The notes under the pieces were generated by a model, which was not told the DNA's origin, did no database searches, and saw nothing but the letters and a program-made list of their open reading frames with translations. Both the position numbers and the translations under genes were made by a program. Positions 1 to 64,000 of a DNA stretch of 64,000 nucleotides are shown here, piece after piece. Positions within the stretch are counted from its first letter, which is position 1. Every line of letters begins with the position of its first letter. This DNA comes from Alphaproteobacteria bacterium (GTDB lineage Bacteria; Pseudomonadota; Alphaproteobacteria; CAAHEQ01; UBA3637), in the NCBI GenBank assembly GCA_017539265.1, contig JAFYHG010000012.1, positions 1 through 64,000 of the forward strand, given 5' to 3'.

Positions 1-38
1 GTTAACAGCCGATTGCTCTACCACTGAGCTACGCTGGA
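1..38 (-). tRNA. tRNA-Asn(GTT), cut by window edge
   Basis: Read on the minus strand, the 5' half of a tRNA is visible: acceptor strand TCCAGCG, D-arm GCTCAGTGGTAGAGC, and an anticodon loop CTGTTAA with anticodon GTT. The 3' half lies beyond the window start. It would be transcribed after tRNA-Cys, which lies upstream of it on the same strand. Confidence 0.85.
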
Positions 39-109
39 ACAGTGGACATCTATTTACACCAAAAAAAAATAAAAATCAAGTCTTTTTTTCGTATAAACAG
101 AATTTTTTT

Positions 110-184
110 TGGAGGTCGGTACCGGAATCGAACCAGTATAAAAGGATTTGCAGTCCTCTGCATAAGCCATTCTGCCAACCGACC
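110..184 (-). tRNA. tRNA-Cys(GCA) with encoded CCA
   Basis: A complete cloverleaf folds on the minus strand. The acceptor stem is GGTCGGT/ACCGACC, the D-stem has three pairs, the anticodon stem GAGGA/TCCTT carries loop CTGCAAA (anticodon GCA), and the T-arm is ACTGG-TTCGATT-CCGGT. The discriminator T is followed by an encoded CCA. All stems pair normally, unlike the initiator tRNA at 30014-30091. Confidence 0.95.
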
Positions 185-312
185 CTCAAAGGGTAAGGAT
201 ATTTTTACACGTTTTTTTCAAAAGAGTCAAGAAAAAAAGCGAATAACACTTGAATTTTTTTTATAAATAGTCTATTCTCAACCTGTTCCAAATAAAGAGG
301 GAGACGGAAATA

Positions 313-1671
313 ATGAAAGTTTTTAAATATTTAGCCTTTATTTTATGCGGTACTGCCCATATAGCTATGGCCGATACCCTACCGGAAGTGATGGCCTACA
401 CGTATGAAAACAGCCTAACACTCAGCGCCAATCGTGCCGGATTAAAGGCCATTGATGAAAAAGTGGCTCAGGCTAAATCCGGCTATCGTCCTGTTGTATT
501 GGGTGAGGCCGATGTCGCACGTGCCAGATATAAAAATACCTATGATAATGCCGCAATCGCCAACAAACAAAAGATCTATTTAACCCCGACGGATGTTTCC
601 TTATCGTTTGTGCAGCCCGTTTTTTCGGGACTTTCAACGGTAAATGCCGTTCAATCGGCTAAAGATACAGTTCGGGCAGGACGGTCAGACTTATTAAATA
701 CCGAACAGGCTGTTTTATTGGATACGGCGGCAGTCTATATGGATGTCATTCGGGATGAAGCCGTCTTAAAACTTCAAAAAAATCAAGAAAAAGTTTTACG
801 GGAACATTTGGATTCCTATCGTAAGAAACTGAAAGCGGGTGTCTTAACACGCACAGACGTAAAACAAGCCGAAGCACGTCTGGCCGGAGCGACGGCAGCA
901 AGAATTGCAGCCGAAGGGCAACTTCAGGTATCCAAAGCCAATTTTTTCAGTATCGTTGGTATTGAGCCCAAGGATTTAAAAGATGTAAAAGAAACCTTTT
1001 TCACACCACCCGAAACCTTGGATAAGGCTATTGAATCGGCTTTGGCGGGAAATCCAAAAATTAAAGCAGCCGAGTATGCCATGCGAGCCGCCGGTTCTGC
1101 CGTTAAATCTAAAAAGGGCGCTTTAGCCCCCCAAGTTAACTTAAACGGTGCCGTCGGCCGACAAAAAGAGCATGTATCCATCAAACAATCCGATTATTGG
1201 CAGGTTGGTGCGAATCTAACGGTTCCTTTATTCCAGTCAGGTAAGGAATATGCGGATATCCGTGAAGCCAGACAATTAGAAAATAAATATCGCATTTTGT
1301 GGTCAAAAACTTCCCAAGATGTACGCGCCGAAACAATCGCGGCATGGGAACGTTATAACGCAACTAAGGCACAAATGGATTCCATTCGACAACAAATCAA
1401 TGCTTCACAAATCGCGTTGGATGGTGTTATTCGGGAAGCCAATGTCGGTTCTCGCACGGTTTTAGATGTATTGGATGCCGAACAGGAGCATTTGGACAAC
1501 CAGGTATCTTTGGTTAAAGCCCATCGGGAAGAAATTGTTTCTTCCTATGCCTTAATGGCGGCGGTCGGTGAATTAAATCCGAAAGGCCTTGGATTAACGG
1601 TTGAACCTTATGACCCGAAAGATTATTATGAATCCGTTAAAAACAAATGGATCGGTTATGACATAGAATAA
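313..1671 (+). CDS. tolC: TolC-family outer membrane efflux protein
   Basis: Probable outer-membrane channel of type I secretion and tripartite efflux systems. The 452-residue length matches the family. A signal peptide (about residues 1-20, ending AMA before DTLPEV) is followed by long alternating helical segments, with the usual internal duplication: two halves, each ending in a helix-rich stretch with Gln/Ala/Asn-rich heptads (for example DVLDAEQEHLDNQVSL near residue 390). An SD-like GAGGGAGA lies just before the ATG. It is followed after 10 bases by the PopZ-like gene, a linkage common in alphaproteobacteria. The inner-membrane and adaptor partners are not in the window, so the exported substrate is unknown. 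Confidence 0.9.
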   Translation: MKVFKYLAFILCGTAHIAMADTLPEVMAYTYENSLTLSANRAGLKAIDEKVAQAKSGYRPVVLGEADVARARYKNTYDNAAIANKQKIYLTPTDVSLSFVQPVFSGLSTVNAVQSAKDTVRAGRSDLLNTEQAVLLDTAAVYMDVIRDEAVLKLQKNQEKVLREHLDSYRKKLKAGVLTRTDVKQAEARLAGATAARIAAEGQLQVSKANFFSIVGIEPKDLKDVKETFFTPPETLDKAIESALAGNPKIKAAEYAMRAAGSAVKSKKGALAPQVNLNGAVGRQKEHVSIKQSDYWQVGANLTVPLFQSGKEYADIREARQLENKYRILWSKTSQDVRAETIAAWERYNATKAQMDSIRQQINASQIALDGVIREANVGSRTVLDVLDAEQEHLDNQVSLVKAHREEIVSSYALMAAVGELNPKGLGLTVEPYDPKDYYESVKNKWIGYDIE

Positions 1672-1681
1672 GGAGCCCTCA

Positions 1682-2098
1682 ATGGATGATATAGAACAAG
1701 ACCCCGAAGAAATCCCAATGGACCAGGTACTGGCAGAAATTCGCCAAATGCTGTCGGCACAAACGACACAAACGGACAAGGTAGAGGAACCCGCTATAAA
1801 TCAAAAACCTGAAGCGAAACCGCCTGTTCCGCCGGTTATTCCGCCCCCTGCCCCAACACTGGAGAAAGTCAAACCGGAAGAACCGGATTATTTCTTGTTA
1901 ACACCGGCGATGCGGTGTGATTTACCGCCGGATTCGGAACTGTCTGAAACGGTTCAAAAGCAAACAACACGGGTTTTGAATAAACTGCAACAACAATCAA
2001 GTCCGGAACTATCTCCGGCACTTATTGAATGGCTTAATGCCAATTTACCGGCCATGATTGAAAAAGTATTAGCAAATCACTCAAAACTGGGGGGATAA
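1682..2098 (+). CDS. popZ: PopZ-like polar organising protein (DUF2497)
   Basis: Small acidic protein of 138 residues with the three-part PopZ plan. The N-terminal helix contains PMDQVLAEIRQMLS (residues about 13-26). A Pro/Glu-rich linker (about 38-75) includes PPVPPVIPPPAP. The C-terminal helical multimerisation region includes ALIEWLNANLPAMIEKVL. In Caulobacter, PopZ forms a polar condensate that anchors ParB-parS and cell-cycle proteins. Family membership is read from these conserved helices and from the position just behind a TolC-family gene. In many alphaproteobacteria valS follows; here an XRE regulator does instead. The protein is shorter than Caulobacter PopZ. Confidence 0.8.
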   Translation: MDDIEQDPEEIPMDQVLAEIRQMLSAQTTQTDKVEEPAINQKPEAKPPVPPVIPPPAPTLEKVKPEEPDYFLLTPAMRCDLPPDSELSETVQKQTTRVLNKLQQQSSPELSPALIEWLNANLPAMIEKVLANHSKLGG

Positions 2099-2099
2099 T

Positions 2100-2801
2100 A
2101 TGCGTAAATTAATCAAAAAAATCATTGAAAGAGTTCATTATAAAAATGTATCTTTAACGCGAAATCTGTCAACCCGCGGAGAAATTTCCGTCGGGCAATT
2201 AAAAGCTGCCCGTTCTCTTCTGGATTGGTCACAAGCCGACTTGGCCGCCAAATCCGGATACTCCCTGCCTGCCATCAATAACATTGAACGCGGTGTGTAT
2301 AAAGCACACTCGGCCACCATCAATGATATTATTCAAACCTTTGAACAAAACGGAATTCAGTTTATTTCATCCGGTGTTCGTTTAGAAAATTCTGACTTTC
2401 AAATTAAATTTTACGAAGGGGAAGATGCCCTTCATTATTTGCTGACAAAGGTTGGAGCCGCCTTTGAAGCGGAGGGCGATCTTTTAATTTCCGGTATCGA
2501 TGAAACAATTTTAAAAGAAAAAGCCGGTGATGATTTAAAAAAATGCCTTTCTATCATAAAACAAAAACATGTTCAGGTACGTGTTTTATGCCATCGTGCC
2601 GATAAAGGTGAAGTGATCTTTCCGAACATAAAGCAAAAAATCGTACCGGATGACGTTCCATTAATACCAACCTTTATCTACCAAGGTCGTGTGGCACTTG
2701 TATTTTTGGGTAATCCTATCTATGTGTGTATTTTATATAATCCGTCCCTTTTTAAAACATCCGTCGATTCGTTTGAACATCTTTGGAAAACAACGCGTTA
2801 A
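2100..2801 (+). CDS. XRE-family helix-turn-helix regulator
   Basis: A 233-residue protein. Residues about 30-85 form a Cro/CI-type HTH: QLKAARSLLDWSQADLA, the recognition-helix region SGYSLPAINNIERG, then a helix ending in FEQNGIQFI. The C-terminal 150 residues resemble no domain I can name and may sense a ligand or form a phospholipase-D-like or Rossmann-like fold (motif VRVLCHRADKGE near 155). It starts two bases after the popZ stop. Its last codons (SFEHLWKTTR) lie within the left copy of a 46-bp direct repeat that brackets the next 2.4 kb, so its 3' end marks an insertion point. Target genes are unknown. Confidence 0.75.
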   Translation: MRKLIKKIIERVHYKNVSLTRNLSTRGEISVGQLKAARSLLDWSQADLAAKSGYSLPAINNIERGVYKAHSATINDIIQTFEQNGIQFISSGVRLENSDFQIKFYEGEDALHYLLTKVGAAFEAEGDLLISGIDETILKEKAGDDLKKCLSIIKQKHVQVRVLCHRADKGEVIFPNIKQKIVPDDVPLIPTFIYQGRVALVFLGNPIYVCILYNPSLFKTSVDSFEHLWKTTR

Positions 2802-2809
2802 ATCGGTTT
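2764..2809. repeat. 46-bp direct repeat, left copy (XRE gene 3' end)
   Basis: This stretch covers the last codons and stop of the XRE gene. It recurs at 5244-5289 with 44 of 46 bases identical; the differences are at 2786 (g to a) and 2802 (a to g). The pair brackets island A. Compare the 24-bp pair at 53182-53205 and 55394-55417. Confidence 0.9.
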
Positions 2810-2822
2810 AGGTAGTAGTTGG

Positions 2823-3011
2823 ATGTTGGATTTAAATGTTAGCTTAATTCTAATTATTTTCCTATTAGGATTTACCTATTTCTATATTATCGGTGATACA
2901 ATTTTATATCTGGCAAAACAACCTTTTCGCAATTACTTTGCCCCGATTGTGGGATATGTATTTAGGCTCTTGACTAGTATCTATGGAAGAAGTATAGTAA
3001 AAGAGTATTAA
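2823..3011 (+). pseudogene. 5' fragment of a paralogue of the membrane protein at 3429
   Basis: The first 47 or so residues align without gaps to the N-terminus of the protein encoded at 3429-5219: both have YFYIIG, TIL, and NYFAP or HYFAP followed by a GY. After the GYVF motif the similarity stops and the frame ends 15 residues later, where the IS remnant begins. Only about one tenth of the full-length protein is left. I read it as the remains of a related gene cut off by an insertion or deletion, not as a functional 62-residue protein. Confidence 0.7.
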
Positions 3012-3023
3012 ATACAATAGGTT

Positions 3024-3398
3024 AAGTCAATATCAAATTAAAAAAAATAATTTTGTGTTTTTTTGAGGACATCACAGCGAGTTCTGCTGTGAAAGTTTTA
3101 GGGATAAATCGGAACACGATAAATGCGTATTATAATGCATTCAGAGGGAAGATTTTGGAACATTCATTAAAAGAACAAGAGAAAGAATTGGGAGAATTTG
3201 AACTGGATGAAAGTTATTTTGGCGCTCGCCGGGTTCGTGGATAGAGAGGACGCGGAGCAGCCGGAAAGACGTCAGTTTTTGACCGATGAAAAATTTATCT
3301 TGCATTTAAAAGAATCTGAGTGTAGATTTAATCACAGAGGTGATGATTTTGCATCCTTTATTGAACACATTTTTTTATCAAAAATTAAAAGATGCTAG
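3024..3398 (+). pseudogene. IS1595-family (IS1016/ISXO2-like) transposase remnant
   Basis: Three pieces of a DDE transposase are visible in different frames. From 3024: LSQYQIKKNNFVFF. From about 3064: EDITASS, VLGINRNTINAYY, and DESYFGARRVRG followed by an in-frame TAG where the family has Lys, then RGRGAAGKT. From about 3300: LHLKESECRFNHR and ASFIEHIFL. The DESYFG Asp-Glu region and the RGRGAAGKT stretch are typical of IS1595-family enzymes. At least one frameshift, one nonsense codon and an internal deletion (the middle of the catalytic domain is missing) make it inactive. No terminal inverted repeats were recognised. A related 3' remnant lies at 53352-53402. Confidence 0.8.
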
Positions 3399-3428
3399 TC
3401 TAGAGCCTTTTGTTAAAAGAAGGTATTT

Positions 3429-5219
3429 ATGACAAATTTGGATTTAGGACTGATACTAACATTAGCTTTTGTTATGTATGTATATTTTTACATTATTGGC
3501 GGAACAATTTTAGGTTTGTTAAAATGGGATTTTAGCCACTATTTTGCTCCTTTGTTAGGATATGCGTTTTTTTCGTACCTCTGTTTTGGATTGCTTTATC
3601 TAACAACAGATTTTTGGTGTGTGTTATCATTTTTTTTGCTGTTGCCGATTGGGTGTATATTTTTATCTAAAAAGAAAAAAGTTGTTTTCCCGGACCCGCC
3701 CTATTTTGCCTTGTTTTTGTCACTAATAATTTCTGCATATGCTTTATATATATTATACCCCAAATTTTCAGCCGAGGGTATTTCTTGGATCCGCCCCGTA
3801 TTTGATCATAGAAAGATGGTTTTTATATCATCTATTGCTCATTCGGGGGTTCCTGTAGTTAACCCCTTTTGTGCTTTTCCGGATAAAAGTTATTATTATT
3901 TTTTGTTTTATGTTCCTTTGTCGGTTTTTAAAATTATTTTTCAAGCCTCTGCATATGAGATTGAATTGGCTGGAGAAGTGTTAACATGCATTCTTTGTTT
4001 CCCATTTATCGTAGGATGTGTTTGTTTACTCAAAAAGAAAGAATGTTCATGGCTAGGAGTCATCGTTTGTTTCCTGTTTGCATTAATGAATAAAAGAATA
4101 GAGTCGATATTTGCCTTTAAAGGTTATTTCGGAATGGATCCTATTTTAAATACAGTATTGTGGACACCGAATACCTTTCTATCCGCTTCATTTCTGATTT
4201 TTTCCCTATATTGGATACATATTAAAAAGTTTGAGCATATGTATATTCCGGCATTGCTTATAGCGGTTTCACTTGGGCTTTCTTCTTATATTTTTGTGGT
4301 AGCTTTTGGGGGATTGGCTTTATTCTACTTATATGAATTTTTATTGAGTTTTGAAAAGAAAAAAATATTTATTAAAATAAGCGCCTTTGCCGGATGTGTT
4401 TTTTTGTTATCACTACCATTTTTATTAGTGCAATCAGGCGCTAACAAAATTGGTGGATTTCCAGTGGCTTTTGCGCTTTATGATTGGGCTAAGATTGATA
4501 GTGTATCGCAAAAATTTATTGGATTTTGGACAATCTTTCTATGCGCACAAATGCCGTTAATTTTGCTGATTAACTTTAAATTTTTAAAGGTTGCTACTTT
4601 TAAGAAATATACTGTTTTTTATTCCGCTATCATAGCTTCTTTGCTTATCTCATGCTGTTTACAAACAACCATTTATCAAAATGATTTAGGATGGCGATCT
4701 TGTTTTGTCGCAATTGAGTTATTAACAATTTTTGCAATCTACTATACAGGAACAATAAAAAACAGATTTTTAAAAATTCTTGTCGTTTTAGCATCTTTAT
4801 ATTTTATATCATTCCCATTTATTGATGATGAAAGAAAGTATGATATTCCTTTAACGGAGGAAACGATATCGGCAATCCAAAGTCATGTAAAGAAAGATGA
4901 ATATTATTTAAATCACATTTATCGTGAAAAATTTCCTGGAAATCTTGCTTTTTCCTTCTTTTCAGAAAGAAAAAGTTGTTATCAATCATATCAGTCTGTG
5001 CGAGCCTATGGATCACATGATTTTCTGGATTTTAAATTTACCATCAAACGGATCTTTAATGGTTCTGTATCGATGGAAGATATTAAACAAGCCCATGATT
5101 TAAAATGCAGTAAATTTATTTTCTTTCAAACGGATAAAAATTTTAAAGAGGAAGAAAAGCTGATGGCACTAGGTCTCAAAAAAATATATGAAAATAGCCA
5201 AATAAAAATATGGGAATAA
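3429..5219 (+). CDS. Polytopic membrane protein, possibly GT-C-like; function unknown
   Basis: A 596-residue protein with about eleven to thirteen hydrophobic segments in the first 470 residues and a soluble C-terminal 125 residues. A loop after the fourth segment or so reads WIRPVFDHRKMVFISSI, then VPVVNPFCAFPDKSYYYF. A short acidic or aromatic loop in that place is reminiscent of GT-C glycosyltransferases and DUF2298-like proteins, but I see no diagnostic motif. It is markedly AT-rich, uses rare codons compared with its neighbours, and is the only intact gene of island A. A role in cell-surface polysaccharide assembly is a guess based on topology and the parallel with island B. SD AAGAAGG precedes the start. 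Confidence 0.7.
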   Translation: MTNLDLGLILTLAFVMYVYFYIIGGTILGLLKWDFSHYFAPLLGYAFFSYLCFGLLYLTTDFWCVLSFFLLLPIGCIFLSKKKKVVFPDPPYFALFLSLIISAYALYILYPKFSAEGISWIRPVFDHRKMVFISSIAHSGVPVVNPFCAFPDKSYYYFLFYVPLSVFKIIFQASAYEIELAGEVLTCILCFPFIVGCVCLLKKKECSWLGVIVCFLFALMNKRIESIFAFKGYFGMDPILNTVLWTPNTFLSASFLIFSLYWIHIKKFEHMYIPALLIAVSLGLSSYIFVVAFGGLALFYLYEFLLSFEKKKIFIKISAFAGCVFLLSLPFLLVQSGANKIGGFPVAFALYDWAKIDSVSQKFIGFWTIFLCAQMPLILLINFKFLKVATFKKYTVFYSAIIASLLISCCLQTTIYQNDLGWRSCFVAIELLTIFAIYYTGTIKNRFLKILVVLASLYFISFPFIDDERKYDIPLTEETISAIQSHVKKDEYYLNHIYREKFPGNLAFSFFSERKSCYQSYQSVRAYGSHDFLDFKFTIKRIFNGSVSMEDIKQAHDLKCSKFIFFQTDKNFKEEEKLMALGLKKIYENSQIKIWE

Positions 5220-5243
5220 CATCCCCACCTTCTAGGATACTTA

Positions 5244-5289
5244 TCGATTCGTTTGAACATCTTTGAAAAACAACGCGTTAAGTCGGTTT
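5244..5289. repeat. 46-bp direct repeat, right copy (decayed XRE gene end)
   Basis: Copy of 2764-2809. In the frame of the XRE gene it would read DSFEHL, then TGA in place of the Trp codon, then KTTR and TAA. It is therefore a non-coding relic of the gene end. The hairpin terminator at 5339 lies 50 bases downstream, where the terminator of the XRE operon would be expected if the island were absent. Confidence 0.9.
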
Positions 5290-5338
5290 TATATATTTTT
5301 TATACAAAAACTATACAAAAAACATAGAGCCTCTATTT

Positions 5339-5359
5339 AAAGGGGCTTTTCCCCTTTTC
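5339..5359 (+). terminator. Intrinsic terminator after island A
   Basis: Hairpin AAAGGGG-CTTTT-CCCCTTT followed by TT. It probably ended the tolC-popZ-XRE transcript before island A was inserted. Confidence 0.6.
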
Positions 5360-5424
5360 AATACTGTATTTTATGATATCCTGAAAGTGTGGAGAGAGTT
5401 CCACATCAAACTAAGGAGGATAAC

Positions 5425-6372
5425 ATGAAAAGTATTGTAAAAGAATCTGTCATGAAATTGCTTGCGTTAGCAGCGGTTTTTTGGCCGTTTGAAAAGGTAG
5501 AGTCTGCCCAAAATTCTGAAAGCGGAATTAAATCCCAAGCAGAGTTGACGTATTTCAACAACTTGGAACAGGATGGGGATCGTCCTTTGTACTATGAAAC
5601 ATGCTTACTTCCAAAAGTATCGGTGGAAAAAGATGATAAGAAAGTCGGATTCGAGGGTTGCTATTGGCGTTTTGGAGATACAAAAGGAAATGTCTCGGAT
5701 TGGTGGCGCTTGGCATCTCATGTTAACTTTGAAAATGAGGATTTCAGATTACGGCTCGGTCGGGTTCTGGTCCGTGAGTACGCCGGTTACGTCTATTGTC
5801 CGACTACGCCCCGGTTCGATAATATCTCAACAGCAAAAGGTGTCGGTGTTGGCCTTACGGGTATTAATTTCGAACATAAATCATCGGGTTTTGGTTTTGG
5901 AGTAGCCTCCAGTAACAACCAGATGAACCCCAGCGATTGGGATACCGGATATCTGACGTGGCATAAAGAATTGTGTGATGAATTCGCCGTTCAAGCCCAT
6001 ATCGGCGGCACGCGTTCCGAATTAACCCGTGCCGGTCTTACCGCCAAATGGAAACCACGTCAGGATGTCACCATTGTTGGCGAAGCCATTTACAAGGATA
6101 AAGAAATGTCCGAATTCTTGACAGCAGGTTGGCAAATCACCGATAACTTAAAGGCTTTCGGCGGATTTGAAGTGACACATCCCGATCAAGGAAAAGCGAC
6201 AGGGCTTGCCACCGCCGGTTTGGATTACCATCTGGGGAAAAGCGGCGTCCACATTTTTGCCGGCGTACATCAGGAAGTGGGGGGCGAACGAACCACTTCC
6301 GCCGTGGTCGGCCTCCGCTTTCAGGGCACGATTAAAGCAGCCAAAGACAAGTTTGATTGCAACGGCTTTTAA
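5425..6372 (+). CDS. Secreted, probably outer-membrane beta-barrel protein of unknown function
   Basis: The start at 5425 is chosen because AAGGAGG lies 7 bases upstream; an in-frame codon at 5389 has no SD. The 315-residue product begins with a signal-like segment (VMKLLALAAVFWPF, cleavage probably after VESA). The body shows alternating polar and hydrophobic strands with Gly and aromatic residues, such as EDFRLRLGRVLV, GVGVGLTGINFEHK and TTSAVVGLRFQG near the end, which suggests a small barrel. There is no C-terminal Phe/Trp in strict barrel style, because the last ten residues form a charged tail ending FDCNGF. I do not recognise the family. Confidence 0.6.
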   Translation: MKSIVKESVMKLLALAAVFWPFEKVESAQNSESGIKSQAELTYFNNLEQDGDRPLYYETCLLPKVSVEKDDKKVGFEGCYWRFGDTKGNVSDWWRLASHVNFENEDFRLRLGRVLVREYAGYVYCPTTPRFDNISTAKGVGVGLTGINFEHKSSGFGFGVASSNNQMNPSDWDTGYLTWHKELCDEFAVQAHIGGTRSELTRAGLTAKWKPRQDVTIVGEAIYKDKEMSEFLTAGWQITDNLKAFGGFEVTHPDQGKATGLATAGLDYHLGKSGVHIFAGVHQEVGGERTTSAVVGLRFQGTIKAAKDKFDCNGF

Positions 6373-6382
6373 TAAAAAATGC

Positions 6383-6411
6383 TTGACAGCAGGGCAATAA
6401 GTTGCTAAAAT
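6383..6411 (+). promoter_or_regulatory. Promoter of dtd, predicted leaderless
   Basis: TTGACA at 6383-6388, a 17-base spacer, TAAAAT at 6406-6411. The dtd ATG begins 8 bases after the -10 box, so transcription should start at or within a base or two of the start codon. There is no SD. Confidence 0.75.
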
Positions 6412-6419
6412 GCGGATTT

Positions 6420-6863
6420 ATGAAAATAGTCATACAGCGCGTAAAAGAATCGTCCGTTTCCATATCCGGTCAAGTTGTCGGTAAAGTCGGACAGGGTGTT
6501 TATGTCCTGACGGGAATAGAACCCACAGATACTGAAAAAGAATTGGATTGGATGGCGGGAAAACTTGCGAACCTGCGCATCTTTGAAGATGAAGCCGGAA
6601 AAATGAATTTATCTCTGTTGGATATACGTGGAGGGGCCCTTATTATTTCACAGTTCACCTTGCTTGCCGATTGTGTCAAAGGGCGCCGGCCTTCTTTTAT
6701 CGGTGCGGGTAATCCGGAAACGGCCGAAAAACTCTACCTGAAATTTTTGGATAAAGTAGCGGCCTTGGGTGTACCGGTGGCGCATGGTGTATTCGGTGCC
6801 GATATGCAGGTTTATATTCATAACGACGGACCGGTCACTTTTGTATTGGAGAGTCCTAAATGA
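6420..6863 (+). CDS. dtd: D-aminoacyl-tRNA deacylase
   Basis: Removes D-amino acids (and glycine from tRNA-Ala) mis-attached to tRNA, in the cytosol. The 147-residue length fits the family. The start at 6420 gives the canonical N-terminus MKIVIQRV. Both active-site signatures are present: SQFTLLA at residues 77-83 and NDGPVT near residue 135, which carries the cross-subunit Gly-Pro motif. No SD precedes the ATG; the promoter at 6383-6411 predicts a leaderless message. The stop overlaps the start of the following 55-residue gene (ATGA), so the two are probably co-translated, with murA next. Confidence 0.93.
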   Translation: MKIVIQRVKESSVSISGQVVGKVGQGVYVLTGIEPTDTEKELDWMAGKLANLRIFEDEAGKMNLSLLDIRGGALIISQFTLLADCVKGRRPSFIGAGNPETAEKLYLKFLDKVAALGVPVAHGVFGADMQVYIHNDGPVTFVLESPK

Positions 6864-7027
6864 CCGAAAAACAAAATACGTTTGAAGCACAGGCGCGTGA
6901 GAACCTGACGATGTCCGATAAAAAAATGGCCGCTTTTTTAAAAGAAGCCGCAGCGTTGCGCAGAAATCTTAAAAATCGCAAAAAGCAACAACAGGAAAGG
7001 CAAAATAAATGTATGCGTTCAAAATAA
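6860..7027 (+). CDS. Small basic protein between dtd and murA
   Basis: A 55-codon frame starts in the ATGA overlap with dtd and runs 19 bases into murA, ending at TAA 7025-7027. The product is highly charged and mostly helical, with a Lys/Arg/Gln-rich end (LRRNLKNRKKQQQERQ). Tight packing on both sides and good codon use support a real gene. Short basic proteins of this kind occur next to murA in alphaproteobacteria, as far as I recall. The function is unknown; binding to RNA or the ribosome would be a guess. Confidence 0.6.
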   Translation: MTEKQNTFEAQARENLTMSDKKMAAFLKEAAALRRNLKNRKKQQQERQNKCMRSK

Positions 7028-8265
7028 ACGGGGGTAAAAAATTATCGGGAACCGTTCGGGTAAAGGGCGCTAAAAATGCGATTTTGCCGTTAATGGCAGC
7101 GGCACTCTTGACAGATGAACCGATAACACTTTCGAACATTTCTTATCTATCGGATGTTGTAACGCTTTCGGAACTGTTAAAGAATATGGGTGCCGATATC
7201 AAATGCGATTCGGATTCGATGACCATTAAGTGCAATCAAATCACAAGCACAACCGCACCTTATGAGTACGTTTCAAAAATGCGGGCCACTTTTTGGGTAT
7301 TGGGTCCCCTTTTGGGTCGGTTCCACGAGGCCAAAGTCTCCCTCCCCGGCGGATGCGCCATCGGGGCAAGACCTGTGGATTTATACATTAAAGCCTTAGA
7401 AAACATGGGCGCCGATATCGGGGTTGAAAACGGATATGTGGTTGCTAAAGGGAAATTAAAGGCCGCCGAAATTTCTTTCCCAAAAATTTCCGTCGGAGCT
7501 ACCCATAATACCATTATGGCTGCGGTATTAACCCCCGGCACAACGGTTATCCATAATCCGGCATTGGAACCCGAAGCAATAGACCTTATTTTACTGCTTC
7601 AAAAAATGGGGGCAGATATTCAGGGAATCGGAACCCGAACATTAACGATTAAAGGCGTTAAAAAACTTCATGGTGCCACACATACGGTAGTTGCCGACCG
7701 GATAGAAACGGCCACTTTTACCGTAGCATCGGCCCTGACAAAGGGGAAGATAATGATAGAGGGCGGTCGAACGGATTTGATGCAAGCCGTTGTCGATACC
7801 CTAACCCCCAGTGGCATTGAACTGACGCAAACGCCTAAGGGGGTGTTGGTAGATTCCACAAAAGCAATTTTAACGGCCGTTCCCGTAACGACATCGGAAT
7901 ATCCGGGTTTCCCGACCGATTCGCAACCTCTGTTAACAACTATGCTGTCATTGGCGAAAGGCGATTCTTTGGTAACTGAACGAATCTACGAAAACCGCTT
8001 TATGCACGTGCCAGAGCTCAACCGCATGGGTGCAAATATTGATGTTTTGGATAACAAGCGCATTTTAATCCATGGGGTTCCCAAATTGTCGGGTGCAATT
8101 GTTACTTCTTCGGACTTAAGGGGTGGAGTCGGCCTGGTACTGGCGGGTCTTGCGGCAACGGGGGAGACAATTGTCCAACGTGTCTATCATGTTGACCGCG
8201 GTTATGACCATATAGAAAATAAACTAAACGCCATCGGCGCCGATATTACCCGTTTTAAGCAATAA
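7009..8265 (+). CDS. murA: UDP-N-acetylglucosamine 1-carboxyvinyltransferase
   Basis: First committed step of peptidoglycan synthesis: transfers enolpyruvate from PEP to UDP-GlcNAc in the cytosol. The 418-residue length is standard. The substrate-binding KNAILP sits at 22-27 and the catalytic loop GGCAIGARP places the nucleophilic Cys at residue 116, so a fosfomycin-sensitive type active site is intact. The C-terminal domain has the expected GYDHIENKL region. It overlaps the preceding 55-aa gene and ends just before a terminator shared with the convergent gene at 8309. Confidence 0.97.
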   Translation: MYAFKINGGKKLSGTVRVKGAKNAILPLMAAALLTDEPITLSNISYLSDVVTLSELLKNMGADIKCDSDSMTIKCNQITSTTAPYEYVSKMRATFWVLGPLLGRFHEAKVSLPGGCAIGARPVDLYIKALENMGADIGVENGYVVAKGKLKAAEISFPKISVGATHNTIMAAVLTPGTTVIHNPALEPEAIDLILLLQKMGADIQGIGTRTLTIKGVKKLHGATHTVVADRIETATFTVASALTKGKIMIEGGRTDLMQAVVDTLTPSGIELTQTPKGVLVDSTKAILTAVPVTTSEYPGFPTDSQPLLTTMLSLAKGDSLVTERIYENRFMHVPELNRMGANIDVLDNKRILIHGVPKLSGAIVTSSDLRGGVGLVLAGLAATGETIVQRVYHVDRGYDHIENKLNAIGADITRFKQ

Positions 8266-8269
8266 AAAA

Positions 8270-8290
8270 CAGGCCATAAAGGCCTGCTTT
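8270..8290. terminator. Bidirectional terminator after murA
   Basis: CAGGCC-ATAAA-GGCCTG with A-rich left and T-rich right flanks, placed between two convergent genes. It can stop transcription in both directions. Confidence 0.75.
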
Positions 8291-8308
8291 AAAACTCTTT
8301 TATCAAAT

Positions 8309-8635
8309 TTAATTCAATACCAAACCATTTGGCAGAGGGATTTCTTTCATATGCTTTACTTCCGCCATATATTCACGGATGATGGAACCGTCATGAGCCT
8401 CCACCACAAGCAGGTTTAAAACCCTTTCCAAATCGGCCCGAACAGACGGGTGAATAAAATCTAACACAATGGTATTACCGCCATTCCGATACAAAACGGC
8501 ATGCTTACCGCCATTATAAATAATCTTAGGCGCCGTGGCATCCTCTAAACGCGCACGAATTAAAATCATCAAATCGCCGGCGGGGTTCTTTAAAATGCTA
8601 AACTTTTTTTCTTGCTCAACTAAATTTTGTGTCAT
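8309..8635 (-). CDS. Conserved-looking small cytosolic protein, unknown function
   Basis: A 108-residue soluble protein without signal peptide or membrane segment. It has a mixed alpha/beta pattern (DLMILIRARLED, HAVLYRNGGNTIVLDF, a helix VRADLERVLNLLVVEA) and ends with LPNGLVLN. GAGGT lies upstream of the ATG and a clear promoter at 8664-8691 drives it as a single gene divergent from infA. I do not recognise the family. Confidence 0.65.
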   Translation of the reverse strand: MTQNLVEQEKKFSILKNPAGDLMILIRARLEDATAPKIIYNGGKHAVLYRNGGNTIVLDFIHPSVRADLERVLNLLVVEAHDGSIIREYMAEVKHMKEIPLPNGLVLN

Positions 8636-8663
8636 ATGCGATACCTCATAATACTATTCTTTC

Positions 8664-8691
8664 AGTATAAACTATTTTTCAGAAAAATCAA
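8664..8691 (-). promoter_or_regulatory. Promoter of the 108-aa gene
   Basis: On the minus strand: TTGATT (8691-8686), 16 bases, TATACT (8669-8664). It is divergent from the infA promoter 50 bases away. Confidence 0.6.
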
Positions 8692-8741
8692 TAAAAATTT
8701 TTATTTTTTTGAAAAATATCAGAAAAGATTATATTTTTTTC

Positions 8742-8770
8742 TTGCAAAAAGGATAAAAAAAGCATAGAAT
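8742..8770 (+). promoter_or_regulatory. Promoter of infA
   Basis: TTGCAA at 8742-8747, 17 bases, TAGAAT at 8765-8770, followed by a short leader with AGGAG before the ATG at 8803. Confidence 0.7.
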
Positions 8771-8802
8771 GACCCTACATTTTGTTTTTGATAGGAGTTT
8801 TT

Positions 8803-9024
8803 ATGGCAAAAGAAGAAGTATTACAATTTATCGGAACGGTGGTAGAAGCTCTGCCAAATGCAACCTTTCGGGTCAAACTGGAAAACGGGCATGAAATTTT
8901 GGCGCATACCTCGGGCAAAATGCGGAAATTCCGTATTCGCGTCATGGTCGGGGATAAAGTGGATATTGAAATGACACCGTATGATTTGACCAAAGGCCGG
9001 ATTTCCTTCCGGCATAAGGCTTAA
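8803..9024 (+). CDS. infA: Translation initiation factor IF-1
   Basis: Binds the A site of the 30S subunit during initiation. The product has 73 residues and one OB fold, with the family signatures [30 protein letters not shown] and KGRISFR. The start MAKEEVL has AGGAG six bases upstream. A longer in-frame start at 8782 is rejected because it lacks an SD and adds residues not found in IF-1. Short spacing (21 bases) suggests co-transcription with the membrane protein that follows. Confidence 0.96.
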
Positions 9025-9045
9025 TTTGTTTTAAAGGGGGTAGTA

Positions 9046-10116
9046 ATGGAATATTTGTGGTTATTTTTAGGTGCATTAGCCGTTGTATGTGCCGTTACAT
9101 TGTCGGTTTCGGTATTGGTTCGATACATGACAAAATCTATGCCGCTATCTTCGCCGGTATTTCCGGCAGGAGGCCTTGTGTTGTTAGCAGCCTATTTCAT
9201 TATCTTTATTCCCCCATGGTTCAGGTATAATCTCTTATGGTTGGCGGCAGGCTTATTGGCTTTATGCATTCTCTTGCTTATACAATTTCGCGCGGGCGGC
9301 CTGTTACGGGAAATCGGATTTTTATTTGTTTGCGGAGCAAGTACCTTATTATTGCCCACAAATATGCCACTATTTAAAGCATTGGGGGAAATTTGGACCT
9401 ATCCGGTTTTGGCTGTATCCTTATACATAATGATGCGTTTATTCATGATGATGGATCGGGTTCCATGGTTTTCAAATTTAACCTTAATGGCCCAAGGCAT
9501 TTTAGTCCTATTCTTATTTCAAAAGGATATCTTACCCGGAAATTTGGCGCACCCGTTATTTTATGCTTTTGTCGCGACGGTAGCGGTATCCCAAACAGTC
9601 AAAGTTTATTTCGGTCAGCCCATATTGGGTGATTGTGCTTCATCGGTTACCGGATTTGTTTTAGGATATCTTTGGACATTCATCATTGCCATGGGCTATT
9701 GGGCACTTCCATCCGTGTTATTCAGTTACAGTGCCACGGAAGTTGTTCTTTCCTGTGTCCTCAGCTGGATTGCCGCACGACGCATTTGTGCTCCGACAAC
9801 GCCTTATTTCATAGAGCAGGCATTTGATACCGAATTAAATACAAAACGCCTTATTCGTTCTTTATTTTTTGTATTGGTTCTTTTATCTTTCTTTTCTCTG
9901 GCAAACTTAGGACCTGGTGTATGGCCGGAAGTATTTATTTTATTGGCAATTTTCCTATGTGCCGTTTGCGTGCAATTCAAACGTTGGGCGATTCCAAAAG
10001 TACGTTTCCGGGATTTAGGTTCGGATTTAAAACAAGGCTTTTCGGAACTTAAAAAAGAAATGATGACAATCCCCCTTAAAAAGGATGTAAAAAAGAAAAA
10101 AGGCCATAAAAAATGA
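9046..10116 (+). CDS. Polytopic inner-membrane protein, unknown function
   Basis: A 356-residue protein with about ten hydrophobic helices covering residues 1-310 and a basic soluble tail ([15 protein letters not shown], then [14 protein letters not shown]). SD AAGGGGG is present. It shares the infA transcript and overlaps uvrB by ATGA, so it lies between an initiation factor and a repair gene. No transporter or enzyme motif is evident. The lysine-rich end may interact with lipid or nucleic acid, but that is speculation. Confidence 0.7.
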
Positions 10117-12143
10117 TTCCCCTTTACCAAAAGCCGGAGTTAACGGGGGCGGCTGATTTTAAACTACATTCCGATTTTAAGCCGGCCGGCGATCAGCCTC
10201 AGGCCATTGCCGAACTGGTAAGCGGGTTAAAATCCGGCCTTAAAGACCAGGTTCTTTTAGGCATTACGGGTTCGGGTAAAACCTACACCATGGCACAAAT
10301 TATCCGCGAAACGCGTCGCCCTGCCCTAATCCTCGCACATAACAAAACATTGGCGGCACAACTGTATGCGGAAATGAAATCTTTCTTTCCGGAAAATGCA
10401 GTGGAATATTTCGTTTCTTATTATGATTATTATCAGCCCGAAGCCTATATTCCACGCACAGATACCTATATTGAAAAAGATTCCGCGATTAATGAGCAAA
10501 TTGACCGCCTGCGCCATTCGGCCACACGCCACATTTTGGAACGACGGGATGTAATTATTGTTTCTTCCGTATCATGTATTTACGGTATCGGTGATGCCGA
10601 AAGTTATTCATCAATGGCTTTTACCTTAAAAACAGGGGATACCATAGATATGCAAGATTTAACAAGGCGTCTTGCGGAACTGCAATATACTCGAAACGAT
10701 ATTGCTTTTGAGCGGGGGACATTCCGCCGGAACGGGGATGTCTTAGATATATTCCCCAGCCATTATGAGGATTTAGCCTGGCGGATATCTTTTTTCGGGG
10801 ACGAAATTGAAAATATTTCCGAGTTTGACCCTCTAACAGGACAAAAAAAATTGCTTCTTCCCGAAATTACCGTCTTTCCGGCCAGCCATTATGTAACCCC
10901 GCGCCCCGCCCTGTCACAGGCAATTAAAAGCATTAAAGCAGAACTAAAGGAAAGACTCGCTTTTTATGAGGCCAACGGTCAGGTTTTGGAAGCTCAACGA
11001 CTTGCCGGTCGCACAAAATACGACTTGGAAATGATGGAAGCAACGGGTTCTTGTAAAGGAATTGAAAATTATTCGCGTCACTTAACGGGGCGAAAAGCCG
11101 GCGAAGCGCCGCCGACACTTTTTGAATACCTGCCCAAAGATGCCCTCCTTTTTGTCGACGAAAGTCACGTAACCATCCCGCAAATCGGGGCCATGTATCG
11201 CGGGGACCGATCACGTAAAACCACTTTGTCGGAATATGGTTTCCGGCTTCCCAGTTGTTTGGATAATCGCCCTTTAAAATTTGAAGAATGGGACACCATG
11301 CGCCCCCAAACAATTTTTGTATCGGCAACCCCTGGCCCGTGGGAGATGACACAGACAAAGGGCGCCTTTACCGAACAAATTATTCGTCCGACGGGCCTGT
11401 TGGATCCGGAATGTGTGGTACGCCCGATAACCACTCAAGTGGAAGACCTGATGGCTGAATGTCAAGTTGTGGCCAAAAGAAAAGGGCGCGTGCTTGTCAC
11501 AACACTCACAAAAAAAATGGCCGAAGATTTAACCGAATTTTTGTTGGAAAACAATATAAAAGCCAAATATATGCATTCCGACATTGATACCTTAGAACGC
11601 ATTCAAATCATTCGGGACTTACGCCTCGGAACATTTGACGTGTTGGTGGGGATTAACCTGTTGAGGGAAGGTCTTGATATCCCCGAAGTCGAATTGGTTG
11701 CCGTTTTGGATGCGGACAAAGAGGGCTTTTTAAGGTCTGCAACATCACTGATACAAACGATGGGACGTGCCGCTCGAAACGCAAACGGCCGCGTTATTTT
11801 ATATGCGGACAAAATCACAGAATCCATGCGCGTTGCCATGACTGAAACAAAACGCCGGCGGGATAAACAAATTGCGTTTAACTCGAAGCACCATATCACC
11901 CCAAAAACCATTCAAAAAGAAATTCCGGATCTGATTAAAGATTTCGGCGAATTTGAAAATGAAAACACAAAAGTCGCTAAATCTACTCAAGATATAGTCG
12001 AAAATCTGGCTGAAACGATAGCAAACCTCAAAAAGAAAATGCTTCGTGAAGCAGAAGCCCTTAATTTTGAAGAAGCCGGCCGTATTCGGGATCGGATTAA
12101 AGAACTCCAACAATTGGAAATGGCCTCCGACAAAGCCCCTTAA
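10113..12143 (+). CDS. uvrB: Excinuclease ABC subunit B
   Basis: Damage-verifying helicase-like subunit of nucleotide excision repair, handed DNA by UvrA and recruiting UvrC. The 676-residue length is typical. Visible features: Walker [10 protein letters not shown] near residue 50, the beta-hairpin [13 protein letters not shown] near 105-117, helicase motif VDESH near 350, motif VI MGRAARN near 550, and a C-terminal UVR domain ([18 protein letters not shown]) that contacts UvrC. Translationally coupled to the upstream membrane protein. It converges on the ankyrin gene with only 4 bases between stops. Confidence 0.97.
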
Positions 12144-12147
12144 TGCC

Positions 12148-13398
12148 CTATTTCAAAAGTTCTTTTAACTTTGCATCATTCTTTTCATCGGCTAAATTTT
12201 TTATGGAAATGCCATTAACGACAACGTTTTTATCACCACCGTACGTTAACAATAAAATTAGCATATCCGTGTACCCGTTCACTAGGGCTGCCTTTACCGG
12301 CGTATTGGCAGAATCGTTCTTGGATTCCAGGTTGGGATTTGCCCCATGCACCAATAAATCTTTGGCTATATTCAAGAAATTATATTTGGCCACATAATGT
12401 AAAGCCGTTCGCCCAAAGCGATTTGGGATATTTGGATTTGCCCCATTTTCCAACAGATAATGAACAACTTCTTCATGTCCGTTGGCAGCGGCAATCATGA
12501 CGGGCGTCCAACCCTGACATCTATCATTACAAACATAGTTCACATCGAAACCCCCCTTAACCAATTTTTCGACCTCTTTTAAATTACCGGTATCAGCCGC
12601 CTGATACAAGGGATCTTTTTTATCCTCAATAGGGGAACCGAGAAGTTCCGGAATTTTCCTGAATACGCCTTGCGCTACCACTGTGGAAGCATTCAAAGCA
12701 CTTCCTTCCAACGGGAATTTTATTCCGTCACGAACATCAAAGCCTGATACCACCAAACCATCCTTAATTTGCCAATCCGAAAGGATTTTCCCGTTTTTAT
12801 CCTTTACGAGCAGTATGCCGTCTGACACGACCCCGTTTTGATATGAAACAAAGAAATCAATCTCGGGCACCATTCTGAAAGCGACCACACCGTCAACCAA
12901 CTTTCCCGTCTTATTATAGAGTTTTCCTTCACGCAACGTTAATTCCGCCGCTTCATAATCAATGGATATCGGGGTTTGTTCTTCCTCCTCCGAGGAAGAT
13001 GCATATTTTTCAATAGCCTTTGGAATCATATCAATAATCACTTGGGCCGTATGGGTTGCCGTTTGTTTTTCCTGTTCGGAAAGCGGTTGTTGACCCCCTT
13101 TATTGACACGATATCCAGATACGACTTCTCGATTTTTAATAACATAATCCGCTAAAACATTTCCCGTTTTATCCGTCACCGACAAGGGACCATCCGCCAC
13201 CAAACCGTTTTGATACGGCACAAAAAAATCATATTGCGGCATTATCTTTAAGGCAACAATACCATCAACGAGTTCCCCCATATTATCGTAAAGGACACCT
13301 TCATGCACTGTTAATTCCTGCAAGCTGTAATACCGATCGTTTGCCAAAGTAAGAGATGAAAAGAACAAAAACAGCGCAAAAATAATTTTTCTCATCAT
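12148..13398 (-). CDS. Secreted protein with two copies of an unknown domain plus ankyrin repeats
   Basis: A 416-residue protein with a signal peptide (about 1-19, ending LTLA). Two copies of a domain of about 75 residues follow (about 25-100 and 150-225). Each contains the pattern LYDN or LYNKTGKLVDGVVA, a DFFVPYQNG or DFFVSYQNG core, DK-G, and VVSG. Residues about 265-405 hold four ankyrin-type repeats (GWTPVMIAAANGHEEVVHYL, GRTALHYVAKYN, TPVKAALVNGYTDML). Ankyrin repeats mediate protein binding; with export this suggests a surface or effector role, unproven. SD AAGGAG precedes the start. It is paralogous in its N-terminal domains to the next gene at 13441. Confidence 0.75.
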   Translation of the reverse strand: MMRKIIFALFLFFSSLTLANDRYYSLQELTVHEGVLYDNMGELVDGIVALKIMPQYDFFVPYQNGLVADGPLSVTDKTGNVLADYVIKNREVVSGYRVNKGGQQPLSEQEKQTATHTAQVIIDMIPKAIEKYASSSEEEEQTPISIDYEAAELTLREGKLYNKTGKLVDGVVAFRMVPEIDFFVSYQNGVVSDGILLVKDKNGKILSDWQIKDGLVVSGFDVRDGIKFPLEGSALNASTVVAQGVFRKIPELLGSPIEDKKDPLYQAADTGNLKEVEKLVKGGFDVNYVCNDRCQGWTPVMIAAANGHEEVVHYLLENGANPNIPNRFGRTALHYVAKYNFLNIAKDLLVHGANPNLESKNDSANTPVKAALVNGYTDMLILLLTYGGDKNVVVNGISIKNLADEKNDAKLKELLK

Positions 13399-13440
13399 AA
13401 TCTCCTTTCTTTGTAAAATTGCTATAACATATAGCGGATT

Positions 13441-14700
13441 TTACTTTACTTTAGCGGATGAGCCGATAAATTTCGGAATGTCCCTAAATATGTTCCGGAT
13501 TACGGCCGTTGCATTATCTAGATCATCACCCTTCAGAGAATATTTCTTTCCATCACGCATATCAAATCCGGATACGACCGTACCTTTTTTTACCTGCCAA
13601 TTCGAAAGAAGTTTTCCTTTCTTATCTTTCACAATTAAGGAACCATTCGAAACCCTACCCTTTTGATAAGGGACAAAAAGGTCAACATTCGGAACCATTT
13701 TTAATGCCACAGTACCACTAATTAAGTTTCCCTTTCTATCATAAAGAACACCTTTGTTCATCGTCAAATTCGACAAATCATATGTATGGGGTAGAGATAC
13801 TTGTTTCTTCACGTTTTGACTGTTCGAGACTGGCTTTTTAGTTTCAGTTAAGACAGGTTTCTTGCTCTCGGTTAAGACCGGCTTTTTGGTTTCAGTTAAA
13901 ACAGGTTTCTTGCTTTCGGTTAAGACCGGCTTTTTAACTTCAGGCAAAACTGGTTTCTTGTTCTCGCTTAAGACCGGCTTTTTAACTTCAGGTAAAACCG
14001 GTTTCTTGCTTTCGGTTAAGACCGGCTTTTTTGCTTCAGGCAAAACAGGTTTCTTACTTTCGCTTAAGACCGGTTTTTTAGTTTCGGTTAAGACCGGCTT
14101 TTTAACTTCAGGCAAAACCGGTTTCTTGCTTTCGGTTAAGACCGGCTTTTTAACTTCAGGTAAAACCAGTTTCTTGCTTTCGGTTAAGACCGGCTTTTTT
14201 GCTTCAGGCAAAACAGGTTTCTTACTTTCGCTTAAGACCGGCTTTTTAGTTTCAGTTAAAACGGTTTTTATATCTTTCTTTTGCGGTTCGGGCGGAGTAT
14301 TTTTATATTCTTTAACTGCCTGAGGTATAATTTTTATTACTTTTTGGGCTGTTTTAGTCGCCGCTTGTTTCTCCGATGTCGAAAGAGGTTGCTTATTCCC
14401 GTTACGGACCCGAAAACCGGAGACAACTTCTTGATTCTTAATGACATAATCCATCAGAAGATTCCCTGTTTTATCCGTAACCGACATAGGACCGTCTGCA
14501 ACTTTCCCATTTTGGTATGGCACAAAAAAATCATATTCCGGTATTATTTTTAAGGCAACAACACCGTTAACCAATTTCCCCGTATTATCGTAAAGGGCCT
14601 CATTAACAGCAGATAATTCCTGCAGACTATACTGCCTTTCCTTTGCCAAAGCAAAAGGGGAAAAGGACAAAAGTAACGCAAAAATAATTTTTTTCATCAT
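13441..14700 (-). CDS. Secreted paralogue with an 8-residue tandem-repeat stalk
   Basis: The start at 14700 (MMKKIIFALL) follows GAAAGGAAAA; an earlier in-frame codon at 14739 lacks support. The 419-residue product has a signal peptide (ending ALA), one copy of the DFFVPYQNG-type domain, and a central region of about 18 tandem octapeptides of the form KKPVL(T/S/P)E(S/T/V/A). A second domain copy follows (DLFVPYQKG, VVSGFDMRDG). Both flanking domains match those in the neighbouring ankyrin protein, so the two genes arose by duplication. The Lys/Pro-rich stalk looks like a wall- or envelope-spanning spacer, as in TonB-like or surface proteins. Function unknown. Confidence 0.75.
   Translation of the reverse strand: MMKKIIFALLLSFSPFALAKERQYSLQELSAVNEALYDNTGKLVNGVVALKIIPEYDFFVPYQNGKVADGPMSVTDKTGNLLMDYVIKNQEVVSGFRVRNGNKQPLSTSEKQAATKTAQKVIKIIPQAVKEYKNTPPEPQKKDIKTVLTETKKPVLSESKKPVLPEAKKPVLTESKKLVLPEVKKPVLTESKKPVLPEVKKPVLTETKKPVLSESKKPVLPEAKKPVLTESKKPVLPEVKKPVLSENKKPVLPEVKKPVLTESKKPVLTETKKPVLTESKKPVLTETKKPVSNSQNVKKQVSLPHTYDLSNLTMNKGVLYDRKGNLISGTVALKMVPNVDLFVPYQKGRVSNGSLIVKDKKGKLLSNWQVKKGTVVSGFDMRDGKKYSLKGDDLDNATAVIRNIFRDIPKFIGSSAKVK
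13830..14268. repeat. 24-bp tandem repeat inside the stalk coding region
   Basis: About 18 in-frame copies of a 24-bp unit encode KKPVLxEx octapeptides. A higher-order period is visible: the unit series TET-SES-PEA-TES-PEV occurs twice, separated by seven units, which points to block duplication. The unit length is a multiple of three, so copy number can change without breaking the frame. Confidence 0.9.
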
Positions 14701-14845
14701 GGTTTTTCCTTTCTGTTTTATAAAATCGATATAACACAAAAAAAGTCGAAAAGCAAAAAGAATTTTTTAAAGCAAACATATATTTTCATGAAATTAGTTG
14801 TAATCCCTAAAACTTTATGATAAATTCCTATCAAAGGAGCATATT

Positions 14846-15712
14846 ATGAAAAAGATTTCTATTATTTTATTATGTATCGCTTTATCGGGATGTTTTCAAC
14901 CGAAATATAATGATTATGAGCAAACCATCTCCTTTAAATATCCGAAAGGGACAACCTTTACAATGGACGGTTTTGAAAAAAATGCATCCGAAATAAAGGT
15001 CAGACGGTCTTTTTCATCTTTAAAAGGCACCCTTTCAAAAGAAGGATTCGGAAGTAAAAAAATTGAAATCAAAAGTCATTTTACGGATGACAAATGGGCA
15101 AAGGACTTTGTACCGGTTGTAAATTACCTGTCGGATCAATCGGCAATAAACCTGATACCCCTTGTTCCAACGGTTAAATACACAGCCTTAGGTGTCGCAA
15201 CAGGAGCTGCCGCACCCGTTGGTGAATACGGTTGGGAAGGGGCTTTTCTATCCCCGTTTGGTGCAGTTGCCTTAGGTGGATTAGGGCTAATCAGCGGGGT
15301 TGCAGCCGATACATTTAATTTACTTATTCTGTCTTTACCATGTGCCATTATCGGAAATCCGTGGTATGAGTATGATAAAGAAATTGATTTATCTGCGGAA
15401 GTTTTAACCCCGACACCGGAATTTGAAAAAAAGTGTCATTCACAAAAAGATCATTTTGTCGGAAATTATGAGTGCTTTCCCTGTCAAAAAAATAAAGCCA
15501 TCTATACGACGCAGGCAGAATGTGAACATTGCCCGAACAGGGAATTTATTGACGGGAAATGTGTTTTAAAGTGTCCCAACGGTTTTCGGGAACTTGATAA
15601 AGGCTTTTGTGTTTCCTGCCAAGATAAAAATACCTACTATACAACCGAGGAAACATGTGCCCGATGCCCCGACAGAAAATGGGTAGACGGTGAATGTCGG
15701 CTTGAAAAATAA
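14846..15712 (+). CDS. Lipoprotein with C-terminal cysteine repeat modules
   Basis: A 288-residue lipoprotein: signal MKKISIILLCIALSGC with lipobox LSGC (Cys16). Residues about 20-90 form a PEGA-like beta domain (GTTFTMDGFEKNASEIKV), and 105-175 are hydrophobic and Gly/Ala-rich, possibly membrane-inserted. The last 90 residues contain two similar Cys modules: CxxC, a spacer, IYTT or YYTT, ExC or ETC, CPxR, then DGxC. Many Cys pairs suggest disulphides or metal binding outside the cytosol. SD AAAGGAG. The family is not recognised by name; the module style resembles repeat surface proteins of host-associated bacteria. Confidence 0.7.
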   Translation: MKKISIILLCIALSGCFQPKYNDYEQTISFKYPKGTTFTMDGFEKNASEIKVRRSFSSLKGTLSKEGFGSKKIEIKSHFTDDKWAKDFVPVVNYLSDQSAINLIPLVPTVKYTALGVATGAAAPVGEYGWEGAFLSPFGAVALGGLGLISGVAADTFNLLILSLPCAIIGNPWYEYDKEIDLSAEVLTPTPEFEKKCHSQKDHFVGNYECFPCQKNKAIYTTQAECEHCPNREFIDGKCVLKCPNGFRELDKGFCVSCQDKNTYYTTEETCARCPDRKWVDGECRLEK

Positions 15713-15766
15713 AGAAGTAATCTGCTTTATTGAGGCATCTTTTTATTACATAAAATTATTTTTTTC

Positions 15767-15795
15767 TTGATTTTATTTTTGGGGCGGGATAGAAT
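15767..15795 (+). promoter_or_regulatory. Promoter of parE, predicted leaderless
   Basis: TTGATT at 15767-15772, 17 bases, TAGAAT at 15790-15795. The parE ATG begins after 6 further bases, at the expected transcription start, and no SD is present. Confidence 0.75.
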
Positions 15796-15801
15796 ACCCT
15801 T

Positions 15802-17796
15802 ATGTCAGACTTATTTAGCACACCTGCCGTTCAATCGGATTATTCGGCCAAAGACATTGAAGTCTTAGAGGGGCTTGAACCTGTCCGCAAACGCCCCGGT
15901 ATGTATATCGGCGGCATTGATGAACGGGCTTATCATCATCTGGTTGCGGAAATTATTGATAACGCGATGGATGAAGCCGTTGCGGGGTATGCTACTAATA
16001 TTGAGGTCACACTTTCCGCCAACGGATACGTGACCGTTAAGGATAACGGGCGCGGTATTCCGGTTGACCCGCATCCCAAATATCCCGATAAATCTGCCCT
16101 AGAGGTTATCACAACAACACTGCATTCGGGCGGTAAATTTGGCGGTGGGGCCTATGCTGTATCGGGGGGATTACACGGTGTGGGATTATCGGCCGTAAAT
16201 GCCCTATCCAGCCATATGATTATTGAGGTCGCCAAAGATAAAAAACTTTATCGTCAGGAATATCGTCAGGGTAAGCCCGTGACAAGCGTTGTCTGTCTGG
16301 GGCCCGTCAGCAATCGGCGTGGGACAAGTGTGGCATTTCTGCCCGACACGGAAATTTTTGGTGAAAGCATTCATTTTAAACCCTCTACCCTGTTTCGGAT
16401 GGCACGCACAAAGGCTTTCTTGTTCCGCGGGGTAGAAATTCGGTGGAATTGTGATCCTGTTTTAATCGGTCCCGAAGATAAAACACCGGCCGAACAAATC
16501 CTAAAATTTCCAAATGGTATCGCCGACTTTTTGGACTTTTTGATGCAGGGGCGAACTGCCGTAACCCAAAAACCCTTTACGGGGCGGATGGAATTTCCGG
16601 ACGGCATGGGTGCCGTAGAATGGGCCATTGCCTGGCCGGACGATTTTAAGGACGGTTTTTCCTATACCTATTGTAACACCGTTATTACGCCTTTGGGCGG
16701 CACACATGAAACAGGACTTAGAGCGGGCCTTACAAAATCCTTGCGCACTTTTGCGGAAATGGTCGGCAATAAGAAAGCAGGTGAAATTACCGCAGATGAT
16801 ATCCTAAATACCGCCGGTGTAATGTTGTCGGTTTTTATCAAGGACCCGCAATTCCAAGGCCAAACCAAAGAAAAATTGGTGACGCAAAGTGCGGCCAGAT
16901 TGGTCGAAAATGCGATTAAAGATCCGTTTGATCATTGGCTGAGCCGTGATGTCAAATCAGCACAGGCCCTTCTTGATTTTATTATGGAACGAATTGAAGA
17001 CCGCAAACGCAAAAAGAAAACCATTGAAACCGCACGGGCTTCGGCTACCAAAAAATTACGCCTCCCCGGAAAATTAGCCGATTGCTCCCACAATAAGACC
17101 GAAGGGACAGAACTGTTCCTTGTGGAAGGAGATTCGGCCGGCGGATCAGCCAAACAGGCGCGTCGTCGCGAAACACAGGCTATCCTGCCCCTGCGCGGAA
17201 AAATTTTAAACGTTATCAGTGCTTCACATGATAAAATTTTGGCCAACGAAGAAATTCATGATATGATTGAGGCTCTTGGGTGCGGCAATCGGGACAAATA
17301 TGATGAAGATAAACTTCGCTATGAAAAAGTAATTGTCATGACAGATGCTGATGTGGACGGGGCGCATATTACTTCCCTTTTGATGTCGTTCTTTTATCAG
17401 GAAATGCCAAAACTGATTGAAAACGGGCATTTATATTTGGCTTTGCCGCCGCTTTATCGACTGACACAAGGGGGAAAATCTGTTTATGCCGCCGATGATG
17501 CGGAAAAGGAACTTTTATTAAAAACCGAATTTAAAAATGCCAAAAATGTGGAGGTTTCCCGTTTTAAAGGTTTAGGTGAAATGCCCCCGCAACAATTAAA
17601 AGAAACAACAATGGATCCGGATAAACGGACACTGCTTCGGGTAGTGTTACCGAGTAAAAATTCCACCTCTGAGGAAACACAAGAAGAAGCGGCCTACACC
17701 GCCGATATTGTGGAAAGGCTCATGGGAAATAAGCCAGAATACCGCTTCCAATTTATTCAAGAACACGCAAAATTTGTGGAAAATCTGGATGTTTGA
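15802..17796 (+). CDS. parE: DNA topoisomerase IV subunit B
   Basis: ATPase subunit of the chromosome-decatenating type IIA topoisomerase; the partner ParC is not in the window. In the 664 residues: GHKL ATP-binding motifs EIIDNAMDEAVAG (about 47-59) and DNGRGIPV, GHKL motif GGLHGVGLSAVNALS near 130, the TOPRIM domain with EGDSAGGSAKQARRR and DADVDGAHI, and a C-terminal PEYRFQFIQEHA. The pattern EGLEPVRKRPGMYIGG and a TOPRIM without the long GyrB insertion favour ParE over GyrB. Transcribed from a leaderless-type promoter. The stop overlaps the start of the kinase gene. Confidence 0.92.
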   Translation: MSDLFSTPAVQSDYSAKDIEVLEGLEPVRKRPGMYIGGIDERAYHHLVAEIIDNAMDEAVAGYATNIEVTLSANGYVTVKDNGRGIPVDPHPKYPDKSALEVITTTLHSGGKFGGGAYAVSGGLHGVGLSAVNALSSHMIIEVAKDKKLYRQEYRQGKPVTSVVCLGPVSNRRGTSVAFLPDTEIFGESIHFKPSTLFRMARTKAFLFRGVEIRWNCDPVLIGPEDKTPAEQILKFPNGIADFLDFLMQGRTAVTQKPFTGRMEFPDGMGAVEWAIAWPDDFKDGFSYTYCNTVITPLGGTHETGLRAGLTKSLRTFAEMVGNKKAGEITADDILNTAGVMLSVFIKDPQFQGQTKEKLVTQSAARLVENAIKDPFDHWLSRDVKSAQALLDFIMERIEDRKRKKKTIETARASATKKLRLPGKLADCSHNKTEGTELFLVEGDSAGGSAKQARRRETQAILPLRGKILNVISASHDKILANEEIHDMIEALGCGNRDKYDEDKLRYEKVIVMTDADVDGAHITSLLMSFFYQEMPKLIENGHLYLALPPLYRLTQGGKSVYAADDAEKELLLKTEFKNAKNVEVSRFKGLGEMPPQQLKETTMDPDKRTLLRVVLPSKNSTSEETQEEAAYTADIVERLMGNKPEYRFQFIQEHAKFVENLDV

Positions 17797-18406
17797 AACC
17801 TATAAAATTATTACAATATCGGGTATGCTTGGGAGCGGAAAATCTACCGTGGCACGTTTATTGGCCAACCGACTGGGGTTTGACTATTATTCTACAGGAA
17901 ACGCCCAACGTGAAATTGCTGAAAGAAGGGGTATGACAACCTTAGAACTTAATCGTCTGGCGGATACGGACCCCACTATTGATCAAGAAATAGACAGTGT
18001 TTTCAAAAACTTTAATGAGGATATTCGTCAAAATTTGGTTATTGATTCCAGAATGGCCTTCTTCTTTGTTCCCAACTCCATTAAAATTAAATTGAATGTC
18101 GATGTAGCCGTAGCCGGTAAAAGAATTTTTGAAGACACCTCCCGAACCGGTGAAAAAAAATATAAGACAGTTCAAGAATCCATTGATGCGTTAAAAGCCC
18201 GCCGTAAATCCGAGGTAGAACGTTTTAAACGTATTTACCACGTGGATATTGATAACGACGAAAATTTTGATTACATTATTGATTCCACACACCGCACACC
18301 GGATGAAATTGTGGATTTAATCGTTAAAAAATTTAAGTTAGATAAAAGCGGCCGCAAACAAAATAATCATGACAACGGGTGCAATATAACGCAACACCCA
18401 TTTTAA
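17789..18406 (+). CDS. Cytidylate kinase-like P-loop kinase (archaeal-type)
   Basis: The start at 17789 (MFETYKIITISG) overlaps the parE stop by 8 bases. Walker A GMLGSGKST lies near residue 12, followed by LANRLGFDYYSTG and a DSR motif, a layout seen in archaeal-type CMP kinases (AAA_33/cytidylate kinase-2 class). Probable nucleotide or small-molecule kinase in the cytosol. The natural C-terminus is probably around VKKFKL; the last 20 or so residues (rich in Asn, His, Gln) come from reading into the 3' end of the convergent symporter gene. The gene tails overlap by 69 bp. Exact substrate unproven. Confidence 0.75.
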   Translation: MFETYKIITISGMLGSGKSTVARLLANRLGFDYYSTGNAQREIAERRGMTTLELNRLADTDPTIDQEIDSVFKNFNEDIRQNLVIDSRMAFFFVPNSIKIKLNVDVAVAGKRIFEDTSRTGEKKYKTVQESIDALKARRKSEVERFKRIYHVDIDNDENFDYIIDSTHRTPDEIVDLIVKKFKLDKSGRKQNNHDNGCNITQHPF

Positions 18407-19708
18407 GTATGTCTTAAATAATGGGGAACCGTGTCCCAAACGCGCAATTAAAATATCGGGGACTTTCCATCCCAAAAACAGACAACACACAAAAATCATC
18501 AAGGGCATGGTATAAGAACCCGTTATTCGATCAAAAACGGAAAATAAATCCGCTTTGGCAAGCAGTTCATTTTTCTTGGTAAAAGACATCAAAACCAAAA
18601 TAACACCCAAAGCACTGCTCCCCGTTGTAATCAAGGTAGCCCTTAACCGATTTACCGATAATTTATCCATTATCAAATTGACCGAGGCTTCATAAATGGA
18701 AATCAGTGATGTCAACGCCGCTAAGAACAGTAACAAAAAGAACAAAAACATCAAAAATGTTCCACCTAACATTTTTGAAAAAATCAGCGGTAAACTGATA
18801 AAACTGAGTGCCGGCCCTTGGTCAGGCGTCAACCCAAAGGCGAATACCGCCGGTAAAATAATCATACCCGACAAAAAAGCCACCAAGGTATCCAAACACA
18901 CAATCCACCTGCTGGAGCCCTTAATATCGCTGTTTTGCGGTAGGTATGATCCATATACAAATGCCACTCCCATACCCAAGGAAAGAGAATAAATTGCTTG
19001 CCCGAATGCGGTCAAAATTAAATCACAAAATAAATCCGGCCGAAAGCCTAAAGGTGTAAAACCAATTCGTTCCCAATCCGGCTTTAAAAAGAACAAAATG
19101 CCTTTTCCCGAATTGGGCAAAAAAATCATCCACACCACCATAAAAAGAAGCAAAACAAACAAAAACGGCATTAAATAGAGTGATACCTTTTCTATCCCTT
19201 TTTTTACCCCCTTAACGATTACAAGGGCAGTAATTACAATACAGGCAATTCCCCAAAATAATTGTGTCCCGAATGAAGAACTGAGGCGATTAAATAAGGC
19301 CTCATCAATTTTTTGGTCTGAAAGTCCTAATAACAGGGCCCCACCCGAAAAGACATAGGATAGTGTCCAACCGATTACTATTACATACACCGCAGATACC
19401 AACCATGCATTTATAAAACCGAGCCAACCGCCCAGCCATCCCCATATCTTGGAAACGGATTTATGACCTTGTTGGGCGATAGCCTCAAAACCGTCCACAA
19501 TATTTGTTTGCGCTGCACGTCCGAAAGCCAATTTGGCAACCAACATAAAATACCCCAGTGTAACAACACAAATCAAATAAGTAATCAAAAAAACACCGCC
19601 ACCGTATTGACCCGCCAAATAAGGAAAACGCCAAATATTCCCAAGGCCAATTGCAGACCCTGCCGTTGCCAGAATAAACCCGATTTTAGAACCCCATTTT
19701 GCCCGCAT
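18338..19708 (-). CDS. Neurotransmitter:sodium symporter (NSS) family transporter
   Basis: Inner-membrane secondary transporter of the LeuT/MhsT class, which imports amino acids with Na+. The 456 residues hold about eleven to twelve helices. The N-terminus shows the family hallmark (GSAIGLGNIWRFPYLAG at residues about 17-33), which contributes to the Na+ and substrate sites in TM1. SD GGAGG lies before the ATG. The specific amino acid is unknown. Na+ dependence is known for the family and fits the N-ATPase operon elsewhere in the window. The 3' end overlaps the convergent kinase gene. Confidence 0.9.
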   Translation of the reverse strand: MRAKWGSKIGFILATAGSAIGLGNIWRFPYLAGQYGGGVFLITYLICVVTLGYFMLVAKLAFGRAAQTNIVDGFEAIAQQGHKSVSKIWGWLGGWLGFINAWLVSAVYVIVIGWTLSYVFSGGALLLGLSDQKIDEALFNRLSSSFGTQLFWGIACIVITALVIVKGVKKGIEKVSLYLMPFLFVLLLFMVVWMIFLPNSGKGILFFLKPDWERIGFTPLGFRPDLFCDLILTAFGQAIYSLSLGMGVAFVYGSYLPQNSDIKGSSRWIVCLDTLVAFLSGMIILPAVFAFGLTPDQGPALSFISLPLIFSKMLGGTFLMFLFFLLLFLAALTSLISIYEASVNLIMDKLSVNRLRATLITTGSSALGVILVLMSFTKKNELLAKADLFSVFDRITGSYTMPLMIFVCCLFLGWKVPDILIARLGHGSPLFKTYLKWVLRYIAPVVMIILFAAAFI

Positions 19709-19719
19709 AAGAGCCTCCT

Positions 19720-20031
19720 TTATAATTCACGAATATCCCGCTTAGGAAAAAGTTTTTGAAAAATAAAACACAGTACTACCAAAATACTTTTCAATATCCC
19801 AAAAGGCAGAGACAAAATGAACACCCCTAAGACGAGAAGACCTATTTTTCCAAGTTGAATTTCTTTTCCACTTTCATGTGGTAAATAATCCAAAATATGA
19901 TATTGTTTTATGTATTCTTGAACTGTTTCAGGACAAAATAAACTAACACAAATCCAACCCCAGATAACTATTTTTTCACCCCAATCAAAAACACGCCAGA
20001 AAAGTGCTTTTTTGTTAGTTTCTTTTTCCAT
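19720..20031 (-). CDS. Small membrane protein with two helices, unknown
   Basis: A 103-residue protein with a hydrophobic segment near residues 18-35 (IVIWGWICVSLF) and a longer one at about 65-92 (IGLLVLGVFILSLPFGILKSI), then a short basic tail. SD AAGGAG precedes the ATG. It lies between the symporter and a HAD hydrolase on the same strand and is probably co-transcribed. No family recognised. Confidence 0.6.
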   Translation of the reverse strand: MEKETNKKALFWRVFDWGEKIVIWGWICVSLFCPETVQEYIKQYHILDYLPHESGKEIQLGKIGLLVLGVFILSLPFGILKSILVVLCFIFQKLFPKRDIREL

Positions 20032-20041
20032 TTTAACTCCT

Positions 20042-20668
20042 TTACAAATTCTCTTTCAAAAAATCAAAAACTTCACCCAAATTCTGGACCCGTTTGTCAT
20101 AGGGGAAAGCCATTTTATCCTTGCCCGACCGCATAAATAGGGCATACGCCCCCATCGTTTGGGCAAAGTTCATGTCAGACTCGCCGTCACCGATCATTAA
20201 AATACGTTTAGGCCACTCTTTTCCAAGAACTAAATCAGCAAAAGCCTTACTAGGCTTGGCAACCGTCACCCCATGGCCACCGACAATTTTTTCAAAATAT
20301 CCTTTAAGTCCAAATCGATCAACTTCCTCGTCAATAATGTATTGATCTTTATTACTGGCAATCAACTGAGGGATATGACGGGCTTGAACAAATTCCAAAA
20401 CTTTTTTTGTTTCCGGAAACAAAGACACCTCGTCTTTTGCATGGGCAACATATAAATCCAAATACCGGTGCAGGGATTTTAACACATCATCTGGGTAGTT
20501 TTTTAACCAATATTCACCACGCCTTGATCCGATGACGTTTATGATATCAGCCTCAGTCGGCTGAGGCAGTCCATTTTCCGCCGCCAATTCTTTAAGGGCT
20601 AATTCCGCCGCCATTCGGCTGTCCAAAAGTGTATTATCCCAATCCCAAACGACAATATCGAATTTCAT
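20042..20668 (-). CDS. HAD-family phosphatase
   Basis: A 208-residue cytosolic hydrolase. All four HAD motifs are present: WDWDNTLLDS (Asp9/Asp11, motif I), LIASNKD (motif II), the Lys in VAKPSKAFADL (motif III) and ILMIGDGESDMNFA (motif IV). The helical cap inserted after motif I makes it a subclass I enzyme of the phosphoglycolate phosphatase/YjjG kind. The substrate cannot be told from sequence. The start overlaps the stop of the upstream 274-aa gene (ATGA), so the two are translationally coupled. Confidence 0.88.
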   Translation of the reverse strand: MKFDIVVWDWDNTLLDSRMAAELALKELAAENGLPQPTEADIINVIGSRRGEYWLKNYPDDVLKSLHRYLDLYVAHAKDEVSLFPETKKVLEFVQARHIPQLIASNKDQYIIDEEVDRFGLKGYFEKIVGGHGVTVAKPSKAFADLVLGKEWPKRILMIGDGESDMNFAQTMGAYALFMRSGKDKMAFPYDKRVQNLGEVFDFLKENL

Positions 20669-21489
20669 CTGGTATGCACCCTTAATTTTTGCTGTGTTTC
20701 GCGTGCTTTTTCGCGCAGTATGCGTTGAAGTTCATTTTCCCGTTGCAGGCGTTCCTGGTTCCGGGTATGTAGGCGGGTATGACTTAAATTCAAGGCACGC
20801 TGCCGACCGATTTCCATCTGATTTTTTCGGTCATATTCATACACCAATGCCCGCACATTTTTCAAAAGATCATTATCTTGCGGTTGCTTTTGGAAAGATT
20901 CCAAAAAAGCCTCAACCTGATTTTTATTTTGTAAAATGTTTTTCACCATTTCTTTTTCGGATTTATCCATCACCATAAACAAATTCATCAAAAGTGTCTT
21001 TGTTTGTCGTGATAACAGAGGCATCCCTTCGGCATCAAGCATTCCTTTAAATTCCTGAGCCTCGGGGGAACCGTATTTATCTTTAACCTCTTGCCGAGCC
21101 TTTAAAATTTTATCGGCAAACACATCAGGATTTTCATGATCGGAAGCATCCAAAACAATTTGAACACCGCTTTTAGAAACCAAATCCACAAACATTTTTT
21201 GAAAACCGTGATTTAATTTTAAGAAAGCGTTTTTTGTTTCCTCTATCCGATAATGATCCACCGTATAGGAATCGATAAAGGAAAGGCCATCCTCAACAAT
21301 ATTTTGTAGAATACCGCAACATGCGAAATGACGCCGTGGATTTTGGCGCATATTAGCCCCCAAAAAAGTATCATATTTATTGCAATAAAAAGGGAGCGTT
21401 TGGGGTAAAAAAGACCGGCTTGCCAGAAAGGGACAATCTTTCGGGCAATCCAAGATATCGGGGGATAGTGTATTCGGATTCACAACCAT
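20665..21489 (-). CDS. Unknown protein with N-terminal Cys cluster and coiled-coil tail
   Basis: A 274-residue soluble protein. The first 65 residues contain a Cys cluster (CPKDC, then YCNKY, then FACCG), a possible zinc or Fe-S site. The middle is helical, and the last 60 residues are a charged helix rich in Arg, Glu and Gln (RNQERLQRENELQRIL) that should form a coiled coil. Coupled by ATGA to the HAD phosphatase. I do not recognise a family. Confidence 0.6.
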   Translation of the reverse strand: MVVNPNTLSPDILDCPKDCPFLASRSFLPQTLPFYCNKYDTFLGANMRQNPRRHFACCGILQNIVEDGLSFIDSYTVDHYRIEETKNAFLKLNHGFQKMFVDLVSKSGVQIVLDASDHENPDVFADKILKARQEVKDKYGSPEAQEFKGMLDAEGMPLLSRQTKTLLMNLFMVMDKSEKEMVKNILQNKNQVEAFLESFQKQPQDNDLLKNVRALVYEYDRKNQMEIGRQRALNLSHTRLHTRNQERLQRENELQRILREKARETQQKLRVHTR

Positions 21490-21532
21490 TTAGGCTTTTA
21501 TACCTTAAATCAAATAAAAACGCAAGGGATTT

Positions 21533-22615
21533 CTATCTTTTCTGCATGACGCACAGGTAAAATCCGTCCGTTCCCGTGCGATATGGGGAATACCGTTTTT
21601 CCTTTAAAACAGCATAATTCGGGTGTGCTTTTAGAAAGCTTTGGATTTGTTTTTCATTTTCATCAATCGTGAGTGAACAGGTAATATACGACAAATAGTG
21701 CCCCGGCTTTACAAACCATTCCGCACGATTTAAAATTTCCCCCTGCAATTTTACAATATTTGCCAATTGTTTTTCATTAAGTTTCCACCGCATATCCGGT
21801 ATCCGCCGCCAAGTCCCCGTCCCCGTACAAGGAGCATCTACCACCACGTGGTCAAATTTTTTATGGGGTTCGGGCAACTTTGTCACAATCTTAATAATGG
21901 AAATATGGCACCGATTGGCGCGTTTAACCAATTCAAAAAGGCGTTTTGGGGCGGCATCATAGGCCTGAATAAAACCCCGATTTTCCATCATTTGCGCAAA
22001 AATCAGGCTTTTCCCGCCGGCACCGGCACAAAAATCAAACACATCTTGTTTCGGTTTAACCCCGATATCCAACGCGACAAGTTGGGCCCCCTCATCCTGA
22101 ATTTCAAGAAGACCTTTTTTATACGGCTTCGTATCCGATAAATTTGCATATTCGGCAAGAATAATACCATAAGGCGATTGGGTACAAGGCTCTACTTTTA
22201 ACCCTTCGGCCGCCAACATCTCCATCACTTTTTCCCGATTGCCGTTGGCCCGCAGGATAATCGGCGCCTGTCCCAACAGATGAGGTAATTCCAAATCGGC
22301 ATCCGGTACATGGGGGATGAACCACTCAGGCACTTCAAATTTGACATAATCGGGCATATCGGGCGCGGTTAAATCTGTTTCTTCCTGTATTCGGATAAGA
22401 CGCTCCCCCCAAGTCAGATCAGGATACAGATAATGAACCTTAAACCAATTCCGAATAATCCGCCACGTAAGGGATAAAATCTCTTGCCTATCGGCAGCAG
22501 AAAGATACCGATGCGTATTTAAATAATCGTTAATGATATCATTTGCGGGTGTGGATCTGGATTCAATTTTTTCCAGTAAGTAGCCGACTGTTTTATGTAA
22601 TTCGCTTGTTTCCAT
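21533..22615 (-). CDS. RsmB/Nop2-type RNA m5C methyltransferase
   Basis: SAM-dependent cytosine-5 methyltransferase acting on rRNA or tRNA. The start at 22615 (METSELHK) is preferred over 22678 because a consensus promoter ends 7 bases upstream; the longer form would start upstream of that promoter. The product has 360 residues. The C-terminal domain has SAM motif DFCAGAGGKSL, the catalytic-loop DAPCTGTGTWRR with one active-site Cys, and YITCSL with the second Cys. The N-terminal third resembles an NusB-like/RsmB helper domain. Which RNA is modified is not evident. Confidence 0.88.
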   Translation of the reverse strand: METSELHKTVGYLLEKIESRSTPANDIINDYLNTHRYLSAADRQEILSLTWRIIRNWFKVHYLYPDLTWGERLIRIQEETDLTAPDMPDYVKFEVPEWFIPHVPDADLELPHLLGQAPIILRANGNREKVMEMLAAEGLKVEPCTQSPYGIILAEYANLSDTKPYKKGLLEIQDEGAQLVALDIGVKPKQDVFDFCAGAGGKSLIFAQMMENRGFIQAYDAAPKRLFELVKRANRCHISIIKIVTKLPEPHKKFDHVVVDAPCTGTGTWRRIPDMRWKLNEKQLANIVKLQGEILNRAEWFVKPGHYLSYITCSLTIDENEKQIQSFLKAHPNYAVLKEKRYSPYRTGTDGFYLCVMQKR

Positions 22616-22622
22616 GAACAGA

Positions 22623-22651
22623 TTTATAACATAAATAAAAATTTTTTTCAA
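22623..22651 (-). promoter_or_regulatory. Promoter of the RsmB-like gene, predicted leaderless
   Basis: On the minus strand: TTGAAA (22651-22646), 17 bases, TATAAA (22628-22623), then 7 bases and the ATG at 22615. No SD is visible. Confidence 0.65.
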
Positions 22652-22669
22652 CAACTCAGCAAAAATTAC

Positions 22670-22698
22670 TTGACACATAAATAAATATAGGTTATAAG
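22670..22698 (+). promoter_or_regulatory. Promoter of the 223-aa membrane protein, predicted leaderless
   Basis: TTGACA at 22670-22675, 17 bases, TATAAG at 22693-22698, then 7 bases to the ATG at 22706. An AAGGG overlaps the -10 box but would not be transcribed from a start near 22705. Confidence 0.65.
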
Positions 22699-22705
22699 GG
22701 CAGCC

Positions 22706-23377
22706 ATGATGAAAAAATTTTTACTTTGTCCGCTGTGCGCCGGAATTATTGTTTTGTTGTCCTTGGCTCTGTTTAAAGGACTTGATGTCTTATTTTATCC
22801 CAATAAAGGCCTTCTTTTTTATGAAGCCAACCAAGGATTGGAAATAATAACCTATGGGCTTTATGTCGTGGCCCTGGGGATTGCATTACATTATCGCACC
22901 TTATTTTTAAAAACGGATAAGAAAACAACCTACTTTGCGCTTTTGTTTTTGTGGTTAGCCGCATTACTGCGTGAAATGGGAATTCAACATTGGTTAACGA
23001 AACATGATACAACAGCCATCAAATTAAGATTTTTCACAAATCCGAATAATCCGCTGCATGAAAAAATCATTTCCGGATTATTGGTGATTATCGTTGTGGG
23101 AACAGCTTTGTGGCTCTTTTTAAAATATCTGCCAAAAATTTGGAAAGGCTTTTGGAAATTAAATCCGCTCTATTGGACGGTTGTCACCTTTGGCGGTATT
23201 TTAATTGTCTCCCAATTTTGCGATCGTTTTCCCAGTAAATATTTTAAGGCTACCCACGAACAATTAAGCCCGCTTGTAAAAGAATGGTTAAAACTTTTTG
23301 AAGAAGGCGGCGAAGCGACACTCCCAATTTTATTCGCCCTCGGTTTTATCCAATATGCCCGACTAAAGAAGAAATAA
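22706..23377 (+). CDS. Inner-membrane protein of unknown function
   Basis: A 223-residue protein with about five hydrophobic helices. Conserved-looking polar residues lie in the second to fourth helices: YEANQGLEIITYGLY, LREMGIQHWL and SQFCDRFP, with a late FEEGGEATLPILFALG. Charged residues inside membrane segments suggest an enzyme or channel, but I cannot name it. It is divergent from the RsmB-like gene, with the two promoters back to back. Confidence 0.65.
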   Translation: MMKKFLLCPLCAGIIVLLSLALFKGLDVLFYPNKGLLFYEANQGLEIITYGLYVVALGIALHYRTLFLKTDKKTTYFALLFLWLAALLREMGIQHWLTKHDTTAIKLRFFTNPNNPLHEKIISGLLVIIVVGTALWLFLKYLPKIWKGFWKLNPLYWTVVTFGGILIVSQFCDRFPSKYFKATHEQLSPLVKEWLKLFEEGGEATLPILFALGFIQYARLKKK

Positions 23378-23402
23378 AAAATCCCCCGCTTTTGACGGGG
23401 GA
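23375..23402 (-). terminator. Terminator of the lipoprotein pair
   Basis: CCCCCG-TCAAAAG-CGGGGG on the minus strand, followed by ATTTTTTATT. The U-run is on the minus side, so it ends the transcript of the lipoprotein genes at 23423-24065. Confidence 0.75.
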
Positions 23403-23422
23403 AATCCTTATCTGAGCATCAA

Positions 23423-23578
23423 TTATTTTGATGTCTTTGAATTCGAACTCGGCGCATCATCCGGCCAAGCCACGCTTTGCGTGTTTTTATAGTATGTTTC
23501 ATCAAGCGGTTGTTTGCTGTGGAAAGTGCAAGCCCCCAAAAGCATCAAACCAGCGCAAAGAAATATAATTTTTTTCAT
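23423..23578 (-). CDS. 51-residue lipoprotein
   Basis: A short gene: MKKIIFLCAGLMLLGAC with lipobox LGAC (Cys17), then a polar tail of 34 residues containing WPDDAPSSNS. AGGAGG lies 5 bases before the ATG and a terminator follows. Its ATG overlaps the stop codon that the frameshifted upstream glycine-zipper gene would use if intact (ATGA), so the two were probably coupled. Function unknown; small lipoproteins of this sort often accompany larger envelope factors. Confidence 0.75.
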   Translation of the reverse strand: MKKIIFLCAGLMLLGACTFHSKQPLDETYYKNTQSVAWPDDAPSSNSKTSK

Positions 23579-23654
23579 GAATGCCTCCTGTACATTTTCG
23601 CCCGAATACGCGTTGTGCCGTCAATCGTGACCAAGACAACGTTATCACCGGGTT

Positions 23655-24065
23655 TTAAGCCCAATTCATTCGTTGGACAATAGAAATCACATTATTAGTA
23701 TTTCCTTTTTGGACCAAAAATTCATAAGCTCTGTCGGAAGTTGCTGCCTGTTGCGCCGCTCCACCCGCAGCCGCACCGGCTAAAGCACCGACCGCTGCAC
23801 CGGCCAAGGTCATCAAATCTTTACCTTTACCGCCGCCCATTGTACTACCGGCGATACCACCTGCGACACCACCGACACCGGCACCGACCAAAGTACCACC
23901 TTCAGAACTGCCTTCAATTTCAATCTGAGTCATGGAAATGATTCGCCCTGTTGATGTTGTTCCTTGACGCCCGATTTGAGCCCGATTATAAGTTGTATTT
24001 GTATCACCAATGCCGCACCCGACCAACAGACCTAAAGCAGCAATGGCAGTAAATATTTTTTTCAT
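23655..24065 (-). CDS. Glycine-zipper lipoprotein (SlyB/17-kDa-antigen-like), frameshifted at 3' end
   Basis: The start at 24065 follows AAAGGG. In the 136 residues: lipobox LVGC, a region TSTGRIISMTQIEIEG, a Gly-zipper segment (GAGVGGVAGGIAGSTMGG and GAAVGALAGAAAGG) and VISIVQ, as in SlyB/Rickettsia 17-kDa antigen proteins of the outer membrane. The family continues after SIVQ with TNE-GLK-GD-V; here one A is missing near 23672-23675, so the frame ends as RMNWA. In the shifted frame the tail reads TNELGLKPGDNVVLV...TTRIR and stops at 23575, overlapping the next gene. The product is therefore about 27 residues short of intact, unless this is a sequence error. Confidence 0.75.
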   Translation of the reverse strand: MKKIFTAIAALGLLVGCGIGDTNTTYNRAQIGRQGTTSTGRIISMTQIEIEGSSEGGTLVGAGVGGVAGGIAGSTMGGGKGKDLMTLAGAAVGALAGAAAGGAAQQAATSDRAYEFLVQKGNTNNVISIVQRMNWA

Positions 24066-24198
24066 AGTAATCCCTTTCAAAAAATAAAATTAACTTTTCT
24101 TTTATCCCACTTTTTTATGCAAAGGTCAAGAAAAAAATTTCATTACTGGACATTTCCCTCTAAATCTGATATATTTCCGTATAAAAGGAGATATAACT

Positions 24199-25017
24199 AC
24201 GCGCATAAACATAAAGCAAACATTTAAGGTTATTTTATTTGTCGGATACCTATTTTGCCTGTATCTGGCTTTTCTCTATTTTTGCCAATACGACCTGTTG
24301 TTTTTGCCTGATAAAAAATATAAAAGTCCACAAGATCTTGCTTTACCGTTTCGGGAAGAACAGATTTTAGGATCCGAAGATGTTGCCGTTATGAATTGGT
24401 ATTACGAAGGGGATAAAGAAAAACCCGCCATTTTATTCTTTCATGGGAATACGGGACAAATTGCCGATTTTGCGCCGGCGCTTGTTCCGATTATAAAGGC
24501 AGGATATCCCGTTTTGGCAATGGAATATCGAAACTTTGGCAATACAGCTGGCAAAATATCAAAAGATGCCCTCTTTCAAGATGCAACCAATGCCTACGAT
24601 TTTCTGAAATCCAAAGGGCATACACATATTGTGGCTTACGGTTATTCGTTCGGGGGCGCTTTTGCATCGGCCCTTACCTCTTTGCGACCGGTGGATGGCT
24701 TAATTTTAACGGCACCGTTTTTCTCACTTAAGAAAATTGTCTCGGAAAAGCCGGTCCCACTGGCCAGATTTTTATTAAAAGATTCCTATCCGTCATACAG
24801 TTATATCCAAAGTTATAAGGGTCCCCTTTTGATTGTTCATGGTAAAAGTGATCCCGTTATTCCTTACCATCATTCACAGGATCTATTTGCACAATCCCAA
24901 TCACCCTCAAAACAACTGCATTTATTGGATAACGAAAATCATGTATCCCTTTTTTGGAATCAAAAGAATATTCCGTTTATCTTAAAATTTTTAAAAGATT
25001 TACCTAAAAATCCATAA
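24199..25017 (+). CDS. Membrane-anchored alpha/beta hydrolase with an uncertain start codon
   Basis: Alpha/beta hydrolase of the BEM46/YfhR kind: oxyanion region FFHGNTG, nucleophile motif GYSFGG, acid in HGKSDPVIP, and the His in DNENHVSL. The frame stays open upstream of the first conventional start (TTG 24298) and encodes a membrane anchor (FKVILFVGYLFCLYLAFLY) typical of this family. There is no ATG, GTG or TTG in it. ACG at 24199 sits exactly 8 bases after GGAG and is my chosen start, giving 273 residues. If ACG is not used, a shorter, anchorless protein from 24298 is possible. Substrate unknown. Confidence 0.8.
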   Translation, partial: TRINIKQTFKVILFVGYLFCLYLAFLYFCQYDLLFLPDKKYKSPQDLALPFREEQILGSEDVAVMNWYYEGDKEKPAILFFHGNTGQIADFAPALVPIIKAGYPVLAMEYRNFGNTAGKISKDALFQDATNAYDFLKSKGHTHIVAYGYSFGGAFASALTSLRPVDGLILTAPFFSLKKIVSEKPVPLARFLLKDSYPSYSYIQSYKGPLLIVHGKSDPVIPYHHSQDLFAQSQSPSKQLHLLDNENHVSLFWNQKNIPFILKFLKDLPKNP

Positions 25018-25040
25018 AAAACACCCCCGAAATGGGGGTG
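25016..25040 (-). terminator. Terminator of the ankyrin gene pair
   Basis: CACCCCC-ATTT-CGGGGGTG on the minus strand followed by TTTTTT. It lies 14 bases after the stop of the minus-strand ankyrin gene. Confidence 0.75.
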
Positions 25041-25053
25041 CTTGACGAAAAAT

Positions 25054-25659
25054 TTATCGTTCATGGGAAGGAGATAAAGGACGCTTTTGAGGCTGTTTAG
25101 TCGTAACTTTGCGACGCGTTTCTTCAAAATATCTTTCCGACCGATATGTCTCTGCAATTTTTTGCTTATAGATACATGTTTCCAAGGCACGTACCGTCTT
25201 ATATTGCCTGAAATAATAAGCTGTTTCCAAAGGAGTTCCGTGCTCACCGGAACCATCACGTAAATCGGCGCCCCAATTAATCAACAGGTGTACCAATCGG
25301 GTATCATTATACCATGCGGCAATATGAAGCGGTGTTTCTTCATCCTTTACCTTAGCCGTAATATCGGCACCATTTTCCAACAATAATTTTGCTTTAGCAT
25401 ACGAAGGAACATTAGCAGCCAGGTGCAAAGGCGTCCATGTATCGGATTCCTTTGCATTAACATCGGCCCCTCGTTGAATAAGAAATTTCATCAAGTTAGT
25501 ACCCGGGATATGCTCAACCACATGATGTAAAATTGTTTTCCCATATACATCCGGTGTATTTATATCACCACCAGAGGCCAAAAATTCTTTAATTTTTCTT
25601 TCCGGCTTTACACCCAAATAAGCATACCATGTTAAAGGTGTTTCTTTAATAGTTTTCAT
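25054..25659 (-). CDS. Ankyrin-repeat protein
   Basis: A 201-residue protein without signal peptide. About four ankyrin units: GKTILHHVVEHIPGTNLMKF, TWTPLHLAANVPSYAKAKLL, EETPLHIAAWYNDTRLVHLL and a last, imperfect one around GTPLETAYYFRQY. The C-terminal 50 residues are basic. Ankyrin arrays bind other proteins; in host-associated alphaproteobacteria some are secreted effectors, but nothing here shows export. It is the second gene of a pair with the related gene at 25677 (17 bases apart) and probably arose from it by duplication. SD GGAGGG. Confidence 0.85.
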   Translation of the reverse strand: MKTIKETPLTWYAYLGVKPERKIKEFLASGGDINTPDVYGKTILHHVVEHIPGTNLMKFLIQRGADVNAKESDTWTPLHLAANVPSYAKAKLLLENGADITAKVKDEETPLHIAAWYNDTRLVHLLINWGADLRDGSGEHGTPLETAYYFRQYKTVRALETCIYKQKIAETYRSERYFEETRRKVTTKQPQKRPLSPSHER

Positions 25660-25676
25660 AATCGACCCTCCGTCAT

Positions 25677-26186
25677 TTATACACGTGTTCTGACCGGTGC
25701 ATAATGCTTAAAACACCGTTTATAAGCAACAATCCGCCGCAACGCATGACGATTTTCAATTTGGGTCAAATAAGCTTGCTCTCTTTTATGAATTTCTTTT
25801 TGAATAACGCTTGCAACCCGATAAGCCCGAAAATGATTTGCCGTTTCCAAAGGCGTTCCCATTTCTCCATACATATCTAAACGGGCACCATGTGCAATCA
25901 ATAATCTGGCCATTTTTGCGTTATTGGTCCAAGCCGTCAAATGCAGGGCTGTATCATCTTCCTGCCGGTCAATGGTTGCATTAACGTTGGCGCCGGCTTC
26001 TAATAACGCTTTTGCTTTTCCATACGAATTCTCGGCAACCGCAATATGCAAGGGCGTCCACCCCGCTTTGTTCGTTGCCTCAAGGTCGGCACCTTGGCGA
26101 ATTAAAGACCTGATGGAAGTTGAATTGTTTGTTTTATGCGCCGCAATATGCAGCGGTGTATTTTCTACATCGAAAGTGGTACTCAT
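25677..26186 (-). CDS. Ankyrin-repeat protein
   Basis: A 169-residue protein with about four ankyrin units (NTPLHIAAHKTNNSTSIRSL, GWTPLHIAVAENSYGKAKAL, DTALHLTAWTNNAKMARLL, GTPLETANHFRAY). The third and fourth units match those in the downstream gene, including the unusual GTPLETA variant, so the two are tandem paralogues. SD AAGGAGG. The partner protein is unknown. Confidence 0.85.
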   Translation of the reverse strand: MSTTFDVENTPLHIAAHKTNNSTSIRSLIRQGADLEATNKAGWTPLHIAVAENSYGKAKALLEAGANVNATIDRQEDDTALHLTAWTNNAKMARLLIAHGARLDMYGEMGTPLETANHFRAYRVASVIQKEIHKREQAYLTQIENRHALRRIVAYKRCFKHYAPVRTRV

Positions 26187-26378
26187 ATATCCTCCTTAAT
26201 TGTGTTAGTAACGGGGTGGCTATCCTCACCCTCCCCTAGGGTAACATAAAAAAAATTACTTGCAAGCGATTTTTTTTACAAAATGTCAAATAAATCAGTT
26301 GCAATTTAACCAAAATTTTTGTATAATTTTTCCCATCTTCCTTTAAAACAGGGAGACGATCAAGGTTCAGGAGGGGCT

Positions 26379-26951
26379 GTGCAGAAGAATCAAGTCATCT
26401 TAATCTATGGAATGCCGGCAACGGGAAAATACGCCATGGCCAAACGCCTGCAAGCCCAGGACGGAATATTATTGGATAATCACTACTTTCACGATATGTT
26501 TGCCCATTCAACAGAGGTCCCGAAAGAAGAACTCCCCCAATATTGGTCAGCTGTCGGTAAATTAAAGCAACAATTTATTGATATCTTACGCCAATTTTAT
26601 CCCAAGTCAAAACAGGTCCGATATATTTTTACTTCTGTCCTTTTGAAAGGGGAAAGCCTGCCGGATCGATTGGAAAAATTTGCCGCCGATATTCAAGGTG
26701 ATTTTATCCCGATAGAATTGGTCGCCCGGCCCGATGTTTTAAAAAATCGGTGTCAAAACCCTGTTCGGCGGGCCCGAAAAAAGATTTCATCCGCGGATAG
26801 TATGACAAATTTTTTAAAAGAACATCAAAAAGATTTACCCGACTATACACACCCGAATAAACTGTGCATTGATGTATCCTCCTTAACCGAGGACGAAACC
26901 CTCGCCCAGATACAAAAGCATTTGGATAAATTTAACAATATCCAAGATTAA
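26379..26951 (+). CDS. P-loop kinase-like protein
   Basis: The start is GTG at 26379, with AGGAGG 6 bases upstream. An in-frame TTG 20 codons earlier has no SD. The product has 190 residues. Walker A GMPATGKY lies at about residues 11-18, where the usual Ser/Thr after Lys is Tyr. A DNHYFHDMF stretch resembles zeta-toxin/AAA_33 kinases, which phosphorylate small metabolites. The C-terminal half is helical with a basic RRARKK segment. The Tyr in the P-loop makes activity uncertain. It converges on the MORN-like gene at 27011. Confidence 0.65.
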   Translation: MQKNQVILIYGMPATGKYAMAKRLQAQDGILLDNHYFHDMFAHSTEVPKEELPQYWSAVGKLKQQFIDILRQFYPKSKQVRYIFTSVLLKGESLPDRLEKFAADIQGDFIPIELVARPDVLKNRCQNPVRRARKKISSADSMTNFLKEHQKDLPDYTHPNKLCIDVSSLTEDETLAQIQKHLDKFNNIQD

Positions 26952-27010
26952 CAACAGCAGCATTTGGCGGATAGAGACAGAACTAACTAAAACGTAAATA
27001 TGGAAAATAC

Positions 27011-28549
27011 CTACATTCCCTCGTCTTGTGGTTTTCCGTGTCTGTATCTTTGAATTACTTTTTCATTTCTCTTATAGGGGCCGTATTCGGTTTCTATGGT
27101 GCATTCGCCTTGTTCGGTTATCTCACCCAAATAGTACCTCTCATAGGGGCAGGTCTCAGTAAACTTATCGCCGGAAACATATATGCGTTCAACCAATTCC
27201 CCGTCAAAATAATTTTTAATAATACCCGAAATCACCCCGTCAACATAAGGAACTTCTTTTGATAAAGATCCGTCCTCATAATAAGATCTCCAAATACCCA
27301 CTTTTTTTTCATCTAAGTAGTAGCCCTCTTCAACCAAGTGTTCATTACAATCAAATGATTGATACAGGCCGTTTTTGATCCCCCATACGGATCCGTATTT
27401 ATAAATAATATCCCCCTCATATCGATCTGTGTGAGTATCTGACTCTTTAACCTGTATTTCTTTACACTTAAAATCCATATTTTTTAGGTCATATACCCCG
27501 GCATTCTTTTTATTGTCGACGGGTTTGATATTGCTTTTTATCGTATTGATAAGTTCTCCGGCAAAATAAAAATCCTGTGAAACAAGCTCATTATTTTGAT
27601 AATGTTTCCAAATATCCTCTTTTTTATTATTAATCAGGCTTCCTTTTAATACCAATTCCCCGTTTTGATTAAATTCTTCGTAAGGGAATTCACCATCTCG
27701 AACACCGTTAATGTAATTATATTCCTCAACATAATCTATTTCAAGGCCAACCCCTTTGGTATAACGGTAATAGCATTCTTGACAGATACCATGTCTTTTC
27801 CCATCCTTAAAATGTTCCACCCGTAAAACAAGATTGTCGGTAAAATAATGTGTCCACTCCCCTGTTTTTTTACCGTTTGAATATTCCCCGACAACCGAGG
27901 GTTTTCCCAAAAAGTATCGAACATGAACACCATCTTTTTTACCGTCCAGATAGCCGGTCTTACTATAGAGCTTCCCATTTGAATAACTTTCACACATGCC
28001 GGAAAGGTTTCCGTTAATGTAATATTTTTTTTCGTATAGAACCCTTTCCCCGCCAGTAGTTAAGTAATCTTTATAGGCACCATTATATTTTCCGTTTGAA
28101 TATGATATTTCCCTATTACAAACCCCGTTTAAGTAGTGTTTCCAAACGCCCTCTCTTTTACCATCTTTGTACTGACCTTTTTCCCATATTTTACCGCTTC
28201 TCGTGTCGTAATATTCATAAAGGCCGTTTTTAACCCCGTGAGAATATTCCTCACGTTTCAGTAAACACCCCTTATTATCGTATGATTCTTGGATACCGTG
28301 CTTAAGGCCGTCCCATGTTTCCCTGCGTGCGTATTTTACCTGACGACAGTCATGAACAGCCTCTATCTCTTCAACAACATGCAATTGGTCTTTTGAAATA
28401 TAGATGGTGTGATAGCTTATTTCATAACCGCATACGCTAAAGCGATAAGTTCTACCCCCGTCGGCATCTACTTCAACACGCGCATTAGGCGGTATATCCG
28501 GAAGTTTTTTTACGAATTTATTCTTTATTTCAAATGCATCAGATGGCAT
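27011..28549 (-). CDS. MORN-like/YwqK-type repeat protein
   Basis: The start at 28549 (MPSDAFEI) follows GGAGGG; upstream in-frame codons lack an SD. In the 512 residues, after about 70 non-repeat residues come some fifteen beta-hairpin repeats of the form Y-x-N/D-G-K-x-x-G-x-W/Y, for example YKDGKREGVWKHYLNG and YLDGKKDGVHVRYFLG. These are toxin-antitoxin-associated YwqK/MORN-variant repeats that form elongated beta sheets and bind proteins or membranes. No signal peptide. No toxin gene is adjacent, so an antitoxin role is not supported here. Related genes: 56732-57502 and, distantly, 36758-37927. Confidence 0.8.
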   Translation of the reverse strand: MPSDAFEIKNKFVKKLPDIPPNARVEVDADGGRTYRFSVCGYEISYHTIYISKDQLHVVEEIEAVHDCRQVKYARRETWDGLKHGIQESYDNKGCLLKREEYSHGVKNGLYEYYDTRSGKIWEKGQYKDGKREGVWKHYLNGVCNREISYSNGKYNGAYKDYLTTGGERVLYEKKYYINGNLSGMCESYSNGKLYSKTGYLDGKKDGVHVRYFLGKPSVVGEYSNGKKTGEWTHYFTDNLVLRVEHFKDGKRHGICQECYYRYTKGVGLEIDYVEEYNYINGVRDGEFPYEEFNQNGELVLKGSLINNKKEDIWKHYQNNELVSQDFYFAGELINTIKSNIKPVDNKKNAGVYDLKNMDFKCKEIQVKESDTHTDRYEGDIIYKYGSVWGIKNGLYQSFDCNEHLVEEGYYLDEKKVGIWRSYYEDGSLSKEVPYVDGVISGIIKNYFDGELVERIYVSGDKFTETCPYERYYLGEITEQGECTIETEYGPYKRNEKVIQRYRHGKPQDEGM

Positions 28550-28838
28550 AATTTCCCTCCTGTCATATGGTTTAGTATACCATCGAACCGAAATTCTGTC
28601 AAACGAAAATGGAATAGACCAATTACACGGTTTTTTATTGACATGAATTTTCGATTGCGTCTTGTTCGCCGGCAGGCCCGTATCCTGTTTGCCCGTTCCG
28701 AACAAGCAGCCCGCAACTTTTATTTTACAAGATAGATTTTTACGTTTATCCCGACAGTATTATATTTTTGGTTGACATATAAAATTTAATACATTACCTT
28801 GGGGTGGTTATCACATTTTAAGCGAAAGGATTTATAAA

Positions 28839-29204
28839 ATGCGCAAATCACTTTTTATTCTTGCTACTTGTCTTTCAATTTCTTTCAATGCCTTTGCATC
28901 AGGAAATATTTTTTGCGACAACAACCCGACTTCAAACCCATATTGCACAACAGTGGCACATATTATGTATCAAGGCTATTTGGAAGGATATGCCAACCAA
29001 ATGGTTCAATACCAGCAACAGGAAGGTGTTGAGGCAAACAAGGAACTGGCAAAGTTAGAGGCAGAAAAACTAATTTCTTATGATACACTCCATAAATATT
29101 TTAAGGAATGTGGCGAAAGTAAGACAAATATTAATGATGCCCAATCGTGCATACTTTCAAACCTACAAAACTACATTATGAAAAAAATGGGAAAAAAGCC
29201 TTAA
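28839..29204 (+). CDS. Small secreted cysteine-containing protein
   Basis: A 121-residue protein with signal peptide (ending FAS or AFA, about residue 21). The mature part is mainly helical with four Cys (FCDNN, YCTT, ECGES, SCILS) that could form two disulphides. SD AAAGGA, upstream TTGACA-like box near 28774, and a strong terminator just after the gene mark it as a single-gene unit. Family not recognised. Periplasmic or secreted location is predicted from the signal only. Confidence 0.65.
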   Translation: MRKSLFILATCLSISFNAFASGNIFCDNNPTSNPYCTTVAHIMYQGYLEGYANQMVQYQQQEGVEANKELAKLEAEKLISYDTLHKYFKECGESKTNINDAQSCILSNLQNYIMKKMGKKP

Positions 29205-29221
29205 ATCACTTTATCCTTGAC

Positions 29222-29269
29222 CCAAAATCAAAAAAGGCCAGCCAAATGGCTGACCTTTTGATTTTTGGT
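29222..29269. terminator. Long hairpin terminator
   Basis: An imperfect stem of about 20 pairs runs from CCAAAATC to GATTTTTGG, with inner arms AGGCCAGCC/GGCTGACCT around a loop AAAT. Confidence 0.7.
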
Positions 29270-29354
29270 TGGACACAATGCGCAATTTGCGAACTTTTAT
29301 GTTGAAATGTATAAGAAAATATGTTAATTTCTATATCAACAGAAGGGAGACGCA

Positions 29355-29912
29355 ATGAAAATAACTTTAAAAGATGGTTCAAAAGCGACATTAAAACGTA
29401 TTCGAGGAAAAGATTACGATGAAGTTATGGATTTTTTGGATAAATTTTCTCGTGGAAAAGGAGCAATTTGGACAAATCAGTACGCTGGACAACCCAAAAA
29501 AGATAAGGAAAAATCTATTCAAAAATATGAATCAGATGACAGCTTGTTTTTAGGTGTGTGGAATGATAAAGGATTAATTGCTGAGGCTTCGATAAGTGTG
29601 AGTGGGTTCAATCACCCTTGGAAAGTTCCTGTGGCTGTTTTTGCACTGAGCGTGTTAGAAAAATATACAAGTTTAGGTTTGGGAACTATACTACTTAAAG
29701 AGTTAGAAAAGTGGGCTATTAAAAAAGGGGTTCATCGTATTAAAGCAACTGTTCGACACAATAATAAACGTGGAATTGGTTTATATTTAAAACTTGGATA
29801 TCAGATTGAAGGTATTGCCCGTGAAACGGCTTTCTTCGATAACCAGTGGCAGCACGAATACTATATTGCTAAAATAGTAAATTCAAAATTTTCTTGTTTT
29901 AAAAGTTCGTAA
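29355..29912 (+). CDS. GNAT-family N-acetyltransferase
   Basis: A 185-residue single-domain acetyltransferase. The acetyl-CoA site is visible as ALSVLEKYTSLGLGTILLKELEKW (residues about 98-121), a variant of the R/Q-x-x-G-x-G/A loop with Ser-Leu-Gly-Leu-Gly. NNKRGIGLYLKLGYQIEG follows, as in ribosomal-protein and small-molecule GNATs. SD AAGGGAGA. The acceptor is unknown. AT-rich codon use and isolation between two terminators are compatible with recent acquisition. A short inverted match (about 10 bases) flanks the gene but is weak. Confidence 0.85.
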   Translation: MKITLKDGSKATLKRIRGKDYDEVMDFLDKFSRGKGAIWTNQYAGQPKKDKEKSIQKYESDDSLFLGVWNDKGLIAEASISVSGFNHPWKVPVAVFALSVLEKYTSLGLGTILLKELEKWAIKKGVHRIKATVRHNNKRGIGLYLKLGYQIEGIARETAFFDNQWQHEYYIAKIVNSKFSCFKSS

Positions 29913-29979
29913 ATCTAAGAAAACAGCTATTTTTTGACTTCCAACATTCGAACTCTTGTAAGTGCTTGTAAATAAAAGA

Positions 29980-30007
29980 AAAAAAACGCCATTTTCAGGC
30001 GTTTTGT
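29980..30007 (-). terminator. Terminator after tRNA-fMet
   Basis: On the minus strand AACGCC-TGAAAAT-GGCGTT is followed by TTTTTT, 7 bases past the encoded CCA. Confidence 0.7.
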
Positions 30008-30013
30008 GTTTAA

Positions 30014-30091
30014 TGGTTGCAGGGGTGGGATTTGAACCACACGACCTCCAGGTTATGAGCCTGGCAAGCTACCGGACTGCTCTACCCTGCG
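30014..30091 (-). tRNA. Initiator tRNA-fMet(CAT) with extra base in T-stem
   Basis: Initiator features are present: C1 unpaired with A72 (CGCAGGG against CCCTGCA), A11:T24 in the D-stem region GAGC/GCTT, loop CTCATAA, and an encoded CCA. Two oddities. The anticodon stem is CCAGG/CCTGG, so the three G:C pairs typical of initiators are A:U, G:C, G:C; variants of this kind are known in some alphaproteobacteria. The T-stem strand is GTGTGG against CCCAC, one base too many; removing one T gives GTGGG, a perfect match. Total length 78 with CCA, against 77 in E. coli. Confidence 0.88.
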
Positions 30092-30193
30092 ATAAGAACG
30101 CGGATATCATACTCTGTTTTATTCATTTTGTCAACCCCTAAAATACATTTTTTTATCTGTATAGGGAAAAATCATACATAAAATGACAATAGT

Positions 30194-31672
30194 CTACTGC
30201 GGATACAACAATTTTTTATTGTAGAAATGGGACTTTTTCCTAAGCTCTTGATACAAGTACTGATAACCATATTCTTCCAAAAGAGTTTTTCTGCCCGAAA
30301 ATAAATTGGTTCCTAATCCCAATCGTTCACCCTCTATCTTTACACCCAACGCGGCCAAAATGGTCGGGAACATATCCATTGTTGAAAACAATCTATTTTT
30401 TTCTTGTACGGGTTTTACCACTGGATTAATAAAAGCGTTATATATACGCCTTTCCGTTCCTTCGTAATATCCTGTTTCATTACTGATATCCTTGGAGAAC
30501 AAAGTGCGATTCATATTACAATGGTCCCCAACGATAACTATTGTGGTATCTTGGAAGAATTCCTGTGCTTTAAGCCAAAGAACAAAATCATTCAGATGAA
30601 AAGAAACACACGCATAAACATTCTTAACAAGTTTATTATATTTTTTAGGACAATCAGGTGATAAAAAACCATCCCTGTGGCTATCAATTGTTTGAATAAA
30701 AATTGAAAACGGCTTATTCTTTTTTGAAATTTCCGTTACTTTTTTCTTTGAAAATTCGAATATATCCTTATCCAACAATCCCCACCAGTCTTTTTGAGGC
30801 TTTTTTACCTTCATATTTTTGCTTATATAATTATGATCAAATATTTTGTAATTTCCATGCTTTTTAAAATACACATTTTGACCGGCAAAATTTTTGGAAG
30901 AACCGAGGATAAAATAATTATCATAACCATATGAATTCAAAATATCCCCCAATGAAACGACGCCATCTAAAAATGAAACATATTTATCAAAACGATTTCC
31001 TATTTGATCATTATTTTTATGTATTTTATATGATTTTAGCGGAATTCCTGCCGTTTCAGCAACAACCCCTCCCATTGTCCACCCTGTTTCCGGTAAAACG
31101 ACAGCTCCGCTGATTAAATCGGAGGATGAAAAACTGGTGTTTTCCTTCGCTAATTGGGTTAGCTCAGGAATATAATTTATATCTAACAAACCACCACTTC
31201 CCTTATCTTGGAAAGAAGTTTCCAGTGATTCCACCTGAATTATAATTAAATTTTGTCGTTTTTTATCCATATGGGATGGAATTACTTTTAATGGTGAAAC
31301 ATAATTATCTTCTATGAAGTGGGATGCAGTAAATTGGTTGTAAATACAATCAAACAACGAAAAATGTTTATTAATGTAATAAAAATCAAAAACCAAAAGC
31401 CCAAATATTAATCCATAAATGTATTTTTTTATTCTTAAAAATTTAAAAGAACATACAATCAGTAAAACAGAAAGAATAAACGTCAACACAATAAAAATCG
31501 ACATTTCTTTCAGCCAATCAAATGACATATCTTTCTGAGGCATAAAAATATGAAATATAATACTTTCCAATTCAATATCGCCAAATGTTTGCACAATTCC
31601 GAATGGAATAAAAAACAAACATACTGTAATAAATACAAACAATGAAGAAAAAATTAAATTAAAAATTTTCAT
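30194..31672 (-). CDS. Sulfatase-superfamily phosphoglycerol transferase (OpgB/LtaS-like)
   Basis: A 492-residue protein with about four transmembrane helices in the first 110 residues and an extracytoplasmic alkaline-phosphatase-fold domain. Metal-ligand and active-site regions are visible: NLIIIQVESLE, PETGWTMGGVVAE (probable nucleophilic Thr), IQTIDSHRDG and VIVGDHCNM. Such enzymes move sn-glycerol-1-phosphate from phosphatidylglycerol to glycans (osmoregulated glucans) or make lipoteichoic acid. In a Gram-negative cell an OpgB-like role on periplasmic or surface glycan is the better fit. It overlaps by 14 bases the upstream GDPD-like gene. AT-rich like island genes. Confidence 0.82.
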   Translation of the reverse strand: MKIFNLIFSSLFVFITVCLFFIPFGIVQTFGDIELESIIFHIFMPQKDMSFDWLKEMSIFIVLTFILSVLLIVCSFKFLRIKKYIYGLIFGLLVFDFYYINKHFSLFDCIYNQFTASHFIEDNYVSPLKVIPSHMDKKRQNLIIIQVESLETSFQDKGSGGLLDINYIPELTQLAKENTSFSSSDLISGAVVLPETGWTMGGVVAETAGIPLKSYKIHKNNDQIGNRFDKYVSFLDGVVSLGDILNSYGYDNYFILGSSKNFAGQNVYFKKHGNYKIFDHNYISKNMKVKKPQKDWWGLLDKDIFEFSKKKVTEISKKNKPFSIFIQTIDSHRDGFLSPDCPKKYNKLVKNVYACVSFHLNDFVLWLKAQEFFQDTTIVIVGDHCNMNRTLFSKDISNETGYYEGTERRIYNAFINPVVKPVQEKNRLFSTMDMFPTILAALGVKIEGERLGLGTNLFSGRKTLLEEYGYQYLYQELRKKSHFYNKKLLYPQ

Positions 31673-32420
31673 TTTTATTATCCATAAAATTTGGGGGTAA
31701 AGTATCCGTATAAATACCCTTTACAAATGGTAAATTAAGTATTTCGCGGGCAACGGTATCATCATTCACCGTATAGACGAGAACTTTTACAGAGGATTGC
31801 TTTAACAATCTCTCTTTATATTCATCAAGTTTTCGTAATGGTATTGTTATGACTGCAGTATATTTTTCATCTACATTATCATCAATAGGAAGAAACTTAA
31901 ACAAAAAGGCACACTTTGACAGCCCTTCGTCTATTCCACGTTTACACTCTTTAGGGAATTTAAATTCTACAATAACCCTATCCAGAAAAGTGGAAAACTT
32001 TTCCTTAATTATATTAATATTTCTAATTTTATCAGTTACTAAGAACAATTCCGGATTTTGCATAAAAATTTCTTTAATCTCAGATGAAGTTAATACGGTC
32101 TGATTTTTAAAAATCTTCCGACCCTTAACTTCCTTTGAAGATATAGCATTATTTTGTGCCGGATACCCGGTTATCTTATGAAAAGTTTTCCAATCATGAG
32201 CCGCGACCAAATCTCCATCTGAAGTTTCCAATAAATCTAACTCTATAAATTTAAATCCTTTTTTAATGGAAGATTGAACAGCTTCCAAACTACTTAGATA
32301 CTTTTTTCCTTCAATAGATCCTCCAGCATGCGAAATAACGATTTTTGTATCATCCGTCCAAAAATCCGCAAAGGCTGAAAGATTCAAAAACATCATAAAA
32401 CAAAAAAATATAAATCTCAT
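31659..32420 (-). CDS. Secreted glycerophosphodiester phosphodiesterase-like protein
   Basis: The start at 32420 (MRFIFFCFMMFLNLSAFA) gives a clean signal peptide; the longer in-frame start at 32471 would bury it. In the 253 residues: GDPD motifs SHAGGS (catalytic His), EAVQSSIKKGFKFIELDLLETSDG (metal-binding Glu-x-Asp) and AAHDW (second catalytic His). The fold is a TIM barrel ending with a VYTVND strand. It would hydrolyse glycerophosphodiesters in the periplasm. Together with the downstream phosphoglycerol transferase it may recycle or trim glycerophosphate groups on glycans. No strong SD is seen. Confidence 0.8.
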   Translation of the reverse strand: MRFIFFCFMMFLNLSAFADFWTDDTKIVISHAGGSIEGKKYLSSLEAVQSSIKKGFKFIELDLLETSDGDLVAAHDWKTFHKITGYPAQNNAISSKEVKGRKIFKNQTVLTSSEIKEIFMQNPELFLVTDKIRNINIIKEKFSTFLDRVIVEFKFPKECKRGIDEGLSKCAFLFKFLPIDDNVDEKYTAVITIPLRKLDEYKERLLKQSSVKVLVYTVNDDTVAREILNLPFVKGIYTDTLPPNFMDNKNENF

Positions 32421-32577
32421 ACTTTCATGTGTATCATGACATGATTTTAAAATCAAGATATTTTTTAGCAAAAATATTTATATTCCTTCGTATGGTTTTG
32501 GAGTAATTGGGCTTGAAAACAGGGCTTTGTCAATCCAAATTTTTTACGTCAAATTATTTAACCTTAAGGAGATTTTT

Positions 32578-33027
32578 ATGAAAAAAACATTATCTATTTT
32601 ACTTTTAGGGACCGCTTTACTAACCGCGGGATGTTCACATCGTTGTTATGAGAGGGGCTGTTCTATGCAAAAGGAACCACCAAAAGCAACTTGCTCACAA
32701 AAAACACCGGCGCATTTTGCATTTGATTCCGCACAATTGGACGGAACGGACAAAGCAAACCTAATGAAAGTGGCCGATTGGATGAAGCAAAATCCGTCCG
32801 AAAAGGTGCGTATTAACGGCTATACTGACAACACCGGCCCTACGGCCTATAATATGCATTTATCCCAAAAACGTGCCCAAAGTACGGCAGCGTATTTAGA
32901 ATCACTGGGCATTTCGGCGGACAGAATTACGACTCACGGCTATGGAGCAAGCCATTTTATGGCACCAAATGATACGTCGGCCGATCGAGCAAAAAATCGT
33001 CGGATAGAAATTTCGTTTTATCAATAA
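32578..33027 (+). CDS. OmpA-C-domain lipoprotein (Pal/YiaD-like)
   Basis: The start at 32578 follows AAGGAGA. In the 149 residues: signal and lipobox LTAGC (about Cys19), a short Cys-containing linker, then a peptidoglycan-binding OmpA domain from about residue 45 (FAFDSAQLDG, VRINGYTDNTGPTAYNMHLS, KRAQSTAAYLESLGI, ADRAKNRRIEISF). The conserved Asp of TDNTG and Arg of NRRIEI, which bind diaminopimelate, are present. It tethers outer membrane to peptidoglycan. The tol genes are not adjacent, so it may not be the true Pal. Confidence 0.85.
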   Translation: MKKTLSILLLGTALLTAGCSHRCYERGCSMQKEPPKATCSQKTPAHFAFDSAQLDGTDKANLMKVADWMKQNPSEKVRINGYTDNTGPTAYNMHLSQKRAQSTAAYLESLGISADRITTHGYGASHFMAPNDTSADRAKNRRIEISFYQ

Positions 33028-33045
33028 GGAAAAATTTTTCCGTTC

Positions 33046-33076
33046 ATCCCTTCTTCCGCATAAGAAGGGATTTTTC
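33046..33076 (+). terminator. Terminator after the OmpA-like gene
   Basis: ATCCCTTCTT-CCGCAT-AAGAAGGGAT followed by TTTTC. Confidence 0.85.
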
Positions 33077-33132
33077 TTGACTTATTTAAAAAATTATGAT
33101 ATGCTGCAAACGGTTATCACAGGAGGCTACCC

Positions 33133-33987
33133 ATGACATTTCAAAAATTTCCCGATATTAATCAGAGCGATATTTCAGACCTAGGCGCAAAGATACAAGA
33201 ATTTGAACACCGCAAAGCCGGTACCTTTACTTTTTTTGAACGGTGTTGCGCCAAAAAACCGGATGAAAAACGGCGTGAAATTTTCTTTCGTCTGGGTACC
33301 GCGGACTGGGATTTTGAGGATGGTATTCTTTACGGCCCCGATGCAGAAAAAGCTTTTTCCGGAATAAAAGGGATGGGTTTTAGCCGTGATTGGGCACAGG
33401 CTTTAAAATATGCCTATTGGTTTTCGTTGCCGAAAGAAAGAAAGGATTTCAAAAGTCATATCATATCGGGAACGGTGGCTTCACGACCGGAGCTCAATCA
33501 ACCGGCCCCCGATACGCCTTATCATGATGTTTCAACACATGAACTGGGCAAACAATTATTTTCAAGTCAATGTTCTCTGGTCTGGCCTTTTGCAAAAGAG
33601 AATGCCTTATTGGTTCTGGCTCAAGAACAAGTTAAGCCGGTAGATGCCATTGTTCAAATCGTTAAAACTGCACAAAATACCGCTAAAGAAAAGGGGCTGA
33701 GTGCCGGTGTTCAAAATTTAACGGACGAATTACTGCCCTGTTTCTTCCGTCAAGAACAAAAGGCTATTAAAGAAAGTAAAACACCTTGGCCTTCCCATGA
33801 ACTTTTGACGTCTATCGCCCGGAAAAAAGAACAAATCGAACCGTATTTAAAGAATTTTTCATGGCTTTATTTAACACAGGCAAAATTTTACCAGGATATG
33901 GGCATTCGCCGGTTCCTTGAAAATTCCCCCAAAAAGCCGATACAAATGCTTTTACCGCTGTCATTCGGGCGCGAACGGGACGAATAA
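33133..33987 (+). CDS. Unknown cytosolic protein
   Basis: A 284-residue soluble protein without signal or membrane segments. Mixed alpha/beta in the first 120 residues (REIFFRLGTADWDFEDGILYG, then GFSRDWAQALKYAYWFSL), with helical later parts. Promoter TTGACT-17-TATGCT about 33079-33107 and SD CAGGAGG. It is a single gene upstream of rho. I do not recognise it. Confidence 0.6.
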   Translation: MTFQKFPDINQSDISDLGAKIQEFEHRKAGTFTFFERCCAKKPDEKRREIFFRLGTADWDFEDGILYGPDAEKAFSGIKGMGFSRDWAQALKYAYWFSLPKERKDFKSHIISGTVASRPELNQPAPDTPYHDVSTHELGKQLFSSQCSLVWPFAKENALLVLAQEQVKPVDAIVQIVKTAQNTAKEKGLSAGVQNLTDELLPCFFRQEQKAIKESKTPWPSHELLTSIARKKEQIEPYLKNFSWLYLTQAKFYQDMGIRRFLENSPKKPIQMLLPLSFGRERDE

Positions 33988-34008
33988 TCCGTTTTTTAAA
34001 AAAATATC

Positions 34009-34037
34009 TTGACTTTGGGATGAAAGGTCATTATAAT
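34009..34037 (+). promoter_or_regulatory. Promoter of rho
   Basis: TTGACT at 34009-34014, 17 bases, TATAAT at 34032-34037. One of the best matches to consensus in the window. Confidence 0.8.
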
Positions 34038-34044
34038 TTCTCTG

Positions 34045-34060
34045 TCTGTCGTCCGACAGA
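34045..34060. promoter_or_regulatory. Dyad at the rho transcription start
   Basis: TCTGTCG-TC-CGACAGA, a perfect 7-bp inverted repeat with 2-bp centre. It begins 7 bases after the -10 box, at the expected start point, and is followed by GTTTTAAATTT. It could be an operator, or a short RNA hairpin at the 5' end that protects or attenuates the rho leader. Confidence 0.5.
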
Positions 34061-34096
34061 GTTTTAAATTTCCCATATTTTTTTATAAGGAATTCC

Positions 34097-35356
34097 ATGC
34101 AATTACAGGATTTAAAGAAAAAAACGCCTACGGAATTATTGGCTTATGCCGAAGAATTAGAAGTTGAAAACGCCGCGTCCCTCAGGACTCAAGATTTAAT
34201 GTATGCCATCTTAAAAAGATTGGCGGAAACGGAAAACACACTCCTTGGCGAAGGGGTTTTGGAAGTAATGCAAGACGGGTTCGGTTTTTTGCGTTCACCG
34301 GAAGCAAACTATCTGGCCGGTCCAGATGATATTTATGTTGCCCCGCAACACATCAAAAAATGGGGATTACGCACGGGTGACACCGTTGCCGGGGAAATCA
34401 GCGCCCCACAAAACGGCGAAAAATACTTTTCTTTAGTCAAAATTGACATGGTTAATTTTGTAAAACCCGAAGAGTTACGCTTTCGGATTAACTTTGATGA
34501 TTTAACACCGCTCTACCCGGAAAAACCGATTAAGATGGAGCATGATGTGCCTCCTTCTGAAAAAGATATGACGGCACGCATTATAGACCTTATCTGTCCA
34601 CAAGGTTTTGGTCAACGGTCTTTAATCGTCGCCCCGCCCAGAACGGGTAAAACGGTCATGCTTAAAAACATCGCGCATGCAATTACGGCAAATTATCCGG
34701 ATGCACATTTAATTATGCTCCTTATCGACGAACGGCCTGAAGAAGTAACAGATATGCTACGTTCGGTCAAAGGCGAAGTTATTTCTTCTACGTTTGATGA
34801 ACCGGCCGCCCGCCATGTTCAAGTTGCCGAAATGGTGATTCAAAAGGCAAAACGGCTTGTGGAACACAAAAAAGACGTCATTATTTTATTAGACTCCATT
34901 ACGCGTCTGGCACGGGCCTATAATACGGTAATCCCCTCCAGCGGTAAGGTCTTAACCGGTGGTGTGGATGCCAATGCCCTTCAAAAGCCGAAACGCTTTT
35001 TCGGGGCAGCACGTAATATTGAAGAAGGCGGTTCTTTAACAATCTTCGGGACGGCCCTTATCGACACGGGATCGCGCATGGATGAAGTGATTTTCGAAGA
35101 ATTTAAAGGTACCGGTAATAGTGAAATTATTTTGGATCGTAAGGTATCGGATAAACGCATCTTCCCAGCCATCGATGTGACAAAATCCGGCACCCGGAAA
35201 GAAGAACTCTTGGTAGATAAGAATAAGCTTCCCAAAATGTGGGTTTTACGCCGTGTTTTAATGCCGATGGGCGTTACGGATTCCATGGAATTTTTAATGG
35301 AAAAACTTCGTCAAACAAAAACCAATGACGACTTCTTTGAAAGTATGAATCAATAG
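34097..35356 (+). CDS. rho: Transcription termination factor Rho
   Basis: Hexameric RNA-dependent ATPase that ends transcription. The 419-residue length is standard. N-terminal helical domain, then the cold-shock-like RNA-binding site ([22 protein letters not shown]) and Walker A APPRTGKT near residue 177. Next come Walker [17 protein letters not shown], the Q-loop and R-loop ([22 protein letters not shown]) with [25 protein letters not shown] split across them. SD AAGGAA. A leader of about 50 bases carries the dyad at 34045. Confidence 0.97.
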
Positions 35357-35393
35357 TCCCGATAGGGCTTTAAAATACCCTGTTATTTTTTAC

Positions 35394-35422
35394 TTGATTT
35401 TTATTCGGATTTTGGATAAAAT
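35394..35422 (+). promoter_or_regulatory. Promoter of frr-uppS
   Basis: TTGATT at 35394-35399, 17 bases, TAAAAT at 35417-35422. SD AAAGGA lies before the frr ATG. Confidence 0.7.
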
Positions 35423-35454
35423 AAGGCAAAATTGATTTCAAGAAAGGATATACC

Positions 35455-36015
35455 ATGGATTATTCACAAATTAAAGCGACCATGCAGGAACATTTGGCTA
35501 AGACGGAGGAAGCCCTCAGGAAAGATTTTGCAGGACTTCGCACGGGGCGTGCTTCTACCGGCTTACTCGACGGCATTATGGTTGAAGCCTATGGTGCCAC
35601 CGTTCCCCTAAATCAAGTTGGGAATGCCTCGGTACCTGAGGCCAGAATGCTTTCGGTTCAGGTTTGGGATAAAGGTCTGCTAAAAGCTGTTGAAAAAGCG
35701 ATTCGGGAATCGGGCTTAGGCCTTAACCCTATGAATGACGGACAAATGATACGTATTCCCATTCCGCCTCTATCGGAAGAACGCCGGATAGAACTCTGCA
35801 AAATTGCCGGTAAATATACCGAATCGGCACGGGTTTCAGCACGAAATGTGCGCCGTGAAGCCCTAGATGCAGTCAAAAAAATGAAACAGGATAACGCCAT
35901 TTCCGAAGATGATCAAAAACGGTTTGAAACGGAAATTCAAAATTTAACGGACAAAACAGTGGCGGCTTTGGACGAAATGTTAAAGAACAAAGAAGCGGAA
36001 ATTAAACAAGTATAA
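35455..36015 (+). CDS. frr: Ribosome recycling factor
   Basis: Splits post-termination ribosomes with EF-G. The 186 residues show the family profile: LRTGRASTGLLDGI near residue 28, GATVPLNQVGNASVPEARML, NDGQMIRIPIPPLSEERR, then a three-helix-bundle C-terminus with VRREALDAVKKM. The last base of the stop overlaps the uppS ATG (TAATG). Own promoter just upstream; pyrH, the usual neighbour, is absent. Confidence 0.97.
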   Translation: MDYSQIKATMQEHLAKTEEALRKDFAGLRTGRASTGLLDGIMVEAYGATVPLNQVGNASVPEARMLSVQVWDKGLLKAVEKAIRESGLGLNPMNDGQMIRIPIPPLSEERRIELCKIAGKYTESARVSARNVRREALDAVKKMKQDNAISEDDQKRFETEIQNLTDKTVAALDEMLKNKEAEIKQV

Positions 36016-36740
36016 TGACTGATACACCGGAAGAAAAAAAATTACCCGTTCACATTGGTTTCATCATGGACGGGAACGGCCGTTGGGCCGAAGAGCAAGG
36101 GTTAAAGCGAACGGCAGGTCACAAAAAAGGGGCCGAGGTAGCACGGCTCGTTATCGAACATGCCAAAAAGCGTGGGATTAAGGTAGTTACCATGTATGCT
36201 TTTTCCACCGAGAACTGGAAACGTCCAAAGGCCGAAGTTAAGACCTTATTGGACATTTTCCGTAAATATATGAACGAAGATATCAAGGAACTTCAAAAAC
36301 AAAAGGTACGTGTATCCTTTATCGGCGACCGCGAAAAATTCCCAGCCGACATGGTTAAACGTATGAACGAAATTGAACGAGAAACGGCTGCTTATACCGA
36401 TTTTCGGGTGGTGCTGGCTTTAAATTACGGCTTTCGGGATGATATGATTGCCGCCATTAAGAAAATTGCCGTGGATATTTTGGATCGTAAATACCTGATT
36501 TCCGGAATCAACGAAGACAAGGTTAATGAGGCTTTGTCCACACACGATACGCCCTATCCCGATTTAATTATCCGGACAAGTGGCGAACAAAGGCTCAGCA
36601 ACTTTCTGATGTGGGAAAGCGCCTATGCGGAGCTGTATTTCACACCGGTTTACTGGCCCGATTTTAACGAGCATGACTTGGATGACGCCATTGAGGCCTA
36701 TGGCCGCCGTAATCGTCGTTTCGGTAAAGTAACCATTTAA
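36015..36740 (+). CDS. uppS: Undecaprenyl diphosphate synthase (cis-prenyltransferase)
   Basis: Makes the C55 lipid carrier for peptidoglycan and O-antigen at the cytosolic membrane face. In the 241 residues: GFIMDGNGRWAEEQ (catalytic Asp near residue 19), GHKKGAEVA, YAFSTENWKRP and the C-terminal RTSGEQRLSNFLMWESAYAE for pyrophosphate binding. Coupled to frr as in most proteobacteria. cdsA, dxr and rseP, which usually follow, are replaced by an unrelated membrane protein. Confidence 0.96.
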   Translation: MTDTPEEKKLPVHIGFIMDGNGRWAEEQGLKRTAGHKKGAEVARLVIEHAKKRGIKVVTMYAFSTENWKRPKAEVKTLLDIFRKYMNEDIKELQKQKVRVSFIGDREKFPADMVKRMNEIERETAAYTDFRVVLALNYGFRDDMIAAIKKIAVDILDRKYLISGINEDKVNEALSTHDTPYPDLIIRTSGEQRLSNFLMWESAYAELYFTPVYWPDFNEHDLDDAIEAYGRRNRRFGKVTI

Positions 36741-36757
36741 AAAAAATGGAGGGGGAA

Positions 36758-37927
36758 ATGAAAGAAGCGCAAAAGAAAAGCAGAATCTGGGGATTTTTTA
36801 AAAGAATCGCCCAACTGTTTTTAACCGTCATTGTTATTTGGATTTTGACTTTTTTATTTAACTTTATAGGTATTACATTAGACGACAGTTTTGTGTTTTC
36901 AAAGTGCCTCACATGTCCCCCTTGGTTCCGTTTTATTTTCAATTACGGTTTTGCACTTCTCTGCCTGATTGGTTTTATTCGAATTATCATGCAGGTTCGA
37001 CGCCAAAAAATATCCAAATTTTGGATATTTGATGGCATTGTTGGCCTTATCGTTGTGGGGTCTTCCCTTATCCTGCCGATTTGGTCAACATATAATTTGA
37101 TTAAGTACCCCAATATCCTCCCCCCGGTTTTAAGGGTTTATCCGTCCGATCAAACATATGTGTTCTATGAAGGACAAATCCCAGATGATAAAAAAGAAAA
37201 TTTAACCGGTTTTGTCATTCGAAAAGACAACCCCATCCCCCTTCGGTATGAAAACGGGAAAGTGATAGAGTATGAATCAAAAACGGATAATTGGTATCCG
37301 GCAGATGATGTTGAGTTCGGTGAAAACTATAAAACTGCCTCCCATAAAACAACACACGAACCCATTACAGGTTTTGTGATGTATAAAGGTCATGAAATAA
37401 ATGTCCTTTCTGAATACTTAAATGGAAAATTTACCGGAAACAGATTCGGCTTTAGAAAAGAAGATAATGAATCCGTCGGCAAGTTAAGTATGTGGCTTTA
37501 TCTGAAAGACGGTCGCATAGTAAATTATGAAAATTATTATCCCAACGGATATTTAGCAAATCAAAGTCACACATCAGAAAATAGGGAATTAATGGGTAGT
37601 TGGTATACCCCAAATGGCCAATTAGTATTAAAAACAACCAATCAAAATTTAGGTGCCGACAATCCGATGACAGGTGTTGCCAGCCTTCAGCAGTTATACT
37701 ACAACTCAAAAGGGCAACTGGTCGCCTATTGGGACATGCGACAAATAAAAGCCCTTTGTGTATCACCCGACGGGGCCGGTCGCTTGATGATGCCGGACGA
37801 AATTGAACGTTTTTTTAAAGAAGCGGATAAACTCCCCAACGGAGAAATCTCCGAATTTTGGTGTGATTATCAGGCAAAATACAATATCTTTACTTTATTA
37901 AAATCTTTGGCAAAAGCTGCCAAATAA
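36758..37927 (+). CDS. Membrane protein with extracytoplasmic repeat-like domain
   Basis: The start at 36758 has GGAGGGGG upstream; an earlier ATG at 36746 overlaps that SD. In the 389 residues, three hydrophobic helices cover about 13-115, then a soluble domain with scattered MORN/YwqK-like pieces (LPPVLRVYPSD, PLRYENGKVIEYES, YLNGKFTGNRFG, YYPNGYLANQSH, YTPNGQLVLK, YYNSKGQLVAYWD). This looks like a diverged, membrane-tethered relative of the MORN-like proteins at 27011 and 56732. Sits where cdsA would be expected after uppS. Function unknown. Confidence 0.65.
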   Translation: MKEAQKKSRIWGFFKRIAQLFLTVIVIWILTFLFNFIGITLDDSFVFSKCLTCPPWFRFIFNYGFALLCLIGFIRIIMQVRRQKISKFWIFDGIVGLIVVGSSLILPIWSTYNLIKYPNILPPVLRVYPSDQTYVFYEGQIPDDKKENLTGFVIRKDNPIPLRYENGKVIEYESKTDNWYPADDVEFGENYKTASHKTTHEPITGFVMYKGHEINVLSEYLNGKFTGNRFGFRKEDNESVGKLSMWLYLKDGRIVNYENYYPNGYLANQSHTSENRELMGSWYTPNGQLVLKTTNQNLGADNPMTGVASLQQLYYNSKGQLVAYWDMRQIKALCVSPDGAGRLMMPDEIERFFKEADKLPNGEISEFWCDYQAKYNIFTLLKSLAKAAK

Positions 37928-38009
37928 TACCTTAAAGCCCCACAAATCCCCCGAATAATTTCGGGATAACGGTGAAAAAGATAAGATAACGAAAAAATCA
38001 AAATAAATC

Positions 38010-38038
38010 TTGATTTTTAGTTCAAGATATGCTAAAAG
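38010..38038 (+). promoter_or_regulatory. Promoter of the hydrogenase operon
   Basis: TTGATT at 38010-38015, 17 bases, TAAAAG at 38033-38038. The leader is about 35 bases, with AAGGAG before the ATG at 38080. No obvious FNR-type dyad was seen next to it. Confidence 0.65.
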
Positions 38039-38079
38039 ATTGCTACTCAAATTTTTTAATCAAAAGGAGAACAAAAGGT

Positions 38080-38571
38080 ATGGCAGAAGATAAAGCTAAA
38101 ATTCAAGAAGATACCAGAAAAATGATGGTTAAATGGAAGTCCAAACGTGGGGCCTTAATTATGGCACTCCACGAAATTCAAGGGGCTTTCGGTTATGTAC
38201 CTTGGGATTCGATGGAAGTTGTGTCCGAAGAACTAAAAATCCCCATGGCGCAAATTTATTCGGTTTTAACATTTTACAACCACTTTAAATTAACGGCCCC
38301 CGGTAAGGTCGTGATTTCTATTTGTGACGGAACGGCTTGCCACATTAAGGGCGGTCAATCGGTGATTGAAGCTTTTGAAAAAGAATTGGGTGTAAAAGCC
38401 GGTGTAACAACCGCCGACGGCCTGTTCTATATTCAAATTGTGCGTTGCCTCGGATGTTGCGGTTTAGCACCTGTTGTAGTGGTAAACGGTAAGACTTATG
38501 GTCGGGTAACACCTTTGGACGCCCCGAAAATTATTGCCGAATGGCGTGAAACTATGGCCGCAGAAGGATAA
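38080..38571 (+). CDS. hydC: NuoE/HydC-like [2Fe-2S] subunit of NADH-linked hydrogenase
   Basis: Thioredoxin-fold ferredoxin subunit, 163 residues. The start at 38080 is placed after AAGGAG; the longer in-frame start at 38029 lies over the promoter. Four cluster ligands are seen in ICDGTACHIKGG (Cys-x4-Cys) and RCLGCCGLAP (Cys-x3-Cys), the NuoE pattern. The N-terminal helix bundle (MMVKWKSKRGALIMALHEIQ) and LKIPMAQIYSVLTFY also match NuoE. It is followed by a NuoF-like and a [FeFe]-hydrogenase gene with 12- and 11-base gaps, so it belongs to a HydABC-type complex and not to respiratory complex I. Confidence 0.9.
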   Translation: MAEDKAKIQEDTRKMMVKWKSKRGALIMALHEIQGAFGYVPWDSMEVVSEELKIPMAQIYSVLTFYNHFKLTAPGKVVISICDGTACHIKGGQSVIEAFEKELGVKAGVTTADGLFYIQIVRCLGCCGLAPVVVVNGKTYGRVTPLDAPKIIAEWRETMAAEG

Positions 38572-38583
38572 GGAGATTTTAAA

Positions 38584-40341
38584 ATGGCAGAATTAACACA
38601 AGAACAAATTGAAAAATTAAAAGCCCTTGGGCGGACACAGAAAGAAAACCTGTTAAAACTGGGGGAAGATTTTAAAGAACGCGTTAAAAATTATCGGGCT
38701 GCTATTTACACCTGTAATGCAACCAGTTGCCATTCGGGCGGTGCCTCCAATGTGTTGGAAGCTTTCACGGAAAGCCTGAAAGCTGCGGGGTTGGAAGCTG
38801 ATGTGCGTTTGGTTTGTACAGGTTGTATGGGACTTTGTGCTTCGGGTCCGTTGGCACGTGTTGAAATTAAAGGCAAAAAGACCATCCTGTATCAGCATGT
38901 AACAGCCGACATGGCACGCCTTATTGTGGCGGAACATGTGGTACCGGCATTAAAAACGGAAGGCGAAATTAAAACATCGGATTACTTGAAAAAGCAAGAA
39001 CTTTCATTGGATTTACCATTCTTTACAAAGCAACGGAAAATCGTGTTGCGGCTTTTGGGTCATTCGGATCCGGAAGATTTGGGCGAATATATTGCCAACG
39101 GCGGTTATCAAGGTTTGATGAAGGCCCTAACGATGAAGCCGGAAGAAGTGTTGGATATCATTAAACGCTCCGGCCTGCGCGGACGTGGCGGCGGCGGATT
39201 CCCGACCGGAACAAAGTGGGAAATGCTGGCTAAATCACCGCTTGTTGACGGGGAAAAATTCATGATTTGTAACGGCGACGAAGGTGATCCGGGGGCCTAT
39301 ATGGACTCTTGTATTTTGGGTGGCGGTTCACATGCCGTACTGGAAGGTATGATGATTGGTGCCTATGCGACAGGGGCAACCTCTGGTTGGTTCTACATTC
39401 GTGCGGAATATCCTCTGGCCATTCAACGGATGGAATTGGCGATTAAGCAAGCCAAACGCTATGGTATCTTGGGTCGCAACATTTTCGGTACGGACTTTAA
39501 CTTTATGGCTGATATCCGTTATGGTGCCGGTGCTTTTGTATGCGGTGAAGAAACGGCTTTGATGTCATCGGTGGAAGGCAAACGCGGAACACCGCGCCCA
39601 CGGCCTCCGTTCCCGACACAAAAAGGTCTGTTCCAAAAACCGACAGCCATCAACAATGTGGAAACTTTAGCCAATATCGGCCCCATTATGGTCAATGGCC
39701 CCGAATGGTTTAGTGAAGTCGGTACAGCCACTTCCAAGGGAACAAAGGTCTTTGCCATTACCGGTAAAGTGAAACATTCCGGCCTTGTGGAAGTTCCGAT
39801 GGGAACGACCGTTGGTGAAATGGTGAACGATATCGGTGGCGGAACCAGCTCCGGTAAGCCCTTTAAGGCCGTCCAAACGGGTGGCCCTTCGGGTGGTGTG
39901 ATTCCGGCCTCAGAACTGCATATGCCACTGTGCTATGAAGAACTTAAGAAAATCGGATCCATGATGGGTTCGGGCGGTATGATTATTATGGATCAAGACG
40001 ACAGTATGGTTGAAATCGCCAAGTTCTATTTAGGCTTTACGGTAGATGAATCCTGCGGTAAATGCGCACCTTGCCGGATTGGTGGTTATCAGATGCTTAA
40101 GTTGATGAACAAGATTGCGGCCGGCAAAGGTACCAAAGCCGATGTTGCAAAAATCAAAGAAATCGGTAACGCCATGCGTAAGGCTTCGCTCTGCGGACTG
40201 GGTCAAACGGCTCCAAATCCAGTGCTATCGACCATGAAGTTCTTTAAGAACGAATATGATGCACTTTTGGTGGACGGCAATGAACCGGATGCACCGGCAA
40301 AAAAAGAAATTAACGCCTGTAATATCAATACAAAAAGATAA
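38584..40341 (+). CDS. hydB: NuoF/HydB-like flavoprotein subunit of NADH-linked hydrogenase
   Basis: A 585-residue subunit. An N-terminal thioredoxin-like [2Fe-2S] domain (YTCNATSCHSGG, then CTGCMGLCASGP, residues about 40-90) is followed by the NuoF core: NADH/FMN site GRGGGGFPTGTKWE, ICNGDEGDPGAYMD, CGEETALMSSVEGKRG, and the [4Fe-4S] ligands CGKCAPCRIGG plus CGLG. It would pass electrons between NAD(H), flavin and the hydrogenase. The extra C-terminal ferredoxin domain of some bifurcating HydB proteins is absent, because the protein ends soon after SLCGLGQTAPNP. Whether it also uses ferredoxin (bifurcation) is open. Confidence 0.9.
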   Translation: MAELTQEQIEKLKALGRTQKENLLKLGEDFKERVKNYRAAIYTCNATSCHSGGASNVLEAFTESLKAAGLEADVRLVCTGCMGLCASGPLARVEIKGKKTILYQHVTADMARLIVAEHVVPALKTEGEIKTSDYLKKQELSLDLPFFTKQRKIVLRLLGHSDPEDLGEYIANGGYQGLMKALTMKPEEVLDIIKRSGLRGRGGGGFPTGTKWEMLAKSPLVDGEKFMICNGDEGDPGAYMDSCILGGGSHAVLEGMMIGAYATGATSGWFYIRAEYPLAIQRMELAIKQAKRYGILGRNIFGTDFNFMADIRYGAGAFVCGEETALMSSVEGKRGTPRPRPPFPTQKGLFQKPTAINNVETLANIGPIMVNGPEWFSEVGTATSKGTKVFAITGKVKHSGLVEVPMGTTVGEMVNDIGGGTSSGKPFKAVQTGGPSGGVIPASELHMPLCYEELKKIGSMMGSGGMIIMDQDDSMVEIAKFYLGFTVDESCGKCAPCRIGGYQMLKLMNKIAAGKGTKADVAKIKEIGNAMRKASLCGLGQTAPNPVLSTMKFFKNEYDALLVDGNEPDAPAKKEINACNINTKR

Positions 40342-40352
40342 GGAAAAAGACT

Positions 40353-42110
40353 ATGGTAAAATTAACAATTGATTCAAAAGTCGTTGAAGTTCCCGAGGGA
40401 ACAACAATTTTAGATGCCGCCAAATCGGTTCAAATTAAAATCCCGACACTGTGTCATCATCCGGATTTACCGCCGACTGCGGCTTGCGGTATTTGTATCG
40501 TGAAATCAAACGGGCGTATGGTTCGGTCTTGCTGCACACCGGTTAGCGAAGGTATGGAAGTCGTTACACGTGACCCCGATATTATCGAGGCTCGTCGGAC
40601 GGTTCTGAAATTAACGCTCAGCAAACACCCGAATGAATGTTTGACATGCCTTAAAAACGATACTTGCGAATTGCGTAAGTTATCGGCCGATTTCGGTATT
40701 CGGGATTCTGAATTTGAAAACATTACCCCCACTAAGGAAGAAATGCCCGAAGACGATTCAACCAAGAGTATCGTTTTAGATCCACGCAAATGTATCCTGT
40801 GCGGACGGTGTGTGGAAGTTTGCCAAAACGTCCAAAACGTGTGGGCTTTGTCCATGTTGAAACGGGGGATCAGCACACATATTTCACCGGCTGCCGATGA
40901 AAAACTGGGCAATAGTCCTTGCATTAAGTGCGGTCAATGTACAGCGCACTGCCCGACGGGTGCTTTAACGGAACGGGACGATACACAATATGTGTGGAGT
41001 TTACTCCAAGATCCCGAAAAATACTGCGTGGTTCAAATTGCGCCGGCCGTTCGTGTTGCCGTTGGAGAAGTCTTTGGCTATAAACCCGGCGAAGTAACAA
41101 CCGGTAAGATTTATGCGGCCTTACGTCGTTTGGGCTTTAATGCGGTATTTGATACCAACTTTGGCGCCGACGTAACAATTATGGAAGAAGGCAGCGAATT
41201 TATTGAACGTTTTGTGAACGGGAAAGGCGTTTTGCCATTAATTACTTCCTGCTGTCCGGCATGGGTGGACTATATGGAAAAATATTTCAGTGATATGATT
41301 CCACATTTCTCCAGCTGTAAATCCCCACACGAAATCGTGGGTGCTCTGTCAAAGACATACTATGCGGATAAAATCGGTGTTCCAACAGAAAAAATGCGTG
41401 TGATTTCCATTATGCCCTGTACGGCGAAGAAGTTCGAAATCTTACGTTCGGAGGAGATGTTCTCTTCGGGCTTCCAAGATGTGGATGTATCTTTAACAAC
41501 CCGCGAACTCGCCCGCATGATTAAACAAGCCGGTATTGATTTTGTGAACTTACCGGATGAGGAAGCCGATAGTCCTTTGGGTGCCTATACAGGTGCCGGA
41601 ACCGTTTTCGGTTTTTCGGGCGGTGTGATGGAAGCGGCATTGCGGACGGTACATGCCATTGTAACCGGTAAAGAAATGCCGGAAGATGCCTTAGAGGTCA
41701 AACCGATTTTAGGTATTGACAAAGGCATTAAGGAAATGACAATGAATTTGAACGGTAAGGAAGTTCGTATCGCTGTTGCACACGGGATTGGCCATGTTCA
41801 AGCCCTTTTGGAAAAAGTGCGTGAGGCCGAGCAAAAAGGCGAAGAACCCCTGTATCACTTCATTGAAGTTATGGCTTGCCCCGGCGGTTGCGTCGGTGGC
41901 GGCGGACAACCCATGGGGGTAACGGATGAAATCCGTAAGGCCCGTGCGGCAGGACTCACACAAGACGATCGTCAAAGTAAGTTCCGGTGTTCGCACCTTA
42001 ATCCGGATGTGAAAAAGTTGTATGATGAATTTTTGGGCAAACCTCTGTCTGAAAGATCACACCATCTGCTTCATACCAATTATCAACCCAGAAAGTTGTA
42101 TAACAAATAA
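40353..42110 (+). CDS. hydA: [FeFe]-hydrogenase catalytic subunit
   Basis: A 585-residue enzyme that reduces protons to H2 (or the reverse). Domains in order: plant-type [2Fe-2S] ferredoxin (CHHPDLPPTAACGICIV, then CC), a His/Cys [4Fe-4S] site (HPNECLTCLKNDTC), a two-cluster ferredoxin domain (CILCGRCVEVCQNV; CIKCGQCTAHCPTG), then the H-cluster domain. H-cluster motifs: L1 TSCCPAW (about 297-303), L2 MPCTAKKFE (about 353), L3 ACPGGCVGGGGQP (about 507). All Cys ligands are present. An M3-like, HydABC-associated enzyme. Maturases HydE, HydF and HydG are not in this window. Rare in alphaproteobacteria. Confidence 0.96.
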   Translation: MVKLTIDSKVVEVPEGTTILDAAKSVQIKIPTLCHHPDLPPTAACGICIVKSNGRMVRSCCTPVSEGMEVVTRDPDIIEARRTVLKLTLSKHPNECLTCLKNDTCELRKLSADFGIRDSEFENITPTKEEMPEDDSTKSIVLDPRKCILCGRCVEVCQNVQNVWALSMLKRGISTHISPAADEKLGNSPCIKCGQCTAHCPTGALTERDDTQYVWSLLQDPEKYCVVQIAPAVRVAVGEVFGYKPGEVTTGKIYAALRRLGFNAVFDTNFGADVTIMEEGSEFIERFVNGKGVLPLITSCCPAWVDYMEKYFSDMIPHFSSCKSPHEIVGALSKTYYADKIGVPTEKMRVISIMPCTAKKFEILRSEEMFSSGFQDVDVSLTTRELARMIKQAGIDFVNLPDEEADSPLGAYTGAGTVFGFSGGVMEAALRTVHAIVTGKEMPEDALEVKPILGIDKGIKEMTMNLNGKEVRIAVAHGIGHVQALLEKVREAEQKGEEPLYHFIEVMACPGGCVGGGGQPMGVTDEIRKARAAGLTQDDRQSKFRCSHLNPDVKKLYDEFLGKPLSERSHHLLHTNYQPRKLYNK

Positions 42111-42121
42111 GCAAACGAAAG

Positions 42122-42150
42122 CACCCGCCAACTGGCGGGTGTTTTTTTTA
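42122..42150 (+). terminator. Terminator of the hydrogenase operon
   Basis: CACCCGCCA-ACTGGCGGGTG with an eight-base T-run after it. Confidence 0.9.
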
Positions 42151-42164
42151 ATAAAAAAAATCAA

Positions 42165-42605
42165 TTATTCCTTGACTAATTCCCAGTAAAAGTCATGTTT
42201 TTCTCTACTACCATATGACGGATTGTGACTCGTGCAAGCATCCTCATTTTTATGAGATAACTGTTTACGCCATTCAGAAATTTTCTTTTTTTCGCCGATT
42301 TTAGCATCAAATACACGTGCTTCGGCAGTTAAACATCCAATTCCTTTTATTGCAACTACCTCCGTAGTATTCGTATTACCATCTGTATCAAAATATAATC
42401 TAGCTTCACTTTCATCAACTCCCTTATGATCTGTTTTGTCTATAATACGTTTTCCAACCAAAGTTAATGATTGTGGCAAGGTTGCATCAATCTTGGCATT
42501 CCGTTGCTCATATTCTTTTCGACTTTCCCCATAATAAATAGTGGCAAATGCCGAAGAGACCGTTATCAGGCTCATAAACATAGAAACTAATTTTGTCTTT
42601 TTCAT
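42165..42605 (-). CDS. Small exported protein of unknown function
   Basis: The start at 42605 follows GGAGGA. In the 146 residues, a signal peptide (KLVSMFMSLITVSSAFA) is followed by a beta-rich body with a Cys in KGIGCLTAEARVFDAK and another near the end (EDACTSHNPS). No domain recognised. It is a single gene convergent with the hydrogenase operon, with a shared terminator zone. Confidence 0.6.
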   Translation of the reverse strand: MKKTKLVSMFMSLITVSSAFATIYYGESRKEYEQRNAKIDATLPQSLTLVGKRIIDKTDHKGVDESEARLYFDTDGNTNTTEVVAIKGIGCLTAEARVFDAKIGEKKKISEWRKQLSHKNEDACTSHNPSYGSREKHDFYWELVKE

Positions 42606-42761
42606 TTTCTCTCCTCCTTTAAAAATGAAAGTGAATCTGGTCACTCAACAATTAAATTATATCATGTTATGTGTTTTTTTGTCAAGTTTTTTTAAATGAC
42701 AGTATTAAAGCGTATCTTTCAAAACCCGCCAACCGGTGAATATATCTTCAATAAGAATACT

Positions 42762-44099
42762 CTATTTTCTTAAAAATTTCTCCAACCAATGGATATTATA
42801 TTGTCCATCTATAAATTCTGGATCCGAAATAATCCGTTGATGAAGCGGTATTGTTGTCGGAATACCTTCTATCACAAATTCTTCAAGCGAACGCCTTAGG
42901 CGCATTAAAACGCCATTTCGTGTCCGTCCATGAACAATCAATTTAGCAATCAAACTATCGTAATTAGGCGGCACCGTATACCCAGCATACATTTCGGAAT
43001 CTACCCGCACATCAAGTCCCCCCGGCGTATGCCATTGACCAATCGTGCCTGCACGCGGAATGAAAGTATTAGGATCTTCTGCATTTATCCGACAATCCAT
43101 CGCATACCCGTTAAAGCGAATATCTGCCTGTTCATAACCCAAAGCAGCCCCACTGGAAATCCGGATTTGATCCCGCACAATATCAATGCCTGTTACGGCT
43201 TCGGTAATCGGGTGTTCGACCTGAACACGCGTATTCATTTCCAAAAAATAAAATTGTCCGTTTTCATAAAGGAATTCAACCGTTCCCACATTGGTATAGC
43301 CAATCTTTTTCATGGCATTTACCACAATTTCACCAATCTGTTGTCTTTGTTCGGGATTTAAAGCCGGTGAAGGCGTTTCTTCAAGCACTTTTTGATGATT
43401 ACGTTGCAGCGAACAATCCCGTTCACCCAAATGCACCACATGACCATAATTATCGGCCAGAACCTGAACCTCAATATGGCGGGGATTTTCCAAATATTTT
43501 TCCAAATATACCGAATCATTCCCAAAGGCATTCAATGCCTCTTTTTGCGCCAGTTCAAAAGCTTCCTGCATTTCATCCGCAGAACGGGCAATTTTCATCC
43601 CTTTGCCGCCACCACCTGCTGTTGCCTTTATAATAACGGGATAGCCAATTTTTTCGGCAATTTCTTGTGCTTCCGCAACCGATTGGACTGCCCCATCAGA
43701 CCCCGGCACAACGGGTAGGCCTGCATCCAATGCCATTTTTTTTGCTGAAATTTTATCGCCTAATAAACGAATCATCTCTGGGCTCGGACCAATAAAGGTA
43801 ATCCCATGGGCTTCTACCATCTCGGCAAATTCGGCATTTTCGGATAAAAATCCGTATCCCGGATGAATGGCGTCTGCCCCCGTCATAACGGCAGCAGAAA
43901 TAATAGCCGCTTTGTTCAAATAGGAATCCTTCGCCGCTGCAGGACCGATACAAACGGCCTCATCGGCCAATTTGACATGCATGGCATCCGCGTCCGCCGT
44001 CGAATGGACCGCAACCGTTTTAATTCCCATCTCTCGACAGGCCCGATGAATTCGAAGGGCAATTTCACCACGATTGGCAATTAAAACTTTTTCAAACAT
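42762..44099 (-). CDS. accC: Biotin carboxylase subunit of acetyl-CoA carboxylase
   Basis: ATP-grasp enzyme that carboxylates biotin on AccB, the first half of malonyl-CoA formation. The 445-residue length is standard. N-terminus KVLIANRGEIALRI, ATP-binding loop ATAGGGGKGM near residue 163, FLEMNTRVQVEHPITE with catalytic Glu and Arg near 288-296. Two bases separate accB and accC, so they form the usual operon. The other half of the enzyme is partly encoded at 55780 (accD); accA is elsewhere. Confidence 0.97.
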   Translation of the reverse strand: MFEKVLIANRGEIALRIHRACREMGIKTVAVHSTADADAMHVKLADEAVCIGPAAAKDSYLNKAAIISAAVMTGADAIHPGYGFLSENAEFAEMVEAHGITFIGPSPEMIRLLGDKISAKKMALDAGLPVVPGSDGAVQSVAEAQEIAEKIGYPVIIKATAGGGGKGMKIARSADEMQEAFELAQKEALNAFGNDSVYLEKYLENPRHIEVQVLADNYGHVVHLGERDCSLQRNHQKVLEETPSPALNPEQRQQIGEIVVNAMKKIGYTNVGTVEFLYENGQFYFLEMNTRVQVEHPITEAVTGIDIVRDQIRISSGAALGYEQADIRFNGYAMDCRINAEDPNTFIPRAGTIGQWHTPGGLDVRVDSEMYAGYTVPPNYDSLIAKLIVHGRTRNGVLMRLRRSLEEFVIEGIPTTIPLHQRIISDPEFIDGQYNIHWLEKFLRK

Positions 44100-44101
44100 A
44101 T

Positions 44102-44515
44102 TTAACCTATCCGGAATAAGGGTTGATTATATTCAACCGGATTGCCCGTTTCAATTAAAATTTCCGTAATTTGACCGGCTTTTTCGGCCTTAATCGGGTT
44201 AAAGGTTTTCATTGCTTCTATCAGACATACCGTTTGTCCAACGACAACTGTGTCTCCGACAGCCACAAACGGTGCGGAATTTTGATCTTTTGCCAAATAA
44301 GCAACCCCGACCATAGGAGAACGGATATAATTACCTGCCGGCACGTCCACATTTTTTTCCGCAACCGGTGCAACAACCGTTGTCGGCTCTGCCACAGGGC
44401 GATGACCGACAACACGCAAGTGGACACCATCTACATCATATTCTATTTCCGATAAATTATTCTGATGCAACAATTCGGCTAACTCGGTAATTGCTTGTTT
44501 TTGCTCTGCTTTCAT
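44102..44515 (-). CDS. accB: Biotin carboxyl carrier protein of acetyl-CoA carboxylase
   Basis: A 137-residue protein with the biotin-attachment motif EAMK (Lys modified) inside LIEAMKTFNPIKAEKAG, framed by the hammerhead strands SPMVGVAYLA and TEILIETGNPVEYNQPLFRI. The N-terminal helix (ITELAELLHQNNLSEIEYD) is also typical, and the linker is rather short. SD GAGGT. It is divergent from tyrS. Confidence 0.96.
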   Translation of the reverse strand: MKAEQKQAITELAELLHQNNLSEIEYDVDGVHLRVVGHRPVAEPTTVVAPVAEKNVDVPAGNYIRSPMVGVAYLAKDQNSAPFVAVGDTVVVGQTVCLIEAMKTFNPIKAEKAGQITEILIETGNPVEYNQPLFRIG

Positions 44516-44600
44516 GACTAACCTCGTATAAAAAATAAAAACTGGCTTAGTTTTACTCTAAATGCCCTCAAAAAGCAAGTAAAAAAAGATTACAAAAATC

Positions 44601-44629
44601 TTGCAAAGAGACGAAAAGTGTGATAATTT
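44601..44629 (+). promoter_or_regulatory. Promoter of tyrS (and possibly the atp operon)
   Basis: TTGCAA at 44601-44606, 17 bases, TAATTT at 44624-44629. No other good promoter was found between tyrS and atpD (21 bases apart), so the ATPase operon may be read from here. Confidence 0.6.
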
Positions 44630-44654
44630 AGTTTCATTCATGAAAGGAAATACT

Positions 44655-45872
44655 ATGACAATGACATACGAAGAGTTAGCACGCGGTATCGAATCTATTA
44701 TCCCCGAAAACGGATTAAAAGAAAAATTGGCTTTGGCCGAAAAGGAACATCGGCCCTTAATCGTTAAATTCGGTATGGACCCGACAGCACCGGATTTACA
44801 TCTGGGACACGCGGTAGGCCTTAAAAAATTGCGGCAGTTTCAAGAAGCCGGTCACGAATTGTGTCTGATTGTCGGTGACTTTACCGCCTGTATCGGTGAT
44901 CCGACAGGGCGCAATACCACACGTCCTCCCCTAACGGCGGAAGAAGTAAAAGTCAATGCTAAAACATACATTGAGCAACTAGGTAAAGTCGTAGATATGA
45001 CTAAAAACATCAAAATCGTCTTTAACGGCGAATGGATGAATAAGATGACTTTTGCCGATATCATTAAACTACTGGGAAAAGCAACATTGGCTCAGGTCAT
45101 GCAACGAGATGACTTTTCCCTGCGTTATAAAGAAAATATCCCCATTGCACTCCATGAACTGATTTACCCCTTAATGCAGGGTTACGACTCCGTAATGGTA
45201 AAAGCGGACATTGAATTTGGCGGTCGGGATCAGCTCTTAAACTGCCTGATGGGGAAGAGCCTTCAAGAAAGCATGGGTATGCCGGGGCAAATTGTGATCG
45301 GAATGCCTCTTTTGGTCGGCCTTGACGGTAAGATGAAGATGAGTAAGTCTAAGGGCAACTATATCGGCCTTAATGAACCGCCCAATGATATGTATGGTAA
45401 AGCAATGTCCATACCGGATGAATTAATCCCCGATTGGGTAGAACTGGTCACAAATTGGACACCGGATGAGCAGTCTAAGGCTATTGCCGATTATAAAAAC
45501 GGGTCGGTCAATCCCATGGAAATTAAAAAGAAAATCGCCTTTAACATTGTGGAACAATACCACGATAAAGCGGCAGCAGAATCGGCAGAACACTTTTTCT
45601 ATGTGCAGGTCCAACAACGGGGATTTGATACCAAAGAGTTTGAGGATGTAAGTGCCGCTTCTTTGAATTTGGCTTCGCCTTGCGGTTTGGTAGACTTTGG
45701 CGTTGCGGTTATGCAAGGGCAAAGCAAATCGGCCATCCGCCGTTTAATTGAAAGCGGCGCCGTATCTGTTTCGGGTGAAAAGGTAACGGATATCAATGCC
45801 AAAATCGCACCGATGGCAGAGGGCCTAAAAATCAAAATCGGCAAACGCGGCTTTTTCAACTTTAAGCCATAA
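44655..45872 (+). CDS. tyrS: Tyrosyl-tRNA synthetase
   Basis: Class I aminoacyl-tRNA synthetase. The start at 44655 (MTMTYEELAR) follows GAAAGGA; 44601 is inside the promoter. In the 405 residues: HIGH-type motif PDLHLGHA near 53-60, KMSKS near 233-237 (KMKMSKSKGNYIG), and a C-terminal S4-like tRNA-binding domain (KSAIRRLIESGAVSVSGEKV). This is the TyrRS-Z-like arrangement with GRDQLLN and PLLVGLDG. The ATPase operon begins 21 bases after its stop. Confidence 0.96.
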   Translation: MTMTYEELARGIESIIPENGLKEKLALAEKEHRPLIVKFGMDPTAPDLHLGHAVGLKKLRQFQEAGHELCLIVGDFTACIGDPTGRNTTRPPLTAEEVKVNAKTYIEQLGKVVDMTKNIKIVFNGEWMNKMTFADIIKLLGKATLAQVMQRDDFSLRYKENIPIALHELIYPLMQGYDSVMVKADIEFGGRDQLLNCLMGKSLQESMGMPGQIVIGMPLLVGLDGKMKMSKSKGNYIGLNEPPNDMYGKAMSIPDELIPDWVELVTNWTPDEQSKAIADYKNGSVNPMEIKKKIAFNIVEQYHDKAAAESAEHFFYVQVQQRGFDTKEFEDVSAASLNLASPCGLVDFGVAVMQGQSKSAIRRLIESGAVSVSGEKVTDINAKIAPMAEGLKIKIGKRGFFNFKP

Positions 45873-45884
45873 CAGTAGGAATGA

Positions 45885-47288
<1,404 letters not shown>

Positions 47289-47699
47289 ATGGAACTGAAC
47301 CTTAAAATCTCGACCCCAATCGGCATCGCCTTGGATACCGCCACAACCCAAGTGGATTTTGAGGCCATAGACGGTTTTTTCACCCTTCTGCCCCGCCATG
47401 CGGATATGGTATCGGCCCTAAAATCCGGTATTTTAAGTTACAAAGTCGGTGATAAAAAATCTTATGTAGCGTGCCATAATGGTGTTTTGGTTAAAAAGGG
47501 AAGTGATGTATCCGTATCAACAAAACTGGCTATTTTAGGCTCTGACCTAAAAGAATTACAACAAAAAATAGCAATTGATTTTAAGGCGATGGAACAAGAA
47601 CGCAAAGAAGTGAACCTGGCGATGGCAAAATTGGAATTGGGACTTGCAAAAGGGATTTTATCATTGAAGCAAGATGGGGGCGCACATGGCAACCTTTGA
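47289..47699 (+). CDS. atpC: N-type F-ATPase subunit epsilon
   Basis: A 136-residue central-stalk subunit starting immediately at the atpD stop. The N-terminal beta sandwich is clear (FFTLLPRHADMVSALKSGIL, YVACHNGVLVKKG) and corresponds to the FLPGHA region of canonical epsilon. The C-terminal helices are charged (LKELQQKIAIDFKAMEQERKEV). Overlaps the start of atpQ by 14 bases. Confidence 0.92.
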   Translation: MELNLKISTPIGIALDTATTQVDFEAIDGFFTLLPRHADMVSALKSGILSYKVGDKKSYVACHNGVLVKKGSDVSVSTKLAILGSDLKELQQKIAIDFKAMEQERKEVNLAMAKLELGLAKGILSLKQDGGAHGNL

Positions 47700-48000
47700 T
47701 CAAGAAAACAAAAAGGCCGAAAAAATCCTGATTAAAAAGGCGCATAAAATGGCAGGTCGAAAGGAACGTGTTATTGAACTTAATGCCGCGGTGTTAAGTG
47801 TTTATGGCTGGCAAATGGCTATTCCGATGGTATTAGGGGTCATTTTAGGGAGACTCTTGGACCATTTTATACCAATGACATACTTATCTTGGACACTTAA
47901 TTTTATTCTAATCGGGGCAGTTATCGGTTTTTATAATGCAACCCGCTGGATTAAAAGAGAAGGTAGCCTTTCAAACAAAAAGAAAGGGAAACAAAAATGA
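47686..48000 (+). CDS. atpQ: AtpQ (AtpI-like) membrane protein of N-ATPase
   Basis: The start at 47686 (MATFDQEN) has GGGGG upstream; a start at 47674 is also possible. In the 104 residues, after a charged N-terminus come two helices, YGWQMAIPMVLGVILGRLLD and LNFILIGAVIGFYNATRW, which match the AtpI/AtpQ family thought to help c-ring assembly or Mg2+ supply. The ATGA overlap couples it to the next ORF, which is not a usual member of this operon. Confidence 0.85.
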   Translation: MATFDQENKKAEKILIKKAHKMAGRKERVIELNAAVLSVYGWQMAIPMVLGVILGRLLDHFIPMTYLSWTLNFILIGAVIGFYNATRWIKREGSLSNKKKGKQK

Positions 48001-48428
48001 ATAAAATTATACATATAATAACAGATATTTTGATTATATTGTGTTCTGTTATATTAATCTTTGTGATATACAATTGTATAGATGCATATTTAACGGATCG
48101 AAGGACTACCATTGCACGGGAAGAAAACAAAATTAGACAAGAAAGGCACAGGTTTGATGTACTTAAAAAAGCCATTTTTAATGATGCGTTTATGAATAAA
48201 TGCTTAACTTGCATGGGTGACAATGGCAAACCACATATCATTGAAAACGAAAAATTTTCGTGTGAATATACTAGAAAGCCTACAATCGATATACCTGATC
48301 ATCTGAAATCTGGATTTTGTGGTGATTGTCTTTATGTTTTTACTCTAGAAAGTGACGTCAATAATGTCTGGGTAGATAATGTTGAAACTTGTCTCCAATT
48401 GTTGTCAAAAGATAAGGATACCAAATGA
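47997..48428 (+). CDS. ORFan inserted in the N-ATPase operon
   Basis: A 143-residue protein: one transmembrane helix (about residues 8-30, IITDILIILCSVILIFVIYN), a charged, probably coiled-coil stretch (REENKIRQERHRFDVLKKA), then a domain with paired Cys (CLTCMGDNG, FSCEY, FCGDCLYVF, ETCLQLL). Clearly more AT-rich than the atp genes around it. It sits between atpQ and atpR, which are adjacent in N-ATPase operons I know of. It overlaps both neighbours by ATGA, so it would be translated with the operon. No family recognised; not AtpR, which follows. Confidence 0.65.
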   Translation: MNKIIHIITDILIILCSVILIFVIYNCIDAYLTDRRTTIAREENKIRQERHRFDVLKKAIFNDAFMNKCLTCMGDNGKPHIIENEKFSCEYTRKPTIDIPDHLKSGFCGDCLYVFTLESDVNNVWVDNVETCLQLLSKDKDTK

Positions 48429-48505
48429 ATCAGAATACTTTAAACATATCTCCTCATGAAATTGAGATAGTGCCCTCAATTAGAAATAAAACGGGAGAGG
48501 CGTAA
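48425..48505 (+). other. 26-codon frame between ORFan and atpR
   Basis: Starts in an ATGA overlap with the ORFan stop and ends 3 bases before atpR. Its last codons (PSIRNKTGEA) loosely resemble the atpQ C-terminus (GSLSNKKKGKQK). It may be a relic of the original atpQ end displaced by the ORFan insertion, or just a spacer frame that carries the atpR SD (GGGAGAGG). Confidence 0.3.
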
Positions 48506-48508
48506 AAA

Positions 48509-48853
48509 ATGAATTTTAATGCTTTTAAACTTTCGCTTTCCGAATTCGGCACCTGTTTTTTAATAGGGGCCATATGCGGGCTGATATTCATGTATCTGTT
48601 GTGGCGAACGGTTAAATTATTACCGCAGGTTAAGCACAAATACTTGTTTCTATTCGTATCCAAGGCCTTAAGGATTTTCTTACTTTTATGTGTCATGATT
48701 TTATTTTCCGACCACCATGCGGGTAAATTCTTAACAATTTTTTGCGGATTTTGGGCTATTCGATTAATTATCTTGAAATTTGTCAGTTTTCGGGTCTATC
48801 ATGAAACAGAAGAAAAACAACTTTTAAAAGGAATGAAAAAAAAGAAAAAATGA
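48509..48853 (+). CDS. atpR: AtpR membrane protein of N-ATPase
   Basis: A 114-residue protein with three hydrophobic helices (about 14-36, 45-72, 76-92) and a basic tail of Lys. AtpR is specific to N-ATPase operons and is thought to supply a positively charged helix partner for the second carboxylate during c-subunit assembly. The identification rests on size, topology, a membrane Arg (SKALRIFLLL; also FWAIRLIILK) and position between atpQ and atpB. The stop overlaps the atpB start. Confidence 0.8.
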   Translation: MNFNAFKLSLSEFGTCFLIGAICGLIFMYLLWRTVKLLPQVKHKYLFLFVSKALRIFLLLCVMILFSDHHAGKFLTIFCGFWAIRLIILKFVSFRVYHETEEKQLLKGMKKKKK

Positions 48854-49740
48854 AAACCATCCTGTTTCAGTTAGGACATTTTGATGTATCAATTGAAATT
48901 TTACTGTCAATTGGGGTGGCTCTTTTGTTCTGTGCTGGGGCGTGCATCTGGATTAAAAATAAGATTGGCCGAGGGCTTTTGTTGTTCCTAATCGTATCAG
49001 CGTGGTGGAGTGCCTTAATGATCGGGGGACAAAATACAGAGGGTCTGGACCTTAAAAATGTAGATACAATTCCTATCATAAAAGTAGGAGATTTCACCAT
49101 TGGCGGAACAATTTTCTATTCATGGCTAGTCATGGGGGTGTTGGTTCTTTTATCATGGCTTTCGACCCGAAATTTAAAAACAACCCTACGCGTATCTGCC
49201 CTACAGACAGCAATGGAATCCGTTGTGCGAACAATCCGATCACAGATTATTGAGGCCAGTGGCGATAACCCTGCCCGCTATTTACCGATTATGGGAACTT
49301 TCTTTTTGTTCATCGGGATGAGTAATCTGTTGACGATTATCCCGTGGTTTCAAGCCCCGACGGCCTCCCTGTCCACAACGGCGGCCTTTGCTCTGTGCGT
49401 CTTTTGTGCCATGCCGATTTACGGTATTCAAAACGCCGGTGTAAAAGGGTATTTAAAAAAATACATCGAACCGACCCCAATTATGCTACCCATGAATATC
49501 CTCAGCGATTTTTCATCTACTTTTGCATTAGCCTTCCGGCTTTATGGAAATATGCTCAGCGGTGCGATTTTGGCATCTGTTTTAATGATGTTGGTGCCAT
49601 TTATAATACCGCTTCCCATGCAGATTTTAGGGCTTATTACCGGTATGATTCAGGCCTACGTTTTTGCCCTTTTGGCGATAGTTTATGTGTCTTCGGTATC
49701 GCCGAAACAACCCTTTGAAGACCATTTGAATTTTTATTAA
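48850..49740 (+). CDS. atpB: N-type F-ATPase subunit a
   Basis: Stator channel subunit of Fo, 296 residues with six or seven helices. The essential Arg is in SSTFALAFRLYGNMLSG near residue 228. PTPIMLPMNILSDF and the final FALLAIVYVSS are also typical. The N-terminal 90 residues carry extra helices. Followed by atpE with AAAGGAG. Confidence 0.95.
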   Translation: MKTILFQLGHFDVSIEILLSIGVALLFCAGACIWIKNKIGRGLLLFLIVSAWWSALMIGGQNTEGLDLKNVDTIPIIKVGDFTIGGTIFYSWLVMGVLVLLSWLSTRNLKTTLRVSALQTAMESVVRTIRSQIIEASGDNPARYLPIMGTFFLFIGMSNLLTIIPWFQAPTASLSTTAAFALCVFCAMPIYGIQNAGVKGYLKKYIEPTPIMLPMNILSDFSSTFALAFRLYGNMLSGAILASVLMMLVPFIIPLPMQILGLITGMIQAYVFALLAIVYVSSVSPKQPFEDHLNFY

Positions 49741-49756
49741 GAAAGGAGAAAAAATT

Positions 49757-50035
49757 ATGGAACCAACAACTTTAATCGGAGCAATTTCTGTCCTAGCGGC
49801 AGGTTTATGTATCGCGATTGGCGGTATCGGACCGGCTTTGGGTGAAGGAAATGTGGCAGCAAACGCCCTGCGCGCAATGGCCCAACAACCCGATGAGGCA
49901 GGCAACATTACCAAAACAATGTATATTGCTATGGCCATGGTGGAATCAACGGCTATTTATGCATTTGTGGTAACAATGATGATCATGTATGCCAATCCGT
50001 TTTGGAACTATGCCATCGAAGCAGCCTCTAAGTAA
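49757..50035 (+). CDS. atpE: N-type F-ATPase subunit c with two-carboxylate ion site
   Basis: A 92-residue hairpin of two helices forming the rotor ring. Helix 1 has IGGIGPALGEG with Glu30; helix 2 has VESTAIYAFVV with Glu63, Ser64, Thr65 and Tyr68. Aligned to the Na+-ATPase of Ilyobacter (Gln32, Glu65, Ser66, Thr67, Tyr70), all Na+ ligands match except that Gln is replaced by Glu, as in N-ATPases and in Fusobacterium. Na+ coupling is likely by motif, but the Burkholderia N-ATPase ring was reported to bind H+, so the ion must be tested. The long polar C-terminus ends EAASK. Confidence 0.95.
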   Translation: MEPTTLIGAISVLAAGLCIAIGGIGPALGEGNVAANALRAMAQQPDEAGNITKTMYIAMAMVESTAIYAFVVTMMIMYANPFWNYAIEAASK

Positions 50036-50047
50036 AAGGAGTCCGTT

Positions 50048-50812
50048 ATGGGATTTAGCTGGGTTACATTCTTTGCCCAAATTATCAATTTGTTTTTGTT
50101 GGTGTGGCTATTAAAAAAGTTCCTTTATCGGCCGATTTTATCCGCGATAGAAAAGCGTCAGGCTTATATTGAGGATAAAGTCAAAAAAGCCGATGAGGCC
50201 GTCAAATCTGCCCAAAAACAAGAAGAAAAACTGAACAAACAGGTTCGCCAATGGGAAAAAGACAAACAAAAGCGGTTGGATGAACTGGATACGGAATTAG
50301 AGGCTTATCGGCGCGAGGAACGAACGGCTATCGAACGGGAAGCCCGTGATTTGCGACAAAAGATGCAAGATGCACTCAATCGCGAAAGTGCCTCAATGCA
50401 GTTGGAAATTCGGGATATGATGGCGGGGAACTTTTTAAATCTGTCCCAAAAGGTTTTGACGGATTTATCCCGTCTTGCCCCCATGGAACAGGCCGTTACC
50501 CTTTTCCGCAAAAAAGTATCCGATTTACCCAAGGCCGATGTTAAATCCATTCGTGATGTTTTGAAAAAGAAAAACCAAATCATCATTTCTTCGTCGGCGG
50601 AATTGACTGAAAAAGAACAAAAAAGCCTTTCTTCATTTTTAAAAGAACAATTTGGAGAAAGCGCCATTTCTTATCGTGTTCAACCGGATTTGATTTTGGG
50701 AATAGAAGCCCTTATCGGGGAGACGGTTTTGGAATGGAATTTAAAATCCTATCTGGATCATTTTGAAGGGAACTTAAACGCGGCGTTGGCCGGTTTAATC
50801 GTGAAGGAGTAG
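50048..50812 (+). CDS. atpF: N-type F-ATPase subunit b, long form
   Basis: A 254-residue peripheral-stalk subunit: a membrane anchor at 5-25 (WVTFFAQIINLFLLVWLLKK), a long charged coiled coil to about residue 130, and a C-terminal region (SLSSFLKEQFGESAISYRVQPDLILGIEALIGETVLEWNLKS, given here in outline only by its start and end) like the C-terminus of subunit delta. N-ATPase operons lack atpH; this long b form would replace delta. Confidence 0.9.
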   Translation: MGFSWVTFFAQIINLFLLVWLLKKFLYRPILSAIEKRQAYIEDKVKKADEAVKSAQKQEEKLNKQVRQWEKDKQKRLDELDTELEAYRREERTAIEREARDLRQKMQDALNRESASMQLEIRDMMAGNFLNLSQKVLTDLSRLAPMEQAVTLFRKKVSDLPKADVKSIRDVLKKKNQIIISSSAELTEKEQKSLSSFLKEQFGESAISYRVQPDLILGIEALIGETVLEWNLKSYLDHFEGNLNAALAGLIVKE

Positions 50813-50815
50813 TAT

Positions 50816-52324
50816 ATGTTAAAAGGCGCATCAAAACAGGCAACAAAACTCATCAAAGACACAATCGGGAAAACCAAAACCGATTTAAATGTATCCGAGG
50901 TCAGCACCATTATCTCTATCTCGGCCGGAACGGCAGAAGTCGGCGGCCTGAACAAGGTGAAGATGAATGAACTTTTGACCTTTCGGGGGGATACCGTCGG
51001 TATGGTTCAAACGCTTATGACCGACAGGGTGGGTGTTGTCTTTTTGACAAACGCCGATCATTTAAAGGCAGGTGATCGCGCTAAGCGCACCAATCGGGTA
51101 TTGGACGTACCGGTGGGTGAAGCTTTATTGGGGCGTGTGATTAATCCGTTGGGCGGACCGCTGGATAACAAAGGTCCCATTGCAACGACCGAAACTTGGC
51201 CGGTGGAACGGGAATCCCCCCCGATTATGCATCGGGCACCGGTGGATACCCCACTTCAGACAGGTTTGAAGGCCATTGATTCCTTTACCCCAATCGGTCG
51301 CGGGCAACGGGAATTGATCCTGGGGGATCGGCAAACGGGAAAAACCGCCATTGCCGTTGATACCATTATCAACCAAAAAGATACCGGGGTTATTTGTATC
51401 TATTGTGCTATTGGTCAACGGGCATCCGGAACGGCGCGCGTTATAGCGGACTTGGAAAAACATGGTGTAATGAATAACACAATTGTCGTAATTGCTTCCG
51501 GCGATGATGAAGCAGGCCTTCAGTATATTGCCCCCTATGCGGCGACAAGTATCGGGGAGTGGTTTATGGCGCACGGTAAAGATGTGTTAGTCATTTATGA
51601 TGATTTAACGGCACATGCGCGAGCCTATCGACAAATGTCATTACTTTTGCGCACACCGCCGGGACGTGAGGCTTTTCCGGGGGATATTTTCTATATTCAT
51701 TCCCGATTGTTGGAACGATCCACACACCTGCGTCCCGAATTTGGTGGTGGTAGTTTAACCTCTTTACCCATCGTTTCAACAGAGGCCGGTAACATTTCCG
51801 CCTATATTCCGACAAACATTATTTCGATTACGGACGGGCAGATTTACCTATCCACAAACCTGTTTCAAAAAGGCATTTTGCCCGCCATTGATACCGGCAG
51901 GTCCGTATCGCGTGTAGGCGGCGATGCACAATTACCCGCTTACCGTAGTTTGGTTGGTCCTTTAAAACTCTTCTTTTCACAGTTTGAGGAATTGGAATCT
52001 TTTGCCAAATTCGGGACACAAATGGATGCCGCTACAACCGAACGCCTGAAGCGTGGGGAGGCTATCCGCTCCGTCCTTCAACAAATCCAATATGCGCCGA
52101 TGCCGGTGGCGGACCAAATCGTTGTTTTCCTGGCCACCAATGCGGGATTATTGGATAATATCCCTGCAAACAAAATTACCGTAGCCCAAAACTTGATTAT
52201 CAAAATTTTCCATCAACATTTTTCGGGCGCGGTATCGGCTATTTCCCGCCGTGAAAAATTGAGCCCTGAGACCCAGAAAAATATTTTAACCGAACTGAAA
52301 AAGGCACTTGAAGCAATCAAATGA
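50816..52324 (+). CDS. atpA: N-type F-ATPase subunit alpha
   Basis: Regulatory nucleotide-binding subunit of F1, 502 residues. Walker A GDRQTGKTA near residue 170, IYCAIGQRASGTARV, LVIYDDLTAHARAYRQMSLL and the C-terminal QLPAYRSLVGPL. SD AAGGAG overlaps the atpF stop. The stop overlaps the atpG start (ATGA). Confidence 0.97.
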   Translation: MLKGASKQATKLIKDTIGKTKTDLNVSEVSTIISISAGTAEVGGLNKVKMNELLTFRGDTVGMVQTLMTDRVGVVFLTNADHLKAGDRAKRTNRVLDVPVGEALLGRVINPLGGPLDNKGPIATTETWPVERESPPIMHRAPVDTPLQTGLKAIDSFTPIGRGQRELILGDRQTGKTAIAVDTIINQKDTGVICIYCAIGQRASGTARVIADLEKHGVMNNTIVVIASGDDEAGLQYIAPYAATSIGEWFMAHGKDVLVIYDDLTAHARAYRQMSLLLRTPPGREAFPGDIFYIHSRLLERSTHLRPEFGGGSLTSLPIVSTEAGNISAYIPTNIISITDGQIYLSTNLFQKGILPAIDTGRSVSRVGGDAQLPAYRSLVGPLKLFFSQFEELESFAKFGTQMDAATTERLKRGEAIRSVLQQIQYAPMPVADQIVVFLATNAGLLDNIPANKITVAQNLIIKIFHQHFSGAVSAISRREKLSPETQKNILTELKKALEAIK

Positions 52325-53205
52325 CACTGGAAGCCCTGACAAAACGGATTAAAACAACAACGGACCTGAAAGATATTGTCGGCACGATGAAGATGCTTTC
52401 ATCCGTCAGTATTGCGCCGTATGAAAAGGCTTTAAAATCCATCAATCGCTATGGGCAAACAGTAAAAGATGCCTTTGTGGGTCTTTTAAAAAAGGAAAAT
52501 TTCACCTATCAACCCAGGCCCGTTAAATCAACCACACCACAAACGATTGCCATTGTTATCGGAACAGATAACGGCCTTGTGGGGCGGTTTAATCGGGATG
52601 TGCTTGCTTATGCCAAATCGGATTTAAAAGAAAAAAATTGTTTCGATCAAACAGAATTTATTTGTGTCGGCAAACGATTAGGCCTGATGGCGGATTCGGC
52701 AAAACTGCCGATCGCGGCAACCTATGCCATTATGAATTCCCTTAAGGAAATAGCCTCTATTGCCTCAATGGTCTTGATGAAAGTAAATGAAGTTATCCCG
52801 ATTCGCAGGTCGGAACAGGTCTTAATTTACTTTATGAAACGAAAATCCGGCGAGCCGCAAAGGCCAACCGTTTTGCAACTGATGCCCCTGCCCTATGTGG
52901 ATATGATGCGCTTCAAATCGGAAAAATGGACGGGGAAAACACCGCCCTTAATTACCGCAGATTACAGTGAGCTCTTCACCGCCCTTATCCATGAATACCT
53001 GACGGTTGTCTTAAGCGGTGCTTTAACAGCTTCATTGGCGGCCGAACACTATACCCGTATGGTCAATATGCAGCAAGCCGAAAAAAATATTGATGACTCC
53101 TTAACCGAGATGAACCTAACCTATCAACAATTGCGTCAGGCCGGAATCACAGATGAACTGATAGACATTGTTTCCGGTGCCGAAAGTTTAAAAAAGAAAC
53201 GCTAA
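52321..53205 (+). CDS. atpG: N-type F-ATPase subunit gamma
   Basis: Central rotor shaft, 294 residues. N-terminal helix ALTKRIKTTTDLKDIVGTMKMLS (given in part), the Rossmann-like middle with GTDNGLVGRFN, and the C-terminal helix AAEHYTRMVNMQQAEKNID. The terminal Q-x-x-I-T-x-E-L-x-x-I-x-x-G-A motif is present as RQAGITDELIDIVSGAESLK. Its final 24 bases recur at 55394-55417 on the far side of island B. No terminator is seen after it. Confidence 0.93.
   Translation: MTLEALTKRIKTTTDLKDIVGTMKMLSSVSIAPYEKALKSINRYGQTVKDAFVGLLKKENFTYQPRPVKSTTPQTIAIVIGTDNGLVGRFNRDVLAYAKSDLKEKNCFDQTEFICVGKRLGLMADSAKLPIAATYAIMNSLKEIASIASMVLMKVNEVIPIRRSEQVLIYFMKRKSGEPQRPTVLQLMPLPYVDMMRFKSEKWTGKTPPLITADYSELFTALIHEYLTVVLSGALTASLAAEHYTRMVNMQQAEKNIDDSLTEMNLTYQQLRQAGITDELIDIVSGAESLKKKR
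53182..53205. repeat. 24-bp direct repeat, left copy (atpG 3' end)
   Basis: Last codons ESLKKKR and stop of atpG. The copy at 55394-55417 matches 23 of 24 bases. The pair brackets island B in the same way that the XRE gene end brackets island A. Confidence 0.8.
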
Positions 53206-53208
53206 AAA

Positions 53209-53355
53209 TTATCCTTTTTGTTTTCTTATCATTTCTATCATTTTATTTAATGATTGGGGCGTTAGCCGATCCATAATATCTTGATGAAAATGAAAATCAA
53301 TTGGCAACTTCATATAATCACAAAAATCTGTGTAAAGAATAATTTCAAGTTTATT
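53209..53355 (-). pseudogene. 3' fragment of an unknown gene in island B
   Basis: A minus-strand frame of 49 codons open from 53355 to TAA at 53209-53211. It reads like a protein C-terminus: TDFCDYMKLPIDFHFHQDIM, then RLTPQSLNKMIEMIRKQKG. There is no upstream coding continuation, because the frame is cut off exactly where the transposase remnant lies. Probably the tail of a glycan or capsule gene truncated by the IS. Together with the parallel fragment in island A it gives both islands the order fragment, IS remnant, intact gene. Confidence 0.45.
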
Positions 53356-53402
53356 TTACCTCCTTTATTGAACTCATTTTTTTATAAAAAAATAAAAGAC
53401 AC
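53352..53402 (+). pseudogene. 3' remnant of the same IS1595-family transposase
   Basis: Translation gives TSFIELIFL, stop, KNKRH, against ASFIEHIFLSKIKRC at the end of the transposase remnant in island A (3354-3398). The DNA matches along about 45 bases with few differences (for example TCCTTTATTGAAC is identical). Only the extreme 3' part of the transposase is left, with an in-frame stop. Confidence 0.7.
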
Positions 53403-53530
53403 CGAAACAATAAACCTAGAAATTTCTTCATCACAGCCCCTTTAACTAAAAGGGGCCTGTCTGGACAAAAATCAAGAAAAGCAACCCGTTAGACGATAGA
53501 AAATTACCTGAATGGGAGAAAATACCTCTT

Positions 53531-55252
53531 TTATCTGATCTCTTCTTTTTTATGATGAATCCAAATAGGGAGCCCCAATAAATATATTTTTTTAAGAGTT
53601 CGTTTTTGATTTTTTTTGATTTTCAGAATAGGGATACCAAAAATGGAAAATCGTCTGGCTGATTTATCTAATCTTTCCAAAACATCAGGATAAGCTTTTA
53701 AAACAGCCGATATTTGCTGATCATTTTTTCCGCCCGTAACATTACTCTTCCATAATGCATTGTCTTGGGTTTCCGGAATTTCTATACAGCTATTTCCTTT
53801 ATTGGATACTAAATTGATTTTTGTCCCATTATGCACCGCCATCCCCCAAAACCAGACATCATCTGCCTGAGGAGCTAATTTCATAAACTTATTCTCATCA
53901 AAAACATCTGTGTGCAGTGCATTCGGTGGATATAGAACCCCTCCTACTCCTGTCAAAAAATTATTAAAAGATGGTTTAGCCGATTTCATTTTCGATACCC
54001 ATTTTCGATAGGGAGACATCTTTTTTCTTTTAAAAGTAATCCCATGGGCTCGCAAAGTATGAATCATTGCTGGATTCTGAATATACCCTTTTAATAACCT
54101 TTCAACGACATTATTTTGATAAATCGCATCATCATCGACTGTTATAATCAACGAATCAGGATATTTTTTTAAAGCCGGAATTAATTTTTTATATGATTTA
54201 ATATCGTGATACCAGTTAATTGTCAGCCCTTTCAAAGTTAAGTCCAATAATTCAGGTGGTAGATCTTTTTCTTTATTAGGGAATTGTTCTGGTGCCAACC
54301 ATAAAACGATCTTATCTGCTTTAATCGTTTGATCCAATAAAGATTCAATTGTTTTATGAACAGTAGATATTCTGGCCGGATAAGAAGTCAAAGAAATGAT
54401 GATGGGATGACCAATTCCTTTACAGGCTTGCTGAAATTTATTTTTAAGATTAGGAGAAAAATCTCTTAAAAATGTAAATTTATCCGCCCACATTCTGGCA
54501 TTAATAATATTGGACCACTGTTCTTTCTCTGATATAGGCATTTTCATATTACTCAAAGTATCAAAAATTTTCTGATAGATCTGAATCATTTCAAAAACTT
54601 TTTCAGTTTTTTCCTTATACCCCAAAGAAATGGGCCTATAAACATAAAAATATTGGACATTGTCAATAACAGTAATCTGATTAGCTTGTATAATACTTAA
54701 AACTGTCCAATAATTATCTTCATTTGAGGAACAAACTTTAATATTTTGAAGTCTAATCCTCTTTAAAAAAGAGGCATTATATATTTTATTCCATATAACT
54801 CCCGTACTGATAATAACTTTTTCCTTTTCAACAATAGATGATATAATACCCTGATTCGCCCCAACATTTTTTAAACGTTTTCTTGTCCCTGAAACAACAT
54901 ACACTCTGGAAGTCATGGCTATATCAGAATTATTTTTAAGTGCTGCCTTATATAATTTTTCATAATAATCATCAGAGACATAATCATCCGAATCAATAAA
55001 ACCGATATACTCCCCTGTTGCCTTTTCAATTCCAACATTTCGTGCTAATCCTACCCCTGAATTTTTCTGATTGATAATTTTTATCCTATTATCTTTGGCC
55101 GCATATTCCTTTAAGATTTCTAAAGAACGATCTCTTGATCCATCATTTATGCAGATAATCTCAATTTCTTGTAATGTTTGATGAATTAGGCTGTCCAAAC
55201 ATTTAGGTAAATATTTTTCCACATTATAAACAGGAATGATAATAGAAATCAT
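53531..55252 (-). CDS. Two-domain glycosyltransferase (GT2 plus second GT-A-like domain)
   Basis: A 573-residue protein. Residues 1-230: GT2 fold with ISIIIPVYNVEKYLPKCLDS, CINDGSRDRSLEIL and the metal-binding FIDSDDYVSDDYY. Residues about 288-530: a second domain starting IISLTSYPARISTVHKTIES with its own acidic site TVDDDAIYQ and VGGVLYPP, as found in capsule/LPS transferases that follow GT2 domains. It is likely to add two sugars in surface polysaccharide synthesis on the cytosolic face. A basic C-terminal end (IKKNQKRTLKKIY) may bind the membrane. AT-rich; the only intact gene of island B, oriented against the atp operon. SD AGGAGAG. Confidence 0.87.
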   Translation of the reverse strand: MISIIIPVYNVEKYLPKCLDSLIHQTLQEIEIICINDGSRDRSLEILKEYAAKDNRIKIINQKNSGVGLARNVGIEKATGEYIGFIDSDDYVSDDYYEKLYKAALKNNSDIAMTSRVYVVSGTRKRLKNVGANQGIISSIVEKEKVIISTGVIWNKIYNASFLKRIRLQNIKVCSSNEDNYWTVLSIIQANQITVIDNVQYFYVYRPISLGYKEKTEKVFEMIQIYQKIFDTLSNMKMPISEKEQWSNIINARMWADKFTFLRDFSPNLKNKFQQACKGIGHPIIISLTSYPARISTVHKTIESLLDQTIKADKIVLWLAPEQFPNKEKDLPPELLDLTLKGLTINWYHDIKSYKKLIPALKKYPDSLIITVDDDAIYQNNVVERLLKGYIQNPAMIHTLRAHGITFKRKKMSPYRKWVSKMKSAKPSFNNFLTGVGGVLYPPNALHTDVFDENKFMKLAPQADDVWFWGMAVHNGTKINLVSNKGNSCIEIPETQDNALWKSNVTGGKNDQQISAVLKAYPDVLERLDKSARRFSIFGIPILKIKKNQKRTLKKIYLLGLPIWIHHKKEEIR

Positions 55253-55393
55253 TTCTCTCTCCTAACCAAATTAAAAACCACCTGATAACAGGTAGTCAGA
55301 ATATAGTCTAATAACCATACCCAGTTTCAAATTAACATACTTTAATATGCGAATCAAGAAAAAATAATACAACAAATTACCTGTTTCAGTAGT

Positions 55394-55417
55394 GAAAGTT
55401 AAAAAAAGAAACGCTAA
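55394..55417. repeat. 24-bp direct repeat, right copy (decayed atpG end)
   Basis: Copy of 53182-53205. In the atpG frame it reads GAA AGT TAA then KKKR and TAA, so the Leu codon has become a stop. The HU promoter begins 14 bases later. Confidence 0.8.
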
Positions 55418-55430
55418 GTTACAATACGGC

Positions 55431-55459
55431 TTGACATTAGGATAAAATTTCGCTAAACT
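55431..55459 (+). promoter_or_regulatory. Promoter of the HU gene
   Basis: TTGACA at 55431-55436, 17 bases, TAAACT at 55454-55459. The leader carries AAAGGAG before the ATG at 55489. Confidence 0.75.
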
Positions 55460-55488
55460 GTTCCCATCATTACAGAAAGGAGAAAAAA

Positions 55489-55770
55489 ATGATTAAATCA
55501 GAATTAGTCGCCGCCGTTGCGGAAAAAAATAATTTAACCCACACAAATGCAGAACGGGTTGTATCCACTGTTTTAAATACAATCAGTAAAGCTTTAGTGA
55601 ATGATAATCGTGTGGAACTCAGGGGCTTTGGTGTGCTTTCCGTACGCAAACGCAAACCCCGTGCTGCCCGTAATCCTAAGACCGGTGCCGGTGTTCAGGT
55701 AGAAGCCAAGCGCGTCCCGTTCTTTAAAGCCGGTAAGGCCATTAAAGAAGCCCTTAACAAAAAAGGTTAA
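55489..55770 (+). CDS. hup: DNA-binding protein HU
   Basis: Nucleoid protein that bends DNA, 93 residues. Helical N-terminus MIKSELVAAVAEKNNLTHTN, then the signature GFGVLSVRKRKPRAARNPKTG (beta arms with intercalating-Pro region RNPKTG) and the C-terminal FKAGKAIKEALN. HU more likely than IHF, based on the arm sequence and absence of IHF-type residues. accD starts 9 bases after its stop. Confidence 0.95.
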   Translation: MIKSELVAAVAEKNNLTHTNAERVVSTVLNTISKALVNDNRVELRGFGVLSVRKRKPRAARNPKTGAGVQVEAKRVPFFKAGKAIKEALNKKG

Positions 55771-55779
55771 TTTCTTCCG

Positions 55780-56625
55780 ATGAATTGGATTACCGGTCAT
55801 AAAAGACCGACCGTCAAGAAAACAAACATTCATACGGATGTTCCCGATGATTTTTGGAACAGATGCCCGGCATGTGATTCGATTCTCTTTCATGAAGAGA
55901 TAGAAAAAGCAAACTATGTCTGCCCCCGGTGCGGGTATCATTTTAAACTGCCAACCAAATGCCGATTTGAAATGATGTTTGATGACGGAAAATACACCCT
56001 TATCCAATTACCGAAAGTGAAAGAGGATCCTTTGCGATTCGCGGACCTTAAAAAATACGCGGATCGCCTAAAGGATGCCCGCAAAAAAACGCATGCCGAG
56101 GATGCTATACAGGTCGCCCACGGGAAAATCGGTAAAAAAAATGCCGTTGTGGGCGTATTTGATTTTGACTTTATGGGCGGTTCTATGGGAACGGCCGTCG
56201 GGGAAGCCATTTTAACGGCGGTGCAACTGGCCCTGTTGCAAGAGGCCGCCCTTATCCTAGTTCCTGCCTCGGGCGGGGCACGTATGCAGGAGGGTATGCT
56301 CTCCCTCATTCAAATGGCGCGCACGACGATCGGGGTTCAAAAATTAAGGATAAAAAAATTGCCCTATATCGTTATTTTAACGAATCCGACAACCGGTGGT
56401 GTAACAGCTTCATTTGCCATGTTAGGGGATATTACATTGGCTGAGCCCGCTGCCATTATCGGCTTTGCCGGCGCCCGTGTGATAGAACAAACCATACACC
56501 AAAAACTCCCCCCTGATTTTCAAAAAGCAGAATATTTACTGGAACACGGTATGATAGATGCCGTTGTCCCGCGTTCGGAACTCCGCGCCAAATTGACACA
56601 AATTCTATCCCTATTGATGAAATAA
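55780..56625 (+). CDS. accD: Acetyl-CoA carboxylase carboxyltransferase subunit beta
   Basis: Transfers the carboxyl group from biotin to acetyl-CoA together with AccA. In the 281 residues: a four-Cys zinc ribbon at about 28-47 (RCPACDSILF, YVCPRCGYHF), the crotonase-fold core with VPASGGARMQEGM and TNPTTGGVTASFAMLGD, the oxyanion-type Gly-Gly. Close packing behind HU suggests co-transcription. accA is not in the window. Confidence 0.96.
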   Translation: MNWITGHKRPTVKKTNIHTDVPDDFWNRCPACDSILFHEEIEKANYVCPRCGYHFKLPTKCRFEMMFDDGKYTLIQLPKVKEDPLRFADLKKYADRLKDARKKTHAEDAIQVAHGKIGKKNAVVGVFDFDFMGGSMGTAVGEAILTAVQLALLQEAALILVPASGGARMQEGMLSLIQMARTTIGVQKLRIKKLPYIVILTNPTTGGVTASFAMLGDITLAEPAAIIGFAGARVIEQTIHQKLPPDFQKAEYLLEHGMIDAVVPRSELRAKLTQILSLLMK

Positions 56626-56667
56626 AGAATAATTTTATACTCTAATTTTGCGCCCATCTCAAATGCC

Positions 56668-56696
56668 TTGATTTTTGGAATAAAATATGATAGAAT
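56668..56696 (+). promoter_or_regulatory. Promoter of the MORN-like gene at 56732
   Basis: TTGATT at 56668-56673, 17 bases, TAGAAT at 56691-56696, then a leader with GGAGG. Confidence 0.7.
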
Positions 56697-56731
56697 GTCA
56701 ATCGAGGGGTCAGAACAACTATGGAGGAAAT

Positions 56732-57502
56732 ATGGCATTCAATGCAATTAGTGATGGTCTGAAAACCAGAATTATTTTCACGGCAGACGATAAAGGTTTA
56801 AAACAAGGCCCCTTTGAGATATATGATGAAGGCGGCCATTTACAGGAAAAAGGAACGTTCCTGGACGATAAAAGGGATGGCATTTGCGAACGCTTTTATC
56901 CATCGAGCCAATTATTGATGCGGGCTTCTTTCAAAAGGGGCGTCCAAGATGGCCTTTGCGAAAGATATTATGAAAACGGGAATTTAAGTGATTCGGGCTT
57001 TTTGGTAAACGGTGTTCTGGATGGTGAACAAAAGATGTTCTATGAAAATGGCCAATGTAAATTAAAATTAACTTATCGGAAAGGGATAAAGGATGGCATG
57101 TCCACTGTTTATTACCCAAACGGGCAAATTTGTGAAGTCTGCAAATTGGAAGACACAAAAAGAGTCGGTCCTTATATTCAATATTATCCCAATGGACAAG
57201 TGCGTATGACCTGTACATTTGAAGATGGGAAAGAGGAAGGTCTATTTTGTAAGTTTTATCCAAACGGCCAACTGTTTGAAGAATATACCATGAAAGAAGG
57301 TAAAGAGAACGGACTCTACAAAAACTATACGGAATATGGAACCTTAAACCAAACTCGTGTCTATCAGATGGGAAGACAATTATTTGGGGAAGAGGCTAAA
57401 CTTTATCTGGCAGAACTGGAAAAGGAGGCTGCTAATCCTCAAAAGATTACCTCCGCACCCAAAGTTAACGGCGAACAAGATAATTCGCACACACGGGAAT
57501 AG
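56732..57502 (+). CDS. MORN-like/YwqK-type repeat protein
   Basis: The start at 56732 (MAFNAISDGL) has GGAGG upstream; an in-frame codon at 56687 lies in the -10 box. The 256 residues hold about eight repeats of roughly 23 residues: FYPSSQLLMRASFKRGVQDG, YYENGNLSDSGFLVNGVLDG, YYPNGQICEVCKLED, FYPNGQLFEEYTMKEGKENG. Cytosolic by sequence. A short charged tail ends HTRE. Same family as 27011-28549 but with more regular repeats. Binding partners unknown; no adjacent toxin gene. Confidence 0.82.
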   Translation: MAFNAISDGLKTRIIFTADDKGLKQGPFEIYDEGGHLQEKGTFLDDKRDGICERFYPSSQLLMRASFKRGVQDGLCERYYENGNLSDSGFLVNGVLDGEQKMFYENGQCKLKLTYRKGIKDGMSTVYYPNGQICEVCKLEDTKRVGPYIQYYPNGQVRMTCTFEDGKEEGLFCKFYPNGQLFEEYTMKEGKENGLYKNYTEYGTLNQTRVYQMGRQLFGEEAKLYLAELEKEAANPQKITSAPKVNGEQDNSHTRE

Positions 57503-57520
57503 CGGTCATTCTTTTATTGA

Positions 57521-57555
57521 AACACCACCGGCTTTCACCGGTGGTGTTATTTTAT
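57521..57555 (+). terminator. Terminator of the MORN-like gene
   Basis: A perfect 11-bp stem, AACACCACCGG/CCGGTGGTGTT, with loop CTTTCA, followed by ATTTTAT. Confidence 0.9.
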
Positions 57556-57567
57556 GCTCATAAAACA

Positions 57568-57590
57568 ACCCGCCGGTGAAGGCGGGCTAT
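57568..57590 (-). terminator. Terminator at the end of the nfeD-stomatin transcript
   Basis: CCCGCC-TTCACC-GGCGGG on the minus strand, then TTGTTTTA. It lies 120 bases past the NfeD stop, which leaves a long untranslated tail that contains the structured element at 57622. Confidence 0.7.
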
Positions 57591-57621
57591 TTTGTAAGTG
57601 TCAATCTTAAAAGAAGTTTTC

Positions 57622-57700
57622 AGAACGGAAAACAAACCAGAAGGTGATTTTGAAATGAGATTATGAGGGGTATTACCATAACAGGCTCATTTTCCGTTCT
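57622..57700. ncRNA. Candidate structured RNA element
   Basis: Nested complementary arms: AGAACGGA (57622) with TCCGTTCT (57693-57700), AAATGAG (57653) with CTCATTT (57686-57692), TTATG (57661) with CATAA (57677). The two outer right arms are contiguous, so one 15-base strand pairs with two separated left segments across a bulge of about 23 bases. The apical loop has AGGGGTATTAC. It folds on either strand; in the minus sense it is the 3' tail of the nfeD message. No open frame fits. I match it to no known RNA family. Confidence 0.4.
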
Positions 57701-57710
57701 TGATGCTATT

Positions 57711-58190
57711 CTACCTCTTTTTTTTATTTTTGTCAAGTAATTTTTTAATTTTTAACTCAACATTATTATAACTACCTGAAATTACAGCATTATCCCCTGC
57801 CTTAATATTGTCATCAGAGGTTGCTGTCCACACGGTATCACCTACGGCAACTTGCATTTTGTCACCTTTAACCGAGACAACCTTAACCGTTTTACCCGTC
57901 ATTTGGGCAATCGGATCATTCAGGTTTCTGTATTTTTCCGGCACAACCGAATGGAAAATCGTCCAACCGTAAATTTTCCAACCGATAAATGCAAATATAA
58001 CCGAAGATATAGCAAACCATGTCAGTTGCCAGGCTAAACTTAAACCCGGAATAAACGCCGTGATTAAACAATCAACCAATGCGGCAAATCCAAACCAGAT
58101 CAGGTATGTTCCCGGAATAATTAATTCCAGAACCGCCAACAAAATCCCGATTGCTAACCACAATAAAGGAACTGGTATTGCATCAAACAT
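57711..58190 (-). CDS. NfeD-family membrane protein
   Basis: A 159-residue short NfeD: three hydrophobic helices (about 8-72) and a C-terminal OB-fold (DPIAQMTGKTVKVVSVKGDK, then AVGDTVWTATSD and AGDNAVISG). NfeD proteins partner stomatin-like proteins in membrane microdomains; the stomatin gene is directly upstream (11 bases). SD AAGGAGG. Confidence 0.88.
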   Translation of the reverse strand: MFDAIPVPLLWLAIGILLAVLELIIPGTYLIWFGFAALVDCLITAFIPGLSLAWQLTWFAISSVIFAFIGWKIYGWTIFHSVVPEKYRNLNDPIAQMTGKTVKVVSVKGDKMQVAVGDTVWTATSDDNIKAGDNAVISGSYNNVELKIKKLLDKNKKKR

Positions 58191-58201
58191 TTTTTGCCTC
58201 C

Positions 58202-59134
58202 TTATTTCTTCCGGCTTTCGCTAGGTTTTAAGATTTCTTTAGCCACTTCTGCAATACCGGCCAACGATCCCGCCACATTTGTGGTATCCATCGGCAACAT
58301 CAAAAGTTTTTGATTGGAAGAAGTCGCAATTCCTTTAAGGGCTTCAATATATTTTTGTCCCAAGAAATAATTCAGGGCATTCATGTTCCCTTTGGCAATA
58401 GCATCAGACACCATCTTAGTCGCATTAGCTTCAGCTTCGGCCGCACGTTCACGGGCTTCAGCTTCCAAAAATGCCGCCATTTTTTTACCTTCAGCATCCA
58501 AAATTGCTGATTGTTTTTCACCTTCGGCCCGCAAAATTTCAGATTGACGAATACCTTCGGCATCCAAAATCGTTGCCCGTTTTTCACGTTCGGCTTTCAT
58601 TTGCCGTGCCATCGCATCCACCAAATCCCGCGGCGGTGTAATATCCCGAATTTCTACACGGGTTACTTTCACACCCCAAGGCACCGTTGCTTCATCCACA
58701 ACCGAAAGCAACTTGTGGTTAATCATGTCCCGTTGCGACAAAAGTTCATCAATTTCCATACTACCGATCACGGTCCGGATATTGGTCATAATCAGGTTCA
58801 AAATCGCTAAATGCAAATCACGCACTTGATAGGCTGCATTAACCGCATCTTGAATTTGAAAGAACAATACGCCGTCTACCCGCACCATAGCGTTATCTTT
58901 GGTAATAGCTTCTTGTGAAGGAACATCTAACACTTGTTCCATCATGTTTAATTTAGCGCCAATCGCATCAAAGAACGGCATCATTGTATGGAAACCCGGC
59001 GTCAAAACGCGTGTAAAACGCCCCATTCGTTCTACCGTATATTGATACCCTTGACGAACAATAACAAAGCATTTAAAAAGTGTCCAAAAGGCCAAAGCCA
59101 CCAGACAGATTCCGATAAAAGCACCAATTTGCAT
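58202..59134 (-). CDS. SPFH/stomatin-like protein (QmcA/paraslipin type)
   Basis: A 310-residue protein: one N-terminal membrane helix ([20 protein letters not shown]), an SPFH/PHB domain ([32 protein letters not shown]-like region, [15 protein letters not shown]) and a heptad-rich helix with [14 protein letters not shown] repeats that drives oligomerisation. Forms membrane cages around proteases or other partners. It is the first gene of the stomatin-nfeD operon. Confidence 0.92.
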
Positions 59135-59236
59135 AAATTTTTCCTTTCTGTTAAAATATGGTTAAAATAACAGAAATCATACTAAAATAAAAAAATGCAG
59201 AAATCAAGGGGTATTTTATTCGCAAAAACAAATTTT

Positions 59237-59683
59237 TTAGGGATTATTGTAATCCATTCTGGGCGGTAAATTCCTCAGGCGTACCAAATACGGTTTTAAG
59301 AGTTTATCTCGGCTTAGAATATGCCCCAACAACCACAAGCTTAAAAAATCGGCGGTTTTTACGGCCCACTCTATTTTCTTTTCCTTTGTTTTAGCCGTTT
59401 CATATTTTTGACGAAATTCCGAAATATTTTTAATAAAGGTTCGATGCGCCTGCATATGTGCCTTCATGTCAGGGAATTTAATGCGTTCCATAATATCTTC
59501 TTCGTGGGAAAAGTGGTTACGCACATAATCATAGCAAGAATTAAACACCTGCTCCATACCCCGAAAATCACCGGACTTAGCCGCACCTAAAGAATAGTTC
59601 ACAACTTTCAGGAAATCCTGATGTTCCTGATCCAAGGGCAGGTAATTCAAACTCATCTGTTCGCGCCAAGCCACTATTGCCAT
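59237..59683 (-). CDS. Bacteriohemerythrin
   Basis: A 148-residue four-helix O2-binding protein with a di-iron site. Ligand candidates in order: the His in LDQEHQDF, the His and Glu in HFSHEEDIM, the His in MQAHRTF, and HILSRD with its His and Asp. It may store, shuttle or sense O2 and so protect oxygen-sensitive enzymes such as the [FeFe]-hydrogenase; that link is inference. It lies 9 bases behind ychF on the same strand. Confidence 0.9.
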   Translation of the reverse strand: MAIVAWREQMSLNYLPLDQEHQDFLKVVNYSLGAAKSGDFRGMEQVFNSCYDYVRNHFSHEEDIMERIKFPDMKAHMQAHRTFIKNISEFRQKYETAKTKEKKIEWAVKTADFLSLWLLGHILSRDKLLKPYLVRLRNLPPRMDYNNP

Positions 59684-59692
59684 GTTTTCCCC

Positions 59693-60796
59693 CTATACAT
59701 TAAACAGGAAGTGCACCACATCACCATCTTGCATAACATAGGCCTTCCCCTCTTGCCTGAGTTTTCCGTTTTCACGGGCACCAACCTCGCCCCGATAAGT
59801 TACATAATCATTATAGGATACCACTTCCGCCCGAATAAAACCTTTTTCAAAATCGGTATGGATTATACCGGCGGCGGCAGGTGCCAAACATCCCTTTTTC
59901 ATTGTCCAAGCATGTGATTCTTTTGGGCCACTGGTAAAAAAGGTTTCCAGCCCCAACAATTCATATCCGGCTTTAATAATCCGGCTGAGCCCTGTTTCGG
60001 ATAGTCCCAATGCCGATAAGAATTCCTGCTGCTCGGCAGGGTCTGTCAATTGCGCGACCTCGGCCTCTATTGCCGCAGAAATCACAACAGCTTTATTGCC
60101 CTGGCTCTCGGCCATTTCAAAAACACGTTTACTGTATGCATTCCCCGTTGCGGCCGAAGCCTCCTCTACATTACAGACATAAAGAACCGGTTTACCGGTC
60201 AATAAATACATGCCGTCAAATAACTTTTGGGCATCGGCATCCGTCGGGCGTGCCGAACGGGCTGGCTGACCATTTTGAAGAGCATCCAAAGCCGGTTTCA
60301 TTACCGTCATCAATAACTTGGATTCTTTATCACCGGCCTGTGCTTTTTTCTGCACCCCGACAATCCGTTTTTCAAGGCTTTCCAAATCCGCCAACATCAA
60401 TTCTGTTTCCACCGTTTCGGCATCTCTGATCGGATCCACCGAGCCTTCCACATGCACCACATCCGAATCGTCAAAACAACGCAAAACGTGAATAATTGCA
60501 TCCACTTCCCGAATATTGGCCAAGAACTGATTACCCAACCCCTCCCCCTTGGAAGCACCCTTTACAAGCCCTGCAATATCCACAAACTCCAATTGCGTCG
60601 GCACAATTTTTTCCGCTTTATCAATTTGCTGTAATTCCGCCAAACGATTATCCGGCACGGCAACACGACCGACATTAGGCTCAATCGTGCAGAAAGGATA
60701 ATTTGCCGCCTGTGCATTCACGGTAGCCGTCAAAGCATTAAATAAGGTTGATTTTCCCACGTTCGGGAGGCCAACAATTCCACAATTAAATCCCAT
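59693..60796 (-). CDS. ychF: Ribosome-associated ATPase YchF (OLA1 family)
   Basis: An Obg-type P-loop NTPase that prefers ATP. The 367-residue length is typical. G1 [14 protein letters not shown] near residue 8, G3 [19 protein letters not shown], the family NVEE in place of NKxD (YVCNVEEAS), and a C-terminal TGS domain with [19 protein letters not shown]. Promoter at 60826-60854, SD AAGGA. Confidence 0.96.
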
Positions 60797-60825
60797 AGAA
60801 TATCCTTTTCAAATTGTTTTGTCCC

Positions 60826-60854
60826 ATTATGAAAGAAACATCAAACAAAGTCAA
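60826..60854 (-). promoter_or_regulatory. Promoter of ychF
   Basis: On the minus strand: TTGACT (60854-60849), 17 bases, CATAAT (60831-60826). Confidence 0.65.
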
Positions 60855-60911
60855 CACTTTTTTAGATGTAATTTCCATTTTTTCGTCTGTGCAACACTAA
60901 AAAAAATACTC

Positions 60912-61157
60912 TTAATACCTTTTCCAAAATTCTTTGATAAAACCAAGACTGAAAGTAGAAAGCATAAAACCCAATGTCGGGATAATGGCCCCGATGAAAG
61001 GACGATCCATACCCAAAGAATACATTACCGATACCATCACCAAATATGTCAATACAGCAATAGCTACCTTCCGTGTTTTACTTGTTTCCCAAGCCTTATC
61101 CAACTCTACCTTCTTATTGCGTTCTTGAATTTTTTTGATTTCTGCTTCAAAGTCCAT
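60912..61157 (-). CDS. Small membrane protein with two helices
   Basis: An 81-residue protein: a charged helix at the N-terminus (AEIKKIQERNKKVELDKAWE), then two hydrophobic segments (VAIAVLTYLVMVSVMYSLG and PFIGAIIPTLGFMLSTFSLG) and a basic end. SD AAGGAG. A longer frame on the other strand is a shadow. This two-helix type (DUF-like, with the motif GMDRPFIGAIIPTLG) is widespread, but I cannot assign a role. Confidence 0.65.
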   Translation of the reverse strand: MDFEAEIKKIQERNKKVELDKAWETSKTRKVAIAVLTYLVMVSVMYSLGMDRPFIGAIIPTLGFMLSTFSLGFIKEFWKRY

Positions 61158-61260
61158 TTTTATCTCCTTTTTTATGTAAAACCATTATATTATATTCCTT
61201 TAAACATTGCAAGTCGTTTTATTACTATACTCTTTTATTCCCATGCACATATCTTTTATC

Positions 61261-61290
61261 TTGACATTCCGATTAAAATATGTGTAAATA
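61261..61290 (+). promoter_or_regulatory. Promoter of the M23 peptidase gene, predicted leaderless
   Basis: TTGACA at 61261-61266, then GTAAAT/TAAATA at 61284-61290 after 17-18 bases. The ATG at 61297 is 6-7 bases further on. No SD is present. Confidence 0.6.
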
Positions 61291-61296
61291 CCCACC

Positions 61297-62730
61297 ATGA
61301 CTTTGAAACAGAAGATTCATAATACATGGCGTAAGGGGCGTATTTTTAAGTATCAAACCTATAAAAAAATGGGGATTGCCCGCCACCGCAAAAAAGTCGA
61401 TTTGACTTTGCTTTTGCTCTTGATCCTGTGTATTGCCGTTTTCCCGTTTTTTATTGTTCCCAAGGCACCCGTTGAAACCTGCCCAGAAGTACCGGTACCC
61501 GAAGTTGTATCCACCGAGGAAGTTCATCCCGATTTGGGGGACGAACCCGTTATACCGGCCCCGCAAACTTCCCTGGACGAAATCGAAAAGCGTGTCCAAT
61601 TGGGTGAGCTTCATATTGAAACAAAGGGCCTGGAAAAAGGAAGCAGTTTATTAGCCCTGTTATCCCAATCGGGGGTTCCGACAAAAGACAGATTGGCAAT
61701 CGTGGAATCGTTAGAGTTAATGATTAACGTTAAATCACTAAAGCCGGGGCTTATGTTCATTCTGTTTAAGAATCAAGCCGATGAAATTCAAGGCGTTTCC
61801 GTTCAGATCAGTGAAGGGGAAACATTGGCTGTTTTAAGAGAAGAAGACGGATCTTGGACACCTTTTACCGCCACGGGACGGGTTGAAACACAAACAATTC
61901 GGAAATTAGGAACGGTCGAACGCACTTTTTCGGGATCTGCCAAAAAGGCCGGCGTTCCCGATTCTGTCATCTCACAAATTATTGCGGCTTTGGACGGTGA
62001 AGTTGATTTTGTATCCGACATTCATCCCGAAGATACATTCGATGTAATCTTTGAAACAAAGGTTACTGCCGGCGGATTAGAAATCGGGAGCAAACAATTA
62101 TTGTTTATCGGGTTAAAAACACATCAGAAAGAAATTTATCGATATGCCTTCACAAATAAAGCCGGTCTCACATCCTTTTACGATGCCCAAGGGAGAAGCG
62201 GCGAAAAAGCCTTTATGAAACGTCCGTTAAAGGGAAAATCAAGGCTTTCCTCCCCATATGGACGCCGACGCCACCCGATTTTAATGTATGAAATTTTCCA
62301 TCACGGTGTTGATTTGGCGGCTCCAAAAAATACCCCAATTATGGCAGCGGCAGATGGTGTCATTACACAACTGGGGCGTAAAGGCGGTTATGGGAAATAT
62401 ATTCGTATTCGGCATACTGAGGGCTATGAAACGGCCTATGGCCACATGAACGGGTATCGCCAAGACCTAAAAGTCGGAAGCAAAGTAAAGCGCGGGGAAG
62501 TTATCGGTTATGTCGGCAGCACAGGCCGTTCGACCGGTCCACACTTGCATTTTGAAGTTTTAAAGAACAATAAGACAGTCAATCCCTTTGGAAAAAATGT
62601 CATTTCAGCCAAACAATTATCGGGCTTTGAGTTAGAGCAATTTCAATTTGCCGCCGAAAGCCTTCATCCCGACTTTGCCGAACATCGCGCGGGAAAAATA
62701 CCGCCTGTTCCGGAATTACGCCCGTTTTAA
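61297..62730 (+). CDS. M23-family (LytM) peptidoglycan peptidase
   Basis: A 477-residue envelope protein: cytosolic basic N-terminus, a membrane anchor near residues 32-50 (LTLLLLLILCIAVFPFFIV), a helical and SPOR/LysM-like middle with LLALLSQSGVPTKDRLAIVE (OapA-like), and the LytM domain from about residue 320. Zn ligands: His and Asp in HHGVDLAAP, and HLHFE, with the third His in YGHMNGY. All catalytic residues are present. It cuts cross-links for growth or division. The start has no SD; see the promoter at 61261. Confidence 0.93.
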   Translation: MTLKQKIHNTWRKGRIFKYQTYKKMGIARHRKKVDLTLLLLLILCIAVFPFFIVPKAPVETCPEVPVPEVVSTEEVHPDLGDEPVIPAPQTSLDEIEKRVQLGELHIETKGLEKGSSLLALLSQSGVPTKDRLAIVESLELMINVKSLKPGLMFILFKNQADEIQGVSVQISEGETLAVLREEDGSWTPFTATGRVETQTIRKLGTVERTFSGSAKKAGVPDSVISQIIAALDGEVDFVSDIHPEDTFDVIFETKVTAGGLEIGSKQLLFIGLKTHQKEIYRYAFTNKAGLTSFYDAQGRSGEKAFMKRPLKGKSRLSSPYGRRRHPILMYEIFHHGVDLAAPKNTPIMAAADGVITQLGRKGGYGKYIRIRHTEGYETAYGHMNGYRQDLKVGSKVKRGEVIGYVGSTGRSTGPHLHFEVLKNNKTVNPFGKNVISAKQLSGFELEQFQFAAESLHPDFAEHRAGKIPPVPELRPF

Positions 62731-62739
62731 ATATATTTT

Positions 62740-62772
62740 AAAAGCCCCGAACATTTTGTCCGAGGCTTTTCT
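62740..62772. terminator. Bidirectional terminator between peptidase gene and pnp
   Basis: AAAAGCC and GGCTTTT arms around a loop of about 17 bases, with A- and T-rich flanks, between convergent genes. Confidence 0.7.
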
Positions 62773-62789
62773 TTTAGGTTAAAGATTAT

Positions 62790-64000
62790 TTACTTATCAC
62801 CAAAAATTCCGGCAAGGTCCTCTCCGGTTTGTTCCATAACGGGAGATTCCTCACGTTTTTTATCGTGATGTTTTTTATCTTTATGATCCTTATGTTCTTT
62901 TTTTGGTTCTTCCGGTAAAACGGCGTCTTCACCTGTTTCTTGATTGACGCGCTTCATTGACAAACGGATTTTACCCCGATTGTCCGAACCCAAGCATTTA
63001 ACCCACACTTTGTCGCCTTCTTTAACCAAATCGGTCACTTTTTCCACCCGATAGGGGGCCATTTCGGAAATGTGTACCAATCCGTCCGTTTTGCCGACAA
63101 ATGTAACAAACGCACCGAATTCCATGATTTTGCAAACCGTTCCCAAATAGTTTTTACCTTCTTCGGGTTCGGCCACAATACCTTGGATCCAATCATAGGC
63201 TGCCTTACCGGCTGTCTGATCCACAGCCGCAATACGAACCGTTCCGTCATCTTCAATATCCACCTTGGCACCGGTTGATTCAACAATCTCACGAATAACT
63301 TTACCACCCGTTCCGATAACCTCACGAATCTTATCCGGATTAATCTTAAACGATTGAATCCGCGGTGCATTGGGATTGAGTTCCGCACGCGGTTCCGCAA
63401 TCGTCTCGGCCATCTTACCCAAGATAAATTGGCGACCTTCATGGGCTTGTGCCAAAGCGGTCTTCATAATCTCGGTTGTGATAGACGTAATTTTAATATC
63501 CATTTGAAGGGCTGTCACACCATCTTTGGTTCCAGCAACTTTAAAGTCCATATCACCCAAGTGATCTTCATCACCCAAAATATCAGACAGGACAACAAAT
63601 TTGTCTTTTTCCTTAATAAGACCCATCGCGATACCGGCCACAGGCTTTTTCATCGGCACACCGGCATCCATCAATGCCAAAGTGGAACCGCAAACCGTTG
63701 CCATAGAGGACGACCCGTTGGATTCCATAATATCGGACACCACACGAACCGTGTATGGGAAATCATCAAAAGACGGCAACATCGGATGAATGGCACGCCA
63801 TGCCAGCTTTCCGTGACCGATTTCACGCCGTCCCGGAGAACCCATGCGCCCCACTTCACCAACCGAAAACGGCGGGAAGTTGTAATGCAACATAAAGCGT
63901 TCTTTGTATTCACCGGCCAAAGAATCAACAATTTGTTCATCTTCGCCCGTTCCTAAAGTTGCTGTTACCATGGCTTGTGTTTCACCGCGGGTGAATAAAG
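62790..64000 (-). CDS. pnp: Polynucleotide phosphorylase, 5' part outside window
   Basis: 3'-5' exoribonuclease of mRNA decay. The visible 403 residues begin [18 protein letters not shown] in the second RNase PH core ([37 protein letters not shown] with catalytic Asp residues). A KH domain ([19 protein letters not shown]) and an S1 domain ([25 protein letters not shown]) follow. The tail is rich in Lys/His/Asp ([13 protein letters not shown]) and ends AGIFGDK; such tails in alphaproteobacteria often carry the RNase E contact. The N-terminus lies beyond position 64000. Confidence 0.96.

Follow-up and report, generated by a model that had tools for sequence, protein, structure and literature searches.

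The stretch of DNA that we analysed (the window, 64,000 nucleotides) carries an insert, Island A, bracketed by two copies of the 3' end of an XRE regulator gene. The explanation we favour, with a probability of roughly 0.48, is that Island A was made by insertion with a long target duplication; an integrative element that has since decayed (CIME) ranks closely behind it. Two parts of the favoured account are inferred: that the insertion itself produced the duplication with no site-specific integrase involved, and the order in which the later changes took place.

The XRE gene (2100..2801, forward strand) is intact and encodes 233 aa with an HTH_3 domain (Pfam E 5.5e-7). Its end recurs as a direct repeat at 2764-2809 and 5244-5289, both on the forward strand. 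The copies are 46 nt long, identical at 44 positions and spaced by 2480. The left copy comprises the final 38 nt of the gene and 8 nt past the stop codon. It supplies the family-typical C-terminus, FEHLWKTTR, which aligns with FDHLWKTTK in a homologue from a sister genus (genome G036); we consider it supported that the left copy keeps the XRE gene complete after insertion. The right copy has no XRE coding sequence ahead of 5244 and, judging from the spacer alignment below, runs on into the old 3' flank of the gene. The first of its two differences changes the TGG of a Trp codon to TGA. The initial annotation had described this 46-base repeat with its two differences and Trp-to-TGA change, and had listed a truncated paralogue, a decayed IS1595 element and an intact AT-rich membrane gene between the copies; all are present as given. 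Its claim that no integrase lies between the copies also holds: only membrane genes and an IS remnant were found there.

With a minimum length of 32 nt and a maximum distance of 15 kb, the window yields only three families of direct repeats: this pair, a 24-nt tandem array, and one formed by two tandem paralogues near 13-14.7 kb. When the 131 nt around copy 1 were compared with the whole assembly of this genome (G000; 1.47 Mb in 33 contigs, 98.6% complete), matches were found at these two places only. The concern that the repeat might be a genome-wide element did not materialise.

XRE homologues were sought in 43 genomes (G000 included), one per species, a set that samples the whole family and the whole order. 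Of 13 genera, 5 have them; the three congeners have none. The G036 homologue is 56% identical and is followed by 143 nt and then by the same outer-membrane-type gene that lies at 5425..6372 (forward strand; 35.6% identical) in the window, which forms the right anchor of the empty site. From the stop codon onwards, the G036 spacer aligns over its whole length with window 5287-5424 at a score of 71, against a maximum of 44 among 1000 shuffles. When the same spacer was compared to the sequence right of copy 1, the score was 24, a value reached by 583 of 1000 shuffles, and there is no match. The spacer of genome G029 also agrees with the flank right of copy 2 (score 44, 0 of 1000 shuffles), and that of G039 agrees weakly (score 36, 3 of 1000 shuffles). 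Since it is the right flank of copy 2, and not that of copy 1, to which the G036 spacer is homologous, these alignments show that the old end of the XRE gene is the right copy, together with the flank and hairpin next to it, and that 2810-5243 is inserted DNA.

The ancestral spacer between the XRE and outer-membrane-type genes occupies 5290..5424 (forward strand). The initial annotation had placed the XRE terminator hairpin beyond the right copy; a hairpin does fold there, at about 5339-5357 (z -2.5), but it is not among the hits of the consensus terminator scan. In ten relatives (G036 and nine others) the XRE 3' end is single-copy, with no second copy nearby, and no islands or other cargo were found at that end. 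The empty site predicted by the annotation, a single XRE 3' end with a spacer homologous to that of the window, is thus present in G036, and none of the ten relatives lacks the membrane gene yet carries both repeat copies. The nearest XRE homologue is only about 56% identical, and therefore the empty-site junction is not comparable base by base.

The main cargo gene (3429..5219, forward strand) is intact and encodes a 596-aa multi-helix membrane protein of no known family. The gene, like the insert as a whole, has 31% G+C, versus 41% for the window. No match to the protein was found in Pfam, NCBIfam, a PDB profile search, phages or plasmids. Its structure prediction has a pLDDT of 35. An FDH...YYYF motif presumably recalls GT-C-type membrane enzymes. 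A full-length paralogue, 54% identical, is encoded elsewhere in the same genome (G000:C4:10066-11862, where C denotes a contig of G000), and none of the remaining 42 genomes of the order yielded a relative of the cargo. The protein family appears to be restricted to this genome among those searched. A separate observation concerns L018:5064-7194 (G000:C4), where a 193-aa tyrosine recombinase is represented by a C-terminal fragment directly after the second full-length membrane gene.

Upstream of the intact gene, a 62-aa ORF (2823-3011) matches the 596-aa protein over its first ~50 residues (tblastn, residues 2-50, 47% identity, E 4e-8). Of this ORF, 2823..2963 (forward strand) is what is left of the 5' part of a first membrane-protein paralogue, which the IS remnant interrupts at about codon 47. 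N-terminal identities are 24/47 between the fragment and each full-length protein and 26/47 for the remaining pair. Since all three proteins thus lie at about the same distance from one another in this region, the fragment is not a recent tandem copy.

The IS remnant is a decayed IS1595-like element of 445 bp (2964..3408). It retains a putative 63-aa transposase fragment, which matches NCBIfam NF033547 at E 7e-6 and 26 bits, below the family cut-off of 75, and 20-bp terminal inverted repeats at 2964 and 3408 that match at 17 of 20 positions. The left inverted repeat marks the end of the first paralogue, and the right one the beginning of the second gene's leader. No matching 8-bp flanks were found (ATGTATTT versus TTTGTTAA), but a missing target duplication is expected after an adjacent deletion. 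The simplest reading is that the IS inserted into the first paralogue and that a deletion then occurred at its edge, an event we place after the 46-bp duplication. Island A resembles an IS1595-family insertion in containing a degraded copy that still has terminal inverted repeats, and differs in that the remnant lies within the cargo, away from the 46-bp repeats. IS1595 was rejected as the maker of those repeats, its inverted repeats lying inside the insert. Elsewhere in the window, 53360-53405 is 89% identical to part of the remnant (3346-3392) and adjoins the end of an atpG-like gene.

Under insertion with a long target duplication, foreign DNA with at least two paralogous large membrane-protein genes would have inserted at the end of the XRE gene, duplicating a 46-bp target that spans the stop codon and leaving one copy on each side. 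The left copy would complete the XRE gene, and the right copy would hold the old 3' flank and hairpin. Later, the first paralogue would have been hit by an IS1595-family element, and a deletion bordering the element would have joined this paralogue to the beginning of the second gene. Once freed from coding, the right copy could have gained its TGA.

Insertion with a long target duplication is credited to Nobusato, Uchiyama, Ohashi and Kobayashi (2000) in the passages of PMC1643837 and PMC3031569 that cite it. As described there, in Helicobacter pylori it produces long duplications of variable length and often carries restriction-modification genes. Measured against that description, our loci are alike in having one or a few genes between repeats made from single-copy host sequence, no responsible transposase or integrase, variable duplication length and an empty site in a relative; the phage-defence gene at the AbiD locus, below, is a further likeness. 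Unlike the systems described there, Island A has as cargo a gene for an unclassified membrane protein, not restriction-modification genes; the host is an uncultured gut alphaproteobacterium, and the empty site comes from another genus only.

We scanned a sample of stretches covering about half of the G000 genome for similar layouts. In 478 kb of its sequence (with some overlap), stop-codon-spanning repeats bracket downstream DNA at two loci, Island A and the AbiD locus. The same scan gave none in 143 kb of relatives and one doubtful tandem case in 750 kb of control alphaproteobacterial loci. The AbiD locus (L052:10580-11970, L052 being G000:C27:16000-32000; ~26.6-28.0 kb on that contig) holds a 354-aa Abi_2/AbiD gene (Pfam E 1.2e-50; PADLOC 9e-61) between 101-nt copies, 98% identical, of the 3' end of an upstream 606-aa gene. 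Both the 606-aa gene and a convergent ankyrin gene are complete. The AbiD gene has its own promoter-like sequence and a hairpin leader, for which no Rfam match was found. Neither insert contains a recombinase, and duplication length differs between the two events (46 bp and 101 bp; n = 2, a small sample).

When the scan was loosened, long direct repeats around 1-3 kb segments were about as frequent in control loci as in this genome, and an enrichment of long direct repeats was rejected on the similar number in the 750 kb of controls. Because control loci have such repeats about as frequently, we make no claim that the genome is special in general; only the stop-codon-spanning duplications stand out, and their numbers are small. 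A shared insertion motif at Island A and the AbiD locus (TTAA-(N)-CGGTTTA, ACTTA) was also rejected, as CGGTTT and ACTTA occur genome-wide.

Other repeat-bracketed segments were seen in the same genome. At L172:5600-8338 (G000:C21), a 748-aa membrane sulfatase-family gene lies between copies of a 73-nt repeat (89%) that covers the leader of a 260-aa gene; the appearance is that of an insertion with duplication of a promoter region. At L173:5058-6569 (G000:C22), a ~60-nt promoter-like repeat (85%) precedes both a two-gene insert and an EttA-like ABC gene; dut lies closer to the ABC gene in two congeners, still ~1 kb apart. Terminator hairpins of 30-32 nt flank two-gene segments at L165:144-1966 (G000:C13; radical SAM) and L163:21-1943 (G000:C11; phosphorylase and GNAT).

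A CIME is a decayed ICE or IME that is flanked by attL and attR and lacks integration and transfer genes, and CIMEs are an accepted class (PMC5704250). By this account, which we regard as a serious though tentative rival, the attB site was the XRE 3' end: an integrase-bearing element with its own version of that end integrated there and subsequently lost its integrase and transfer genes, which leaves the repeats as attL and attR. The layout of the locus fits this account and resembles integrase attL/attR: the target gene is rebuilt by the left copy, the old flank lies past the right copy, the insert is visibly decayed, and it holds only membrane genes and the IS remnant, without integrase or transfer genes. 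The same geometry is seen at a tRNA-Thr(TGT) gene of this genome (L167:2890-4138, G000:C15), found in a wider sample. There, a 45-nt 3'-end duplication (96%), made up of 38 nt of the tRNA 3' end and 7 nt more, recurs 1166 bp away; the 1.1-kb insert contains a serine-resolvase fragment and a 202-aa ORF, and the tRNA hairpin lies beyond the right copy.

The XRE gene is nevertheless a poor target for such an element, being itself accessory: the three congeners lack it, 5 of 13 genera have it, and ten relatives show no islands at its 3' end. The window holds no integrase trace, and the 46-bp repeat has no core symmetry (447 and 257 of 500 shuffles were equally good) and no recognisable attachment core. 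No related integrase-bearing element was found at the XRE 3' ends of the ten relatives, and the exact repeat core was not found in viral contigs. A CIME at the XRE gene would also leave the AbiD locus needing a different integrase, likewise lost. As to the initial proposal that an element integrated here and rebuilt the gene end, the insertion at the XRE 3' end stands, whereas its nature as an integrative element is undecided.

We consider it unlikely that Island A arose by single-crossover (Campbell-type) uptake, in which a circle or donor carrying the XRE 3' end and the cargo recombined at the 46-bp homology. Such uptake yields the same repeat-cargo-repeat layout, and for transposed genes of plants, circles arising from flanking repeats have been suggested (PMC2869330). 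However, it only moves an existing repeat-cargo unit and leaves the first origin unexplained, and no donor was found in a GTDB pattern scan of genomes or in viral, phage or plasmid collections.

The genome also encodes a small tyrosine recombinase of 193 aa (Pfam Phage_integrase E 2e-17), in three intact copies (L051:7965-8618, L052:8192-8773 and L053:653-1291) and one fragment; relatives lie at L216-L227. One copy is beside the AbiD locus, and the fragment is the one directly after the membrane paralogue in C4. The recombinase is often divergent from a ~520-606-aa gene, near ankyrin-repeat genes, with conserved palindromes upstream (AATGTTAAAAAA...TTTTTTAACATT). Between genera its identity is 77-94%, against ~40-57% for their XRE proteins, so it is probably mobile between them. 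In 12 relatives it sits in accessory islands, and no 3'-end duplications were found around it there; flanking repeats in other genomes were rejected as such duplications and look like leaders shared with the neighbouring gene. No match to the recombinase was found within the window, and a role for it in Island A is possible but unsupported. A dedicated system of this lineage that inserts one- or two-gene cassettes at gene ends and duplicates them, perhaps driven in trans by this catalytic-domain-only recombinase, seems to us very improbable. Separately, a protein segment encoded at window 40353-42110 is 93% identical between this genome and G036 (L033:7112-8068), where XRE is 56% identical; it is either a very conserved enzyme or a recent transfer.

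Least probable of all is an assembly artefact that falsely joined two strains or loci at the repeat: the assembly is a draft in 33 contigs, probably from a metagenome, but at 22 bp the longest exact match between the copies falls below the word lengths normally used in assembly, the contig extends over 112 kb with the join in its interior, the homologous ancestral flank follows copy 2, and the cargo has a paralogue elsewhere in the genome.

For this organism, the finding is that a foreign membrane-protein gene was acquired just after a regulatory gene and the regulator was left intact. Insertion with a long target duplication is an already known, little studied way of gene movement, and how genes enter bacterial chromosomes with long target duplications but without a transposase or integrase is still unexplained. 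This genome offers two clear stop-codon-spanning cases of differing length, one with a phage-defence gene, and a tRNA case. Together with the empty site in the sister genus, they form a small comparative set with which to separate integrase relics from true target duplications.
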